Shown: piece by piece, positions 1-22,658 of the stretch
Layout: each line of letters starts with the position of its first letter
How positions within the stretch are numbered: position 1 is the stretch's first letter
Source: Baffinella frigidus
Taxonomy: Eukaryota; Cryptophyceae; Cryptomonadales; Baffinellaceae
Reading direction: 5' to 3'
Assembly (NCBI GenBank): GCA_026770585.1
Contig: MU647290.1
Span: forward strand, 91,818 to 114,475
DNA length: 22,658 nucleotides
Notes under the pieces: generated by a model
Seen by the model: the letters and a program-made list of their open reading frames with translations, nothing else
What the model was told of the DNA's origin: nothing
Databases searched by the model: none
Program-made: the position numbers and the translations under genes

Positions 1-29
1 CTTTGCCCCCCTGCTTCAGAGGTTGCACT
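1..29 (-). repeat. Partial copy of the 5' edge of the exon at 30-222
   Basis: The block near 2-24 repeats the sequence at 93-116 and 207-225 (motif GCTTTGGCCCCCTG, with small changes). On the minus strand it reads as a splice acceptor (CTGAAGCAG) followed by the first bases of the exon 30-222. It is one of three acceptor-side copies spaced about 100 bases apart. Confidence 0.45.
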
Positions 30-222
30 TCAGGGGTTTGGATTTTGGGTCTGGGGTGAGGGTGTAGGGTAGAGGGTAGAGGGTGGAGGGTGTCCAGCTT
101 TGGCCCCCTGCTTCAGAGGTTGGGGTTCAGGGGTTTGGAGGTTGGTTTTTTTTTTTGGGGGGGGGGGCTCCTCTTTTCGTGTCCCCCGCGCCGAAGTGGG
201 TTTCATGTCCAGCTTTGGCCCC
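30..222 (-). CDS. Putative last exon, minus-strand gene (Pro/Lys-rich tail)
   Basis: The exon begins after a CAG on the minus strand (plus 223-225). Supplying one G completes the codon left open by the upstream exon 474-362, so the junction keeps frame. The first residues read GPKLDMKPTSARGTRKEE and are followed by a proline run and a lysine run. The frame continues to a TGA at 30-32. No GT donor exists on the minus strand in this interval, so the exon would be terminal. The later part (residues after about 30) is translated C-rich repeat and includes a copied piece of the exon head, so the native C-terminus may have been overwritten by repeat. Function is not recognised. The weakest point is whether the repeat-derived tail is really translated. 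Confidence 0.4.
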
Positions 223-239
223 CTGATCATGCTCACCAG

Positions 240-361
240 TTATGGTTTAAGAGTACGTTCAGGCTTTACGGTTCACGGCTTACTTACGGTTCACGGTTTA
301 CTTATGGTTTACTGATGGTTTACTAGCGGTTTACTCAGGGTTTCGGGTTTGGGTTCCGCAC
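240..361 (+). repeat. Degenerate TTTAC/GGTTTA short-period repeat in an intron
   Basis: Irregular repetition of GGTTTACTNATGG and TACGGTTCACGG units, a degenerate relative of the telomere-like arrays elsewhere. It separates the two minus-strand exons 474-362 and 222-30, so it would be intron sequence. No coding signal is seen in it. Confidence 0.5.
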
Positions 362-474
362 CCGAGGCTCGCGGGGTGGAAGTGCGACGCGCTCCCGACT
401 TGGGCGTGTGAGGACGCGTCGAAGAACACCAGCCGCGCCTGCACTGTCTCCGTGGATAGGTCGATGCTGCTCCC
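362..474 (-). CDS. Internal exon of the minus-strand gene (unknown function)
   Basis: Read on the minus strand, an acceptor TGGCAG is followed by 113 coding bases (37 codons plus 2) and the donor GTGCGG, the same donor type as at exons elsewhere in the window. The peptide begins GSSIDLSTETVQARLVFFDA and continues with a His/Ser-rich stretch. Third positions are mostly G or C and there is no stop. The start phase (0) fits exon 2290-2228. The end phase (2) fits exon 222-30. I do not recognise the family; the hydrophobic LVFF core with polar flanks is not a clear membrane segment. A shortened second copy of the middle of this exon lies at 580-607. Confidence 0.6.
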
Positions 475-579
475 CTGCCACGCCACACCAAGGTTTCATA
501 ACCTGTTCACCACAGTTTTATAACCTACACGTTTTGTACCCTGGACGTTTTTGTGTGGCGCCACAGTTTCACACCCGGC

Positions 580-607
580 TGCACTGTCTCGTTGGATAGG
601 TCGATTA
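580..607 (-). repeat. Partial duplicate of exon 362-474
   Basis: The plus-strand words GCACTGTCTC and GGATAGGTCGAT at 438-464 recur here with a two-base change between them. In the exon frame the copy reads IDLSNETVQ against IDLSTETVQ in the exon. It lacks both splice borders and is a fragment. Confidence 0.6.
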
Positions 608-703
608 GGGTTTACGCATGGTTTTACGTGAGGTTCCGACTCCCAACCCTCGCTTTTAAATTATAAGTGTTTCCATATGAGATCCGTCATTAGGAGGTCT
701 TGG

Positions 704-850
704 CTCTCTGGTTCAGCTTGGCCGACTTTTCTCAAGTTGACATGCTGGGTCCGCGGTACAACCCCGTCAACTTTGGCGCGGGAAAGAGCCCGGACGCACC
801 AAACCGCCTCGCCCAAATAGACCACGACAGAGCTACCATGCCAGAGGGCT
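704..850 (+). mobile_element. Family A fold-back element, copy 1
   Basis: Carries the family core: CTCAAGTTGACATGCTGGGT, then GGTACAACCCCGTCAACTTTGG, then GCGGGAAAGAGCCCGG. Imperfect terminal repeats resemble CTCTGG..AGCT. The element has no coding capacity of its own. Best-preserved copy of the family: 17251-17396. Confidence 0.6.
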
Positions 851-975
851 TGAGGGAAACCGACGTCTTATCCACGTCAGATCTGGCGTCAGTGACTTTA
901 GGTTTCAGGGCATTTCCACTGAACGATGTCAAGAGTGGATGTTTCGAGCCCTCTGGCGTGGTAGTAATTCCACTT

Positions 976-1104
976 AGCAGCCACCGGGGGCTTCACGGAT
1001 ACAGTCCATCTAAACTATTTGTACTGGAATATTATCCATTGCCCTGGAACCTAACCGGAATTTCACCTTGAACTCAAGGTGAAAAAGAACTCGGCCGCTG
1101 CTAA
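976..1104 (+). mobile_element. Family G fold-back element, copy 1
   Basis: Shares CAGCCACCGGGGGCTTCACG, GTACTNGAATATTATCCAT and the end ACTCGGCCGCTGCT with copies at 10416-10508 and 18251-18386. Each copy has a local palindrome before the shared end; here it is TTTCACCTTGAACTCAAGGTGAAA. Confidence 0.55.
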
Positions 1105-1208
1105 GTAGCTCTTGTCTCTGAGGCGGGCCCGTTTCTTAAGGCGCATAGACTTTTGTATCACTCAACTCAAGGCTCAAGGGCCTCATTCAGGACCTGTACC
1201 GAGAGTAA

Positions 1209-1236
1209 TAAAGAAGAAGAAGAAGAAGAAGAAGTG
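1209..1236 (+). repeat. GAA trinucleotide microsatellite
   Basis: About eight tandem GAA/AAG units. No splice or coding context supports translation. Confidence 0.85.
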
Positions 1237-1295
1237 GAACGGGAGGGGGGGCTACGAGGCGCTGAGCAGACGCGCCGAGTGATCCGGCGTTGGGA

Positions 1296-1370
1296 GGTCG
1301 TGTCTTGCCTCTCTGGTTCAGCTTCGCCGACTATTCTCAAGTTGACATGCTAGGTTCGCGGTATTGTAGG
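1296..1370 (+). mobile_element. Family A fold-back element, partial copy 2
   Basis: Only the left half is present (CTCTGGTTCAGCTTCGCCGA, then CAAGTTGACATGCTAGGTTCG). The GTCAACTTTGG half is missing, so the copy is truncated. Confidence 0.5.
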
Positions 1371-2049
1371 AACTCGGGTTGGCTTGTAGTGATTCACGGG
1401 AGGGGGGGCTACGAGGCGTTGGGCGGAAGCGCCGGGCGATCCAGCGTGTGTCGGAGAGGTCTTGGCTCTCTGGCTCACCAGAAGATGCGAGAGGTCCAGC
1501 GGCGCGATCTCGGGCGTCGAAAACTGCCAGGGTTCAGGGTCGAGGGTTGAGGGTTTGGGGTTGAGAGTTGAGGGGGCGGGTGCAACGGTTCAGGCAACGG
1601 TTCTTCCTCTTCCGTCTTTCTGTTTTCGGGCAACGGTGCATGCACCGGTTCTAGTACTCATCTTACTGTGTCAAGAGGTTGCCTCGAGCGTTATGGGAGA
1701 GCCGGGCCTGCCAAGCAACTGTCCCGGGCAGGGGCTACCCTGCCCGGGGGTTGGGCTTTGATGAGACACTAAGGAGTACCCCGCACGCTTGCAACGGTCC
1801 AGGCAACGCTTCTGGGGAAAGAAAAACGTCGGCGCTCCCCGCAGCTGAGGGAGGTCAGGGGCGCGAGTTGGGCTGCGGGAATTGTGGTCAGTTCACACGT
1901 CTGTACCACGAATCGACCACTTTTGGAAACCAACCATTGATTCCTGAGGCAAATCAACTTTTGCGGGGTCCAACCTGCAGGCTTCGCGGCGGGCGGAGGG
2001 AGTATTTTAAATGTGGGGTTGTTGAATTTAGTACCAGTCACGGGCAGGC

Positions 2050-2091
2050 TTGGTCACGTAGCTCAAGGAATTCCTTGAGCTACGTGACCAA
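2050..2091. repeat. Perfect 42-bp palindrome
   Basis: Arms of 21 bases with no spacer, centred on GGAATTCC. The arm begins TTGGTCACGTAGCTCAAGGA and its exact reverse complement follows. On its own it is too short to be a full MITE of the kinds seen elsewhere here. Confidence 0.85.
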
Positions 2092-2227
2092 AGGCCCGTA
2101 CGTGTGTGAAAATCACTGCACACTTCTTTTCCCCCCTTCACTTGTAAAATGAATCCTGTTTTAAAATAGTGACACTTCTAGCCTCGAATGGAACCTGCAG
2201 GCTTCGGGGCGGGCGGAGGGACGTGAC

Positions 2228-2290
2228 TGGCCGCGAGTTGGGCTTCGGCAGCATTGTGATGTATGGCGATGGCATCAAGAACGTCGACAC
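2228..2290 (-). CDS. Internal exon of the minus-strand gene (unknown function)
   Basis: On the minus strand an acceptor ACGTAG is followed by 63 bases (21 codons, phase 0 at both ends) and the donor GTCACG. The peptide begins VSTFLMPSPYITMLPKPNS. A diverged copy lies at 2330-2384. Aligned in this frame, the copies differ mainly at synonymous positions (GTG/GTC, TTG/CTC, TCG/TCA, AAG/AAA) with one internal replacement (Phe to Cys). In the opposite strand's frame the same differences would give four replacements. This favours minus-strand coding, although the plus strand also gives a clean peptide with high GC at third positions, so strand is not certain. Neighbouring minus-strand exons 2868-2822 and 474-362 fit in phase. 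Confidence 0.5.
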
Positions 2291-2329
2291 CTACGTGTGC
2301 GTTGAGGGGTTAGGGTGTAGTGAGTAGGG

Positions 2330-2384
2330 GGTTGGGTTTCGGCAGCATTGTGATGTATGGTGATGGCATGAGACACGTCGAGAC
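2330..2384 (-). pseudogene. Diverged copy of exon 2228-2290
   Basis: The minus-strand acceptor AACCAG is preserved and the first 18 codons match the exon at 2228-2290 with one amino-acid change. The 3' end and donor are replaced by C-rich repeat (CCCAACCCCCTACTC). It is either a dead duplicate or an alternative exon without a visible donor. Confidence 0.55.
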
Positions 2385-2393
2385 CTGGTTTTG

Positions 2394-2820
2394 GATTGAG
2401 GGGTTAGGGTTTAGTGAGGAGGGGGTGGGGGTTAGGGTATGGGTTTGGGTTTTAGGGTTTAGGGTGTCGGGTTTCGTGTTTAGGGGTTAGGGTTAGGTGT
2501 TAGGGGTTAGGGTTTCGGGGTTAGATATAAGGGTTTAGGGTTTAGGGGTTAGGGTTTAGGGTTTAGGGGTTAGGGTTTAGAGTTTGGGGGTTAGGGGTGA
2601 GGGTCTAGGGTTTAGGGTTTAGGGTCTAGGGTTTAGGGGTTAGGGTTTAGGGGTTAGGGGTTAGGGGTTAGGGTTTAGGGGTTAGGGGTTAGGGTTTAGG
2701 GTGTCGGGTTTCGGGTTTAGGGGTTCGGGTTTAGGGTTCAGGGATTAGGGTTTCGGGTTTCGGGTTTCGGGTTTCGGGTTTCGGGGTTAGGGTTGAGGTT
2801 TTAGGGTTTAGGGGGTAGGA
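2394..2820 (+). repeat. Telomere-like (TTTAGGG)n array inside an intron
   Basis: Over 400 bases of TTTAGGG, TTAGGGG and TTTCGGG variants on the plus strand, which is CCCTAAA on the minus strand. It lies between minus-strand exons 2868-2822 and 2384/2290, so the C-rich strand is the proposed sense strand. It is bounded on both sides by non-repeat sequence, so it is interstitial and not a chromosome end. Confidence 0.85.
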
Positions 2821-2821
2821 C

Positions 2822-2868
2822 CGGACGCTCCTCATGCTTGAGCGTCTTCTTCTGCCGTTTTGTCTTTG
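2822..2868 (-). CDS. Internal micro-exon of the minus-strand gene (Lys-rich)
   Basis: On the minus strand, the acceptor CTGTGCAG is followed by 47 bases (2 plus 15 codons) and the donor GTCCTA. The peptide is KTKRQKKTLKHEERP, strongly basic. End phase 0 matches the exon at 2228-2290. On the plus strand the same bases form a good polypyrimidine tract and CACAG acceptor, so a plus-strand reading cannot be excluded. The 5' end of this gene is not located. A possible upstream piece near 3379-3350 (KAKPAAPSQPTRD) is too weak to list as an exon. Confidence 0.45.
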
Positions 2869-2979
2869 CTGCACAGGAGTGCGTTCAGGGTTTAGGGCAG
2901 GCTTGTGAGGGCCTCTTTTCGCCGCCGCCAAGAGTGTCGTGTGGGGTCGAACCCACGACGGGCCCCGTCGGCAGGCAGG

Positions 2980-3133
2980 CTCCACGCAGGGCTGGAGGGG
3001 GGGGTATTCCAAGGTCAAGTTTTTGAGGGAAACGGGATTCAAAAGTCGATGTTGGGAAGAAAACGGCTCCAAGGGCGACCCAATGGCTCAAAGGGCGACC
3101 CTGGAACCCCCCCCCGAAGGGCCCTGCGTGGAG
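2980..3133 (+). mobile_element. Family L fold-back element, copy 1
   Basis: Terminal inverted repeats are CTCCACGCAGGGC and GCCCTGCGTGGAG, with an inner G-run/C-run pair (GGGGGGGTATTCC near 3000, CCCCCCCCCGAAGGGC near 3110). The internal block AAGGGCGACCCAATGGCTC is shared with copy 2 at 5780-5920. About 154 bp, no coding capacity. Confidence 0.65.
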
Positions 3134-3172
3134 GTGCCTGCCGGCGGGGCCCCACCCGCCGCCCGGTGCCTC

Positions 3173-3339
3173 CCACCAACCCTCACGGAAGGACCAAATC
3201 GATTGATTTCGTCCTGTCCCCCAAAGTTGATTTTGCACCAAGATTAGGACTTAAGTTAACACAGCCAGGCGAATTCGCCTGGCTGGCAAGGTAAATCTGA
3301 GGTCTGAAAATCGACGATTTGGTCCTCCCAGGTTGGTGG
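3173..3339. mobile_element. Family C (CCACCA...TGGTGG) fold-back element, copy 1
   Basis: Starts CCACCAACCCTCACGGA and ends TTTGGTCCTCCCAGGTTGGTGG, with AGGACCAAATCGA near the left and TCGACGATTTGGTCCT near the right. It contains a perfect 24-bp palindrome (arm CAGCCAGGCGAA) near 3262-3285, so it is a hairpin within a hairpin. Confidence 0.6.
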
Positions 3340-4010
3340 TCCCGAGTAGGCTGGCTAGGTGCCGCCGGCTTCGCCTTGGCTGCTCATCAGCGCGTTTGCG
3401 TTTGAGGGATGGGGTTTGGGGTTTGTTGTTTGGAGTGTGGGGGTTGGGGTTTTGGGCTGCAGATGATTGCGCTCGAAAAGGCGATTTGCTCCCGCTGTGA
3501 GGGCTGCGCACGAAGATGAGGCCCCCACCAACACGTGCCGCGGTTCACTCAACCAGCCAGGGGTGTTGTACGTGCCACGCCAGAGTGGAGGAGGCTGTTC
3601 ATTTTTTTCAACCGCGTCTGGAAGCGGTTTTTGACTTTGGAAAACTACTGTCTTGCAGGGGAATTGACTTTTGGCGACCCCTTCGAAGACTCTGGCGTGG
3701 TGTGCCACGGACGAGAATGGAATTCTCATCTCTAAATCGTGGATGGTACCGACACCTCGCACCGTCAACCTTGGCGAAACAGAGCCCGGGCTCGCCAAAC
3801 TGGAGGGAAGCATTCACGCTGGGATAGAGCTAGAGCTCCCTCGCGCCGGGTGTCTTCAGGTAGACGCGCACGCTCCCCCGGGTGTTGTGAACAAAGTCTG
3901 CAGGGGCCCCTGCTGGGACTCAGTGGAGTCTGCCGCAGGTGGGGGTCGCGCCAGGCCCCGCGTCGCACCAGGCAGCCACAGCGTCATTTGCACCCTTGCG
4001 CAGACGGCGA

Positions 4011-4061
4011 ATGGTCGCGCAGATCCGGCCCCTCCTGGGCCTCTACCTCTACAGCTCGCCG
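4011..4061 (+). CDS. DoxX-like gene, candidate exon 1 (start codon)
   Basis: ATG at 4011 opens a 17-codon stretch MVAQIRPLLGLYLYSSP, hydrophobic after a short basic start, ending at a GTACCG donor in phase 0 as exon 2 requires. Placing a hydrophobic segment before VIFAFIMAG would complete the first helix. No other evidence fixes this start; another ATG exon upstream is possible. Confidence 0.4.
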
Positions 4062-7000
4062 GTACCGGATGGCACAAACATTGCAAGGGGCCGGCTTTCC
4101 AGCCAGAGGACCGCACATGGGCCTGAGGAAACCATCGTGCTACAACCCACAGGGCACCAAATATTGGCGCACAGGCGACCGCACGAAGCCGCGCCGAGAG
4201 GCGCCGGGGGGGTCTGGAAGCGCTCTGCGAAAATGGGCGCTGCTGGGGGGGGGGACCTGAGAGCTCACGCCGCGACCCCGGCGTCCGTTGCACGGATCGG
4301 CTCGCCGACTTCGGGACTGGCGAGGTGCTGCCTGACTGCATCGTGCCTTGAATAATCCGTGCTGAATAGCAACAACGTGCAACTCTGCTTGATGCCCCAC
4401 CCGCCGCCCGGTGCCCCCCGTTGGCTTGACTTTTCAAAGTCAATAATTTCTCAAATGTGGACGGAATTGGAGCCATTGCTTTTAAAACTAGCGCCCTTGG
4501 AGTTGTATTTTTAAGCGGGCGGGCACATCGACGATCGTCGCAATGTTCCGTGGTCTCATCACCGCTCTGGTGATTCCATCCATCCATCCAACCACCCACC
4601 ACCACGCACTCACCCGACACCAGTACCACCCACCACAACCACCGCCCACCCCCTCCGTCCGTCCGTCCCGGCAAACCCGATTGACTGTATTCCCCCCCTT
4701 CCGCAGGTGATCTTCGCCTTCATCATGGCAGGCGCCAACAAAGTCACCGATGCCGTCCACCTGGAGACCTACCAATTCCTCTCGCAGGGCTTCAAGTCCT
4801 TCGGCCCGGTGCGAGCCTCCTCGTCACCCGGCGTGCCTTGCCGCTCAATCGGCTTGCCGTCCTCCTCTCCCCCATCCGCGAAGCCCCCAACCCCGCGTCA
4901 AGGTGGCTCTCCGCTGGGCGTAGCGACTCCTCTGCGGAGGCGCTCTCTGTAGAAAGGGGCAGCGAAATGATTCCCGTCGGACGGTCTAGTCATCAGCCGA
5001 AAACATGGGCCGTGGGAAGGGTGGGCAGCGCGGGAGGCCCGAGGGAAGGGCAGGGCTGGGTTCTGGTCGGGATGCTACTCGGCTGGGACGTCCCACGTGC
5101 TCAGATTCCCAGGGTTCTCTCTCAGAACCCCTTGCAGTCTCCCACCAGCCCTCACGGCCTGAGCAAAACGTCGGATTTCGATTTGGGATTTCAAGGGGGT
5201 TGAAGTCGGAATCCGACTTCAACGGCTCCAATTCCCCTTGAAACCGGGATATCGAAAACCGATGATTTGCTCAGGCCGTGAGGGTTGGTGGTCACCTCTG
5301 CTCCCGCCTGTCCCGCCCACCAGCAACCCTCACAGCGGGAGCAAATCGCCGTTTTCAATCCCCATGATGTGTACGGGAGGTCGCCGGAATGCGGGGACCT
5401 GCGGTACGAATCAGGGGTCTCAACAAAGAGGGTTTGCTCCCACTCTGAGGGCTGGTGGCACCTGCGCCCTCGCCACGGCCCTGTGCTCGGCGCCCTGCTC
5501 TCTTCGAGAGAGAGAGAGATCTTTGAGAACGAGAGAGAAAGAGAGAGCAAGAGAGACAGAGCGAGAGAGACAGAGACAGAGACAGACAGACAGGCAGAGA
5601 GACAGAGAGAAAAGGAGAGAGAGCGGGAGACAGAGAGAGCGAGAGAGACAGAGACAGAGACAGAGAGCGAGAAATCTGCGGGGCGTGACGGGGTCCCTCC
5701 TTCTGAGCAGATCTGGGTCAAGGTCTTCAAGGACATTGGGAAAACGATCGGGCAGGAGTCGATAGCTGCGGTACTCCCCACGCAGGGCTGGAGGGGGGGG
5801 GTATTCAAAAGTCAATTTTTAAAGAGAAAATTGGATTCAAAAGTCAATTTTAGGGAGAAAACGGCAGCAAGGGCGACCCAATGGCTCCAAGGGCGACCCT
5901 GGAATACCCCCCCGAAGGGCGATCGGGCAGGAGTCGATAGCAGCGGTACTCCACGGCGAATCCGGATATTTTGTGAAAGTCAATTCACCCACAAAATCTG
6001 TCAACTTAGAAACGAGGTACACAGATTGGGTACTTCTTTACTACGCATTCGCAGGTGAGTTGACTAATACAAAAACTGCGCCCTGGCAGTGTACTCCTAC
6101 CTCCCACCAGCAACCCGTTGCAGCTTATAACCGGATCGGGTACTGTAGTAATTTTCAGCGAAACCGAAGAAATCTCTTCGGTATCTCCCGTCAGGAATTC
6201 GAGGTCCCTAGGGTTTCCTACCGTAGGGTCATATAAAAGATTTTGTTTTAAATAAAATACCCGAATCCTTGCAAGGATCCGGTATACGCTGCTACGGGTT
6301 GCTGGTGGTCTGCCTCTCACTCGTGCTGACCGACTATTCTTAAGTTGACAATCTCTGTCTGTGGTTCAAATCTGTCAACTTTGGAGCGAAAAGGACCCCG
6401 GTCTCACCAAATTGGTGAGACCGAATCAGAGTGAGACAGAGCCAGTACTCGAGACTGGAAGAGGGATTATTCTTAAGTTGACCATTTCTGGCTCGGGTTG
6501 TCGGGCTACTGCCCCCACGTCGCTCACTCCATGCGCCCTGGGCTTTCCCCGGTCGCGCTACAGGGGTACCTCGCCCGACTATTCTTAAGTTGACAATCTC
6601 TGCCTGCGGTTCAAATCTGTCAACTTTGGAGCGAAGAGGAGCCCGGTCCCACCAAATTGGTGAGACCGAATCAGACTGAGATAGAGCCAGTACTCTCATA
6701 GGGAAACTCCCGGAAAGTTGGGTAGTTTCCCTACGGAATTAGGTAGGACCTAGCTACCGTAGGCCGTAGGGCTCCTAGGACCTCCTTTCCTACGAGCCCT
6801 CGGCCTACGGTAGGAGGTCGTAGGCAATGCCGTAGACGAAACTGCCTTCATTTTCGGGGGGGTTACGACTAACTCGACCGAGAGTCCCACCACCCCACCA
6901 GACACCTTTTGTGCCAAGACGATGACTCAACCGGGCAGAGTACATTCGTGGCCTATTATTGTACATTGGTGGCCAGCGCCCCGCTACCTCGTTACGGAAG

Positions 7001-10000
7001 CGTCCAGCCCTGACTCCTGTTTTTGGACCTGAAGCGGATCAAATCGCCTCTACCTCACCCCCTTTTTTGATTTCGTACCCCCTTTTTAGACTTTTTTGGA
7101 GCGTAGAGGCGATTTGATCCGCTTCAGGAGTTTCAGGGCTGGACGCTTCGCAAACTATACCCTTCCACCAGCCCTGCGAGGCGGACCAAAGCGACGATTG
7201 TTTGGAGCCATTTCCTCGGGCGGCACATTCGTTTTCGAAGGTTCCGCCCGAGGAATTGGCGCATGCCCCAGCCTCGATTTGGTCCACCTCGGAGGGCTGG
7301 TGGTTGACACCAGACACCGGAAGCCCTCCCCCCTCGACGCCAGCGTCCCGACTGTGTTAATACTATTAGCGCAACGTCCTGAAAACCGGGTAGTTAGGCC
7401 TACGGATTGCCTACGGTAGGCCATAGGGCTCCTAGGACCTAATTTTTCGTAGGACCCCTAAGCCCACACGGCCTACCGTAGGCAATAATACCGTAGGCTT
7501 AACCACCAGGTTTTCAAAACGTTAGCCTATGAAAGTGCGGGTGGTAGTGATCGCGGTCCCCTGTGGACCCCGAGGCTCACAACCTACCAAGAGAGAGAGA
7601 GAGTGTGTGTGTATCGAGGACGGTGTCTTGGTCACCTCCGAGACGGGCCCGCGCTGCCGCAATGCGCCCCCCGATAAAGTGGGACCCAGGGTCGGCGTTG
7701 GAGATGTCGATCATCGAAAACGCGCCCGTCGCAGGGCCGAAGACCCCCACGTGCGCGGGCATGAAGTAGATGAGGGCTACAGGGGTACCTCGCTCATAAG
7801 AAACCGCCTCCTCCTAGGACCCTACGATCGGGCTATGCCTGGGGCCCTATGGCGGTCCTATGGGGGGGGGTGGAGCCCTTTTCCCCTGAGGCGGGCCCAT
7901 CCAGGACCCGGTCCTCACAGTAGGACCCTAGCGCGGTGTAAACGGTGCGTGTCCATACTCGCGAGTAACCCCTGTACAGGGGCACCTCACTCATAAGAAA
8001 CCGCCCCCCCCCATAGGACCGCCATAGGGCCCCAGGCATAGCCCGATCGTAGGGTCCTAGGAGAAGGCGGTTTCTTATGAGTGAGGTGCCCCTGTACAGG
8101 GGTTACTCGCGAGTATGGACACGCACCGTTTACACCGCGCTAGGGTCCTACTGTGAGGACCGGGTCCTGGATGGGCCCGCCTCAGGGGAAAAGGGCTCCA
8201 AGGTTTTAGATTGGAGACTGGCCCGTGCTTCTCGTCCTGCATCGTGACGCCATGCGCCCACCACCCCTCAAAAGTCAACCAAATCGAGCCATCGCAAAAG
8301 TTGATTTCCCCTCGGTGGTAAATGCTCAGGATTTACCACCCAGGGGAAGTGCCCACAAGTCTCGATATCGCGAGTTGGTTCACTTGTGAGGGCTGGTGCT
8401 AGTCCTGCGTCGTGACAGCATGCGACCCTGCCCCTCACAGGATCTCGATAGTTCGTATAGTCCGTATCTCCCGTATGGTCCTTATGGTCCTTATCTCCCG
8501 AATTTTCCTCTTGATCCTTTTAATCAATTTTTTTTTGCGACAGGATCTTGCGGACAAGTACTTGCTGGACGACGGGTCTAAGACCTACCAGCTTATGATG
8601 AAGGTCACCCTCCCTCCCCTCTCCCATCCCTCCCCTCTCTCCCCCCTCCCTCACCCCACCCCCCTTCCACAGGCTGCCGGCGGCACCACTCAGCCCGACG
8701 CAGACTCCTAGCGTTGCCTCACTCGGGTTGCCCGCGACTGTTCTCAAGTTGACATCCTGGGTTCGGTGGTACACACCCGTCAACTTTGGAGCGGAAAAGA
8801 GCCCGGGCCCAGCAAATTGGTGAGCCCAAAGTTCGGACCGACGGAGGCGGTGTGATGGCCGACTATTCTTAAGTTTACAAGCACGGTGTGCGGTACAAAT
8901 GCGCCAAGCCGTTTATTGATACCAAACTGAATCAAATTCAAAGTGAATCAAAGTGTGGGGCGTGTGCAGACGGTGGGGATTTCGGAGATGGTGTGCGCCG
9001 CGCTGCTGCTCACCCCGCTGCGCATGCTCGGTACCCCCGAACCCCGACCAATCCCCCGCCGTGTCACCTCCCGCGGGAAGCCCCCTTCTGCGGGATCTTT
9101 AGGTCCTTTATCTTCTTCCTCAAGCAAACGGCTCCAATCCCCGGTACCGATGCGTCAGATGTGAAGCCCCGGCTCCGATTCCCTACGAAGAGGTGCGGCG
9201 ATTGGATAAAGGGGCGTAAGATAGCATCATTGTATGCCCAAAATAGCAAATGGACCCTTATCTTGGGCGTCGGCAGTGGGGGTGATGGAGATGGTGTGCG
9301 CGGCGCTGCTGCTCAGTGAGCAGGGGTTTGGGGTTAACCCCGTAGCTCGGTCCCTGGACCTCAAACACGGTGGGCTGCGATGGTTTGCTGCGCATCCTCG
9401 GTACCCCGATGCTCGAAACCCCAAACCCCAAACCCCAAACCCTCGACATCAAACCCCAAACCCCAAATCCCACACCCTACGCCGCTGCGCATTCTCGGTA
9501 AAGCCTACACCCTACACCTTACACCCTACACCCTACACCCGACACCCTACACCCTACACCCTACACCCTACACCCTACACCCTACACCTCAAACCCTGGA
9601 CCCTAAACCCTAAGCCCTAAGCCCCAAACACCAAACACCAAACCTCAAACCCGAAACCCGACACCGCAGGGCTAATCGTGCTCGCCGTGAACATGGCGGG
9701 GGCCATCTACACCCACATCCAGCTCCAGGATTCCCCGGTGCGCTCATCGAGGGTTTGGTTTTAGGAGTTTAGGGTTTGGGGTTTGGGGATTGCTCCCGCG
9801 CATTGCATCGAGCTCCAGGATTCCCCCGGTGCGCTGAGTGCCCCCTTCGCATGTAGGCAGGCTGGCCACACGTTGGGCTACCAAGGTTTCGGTCGGCCTG
9901 CAATTCAGGGTGTTACGTGACCAAATTGTGCTCGCCGTCAACACGGTGGGGGCCATCTACACCCACATCCAGCTCCAGGATTCCCCGTTGAGCGAATTCA

Positions 10001-12129
10001 GGGTTTGGGTTTTAGGGTTTGGGGATTGCTCCCGCGCATTTCGCACTGGATTTCTCTTCGTACCTATTTTAAGGACGAGCCAGAATACCACTCAGGCAGA
10101 GCTAGGGGGTATTGCTGCCCGTGCTTCTTCTTCTCTTCTTTATTACCCTCAGAAAAGACCTCGAGAGGTCCCCCAGCCTTTCGCTTGCTGCTGCTGCTGC
10201 TGCTGGCTGAGGGGTTAGGGCTTGGCGGTTTGTCGCCCGGTGGCACGGAGCCACTCCGAGAGACCGCGGGGGTGGAGCTTTAATAGGAGAAATTAGTTAG
10301 GCCATAGTAGATTTAATTAGGCCTGCTAATTAAATCGCGGTGGCCGCGGGACCCTTTGGGGACAGCGCTCGCGAGATAGCGCACGCGAGGCACGGAGGCA
10401 CTCCCAGAGACTGCGGGGGTGCATTTGTACTAGAATCTTATCCATTTGCATTGGATTCTAACCGCATTCCCCCCGGATATCCGGGGGGGGAGGAACTCGG
10501 CCGCTGCTCCCTCCCTCCCTCCCGCCCGCCCTCCCTCCCTCCCGCCCGNNNNNNNNNNNNNNNNNNNNNNNNNNNNNNNNNNNNNNNNNNNNNNNNNNNN
10601 NNNNNNNNNNNNNNNNNNNNNNNNNNNNNNNNNNNNNNNNNNNNNNNNNNNNNNNNNNNNNNNNNNNNNNNNNNNNNNNNNNNNNNNNNNNNNNNNNNNN
10701 NNNNNNNNNNNNNNNNNNNNNNNNNNNNNNNNNNNNNNNNNNNNNNNNNNNNNNNNNNNNNNNNNNNNNNNNNNNNNNNNNNNNNNNNNNNNNNNNNNNN
10801 NNNNNNNNNNNNNNNNNNNNNNNNNNNNNNNNNNNNNNNNNNNNNNNNNNNNNNNNNNNNNNNNNNNNNNNNNNNNNNNNNNNNNNNNNNNNNNNNNNNN
10901 NNNNNNNNNNNNNNNNNNNNNNNNNNNNNNNNNNNNNNNNNNNNNNNNNNNNNNNNNNNNNNNNNNNNNNNNNNNNNNNNNNNNNNNNNNNNNNNNNNNN
11001 NNNNNNNNNNNNNNNNNNNNNNNNNNNNNNNNNNNNNNNNNNNNNNNNNNNNNNNNNNNNNNNNNNNNNNNNNNNNNNNNNNNNNNNNNNNNNNNNNNNN
11101 NNNNNNNNNNNNNNNNNNNNNCTCTCTCACTCTCTCTCTCTCTCTCTCTCTCTCCCTCTCTCCCTCGCTCTGTCCCGCGCTCTGACTCTCCCCCCCGCGC
11201 AGATGCCGCCGGCGGTGCTGCTGGGGCTGATCATCGCGCTCCTCCTCTGGCCCTCCCCCGTGCGCAAAAGGTGCCCTCCCTGCCACACGTTTTTCAATGC
11301 ACATCTGTTTCCACCGTGTGGACTGCGAAGCGTGTCTTGAGGCGAAAATCCGCCTCACGTTGACCAAGTGTGTACCAGAAAAGGCATCAACCACACGGTG
11401 GACTACGGACCTTTTATCAAAAGTCAACTTGCCCTGCCGCAGTTGACTTGAAGGCCATTTCTGGTGCAAATTTGGTCACGTTACTGCTAAATCTAGGGGT
11501 CCCGAAACTTTCGTAGCCCACCAAGTGGAAACCCAAAACCCTAACCCCAAAGCCTTGACGCTCCTCCTCTGGCCCTCCCCCGTGCGCAAAAGGTGCCCTC
11601 CCCACACATTTCCCACCGTTTCTTAAGTTAACGGATGTTCCACGTTTGCGTTGTGACGTCCCACTCTCGACGTTTGTCTCGGTGGGCAGCGCTCTCATTT
11701 CGGAACCCACACAGCGGACCTCGAAGCCATTGTGAATAACCCCTTAGCGATGAGACCTAGGACCCTACGGTAGACAACCCGTAGGGGCATAGGGGGGTTC
11801 CTACGGAGTCACACGCTGTGTGACTAAACCCAACCCCTAACCCCAAAACCTCCAACGCTCCTCCTCTGGCCTTCTCCCGTGGGCAAGAGGTAACTCCCCC
11901 CCCCCCTGTCAGTCTTGTTCTTCTTCGGTACTCCCAAACTGGGGACCATCGCTGGTCTTATAGAGGGCGCGAGTCTCCTGACCACGCGCGCCTCTTTGTG
12001 AAACCCTGAACTCTAAACCCTAAACCCTAAACCCTAAACCCTAAACCCTAAACCCTAAACCCTAAACCCTAAACCCTAAACCCTAAACCCTAAAACCCTG
12101 TGTGCAGCGGCAAGGCCAAGTCGTCGTAA
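4011..12129 (+). CDS. DoxX-like / TMEM35-type membrane protein gene, 8 exons
   Basis: Joining 4011-4061, 4707-4808, 5711-5770, 8544-8603, 8970-9030, 9670-9737, 11203-11270 and 12108-12129 gives one open frame of 492 nt (163 aa and stop). All introns are GT..AG and the split codons match. The order fits the DoxX-like fold of four helices: a first helix with a GANK motif (residues about 18-30), a soluble loop, a second helix carrying GISEMVCAALLLTPLR (about 95-111), a third with LAVNMAGAIYTHIQL (about 115-130), a fourth LLGLIIALLLW, and a basic tail SGKAKSS. The G-x-x-E and A-x-Y-T-H positions are typical of DoxX-like proteins. Bacterial DoxX and animal TMEM35 relatives are small membrane proteins, some acting as chaperones or redox-complex partners; the role here is unknown. 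About 94% of the span is intron full of repeats. Exon 1 is the least certain part. Confidence 0.75.
4707..4808 (+). CDS. DoxX-like gene, exon 2 (first helix, GANK motif)
   Basis: Preceded by the strong acceptor CCCCCCCTTCCGCAG and followed by donor GTGCGA. Thirty-four codons, phase 0 at both ends, nearly all third positions G or C. Begins VIFAFIMAGANKVTDAVHL, matching the pattern of a first DoxX helix ending in G-x-x-K, and continues into an amphipathic loop ending FKSFGP. Confidence 0.8.
5142..5291. mobile_element. Family C fold-back element, copy 2
   Basis: Ends CCACCAGCCCTCACGGCCTG and CAGGCCGTGAGGGTTGGTGG are near-perfect inverse complements. Inner inverted segments include TTGAAGTCGGAATCCGACTT. 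It lies in intron 2 of the DoxX-like gene. Confidence 0.75.
5317..5458. mobile_element. Family C fold-back element, copy 3
   Basis: Starts CCACCAGCAACCCTCACAGC and ends GCTCCCACTCTGAGGGCTGG plus TGG. It lies only 25 bases from copy 2, so two related elements sit nearly adjacent in the same intron. Confidence 0.7.
5507..5675 (+). repeat. Purine (GAGA/GACAGA) low-complexity tract
   Basis: About 170 bases of GAGAGA, GACAGA and GAGCGA units just upstream of exon 3. Translating it gives Arg/Glu or Ser/Leu repeats with no family content; it is treated as intron sequence. Confidence 0.85.
5711..5770 (+). CDS. DoxX-like gene, exon 3 (loop)
   Basis: Acceptor CCCTCCTTCTGAGCAG, then 20 codons in phase 0 (IWVKVFKDIGKTIGQESIAA), then donor GTACTC. 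It sits in the loop between the first two helices. The last 26 bases and the donor are repeated at 5920-5954. Confidence 0.7.
5780..5920 (+). mobile_element. Family L fold-back element, copy 2
   Basis: Left end CACGCAGGGCTGGAGGGG follows the exon 3 donor directly; right end AATACCCCCCCGAAGGGC directly abuts the second copy of the exon 3 tail. It contains a tandem pair of AAAAGTCAATTTT units. The right end is shorter than in copy 1. Confidence 0.65.
5920..5954 (+). repeat. Duplicate of exon 3 tail and its donor
   Basis: CGATCGGGCAGGAGTCGATA, then GCAGCG and GTACTCCACG, matches 5745-5780 with one substitution and one missing C. No acceptor is seen at its left edge because it abuts the family L element. 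It could serve as a decoy 5' splice site. Confidence 0.8.
6104..6308. mobile_element. Family B fold-back element, copy 1
   Basis: Ends CCACCAGCAACCCGTTGCAGC and GCTGCTACGGGTTGCTGGTGG minus one base; 205 bp. Subterminal CCGGATCGGGTA pairs with a TATCCGGATC-type block near the right end. A second copy of nearly the same length lies at 16524-16730. Confidence 0.8.
6309..6452 (+). mobile_element. Family A fold-back element, copy 3
   Basis: Carries TTCTTAAGTTGACAATCTC, GTCAACTTTGGAGCG and the palindrome GGTCTCACCAAATTGGTGAG followed by ACC. Ends with GAGTGAGACAGAGCCAG, which pairs with CTGCCTCTCACTC at the left. Confidence 0.65.
6570..6697 (+). mobile_element. Family A fold-back element, copy 4
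   Basis: Nearly repeats copy 3 about 250 bases downstream (same TTCTTAAGTTGACAATCTC and GTCAACTTTGGAGCG blocks, with GGTCCCACC in place of GGTCTCACC). The two copies may reflect one tandem duplication. Confidence 0.6.
6697..6850. mobile_element. Family D (CCTACGGTAGG) fold-back element, copy 1
   Basis: Internal inverted blocks CTACCGTAGGCCGTAGGGCT and AGCCCTCGGCCTACGGTAGG around a TCCTAGGACC centre. A small hairpin (TAGGGAAACT / AGTTTCCCTA) precedes it. Confidence 0.55.
6997..7149. mobile_element. Long hairpin element related to family C
   Basis: Outer arms GAAGCGTCCAGCCCTG and CAGGGCTGGACGCTTC, inner arms GAAGCGGATCAAATCGCCTC and its exact complement. The loop is T-rich. The TCAAATCG block resembles the subterminal motif of family C. 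Confidence 0.7.
7165..7303. mobile_element. Family C fold-back element, copy 4
   Basis: CCACCAGCCCTGCGAGGCGG pairs with CCTCGGAGGGCTGGTGG; inner CCTCGGGCGG pairs with CCGCCCGAGG. It lies 15 bases from the previous hairpin. Confidence 0.75.
7381..7515. mobile_element. Family D fold-back element, copy 2
   Basis: Starts GAAAACCGGGTAGTTAGGCC and ends GGCTTAACCACCAGGTTTTC, with CCTACGGTAGG / CCTACCGTAGG inside. Confidence 0.7.
7777..7870 (+). mobile_element. Family E element, left half
   Basis: Starts CTACAGGGGTACCTCGCTCA like copies at 12772-12895 and 21412-21531, but the right terminal repeat is replaced by the large inverted repeat that begins at 7871. Its inner portion is the reverse complement of the loop of that inverted repeat. 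Confidence 0.65.
7871..8200. repeat. Perfect 135-bp inverted repeat with 60-bp loop
   Basis: 7871-8005 and 8066-8200 are exact reverse complements as far as I can read, with no gap or mismatch. The arms include family E termini (CACCTCACTCATAAGAAACC), a GAGGCGGGCCC motif and CTCGCGAGTA. The loop is the inner part of a family E element. It lies in intron 3 of the DoxX-like gene. Confidence 0.85.
8258..8398. mobile_element. Family C fold-back element, copy 5
   Basis: CCACCACCCCTCAAAAGTCA at the left pairs loosely with TTCACTTGTGAGGGCTGGTG at the right. Inner pair TTCCCCTCGGTGGTAAAT / ATTTACCACCCAGGGGAA. Confidence 0.6.
8544..8603 (+). CDS. DoxX-like gene, exon 4
   Basis: The acceptor has a T-rich tract (TTTTTTTTGCGACAG) and the exon has 20 codons in phase 0 (DLADKYLLDDGSKTYQLMMK) before donor GTCACC. 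It leads from the polar loop into the second helix. An alternative downstream acceptor CCACAG at 8665-8670 would instead add AAGGTTQPDADS and a stop in frame, a possible truncating alternative exon (8671-8711). Confidence 0.75.
8713..8850 (+). mobile_element. Family A fold-back element, copy 5
   Basis: Contains CTCAAGTTGACATCCTGGGT, CGTCAACTTTGGAGCGG, AAAGAGCCCGGG and AAATTGGTGAGCCC. A truncated sixth copy (TTCTTAAGTTTACAAGCACG) follows at about 8860-8930. Confidence 0.6.
8970..9030 (+). CDS. DoxX-like gene, exon 5 (second helix)
   Basis: Acceptor GTGTGCAG, 61 bases (20 codons plus 1), donor GTACCC. Peptide TVGISEMVCAALLLTPLRML; the G-I-S-E turn followed by a hydrophobic run is the most diagnostic part of the DoxX-like match. 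Partial copies lie at 9277-9315, 9387-9407 and 9480-9500. Confidence 0.8.
9277..9315 (+). repeat. Diverged copy of exon 5 core, ending at a new GTGAG donor
   Basis: Preceded by TCGGCAG, it reads VMEMVCAALLL in the exon frame and then meets CAGTGAGC, a consensus-like donor absent from the main exon. The rest of the exon tail appears further on as two separate pieces. It could be an alternative second-helix exon or a relic. Confidence 0.65.
9387..9407 (+). repeat. Copy of exon 5 tail with donor
   Basis: GCTGCGCATCCTCG then GTACCCC matches the last 14 bases of exon 5 and its donor with one change. Confidence 0.7.
9418..9660 (+). repeat. C-rich telomere-like arrays (CCCCAAA, ACACCCT, CCCTAAA)
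   Basis: Three successive variants run through this block: CCCCAAAC, then CCCTACA, then CCCTAAAC/ACCAAAC. The C-rich strand is the sense strand and the array ends about 10 bases before the exon 6 acceptor. It encloses the third exon 5 tail copy. Confidence 0.85.
9480..9500 (+). repeat. Second copy of exon 5 tail with altered donor
   Basis: CGCCGCTGCGCATTCTCG then GTAAAG: the tail of exon 5 with one change and a different but still GT donor, embedded inside a C-rich telomere-like array. Confidence 0.65.
9670..9737 (+). CDS. DoxX-like gene, exon 6 (third helix)
   Basis: Acceptor GACACCGCAG, 68 bases (2 plus 22 codons) completing the split Gly codon from exon 5, donor GTGCGC. Encodes LIVLAVNMAGAIYTHIQLQD; the A-x-Y-T-H segment is characteristic of the third DoxX helix. 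Tail and near-complete copies follow at 9810-9834 and 9924-9987. Confidence 0.8.
9810..9834 (+). repeat. Copy of exon 6 tail with donor GTGCGC
   Basis: GAGCTCCAGGATTCCCCCG then GTGCGC repeats the exon 6 end and donor with one extra C. It is preceded by TTTAGGG-type repeat and GATTGCTCCCGCGCATT, which itself recurs at 10026-10040. Confidence 0.75.
9924..9987 (+). repeat. Near-complete copy of exon 6 with damaged borders
   Basis: Starting at AATTGTGCTCGCCGTCAACA, it matches almost all of exon 6; in frame it would replace AVNMAG by AVNTVG. The acceptor edge is replaced by GTTACGTGACCA and the donor has become TTGAGC, so normal splicing looks lost. Confidence 0.7.
10188..10205 (+). repeat. CTG trinucleotide microsatellite
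   Basis: Six perfect CTG units in intron 6. No supported coding context. Confidence 0.85.
10416..10508 (+). mobile_element. Family G element, copy 2
   Basis: Shares TGTACTAGAATCTTATCCAT, a CCCCCCGGATATCCGGGGGG palindrome and the end CTCGGCCGCTGCT with copies 1 and 3. The assembly gap follows 40 bases later after CCCTCCCT repeats. Confidence 0.6.
10549..11121. other. Assembly gap (573 N)
   Basis: Unresolved bases flanked on the left by CCCTCCCTCCCGCCCG units and on the right by a CTCTCT tract (11122-11170). The gap probably hides low-complexity sequence. Nothing can be said about its content or true length. Confidence 0.99.
11203..11270 (+). CDS. DoxX-like gene, exon 7 (fourth helix)
   Basis: Polypyrimidine tract ending CCCCCCGCGCAG, 68 bases (22 codons plus 2), donor GTGCCC. 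Encodes MPPAVLLGLIIALLLWPSPV followed by basic residues, a short final helix. Two tail copies with donors follow at 11559-11592 and 11855-11889. Confidence 0.8.
11384..11450 (-). mobile_element. Family M fold-back element, copy 1 (minus)
   Basis: CAACCACACGGTGGACTACG, then AAAAGTCAACTTGCC and AGTTGACTT, is the reverse complement of copies at 12437-12500 and 13353-13412. Confidence 0.65.
11559..11592 (+). repeat. Copy of exon 7 tail with donor
   Basis: CGCTCCTCCTCTGGCCCTCC through CGCAAAAG and GTGCCCTCCC repeats the last 34 bases of exon 7 and its donor exactly. It is preceded by AACCCTAACCCCAAAGCC repeat, not by a clear AG. Confidence 0.8.
11740..11830. mobile_element. Family D fragment
   Basis: CCTAGGACCCTACGGTAG and GTTCCTACGGAGTC resemble the centre of family D, followed by a small CACAC/GTGTG hairpin. 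Ends are not clear. Confidence 0.35.
11855..11889 (+). repeat. Second copy of exon 7 tail with altered donor
   Basis: ACGCTCCTCCTCTGGCCTTC through GGCAAGAG and GTAACT: same tail with four changes and a more consensus-like donor. As with the first copy, AACCCCTAACCCC repeat precedes it. Confidence 0.75.
12000..12097 (+). repeat. Nearly perfect (CCCTAAA)n array at an intron 3' end
   Basis: About twelve almost perfect heptamers, the cleanest telomere-like array in the window, ending 10 bases before the exon 8 acceptor. The sense strand is C-rich and could supply CTAAA branch-point-like and pyrimidine signals. Confidence 0.9.
12108..12129 (+). CDS. DoxX-like gene, exon 8 (last, 22 bases)
   Basis: After TGTGTGCAG, the 22 bases complete a split Ser codon and add GKAKSS and TAA. 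The result is a short basic cytosolic-type tail. The exact phase match and stop support this tiny exon. Confidence 0.7.
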
Positions 12130-12153
12130 CGAGGCCCGGCGTGAGCGTCCTTC

Positions 12154-12232
12154 ACCTCCCTTTTGTTCTTCGAGCTCCCAACATAGGCGGACACCGGAAC
12201 TTGTTCTGCAGGAAAGCCATGCTTTCTTTCGG
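12154..12232 (-). mobile_element. Family J segment, copy 1 (minus)
   Basis: The reverse complement contains AAGCATGGCTTTCCTGCAG and GGTGTCCGCCTATGTTGGGA, matching 13566-13655 and, less well, 14252-14335 and about 15207-15305 (minus). About 80-100 bp with no clear terminal repeats. Confidence 0.6.
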
Positions 12233-12240
12233 CGTGTGGT

Positions 12241-12412
12241 CCAGGACGGGCCCGCCTCGGGACAGAACAGGCCCGCCTCAGGACCTAGTCTAGGACGGGC
12301 CCGCCTCAGGACTATCTAGTCTGGGACGGGCCCGCCTCAGGACTATCTAGTCTGGGACGGGCCCGCCTCGGGGCAGGGCCCAGATGGGCCCGCCTCGGGG
12401 CAGGAGGCCCGG
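12241..12412 (+). repeat. Tandem GACGGGCCCGCCTCAGG repeat
   Basis: Six irregular units of GGGCCCGCCTC(A/G)GG with spacers such as ACTATCTAGTCTGG; two neighbouring 35-base units are almost identical. The same GAGGCGGGCCC word occurs singly in several other elements. Confidence 0.8.
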
Positions 12413-12505
12413 AACGAGACGTCGATCAACGAGGGCTACGAAAAAAGTTAACTTCCTCAAGGCAAGTTGACTTTTGATGAAAGGTTCGTAGTCCACTGTG
12501 TGGTT
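12413..12505 (+). mobile_element. Family M element, copy 2, with flanking shared segment
   Basis: The hairpin GGCTACGAA..TTCGTAGTC encloses AGTTAACTT and AAGTTGACTT. It is preceded by GAGACGTCGATCAACGAG, which also precedes copy 3 at 13330-13413, so the two copies share about 80 bases including flank. Confidence 0.7.
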
Positions 12506-12628
12506 GGTGGGCTGTCTATTCATTGAAGCGATACAACTGCTTCCCGAGGCGGGCCCCTTGCTCTCCCCTTGATAAAGAACCGCTCGACTCTCCCCTCAGT
12601 GGAACCCTTTTTGGCCAATAGTCAGTTT

Positions 12629-12732
12629 TATCCCTTGAGTGCCCATAAGGCGAATATTCACCCTAACTCACCCTAGGCAGGTCCTAGGGCCCTACGGTTG
12701 GGCGTATGAGCCTACTGGGCACTTAAGGGATA
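12629..12732. mobile_element. Family K fold-back element, copy 1
   Basis: Terminal repeats TATCCCTTGAGTGCCCA and TGGGCACTTAAGGGATA; 104 bp. A second copy of similar size lies at 14044-14138. The centre has a CCTAGGGCCCTACGG motif shared with families D and E. Confidence 0.75.
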
Positions 12733-12771
12733 CATGTACGCACGCGCCAGACTACCCAACCCCGCCGACCA

Positions 12772-12895
12772 CTACAGGGGTACCTCGCTCATAAGAAACC
12801 GCCCCCCCCCCTAGGATCACCATAGGGCCCTAGGCATGGTCCTACTGTAGGGTCCTAGGGGGGGGCGCTTTCTTATGAGCGAGGTACCCCTGTAG
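12772..12895. mobile_element. Family E fold-back element, complete copy
   Basis: Terminal repeats CTACAGGGGTACCTCGCTCA and TGAGCGAGGTACCCCTGTAG are perfect complements, extended inward by TAAGAAA / TTTCTTA. 124 bp, non-coding. Confidence 0.85.
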
Positions 12896-13121
12896 GCGTG
12901 TCGGGCGCGCGCGCGAAAAACCGACGACTGTTGGCAGGGAGGGTCGCTGGGGGTTCTGGAATACACCCCTGTGTGTAAAGTCACTAAAGCACCACCAAAG
13001 CACCAAAGCACCACCACTCCGGTCATCCTACACGGGGTTGTATCCAAACGCGACTTTTTGTGTGAAAATCACTACGCACCCCTGTAAAGGGGTGCCTATC
13101 CCGCCCCCCCAGCGCACGCCT

Positions 13122-13218
13122 TCACTTGGGGGCGTGATGCTTCTGGCACAGCTGGCCCTCCCCAAGGCAAATCTTGCATGGAGCCTCTTTGTGCGTCACC
13201 GCGCATGTCCCTGCCGAC
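13122..13218 (-). CDS. Candidate last exon of a minus-strand gene (Cys/His-rich)
   Basis: On the minus strand, CTAAACCAG (the end of a C-rich telomere-like array) is followed by an open frame that contains CAVTHKEAPCKICLGEGQLC and then ends QKHHAPK and TGA at 13124-13122. The spacing of four Cys and several His suggests metal binding, but it is not a complete RING or other finger I can name. The plus strand also gives an open frame here (LGGVMLLAQLALPKANLAW), so strand is uncertain. The acceptor at the end of a C-rich repeat matches exons elsewhere in the window. Confidence 0.4.
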
Positions 13219-13318
13219 CTGGTTTAGGGGTTTGGGGTTGGGGTTTAGGGTTTCGGGTTTAAGGTAAAGGCTAAAGGCTAAAGGCTAAAGACTAAAGGGT
13301 TGAGGGTTGAGGGTGTGG
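13219..13318 (+). repeat. TTTAGGG-type array passing into TAAAGGC units
   Basis: GGTTTAGGGGTTTGGGG variants followed by four TAAAGGC units and GGGTTGA. It is C-rich on the minus strand, directly upstream of the candidate minus-strand exon 13218-13122. Confidence 0.8.
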
Positions 13319-13329
13319 ACCGCGCGCTC

Positions 13330-13413
13330 CGGCACGAGACGTCGATCAACGAGGGCTACGAAGAAAGTCAACTTCCTCAAGGCAAGTTGACTTTTGATGA
13401 AAGGTTCGTAGTC
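13330..13413 (+). mobile_element. Family M element, copy 3, with flanking shared segment
   Basis: Matches 12413-12505 with few changes, including the upstream flank GAGACGTCGATCAACGAG and hairpin AAGTCAACTTCC / GGCAAGTTGACTT. Confidence 0.7.
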
Positions 13414-13565
13414 AAGAGGCACGACAGCCCCTCGGCGAATGCCACGATCATCTCAATCGGCGCTCCGCCCCCCAGCAGCATCCCAGCCTCGGTGCGGGCG
13501 GGCCCCGAGTCTCGCGTGAGAGCTCACGAGAAACGCGATGCCGCGCTCCTCCTCCTCTTCTCGCT

Positions 13566-13655
13566 CCATCTGATCCGAAAGGAAGCATGGCTTTTCTGCA
13601 GAACCAGTTCCGGTGTCCGCCTATGTTGGGAGCTCGAAGAACCTGAAGGACCTGA
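13566..13655 (+). mobile_element. Family J segment, copy 2
   Basis: GATCCGAAAGGAAGCATGGC through CCGCCTATGTTGGGAGCTCG and GAAGAACCTGAAGGACC. Same family as 12154-12232 in the opposite orientation; a third copy in this orientation is at 14252-14335. Confidence 0.6.
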
Positions 13656-13780
13656 AGGACCAAACGGATCTCCAAGCGCGCGGCACGATCCAGGCAGGGG
13701 CAGCATCCGGTTCCCGTCCAGCCATGCTTCGACAAGGCACACAGGCACCAACTTTCACGCGCTGCGTTCTCGAGGCACCC

Positions 13781-13990
13781 ACTCAAGGTGAGGACGATGA
13801 TGACGTTCAAATCAAGTAATGGGGAAAGAAACGCGAGATATGCGGACACCACGGAGTAGAACAGGACATTCAAAAGGTCTGTGTTCGTCATCAGCTCCAT
13901 AAACGCCGCCCAGAAGGGAAATGCGAATAACCACTTGCCGGTCGATTGCAGTCGCGGCTCTGGCACTTGGAACTCATTTCCCAAGCAGTT
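13781..13990 (-). CDS. Candidate membrane-protein coding segment (minus strand)
   Basis: The minus-strand frame reads through hydrophobic blocks WLFAFPFWAAFMELM, LLNVLFYSVVSAYLAFLSPL and LNVIIVLTLS, separated by a short polar turn (TNTD). This looks like two or three membrane segments of a polytopic protein. The listed borders are the span that looks coding; the open frame extends to 14053 and 13448, but those ends run into repeat families K and J. GC at third positions is lower than in the DoxX-like exons. Splice borders were not found, and the family is not recognised. It may belong with the downstream minus-strand exon 13218-13122, or may be a relic. Confidence 0.4.
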
Positions 13991-14043
13991 GCAAGACAAA
14001 CTCGTGGTTCTCACTGAGGTCCGATGGTGTACATCCTGCCCGA

Positions 14044-14138
14044 TATCCCTCAAGTGGCGAGGGGGTCATATTTGACCCCCAGCAGGCCTGCATAGGCCTA
14101 CGTAGGAGCGTAATGAGCTACCCGCCACTTAAGGGATA
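14044..14138. mobile_element. Family K fold-back element, copy 2
   Basis: Terminal repeats TATCCCTCAAGTGGCG and CGCCACTTAAGGGATA; 95 bp, with an inner GGGGGTCATATTTGACCCCC palindrome and a CCTGCATAGGCCTACGTAGG segment. Confidence 0.75.
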
Positions 14139-14251
14139 GAGCAAAGGCTCCAACGTCGTCCCGTGGCGGGCCCGTCCTGGCCTAGGTCCTCACACGTTCG
14201 TAGGAAGAGAGAGCTCCCATGCTTCCTCAATTCTTCAATGCGGCAGGAGGT

Positions 14252-14335
14252 TGATGCGATCCGAAAGGAAGCAGGGCTTCCCTGCAAAACCAGTTCCAGT
14301 GTCCGCCTATGGTCGGAGTGTAAAGAACCTAAAGA
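14252..14335 (+). mobile_element. Family J segment, copy 3
   Basis: GATCCGAAAGGAAGCAGGGC, then AACCAGTTCCAGTGTCCGCC and a TATGGTCGGAG end. Diverged from copies 1 and 2. Confidence 0.55.
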
Positions 14336-14598
14336 GCCTAGCGGGAAGGGGGAGGAGATCGGATTACTGCTCGTTTTGGTATGGATACAGTAAGGGTCGG
14401 AGGCAAGAGGAAACCCCAAGCGAAAATCAAATGCGACACAGACCTTCATGTATGAAACAAAGGCGCACCACAACCTAGACCCGCCCCCGCGGGTCAACCT
14501 ACCAGCCAGCCCGCGTGCCTACACCGCACACAACACCAAACCGTCTCTCCATGCGTCCCCCCCTTCCCTGATTCGCCTAACTGGGCAACCCCCGGACC

Positions 14599-14679
14599 CT
14601 ATTGCAGCTCGCTGCTTCCGGCCATCCCGGCTACCAGTTTGGCCATTTCAGCTGCCACGGACTGGATGAGCTCCTCCTC
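14599..14679 (-). CDS. Possible C-terminal coding piece (strand ambiguous)
   Basis: Minus-strand reading gives EEELIQSVAAEMAKLVAGMA followed by GSSELQ and TAG, an amphipathic helix-like C-terminus. The plus strand over the same bases follows a plausible acceptor (CCCTATTGCAG) and reads LAASGHPGYQFGHFSCHGLD without a nearby donor. Neither has both splice borders. It is listed because the composition is unlike the surrounding repeats. Confidence 0.3.
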   Translation of the reverse strand, partial: EEELIQSVAAEMAKLVAGMAGSSELQ

Positions 14680-14728
14680 CCCCCCAAAAAACGCCCCCCC
14701 GCCCACTCTGCTGCCCTGTTTGCACCAG

Positions 14729-14793
14729 GATAAATTCGGTCCAGAAGTTGACTTAGTGGCACAAAAGTTGACCGAATTCGGACCAAATTTATC
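14729..14793. mobile_element. Short hairpin with TTGAC cores
   Basis: GATAAATTCGGTCC at the left pairs with GGACCAAATTTATC at the right with mismatches; between them are AGAAGTTGACTT and AAAAGTTGACCG. About 65 bp. Confidence 0.6.
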
Positions 14794-14851
14794 AAAACGA
14801 CCCGAATGTAGGTCTGCAATTCAATGAAGTTGACTGATTACGGTCCGTTAT

Positions 14852-14897
14852 CAGGAATCATGGACCGTTCTGAACACAGAACGGTCCTTGATTCCTG
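14852..14897. repeat. Hairpin (21-base arms, 4-base loop)
   Basis: CAGGAATCATGGACCGTTCT plus G pairs with CAGAACGGTCCTTGATTCCT plus G with one mismatched pair; loop AACA. It lies between two GTTGACT motifs (14829, 14906) and may be the centre of a larger element. Confidence 0.75.
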
Positions 14898-15206
14898 GTA
14901 GTAAAGTTGACTAAACAGCGTTGCTGGCAACGTTTCTGGTGGTCCGGTCTCTGTCAGCCTGTTGCTCTGGGGGCAGGGCTGCGGGGGAACTCCGACAAAC
15001 TTCATGGTCAAAATTAAGGTCAAGGATTTGACCATTTTGGCCCAGCCTTGATGAGGCTCATGGTATCCCATGGTTGAAGCATAAGAACTCCAACCACGGA
15101 TACCCCATTTGTCAAGAGGGAACAAGATTCCACGGGGTGCGAGGATTGTGTGGGGGGGGTGGGGTGAGATCAGCCAGACACCAACGATGACATTATCTCC
15201 TCCTTT

Positions 15207-15305
15207 AGGTCCTTTAGGTTTTAATTTCTCCCAACATATGCCAACGACACGCCCTTCCGTAGAAAGGACTGCAGAGAAAGCATTTTTGCTTTCGGATCTC
15301 GTTTA
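15207..15305 (-). mobile_element. Diverged family J segment, copy 4 (minus)
   Basis: The reverse complement has GAGATCCGAAAGCAAAAATG, a GCTTTCTCTGCAG block, GGCATATGTTGGGAGAA and AACCTAAAGGACCTAAAGG in the same order as the other family J copies. Confidence 0.45.
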
Positions 15306-15439
15306 GCTCTCCAGTGCAGAGGCTCGTGAAGAGGGGATACAGGGTGGTTCTCTTGCGGTGTTTGAGTTAGACCAAAAAGGCACAGGCTCGCGCACACACC
15401 AAACCCAGGTCAGCCGTTACGCCCCAACTCAAAATTTGA

Positions 15440-15738
15440 GGTCAAGGATTTGGAGGGTGGAGTAGCAGACCAAAATTTGCCGATACCCCCCTTAAATTAG
15501 TTGGTAAAAGTGGAGGAAAACGTTTTTTTCTCTCCGGAAGGGCCCGCCTGGGTGAAGTAAAACCCATGAAGAGCCATTTTAGGAGATGTTCCCCCACTCC
15601 CCCGTGAAATCTGAAACCACATTCGTGAACCAACTTTCAATTCTGTTGTACAAATGTGGTCTCAGATTTTACGGAGGAGTGGGGGAACATCATGTTACTA
15701 CACAAAAAGCCTGCTACCCCACCCTCAGGATTTGACCA
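15440..15738. mobile_element. Family I long fold-back element (~300 bp)
   Basis: Outer arms GGTCAAGGATTTGGAGGGTG and CACCCTCAGGATTTGACC, inner arms GATGTTCCCCCACTCC and GGAGTGGGGGAACATC, then TGAAATCTGAAACCACATT / AATGTGGTCTCAGATTTTA. Arms are imperfect. A related outer motif at 15006-15045 (GGTCAAGGATTTGACCATTT) suggests another fragment. Confidence 0.7.
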
Positions 15739-15814
15739 TTTTGGCACGTCTCACCCCCTTTTTTCGAGGGCAAAACATCCTCGGCAGGAGAAGTCGCAAC
15801 GCACAACCACCAAC

Positions 15815-15871
15815 ATGGCGGACAACAACCCCTTTGGTGGTCTGGTTGGATGGTTCGGCGCCCTCGCCAAG
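15815..15871 (+). CDS. Second gene, exon 1 (start codon)
   Basis: CCAACATGGCG is a good start context. Nineteen codons, phase 0, donor GTGCGG. High GC at third positions against AT-richer flanks. Peptide as in the gene entry; Gly/Trp/Phe-rich and weakly amphipathic. Confidence 0.6.
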
Positions 15872-18800
15872 GTGCGGATCAGTGAACTTGCTCCTCCAAG
15901 GGTCTCTTGTTCGTAGATCCCACCGGAGAGGCCATCCAGGCCTCTCTCCGGCCCTCTGGGTGGTGCGAAGCACGGGCGAGTAGCCCCCCCCCAATGTTCC
16001 GGGGGCGCTAGGCATCAGCCAGGTGTCCGTTGTCATCAGCGCTGCTCTGATCTTGAACCAGAGGTCGCACTGCAGTGATGACGCTGGAGCGCGTTGCAAC
16101 CTGTCGCAAAGGCAGCCTAGATACCCACACATCCACCACACACCATCTGCTTGCTGCCCGTCGCCGCGGCCGTAGGCACCAGCCAGGTGTCCGTTGACAA
16201 AAGCCGGTGCAACCTGTCGCGTGTCCACACAACGGCGAGCGCAACGCGCAGCCGCCCCGTGATAGCCCTCTCCATCACGACAGGAGCCAGAGAAGGAGGC
16301 ATCGGCTCTCGCAGAGGGGCGCACTCCGAGCAGGCGCACCGCGAGCAGGGAGGGGGAGACGCGCTCTCCCATGTCCGTGAACCGCGCCATGAGCTCCGGA
16401 GGTGCCGCAACCGTCCCCCTTCTTTGTTAATCTCCAGCGTCAAGTCGAGTGATCCAATAGTCTACGAGCCGTATGTCGGACCCGCCTCGGCATTCTCAAC
16501 ACCCTGAATGGCCGTGTCGACTTCCACCAGCAACCCGTTGCAGCTTATAACCGGATCGGGTAATGTTGTAAATTTCCGCTAAACCGGACATATCTGTCCG
16601 CATTTCCCGCCAGCAATTCTGAGGTCCCTATGGACTCCTACCGTAGGGTCCTACGAATAAAACAGAAAAAAAACCTTGGTTCCCGGATCCTTGCAAGGAC
16701 CCGGTAAAAGCTGCTACGGGTTGCTGGTGGTTCGCTGAGAAGGCCCAGGGTCTAGCTCTGCCTCAGCCGTTTCAGAGCTCTCCCATCCACTAGCCCTTGG
16801 AGGTGGCTTCAACAGTGCTCTGGAACAGTTTCGATTTACCTTGACATCGGGGTCGGATCCGGCCCGACCCCGATGCAAGGTAAAATCCAAGACCTTCTAG
16901 GGCACTCTTTGAGCCACTTGGGAGGGCTGGTGGATGGGCGTGCACCGCGCCATGAGCTCCGGAGGTGCCGCACCCCTACGCTAGACCTCAGGGTGGTCAA
17001 TCGCAAAAGTCAACTCCTCACTGCCGCGAGGTCAACTTTTGGAAGAATAGCCCGTGTTCGGGCTATTCTGCAAGGGTGTCAACTTATGATTGCTCCCGGT
17101 CACGTCTAAAGTAGCTTTCCCCTCCCTCTCTCCATCCCCCCCCCCCCCCACCTTCTCTCCCCCTATCACCTCCTCCTCTCTCCCTTGCTTCTCTCGTTCG
17201 CTCCTCTCTCTCCTCCCTTCCTCCCTCCTTTACCCCCCCCCCTTCTCCAAGGCCTAGCTCTGTCTCAGTCTATTGGGGCACACAAATTCGCTTCACCCGG
17301 GCTCTTTCCCGCTCCAAAGTTAACGGATCTGCACCGCGCACCCAGCGTGTCAACTTGAGAAAAGTCGGCCAACCCGACTGAGGCAGAGCTAGACCTCCCG
17401 CCCTCACAGCGCGATCCAGTCGCGTTTTTCAGGTCTCTTGATTCGTACTTGAGCCCCTCGGGATCCGGTGGGCTGAATCCGGTGGGCTGAGCCATTCCCG
17501 TACAAATCTCTTCGCGTTCCTGAATAGATTTAATTTCAGATTTGGCTTGGCGTTTGAGCCATTTCGTACTTTTAGGGCTTTAAGACAGCTGGGTGTCTAC
17601 CATAAATATTTTAGATGGGACAGTTCCCGAGATCAAATCTGTTCAGGTCCGGGACTAAATCACGGGACTCGACCAAGGCGCTCTGGTCGCCAGAGCACTA
17701 CAAAATAATAATAATAATAATGATAATAATAATAACAACAATAATAATGACTCAGTTTTTTTTTGCTAAGAACCCACAAAAGAAGTTTCAGCCAGGTTTG
17801 GAAGGATACAGTTTGTTCCTCATTGCTGATGGCCGGGGGACGCTCTTATCTGGGGAAACCTATTTTTCTTTAGTTTGATGGCAAGGAAAATTACTACATA
17901 AATGCTTTAATATTACTAATAAGAACGAACTGTGTAGTAATTTTCCTTGCCATCAAACTAAAGAAAAATAGTTTTCCCCGGATAAGCTCATCCGGCGACC
18001 AGCGCAGCAATGATCATGCAAAAAGCCAACGCCAGTGAGCTACTTACAGCCTACAGATTGCCTACGGTAGGAGCCCCCCTTCCTACGACTTTCAAAATAT
18101 TTTATTTTAAAAGTCGTAGGATGGGGGCTCCTACCGTAGGCAATCCGTAGGTCGTAAGTACCTCGCTGGCGTTAGCTTGCGGTATTAATGAGGGGGGGCT
18201 CCTATCAAGAGGCGGGTCTGTCCCCGAAAGGCGAGCTGGTCTAAAGAGCACTCCACTTTGCAGCCACCGGGGGCTTCACGGGTACAGTCCATCTTAACCA
18301 TGTGTACTAGAATATTATCCATTTTCATTGGATTATAACCGCATTTCCCCCGGATATCCGGGGGGAAAGGCTCTCGGTCGCTGCTACGTGGCACACACCC
18401 CACCCCTCCCTCAACAGCCCCACGTGCCCAGTCCGCGTCCCGCCCTCCCGCACCCAGCTGAGTGCGAAAATGCCATTTTGTCACCTACCCACGGTACCAG
18501 TGAGTGCGGGGCTCACTGGTGGGGTGCGGGAGGGCGGAACGCGGGACTCACGGGACTCACTCACGCGACTCACGCACTCACTCAACATGCAGTGCCTCCT
18601 CGAAAGAGTGACAGCCTAATCCGCGGGCACACATTAATTAATATATTAATAGGGTAACGGACTAGGCCTACGATATTACCTACGATAGGCCGTAGGGGTT
18701 TTCGTAGGAGCCCCCCTAGGTCCCTACGGCCTACCGTAGTCAATACCGTAGGCCTAACTACCCCAGTTTTAGTCCGTTACCCTATGAATATCTCTGAGAT

Positions 18801-21800
18801 ACGGGTGGTGGAAGCAGGGCGGAGCACCGAGGGGGGAACTCCGATTGGCCGCCTCAAGACCTCTGCCCCATTGGAGCATGCTCTACTGCAAAGCCCCAGA
18901 GGAAGTCTCAAAATTCTTAGACACGACACTAAAATTACTTGTAGGTTACCTTTTGACGAATTTTGGTCACGTCCTTGGGGTGAAAATTGCCTTTTGAGGA
19001 GAAAATGGCTCAAAAGTATGCGACACCAGAGTGTCGCGAACTTTTTGAAACTTCCCCTGGGGCTTTCCAGTAGAGTAACATTGCATTATGTGTTGAGTGA
19101 ATTCCGTTGGCAGGAACGGCGTTAATTAATGTTAATTAATATCTCTGAGATACGGTATTAATTCGTATCTCATTAATTCATATCTCTGAGATACGGCTGG
19201 TGGAAGCAGGGCAGAGCAGCGAGGGGGGAACTCCGATTGGGCGCCTCAAGAGCTCCCAGGTCAACCCTACACCCTAAACCCGAAACCCGAAACCCGAAAC
19301 CCTAAACCCTAAACCCTAAACCCTAAACCCTGAACCCTAGACCCTGAACCACAAACCACAAACCACAAACCACGAACCCCAAACAACAAATCCCACACCC
19401 CACACCCCACACCCCAAACCCCAAACCCCAAACCCCAAACCCCAAACCCCAAACCCCAAACCCCAAACCCTAAATCTAAATCCCCAAACCCTAAATCCGG
19501 AAACACTGTAGGCTCTAAACCCTAAACCCCCAACCCTAAATCCTAAACCCTAAATCCTTAACCCTAAAACCCATACCCCACACCCCACACATCTGTTGAT
19601 AATCAATTAATCAGGCGATAATCAATTTATTGGGTAATAACCATTTCATCTGATCATCAATTAACCAATCTGATTAAATCTGATCATCGATGAACCAGCT
19701 GGCTATCAATCAGCCAATTAAGTCGGTTGATTGTCAATTGACCATTTCTTAATTATCATGATTAATTGATAAGCCGACAATCATTGCTTCACCCACGGGG
19801 GAGGAGGGTCACTAAGGCGGCTCAAGAGCACTGTAGGCTCTCAACCCGCAACCCCACTCCCCAACCCCCACACCAGAACGTTGCACCCCCTACACGCCCT
19901 AATAAAACCTCCCGTCCGTCCCGTACACCCTTAACGTACCAAGCGCATCGTGACAAGACGCCACCCCGATCTTGGCGGGGGCCTGCGGGATTGGTCTAGT
20001 AAGGTCCCCTAGCGAAGAATGCTGGATACGCACTGCCGGGGTTTCGCCCTACACACTTATCCGGGGAAACCTATTTTTCTTTAGTTTGATGGCAAGGAAA
20101 ATTACTACACAATTCGTTCTTATTAGTAATATTAAAGCATTTATGTAGTAATTTTCCTTGCCATCAAACTGAAGAAAAATAGGTTTCCCCGGATAAACAC
20201 CCCCCTGACGACCCATGTCCTACTGATGCCCAATGCCCCTCATGACGGTCGTCGGGTGTAGCGTGTAGCGTGTACGGTGTACGGTGTAGGGTGTAGGGTG
20301 TACGGTGTACGGTGTACGGTGTAGGGTGTAGGGTGTAGCGTGTAGCGTCCTCAACTCTTCACCTTTCACCTCCAACCCAGGGGGGGGGGGGGTCACCGAG
20401 GCGACTCAAGAGCACTGAGGTAGACCCCAAACCCTAAACCCTAAATCCCAAACCCCTAACGCCTAAACCCCAAACCCTAAACCCCAAACCCCTAACGCCT
20501 AAACCCTAAACCCCAAACCCCAAACCCTAAACCCTAAACCCTAAACCCTAAACCCCGAACCCTAAACCCTAAACCCTGAACCCCGAACCCTTTACCCTAA
20601 ACCCCAAACCCTAAACCCTAAACCCCAACCCCTAAACCCTAAACCCCAAATCCTAAAACCAAAAACCTAACCTCAATTCCCAGGGGTCACCAGTGGTGCG
20701 GATCACGAGCACGGAGGGGACTTTAACCCCTAACCCCTCACCCTCAAAACCCAAAACCCAAACCCCAAAAACCCAAACCTAACAACCTAAACCCTCGATT
20801 CGCAGGGGTCGCCGGTGGTGACGCGCACGCCCAGCGGATACCCCCAGCGCACCCCGAGCCAGGTCTCTACCGCTCCTAACATGCTTTGGGATTTGGTCCG
20901 GGGGGCAGCCCGACTCGAAGAGGACTCGCTACCCCCCCCGGAAACCAGACTCTTCACCGCTCCAAAGTTGACTGGGTTGTACCACCGGCCCAGCATGTCA
21001 ACTTAAGAATAGTCTGCCAAGAGTACGGAGGGGTCGCCAGAGACCAAGCGGATACCACCAGCACACACCCAGCCAGGTTTTGACCGCCCCTAGAGCGCTG
21101 TGCAGAGAAGTTGGCCACGGGAAATAATGGAAAATCGAGAAATTGGAGCCATTTTGTCGACTTTTGAGAAATTTAGTACCATGAATTTCTCAAAAGTAGA
21201 CAAAATGGCTCCAATTTTCCCATTTTCCCATTTTTCGGCTACCACCAGCGCACCCCCAGCCAGGTCTGTTTCTGAAGTTAACTTAAGACTGTCAGACTAT
21301 TCTCAAGTTGACATGCAGGGTCCGCGCGGTACACCCCCATCAACTTTGGCGCGGGAAAGTGCTCGGCCTCACGAAATTGGTGAGACCGAATAGTCTCCGA
21401 GCGGATCCTCTTCAGGGGTACCTCGCTCATAAGAAAACGCCCTTCCCCAGGACCCTTCAGTAGGCCTATGCCTAGGGCCCTATGGTGGTCCTAGGGGGTG
21501 GGCGGTTTGGTGTAAGCGAGGTACCCCTGTAGCGCATTCCCCATCGCGTGTGGCGATGGTCTGTGCATCCGAACCGTTGCGGACCACCAGCCACCACCAG
21601 AGAACCAAATCAGGGTCATGAGGCCTATGGTGAAACCCCCTGCACCCTAGAGGCTCAGCCTTAAGTCTGCAGGAGGAATCAACTTTTGCGATCGTTCAAT
21701 TTGGTTCACTTCTAGTGGCTGGTGGGACCCCTGCATCAAAAGCGCTCTTGGAGTGAGGCTGTTTTGTACCGGCAGTTACATCTAAATGCACTGTTTTGCA

Positions 21801-22511
21801 CCGGCGGTTACATCTAAATGTGTTGTAGGGCGCGTCCAGATGGGAGGGGCCTGTTTAAAACCGTTTTCTTTTACAAGTGGGCGTTTGTGTAGTAACTTTC
21901 GTGAAGTTGGTCGCGTAATTCTGCGAAGTTAGCACAGTCACGAGGTTGGAATACCCCATCCTGGTACAAATATTTACAACCCCACTTGTAGATAGGGTCC
22001 TCTGGCATTTTCGAGTGGAGGCGCTCCAACACCTGGAGAACCTGGATCACCGCACCCTAAACCCTAAACCCTGAACCCTAAACCCTAAACCCTGAACCCT
22101 AAACCCTAAACCCTAAACCCTGAACCCTAAACCCTAAACCCTAAACCCTGAACCCTAAACCCTAAACCCTAATCCTCAAAACCAAACTCCAAACGCCAAC
22201 CCCCAACCCCGCAACGCAGGCGTCTCAACAGCGAGAGACCAACAGCGGCGAGACCAACAGCGGGAGGAGATAGACGAGCGCAACCCCTCGCGCACCCCCC
22301 CGACACCCAAACAGGGCTCATTCGAGGTTTCTGACGGTCAGAGGCTCACCCCCCCCACGCAGCGTCGCCAAAGGCCAAGACACTCTCAATCCTGAAACGC
22401 AAACCCGAAACGCAGGCGCAACAACGGGAGGAGGTAGAGCGGCGCGCCTCGCGCACCCCCTCCGAAGCAGGAAACCCTGCCTGCACCCTAGACTCCAAAC
22501 CCGAAACATGA
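15815..22511 (+). CDS. Second micro-exon gene: Ser/Thr/Pro/Arg-rich protein (function unknown)
   Basis: Proposed exons 15815-15871, 16284-16401, 19210-19259, 20381-20419, 20806-20862, 21031-21076, 22220-22326 and 22416-22511 join in frame from an ATG to a TGA. Exon 1 encodes a short amphipathic start (MADNNPFGGLVGWFGALAK). All other exons encode polar, probably disordered sequence with recurring R-T-P-S or R-T-P-P, potential proline-directed kinase sites, and a Gln/Arg/Glu-rich helix-like piece (residues in 22220-22326). No family is recognised. The phases fit at every junction, but several exons are members of duplicated sets, so the true combination may differ. Introns hold telomere-like arrays and fold-back elements. 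The last exon reads partly into C-rich repeat before the stop, so the real 3' end may lie beyond the window. Confidence 0.5.
15872..16283. other. Intron 1 of the second gene, with an internal direct repeat
   Basis: Two related blocks, CATCAGCCAGGTGTCCGTTG near 16013 and CACCAGCCAGGTGTCCGTTG near 16178, each later followed by TGCAACCTGTCGC. No supported exon inside. Long open frames on both strands here look like chance results of high GC. Confidence 0.45.
16284..16401 (+). CDS. Second gene, exon 2 (largest, Arg/Ser/Glu-rich)
   Basis: Acceptor CATCACGACAG, 118 bases (39 codons plus 1), donor GTGCCG. Encodes EPEKEASALAEGRTPSRRTA, then SREGETRSPMSVNRAMSSG. Start phase 0 matches exon 1. Charged, with no hydrophobic core. 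The exon end and donor are repeated at 16939-16964. Confidence 0.6.
16524..16730. mobile_element. Family B fold-back element, copy 2
   Basis: 207 bp, with the same ends as 6104-6308 and about three-quarters identity by eye. The central CTACCGTAGGGTC segment is conserved in both copies. Confidence 0.8.
16787..16933. mobile_element. Family C fold-back element, copy 6
   Basis: CCACTAGCCCTTGGAGGTGG at the left, CCACTTGGGAGGGCTGGTGG at the right, with an inner TTTACCTTGACATCGGGGTC / GACCCCGATGCAAGGTAAA hairpin around GGATCCGGCC. Confidence 0.7.
16939..16964 (+). repeat. Copy of second-gene exon 2 tail with donor
   Basis: CACCGCGCCATGAGCTCCGG then AG and GTGCCGCA repeats 16379-16408. It directly follows a family C element, much as the exon 3 tail copy of the DoxX-like gene follows a family L element. 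Confidence 0.8.
17251..17396 (-). mobile_element. Family A fold-back element, most complete copy
   Basis: Terminal repeats GGCCTAGCTCTGTCTCAGTC and GACTGAGGCAGAGCTAGACC; inner CCAAAGTTAACGG and GTGTCAACTTGAG are the reverse complement of the plus-oriented copies. 146 bp. This copy defines the family's ends. Confidence 0.8.
17397..17845. other. Intron sequence, lower GC, no gene seen
   Basis: Contains a duplicated ATCCGGTGGGCTGA word near 17465 and an AAT microsatellite at about 17702-17749. Open frames are short and cross the microsatellite. Nothing is assignable. Confidence 0.5.
17702..17749 (+). repeat. AAT/ATA trinucleotide microsatellite
   Basis: Interrupted AAT units with single GAT and AAC variants; about 48 bases. 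Confidence 0.85.
17846..17985. mobile_element. 140-bp MITE with 4-bp target duplication, copy 1
   Basis: Long terminal inverted repeats of about 50 bases starting TTATCTGGGGAAACCTATTT and ending in the complement GATAA. The 4-base GCTC occurs on both sides (17842-17845, 17986-17989). The loop runs in the opposite orientation to copy 2 at 20057-20196. No coding capacity, so mobilised in trans. Confidence 0.9.
18023..18178. mobile_element. Family D fold-back element, copy 3
   Basis: AAGCCAACGCCAGTGAG pairs with the complement at the right end; inner GATTGCCTACGGTAGGAGCC and GGCTCCTACCGTAGGCAATC pair exactly; the AT-rich loop is itself palindromic. Among the best-preserved of the family. Confidence 0.85.
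18251..18386 (+). mobile_element. Family G element, copy 3
   Basis: CAGCCACCGGGGGCTTCACG, GTACTAGAATATTATCCAT and the CCCCCGGATATCCGGGGG palindrome, ending CGCTGCTACG. Nearly full length compared with copy 1. Confidence 0.65.
18649..18785. mobile_element. Family D fold-back element, copy 4
   Basis: ATAGGGTAACGGACTAGGCC pairs with the right end AGTCCGTTACCCTAT. Inner ACGATAGGCCGTAGGG pairs with CCCTACGGCCTACCGT. 137 bp. Confidence 0.8.
18818..18870 (+). repeat. Diverged copy of second-gene exon 3
   Basis: After GGAAGCAG the copy reads RSTEGGTPIGRLKTSAP in the frame of exon 3, but lacks the CAG/GT donor of the copy at 19210-19259. Both copies are preceded by the same GATACGG(GT)GGTGGAAG segment, so the acceptor side was duplicated too. 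Confidence 0.65.
18889..19068. mobile_element. Fold-back element between the two exon 3 copies
   Basis: AAAGCCCCAGAGGAAGTCTC pairs with AACTTCCCCTGGGGCTTTCC. It contains CCTTTTGACGAATTTTGG and CCTTTTGAGGAGAAAATGG blocks. About 180 bp. Confidence 0.65.
19130..19200. repeat. AT-rich repeats of TTAATTAAT and TATCTCTGAGATACGG
   Basis: The palindromic word TATCTCTGAGATA occurs at about 18789, 19140 and 19182, each next to an AT-rich stretch. It flanks both copies of exon 3. Confidence 0.7.
19210..19259 (+). CDS. Second gene, exon 3
   Basis: Acceptor GGAAGCAG, 50 bases (2 plus 16 codons, completing the Gly codon of exon 2), donor GTCAAC. Peptide QSSEGGTPIGRLKSSQ. The phase match with exon 2 is exact. 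Confidence 0.5.
19260..19590 (+). repeat. C-rich telomere-like array (CCCTAAA, CCCGAAA, CCCCAAA, CCACAAA)
   Basis: Starts five bases after the exon 3 donor and moves through several heptamer variants, including a long CCCCAAA run near 19410-19465. The C-rich strand is the sense strand. Confidence 0.9.
19602..19770. mobile_element. AT-rich fold-back element
   Basis: Terminal ATCAATTAATCA and TGATTAATTGAT, with many internal TGATNATCAAT words. Strikingly AT-rich between two GC-rich blocks. 169 bp. Confidence 0.65.
19806..19832 (+). repeat. Decayed copy of the GSP-type exon
   Basis: GGGTCACTAAGGCGGCTCAA then GAGCACT and GTAGGC parallels exon 4 (20381-20419): GSLRRLKST against GSPRRLKSTE. The donor is retained, the acceptor is GGAGGAG without a pyrimidine tract. 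Confidence 0.6.
20057..20196. mobile_element. 140-bp MITE with 4-bp target duplication, copy 2
   Basis: Same length and nearly the same arms as 17846-17985, loop reversed. Starts TTATCCGGGGAAACC and ends GGTTTCCCCGGATAA, flanked by ACAC on both sides (20053-20056, 20197-20200). Confidence 0.9.
20254..20346 (+). repeat. GTGTAGGG/GTGTACG heptamer array
   Basis: About 13 units of GTGTA(G/C)(G/C), G-rich on the sense strand, unlike most arrays in this gene. A sequence cousin of the CCCTACA units at 9490-9590. Confidence 0.85.
20381..20419 (+). CDS. Second gene, exon 4 (begins with 12 G)
   Basis: Acceptor CCTCCAACCCAG, 39 bases (13 codons), donor GTAGAC, phase 0 throughout. Reads GGGGSPRRLKSTE. 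The first 12 bases are all G, exactly four Gly codons, so the frame depends on a slippery run. Confidence 0.45.
20420..20680 (+). repeat. C-rich telomere-like array (CCCTAAA/CCCCAAA)
   Basis: About 260 bases of CCCTAAA, CCCCAAA and CCCCTAACGCCTAAA units between GSP-type exon copies, ending near the acceptor at 20683. A shorter array, 20730-20797, precedes the exon at 20806. Confidence 0.9.
20684..20716 (+). repeat. GSP-type exon copy without donor
   Basis: After TTCCCAG the copy reads GSPVVRITSTE. At the place where a donor is expected the sequence is GGGACT, so it is probably not spliced normally. Confidence 0.6.
20806..20862 (+). CDS. Second gene, exon 5
   Basis: Acceptor CTCGATTCGCAG, 19 codons in phase 0 (GSPVVTRTPSGYPQRTPSQ), donor GTCTCT. 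It contains two R-T-P-S motifs. Tail copies with donors follow at 21031-21076 and 21241-21263. Confidence 0.6.
20925..21018 (-). mobile_element. Family A fold-back element, minus copy
   Basis: GCTCCAAAGTTGACTGGGTT and GCATGTCAACTTAAGAATAG are the reverse complement of the family core. It lies between exon 5 and its first tail copy. Confidence 0.6.
21031..21076 (+). CDS. Second gene, exon 5 copy, possible exon 6
   Basis: 46 bases from GGGTCGCCAG to CCCAGCCAG before donor GTTTTG. A deletion relative to exon 5 changes the end phase to 1, which is the phase needed by the next exon at 22220. The acceptor (ACGGAG) lacks a pyrimidine tract, so it may be a relic. Confidence 0.3.
21120..21238. mobile_element. 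AT-rich hairpin element between exon 5 tail copies
   Basis: AATTGGAGCCATTTTGTCGA pairs with GACAAAATGGCTCCAATT; inner ACTTTTGAGAAATT pairs with AATTTCTCAAAAGT. A fragment of the same element may be present at 4425-4480. Confidence 0.75.
21241..21263 (+). repeat. Second tail copy of exon 5 with donor
   Basis: ACCACCAGCGCACCCCCAGC then CAG and GTCTGT; the exon 5 end and donor with a few changes. Confidence 0.65.
21290..21396 (+). mobile_element. Family A fold-back element, plus copy
   Basis: CTCAAGTTGACATGCAGGGT, then ATCAACTTTGGCGCGGG and AAATTGGTGAGACCGAAT. It is directly followed by a family E element. Confidence 0.6.
21412..21531. mobile_element. Family E fold-back element, copy 3
   Basis: CAGGGGTACCTCGCTCATAA at the left and AGCGAGGTACCCCTG at the right; the right inner arm is diverged. 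Confidence 0.75.
21584..21725. mobile_element. Family C fold-back element, copy 7
   Basis: CCACCAGCCACCACCAGAGA with ACCAAATCAGG at the left, and CAATTTGGTTCACTTCTAGT with GGCTGGTGG at the right; inner AATCAACTTTTGCGATCG. Confidence 0.65.
21765..21830 (+). repeat. Two 33-base direct repeats
   Basis: TGTTTTGTACCGGCAGTTAC plus ATCTAAATGCAC is followed at once by a second unit with three or four changes. Confidence 0.75.
21871..22044 (-). CDS. Minus-strand coding remnant or exon (57 codons, unknown family)
   Basis: The minus-strand frame has 57 sense codons then TAA at 21873-21871, with no stop upstream until the telomere-like array. The peptide includes VLERLHSKMPEDPIYKWGCK, YLYQDGVFQPRDCANFAELR and DQLHESYYTNAHL. 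Balanced residue use, with aromatic and Cys residues, resembles a folded domain and not repeat translation. Third-position GC is lower than in the DoxX-like exons. GATCCAG at the upstream edge could be an acceptor. It lies inside an intron of the plus-strand second gene. I do not recognise it. It could be the end of a captured gene or of a mobile-element protein. Confidence 0.5.
   Translation of the reverse strand, partial: QVLQVLERLHSKMPEDPIYKWGCKYLYQDGVFQPRDCANFAELRDQLHESYYTNAHL
22054..22175 (+). repeat. (CCCTAAA/CCCTGAA)n telomere-like array
   Basis: About 17 regular heptamers with a period-three or -four CCCTGAA variant, C-rich on the sense strand of the second gene, upstream of the acceptor at 22219. 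Confidence 0.9.
22220..22326 (+). CDS. Second gene, exon 7 (Gln/Arg/Glu-rich)
   Basis: Acceptor CGCAACGCAG, 107 bases (2 plus 35 codons), donor GTTTCT. Reads VSTARDQQRRDQQREEIDER then NPSRTPPTPKQGSFE: a short charged helix with a DQQR repeat, followed by S-R-T-P-P. Other frames contain stops. Confidence 0.6.
22416..22511 (+). CDS. Second gene, candidate last exon (diverged relative of exon 7)
   Basis: After AACGCAG the phase-0 frame reads AQQREEVERRASRTPSEAG and continues to TGA at 22509 through repeat-like sequence. It parallels exon 7 (QQREEIDERNPSRTPP), so it is an exon duplicate with preserved charge and R-T-P motif. No GT donor follows within the window. Either it is terminal or the donor was lost. 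Confidence 0.4.
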   Translation, partial: AQQREEVERRASRTPSEAGNPACTLDSKPET

Positions 22512-22658
22512 AACATCAAACCCGAAACATGAACCCGAAACCCGAAACATGAAACCCGAAAATTGAAACCCGAACCCCGAAACCCGAAACATGAAACCCG
22601 AAACCCTGAACCCTAAAGCCCAAACCCTGCACCCTACACCCCAAACCCCAAATCCCAA
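22485..22658 (+). repeat. C-rich repeat (CCCGAAACATGAAA and CCCTAAA variants)
   Basis: Irregular CCCGAAA and ACATGAAA units run to the end of the window. No gene is seen. Confidence 0.85.

Follow-up and report, generated by a model that had tools for sequence, protein, structure and literature searches.

Tandem exon duplication is a known phenomenon, and the locus of Baffinella frigidus described here resembles it in that one whole exon, exon 6 of a DoxX-like gene, is copied beside itself, whereas most of the copies are broken exon edges within introns. At DNA breaks, fill-in of 3′ overhangs by CST-Pol alpha-primase has been described as a source of small tandem duplications (PMC8355091), and telomeric repeats have been described as insertions at breaks with duplicated flanks (PMC2246262). 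Introners are intron-creating, and the target-duplicating families described among them have duplications of 3-9 bp (PMC9860276). By analogy with the staggered-break duplications described in PMC8355091, the present locus contains direct duplications of tens of bases that might likewise mark a break, but here the copies are usually separated by other DNA, and one exon can have several of them. As in the interstitial insertions of PMC2246262, inserts lie between duplicated flanks and telomere-like arrays are present, although the arrays are neither enriched nor oriented at the junctions. With the introners of PMC9860276, algal ones included, the locus shares the presence of mobile sequence within genes and the reuse of splice sites; here, however, extra copies lie within existing introns and the duplications span 20-200 bp.

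Exon-edge copies in a DoxX-like gene

The window, by which we mean the whole 22,658-nt stretch of DNA that was analyzed (C901:91818-114475 of a 382-Mb assembly), contains a DoxX-like gene on the plus strand (4543..12129). Its 468-nt coding sequence, defined by translation and splice dinucleotides, encodes 155 aa in eight exons (4543-4569, 4707-4808, 5711-5770, 8544-8603, 8970-9030, 9670-9737, 11203-11270, and 12108-12129), and all seven introns are GT-AG. The protein matches Pfam DoxX_2 (PF13564, E 1.5e-7) and is 69% identical, across 44% of the query, to the JGI relative P0001. P0001 runs continuously across exons 4-6 and by eye seemingly enters intron 6; since it is without introns 4 and 5, these may be recent, or may have been lost in P0001.

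As the original prediction held, the 3′ ends of exons recur together with their donors in the following intron. Four of the seven DoxX 3′ ends, those of exons 3, 5, 6, and 7, match their own downstream intron with scores of 37-78, compared with control maxima of 24-28 in 300 first-order Markov resamplings of each intron (P = 0.0033 each, the resampling floor), while exons 1, 2, and 4 have no copy by the same control. All of the predicted copies are present with small shifts in coordinates, and all lie on the plus strand. The end of exon 3 with its donor (5745..5777) is repeated at 5920..5952 (97% over 33 bp, one mismatch), that of exon 5 at 9387..9407 (source 9017-9037, 21 bp) and 9479..9500 (source 9012-9033, 22 bp), and that of exon 6 at 9806..9835 (source 9716-9744). 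The end of exon 7 recurs with its donor and ~20 nt of intron at 11559..11611 (source 11237-11292, 93% over 56 bp) and, with the donor, at 11856..11891 (source 11237-11272, 89% over 36 bp).

Two copies needed to be reassigned. The segment at 9277-9315, predicted to be a core copy of the exon 5 3′ end, is the acceptor and 5′ part of that exon (9265..9315, plus strand, source 8958-9012), and the predicted tail copy of exon 6 at 9924-9987 exists as part of a plus-strand copy of the whole exon that includes a downstream TTTAGGG-like array (9924..10040, source 9674-9804, 80% identical). By reading, this whole-exon copy has lost its acceptor AG, and overlapping copies at C506 and C112 contain stops, neither of which fits a functional tandem exon duplication. 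Likewise, several copied units end just past the GT as predicted, but not all do: the intron portion is ~7, 7, 3, 7, 22, and 2 nt in the edge copies of the window but reaches 67 nt in the copy of the entire exon 6 and ~70 nt in a copy at L035 813-943. In the same resamplings (300 per intron), 5′ ends matched the upstream intron in none of seven cases and the downstream intron in two (exons 5 and 6), and no 3′ end reached the floor against the upstream intron (0/7; the lowest, exon 7, had P = 0.037).

Elements and arrays between the copies

The gap between the two exon 3 copies is filled exactly by a foldback element, F1 (5778..5919, plus strand), whose right end is truncated. A second F1 copy in the window (2982..3132, plus strand) retains both ends and lacks a long flanking duplication. 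Genome-wide there were 859 first-look candidates, of which 40 were scored; all 16 other copies examined, which were the best-ranked of the 859 (lower-ranked candidates ending at positions 133-137 were left out), retain, in some form, the 10-nt end missing from the exon 3 element, and none of the 16 has a long flanking duplication. The exon 3 duplication is therefore not the usual target-site duplication of F1; it accompanies a damaged element end, at this one locus only. The likeness to introners raised in the original prediction gave way on the same evidence, because F1 takes up 142 bp of the 2773-bp intron 3 instead of forming a whole intron, and the duplication at exon 3 measures 33 bp, compared with 3-9 bp.

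The arrangement of an element between copies, seen at exon 3, at 1972-2221 in the window, and at L021 7054-7389, would suit a family of transposable elements whose target-site duplication is long and variable. Such a family is highly improbable: a DNA transposon would leave duplications of similar length at its copies, whereas a long one flanks one of 17 F1 copies and none of 15 Z copies, and among the copies examined the proposal is largely refuted for the three families concerned. The Z-family element (1972..2221, no strand assigned) lies inside a 30-bp duplication (1972-2001 and 2192-2221) that may represent the end of a minus-strand exon. It is identical to Z positions 5-210 at 171/210 sites, and the alignment spans 1984-2191, such that the left 30-bp copy may overlap Z's own end. 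We rejected the reading of this copy as a truncated element, since the alignment, though weak, covers nearly all of Z. Long flanking duplications were absent from all 15 retrieved Z copies, which showed one imperfect 12-bp abutting repeat, one non-abutting 21-bp flank match, and one array match.

Clean junctions are found only in a minority of cases. Strong inverted repeats lie inside 34 of 171 inserts compared with 53 of 467 controls, and in this test, which also misses F1, no insert among the 171 abutted the two copies to within 6 bp. A flank duplication adjoined 31 of 223 foldbacks, a modest excess over random positions (85/968), and five of the 31 sat in a palindrome cluster at L027. One flank scan spanned 150 bp; the copies at L016 and L023, which lie ~200 bp away, were found by a later foldback scan. 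A foldback at 8259-8398, for example, lies 2 and 0 positions from the halves of an imperfect 26-bp direct duplication confined to intron 3 (8231..8424, plus strand; 8231-8256 and 8399-8424, score 32). Intron 6 holds an intron-only duplication (10242..10421, plus strand; 10242-10274 and 10389-10421). In the region 7778-8200 there is a perfect palindrome with arms of 135 nt each (7871-8005 and 8066-8200, 100% complementary), and dense palindromic elements with GGTACCTCGCTCATAAGAAA occur near two HSP70 genes of L027 (C709:126000-135999), which lie on opposite strands and have equal scores.

No telomerase signature was found at the junctions: insertions made by telomerase would be G-rich after the first copy and C-rich before the second, whereas the arrays numbered 8 G and 16 C after the first copy (S1) and 13 G and 11 C before the second (S2), and they occurred at 24 of 205 junctions on each side against a background of 718/6000.

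Exon edges at other loci

We compared 54 exons, comprising the eight of the DoxX-like gene, 15 of 17 HSP70 hits, and 31 of 51 kinesin hits, after masking simple arrays. HSP70 and kinesin searches supplied the exon positions, and 260 kb of sequence was retrieved. The 46 HMM-hit exons, whose ends are approximate, are those in retrieved loci, leaving out two single-exon HSP70 genes of C709; 20 kinesin and 11 chaperonin hits lie outside the set. The 3′ end was copied downstream in 17/54 exons, and in 13/54 the 5′ end and its acceptor recurred upstream; copies on the other side were rare (5′ end downstream 3/54, 3′ end upstream 1/54), and neither the 216 comparisons for inverted copies nor their reversed-letter control gave a match (0/216 each). 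Two of the exons (C506:56113 and C112:294252) are probably copies themselves, and without them the four counts become 17, 11, 2, and 0 of 52. Ten exons had both kinds of copy and 20 had at least one; hits shorter than 180 bp were affected more often (18/38) than longer ones (2/16). Donor and acceptor edges therefore behave alike, with direct copies that are nearly always on the adjoining side.

These counts widen the observation from which the original prediction started, whereas its interpretation is supported only in part: a process acting at donor sites finds no support, since acceptors are copied too. In the DoxX-like gene, 5′ ends are not copied upstream, which may have created the impression of a donor preference.

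The copies occur on 11 of the 17 contigs tested. An assembly artefact, such as two haplotypes placed in tandem, might be suspected in a gapped assembly (573 N in the window) when a single assembly is compared, but it would hardly produce partial copies that are mostly 70-98% identical, number up to five in series, and enclose differing inserts, and we regard it as very unlikely.

Arrays were also seen near the exons themselves. Of the telomere-like arrays within 100 bp of the 54 exons, at loci that are not independent, most had their C-rich strand as the sense strand (18 against 3 G-rich ones upstream, 20 against 2 downstream); the C-rich arrays may provide the branch point and pyrimidine tract, or the bias may reflect avoidance of G-rich RNA.

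A proposed origin in break repair, splicing, and possible intron growth

We propose, with a confidence that is about even, that the exon-edge copies are scars of DNA-break repair filtered by splicing. Repair of a break would leave two direct copies of the ~20-200 bp next to it, either through fill-in of a staggered break or through a template switch back to upstream sequence, with other DNA, a foldback element or a repeat array, sometimes sealed between the copies. Some duplications would then be amplified in tandem, giving further copies. Where the duplication covers a donor or acceptor, the copy contiguous with the rest of the exon would keep a complete splice site and the surplus would be removed as intron; the mRNA would be unchanged, and selection would thus tolerate a duplication that spans a splice site. 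As expected of tandem duplications from break repair, the copies are direct and at the same locus. The insert at exon 3, which we take to represent the remaining loci, is one end-damaged element. Counting against this reading are the restriction of a damaged element end to that locus, the small share of clean junctions, the modest foldback excess, and the lack of a telomerase signature at the arrays.

The main rival is serial tandem duplication by replication slippage or unequal exchange, with elements and arrays inserted later, which is less likely as the whole explanation and probably contributes. By reading, the acceptor and first part of an exon stand five times in tandem at L034, and L030 contains a unit of the form S-E-S-E-S; T elements at L016 and L023 read as later insertions within a copy. 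In some series of copies (exon 7; L035 1018 and 1213) the same breakpoint recurs, a pattern that tandem amplification explains better than separate breaks do. Against this, the exon 3 gap equals exactly one end-deficient element, which an unrelated later insertion would produce only by luck; both ends are present in the other 16 copies of F1 examined.

Whether exon edges are preferred depends on the measure, and the two that we used disagree. By coverage there is no difference: among 16 introns flanked by exons that are contiguous in the HMM or CDS, a local direct copy was found in 5/21 unique exon-edge windows and 35/157 unique intron windows, the latter being clustered and mostly within units that also carry an exon copy. 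Forty-one windows resembling an exon edge were kept apart from this test, and dispersed windows (36/119 intron, 1/4 ends) were excluded. By pair count, an exon edge or a copy of one takes part in 27 of the 33 unique pairs of the 16 well-defined introns (16 touching an exon and 11 copies of exon edges, compared with 6 intron-only), or 31/43 when the ten dispersed pairs (six intron-only, four exon-edge copies) are included; three pairs were added by hand, of which two touch an exon and one is intron-only. In the duplication-pair listing, low-complexity pairs were dropped and 195 of 443 were set aside as dispersed.

The pair count, edges being a small fraction of the sequence, speaks for a process that targets exon edges or splice sites, such as co-transcriptional breaks, R-loops, or RNA-templated repair. 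We consider that process doubtful: edges are no richer than intron interiors by coverage, the copies contain intron sequence, as a spliced-RNA template would not, and the survey of 54 exons excludes donors alone as the target. The excess of exon pairs is not predicted by general repair and a splicing filter unless detection differs, and it may, because selection acts on one member of an exon pair and such pairs may remain detectable longer. It is a bolder and rather unlikely idea that edges are preferred sites, where breaks that stem from transcription, or from abortive excision of short foldback transposons close to splice sites, lead repair to re-copy the edge into the intron, so that a donor and acceptor ratchet would be a main route of intron growth in the lineage.

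What is unusual is the extent, in that 51 of 327 intron windows are still similar to the exon edge next to them, compared with 16/3859 in the control, and such windows occur in 8 of the 14 introns that yielded windows. Break repair followed by splicing suggests a route of intron growth without harm to the protein, because a repair duplication across a splice site would be neutral when splicing discards the surplus. With about one-sixth of intron windows edge-like, the route may be a main one in affected genes, and it leaves a record that can be counted.

For gene finders, decoy exon edges are a hazard. A putative gene model in the window has a candidate exon end with two downstream copies (20830..21267, plus strand; 20830-20878, 21044-21092, and 21236-21267), and further exon-edge-like direct copies lie in putative genes at 15999-16220, 16376-16975, and 18788-22465, some possibly on the minus strand.
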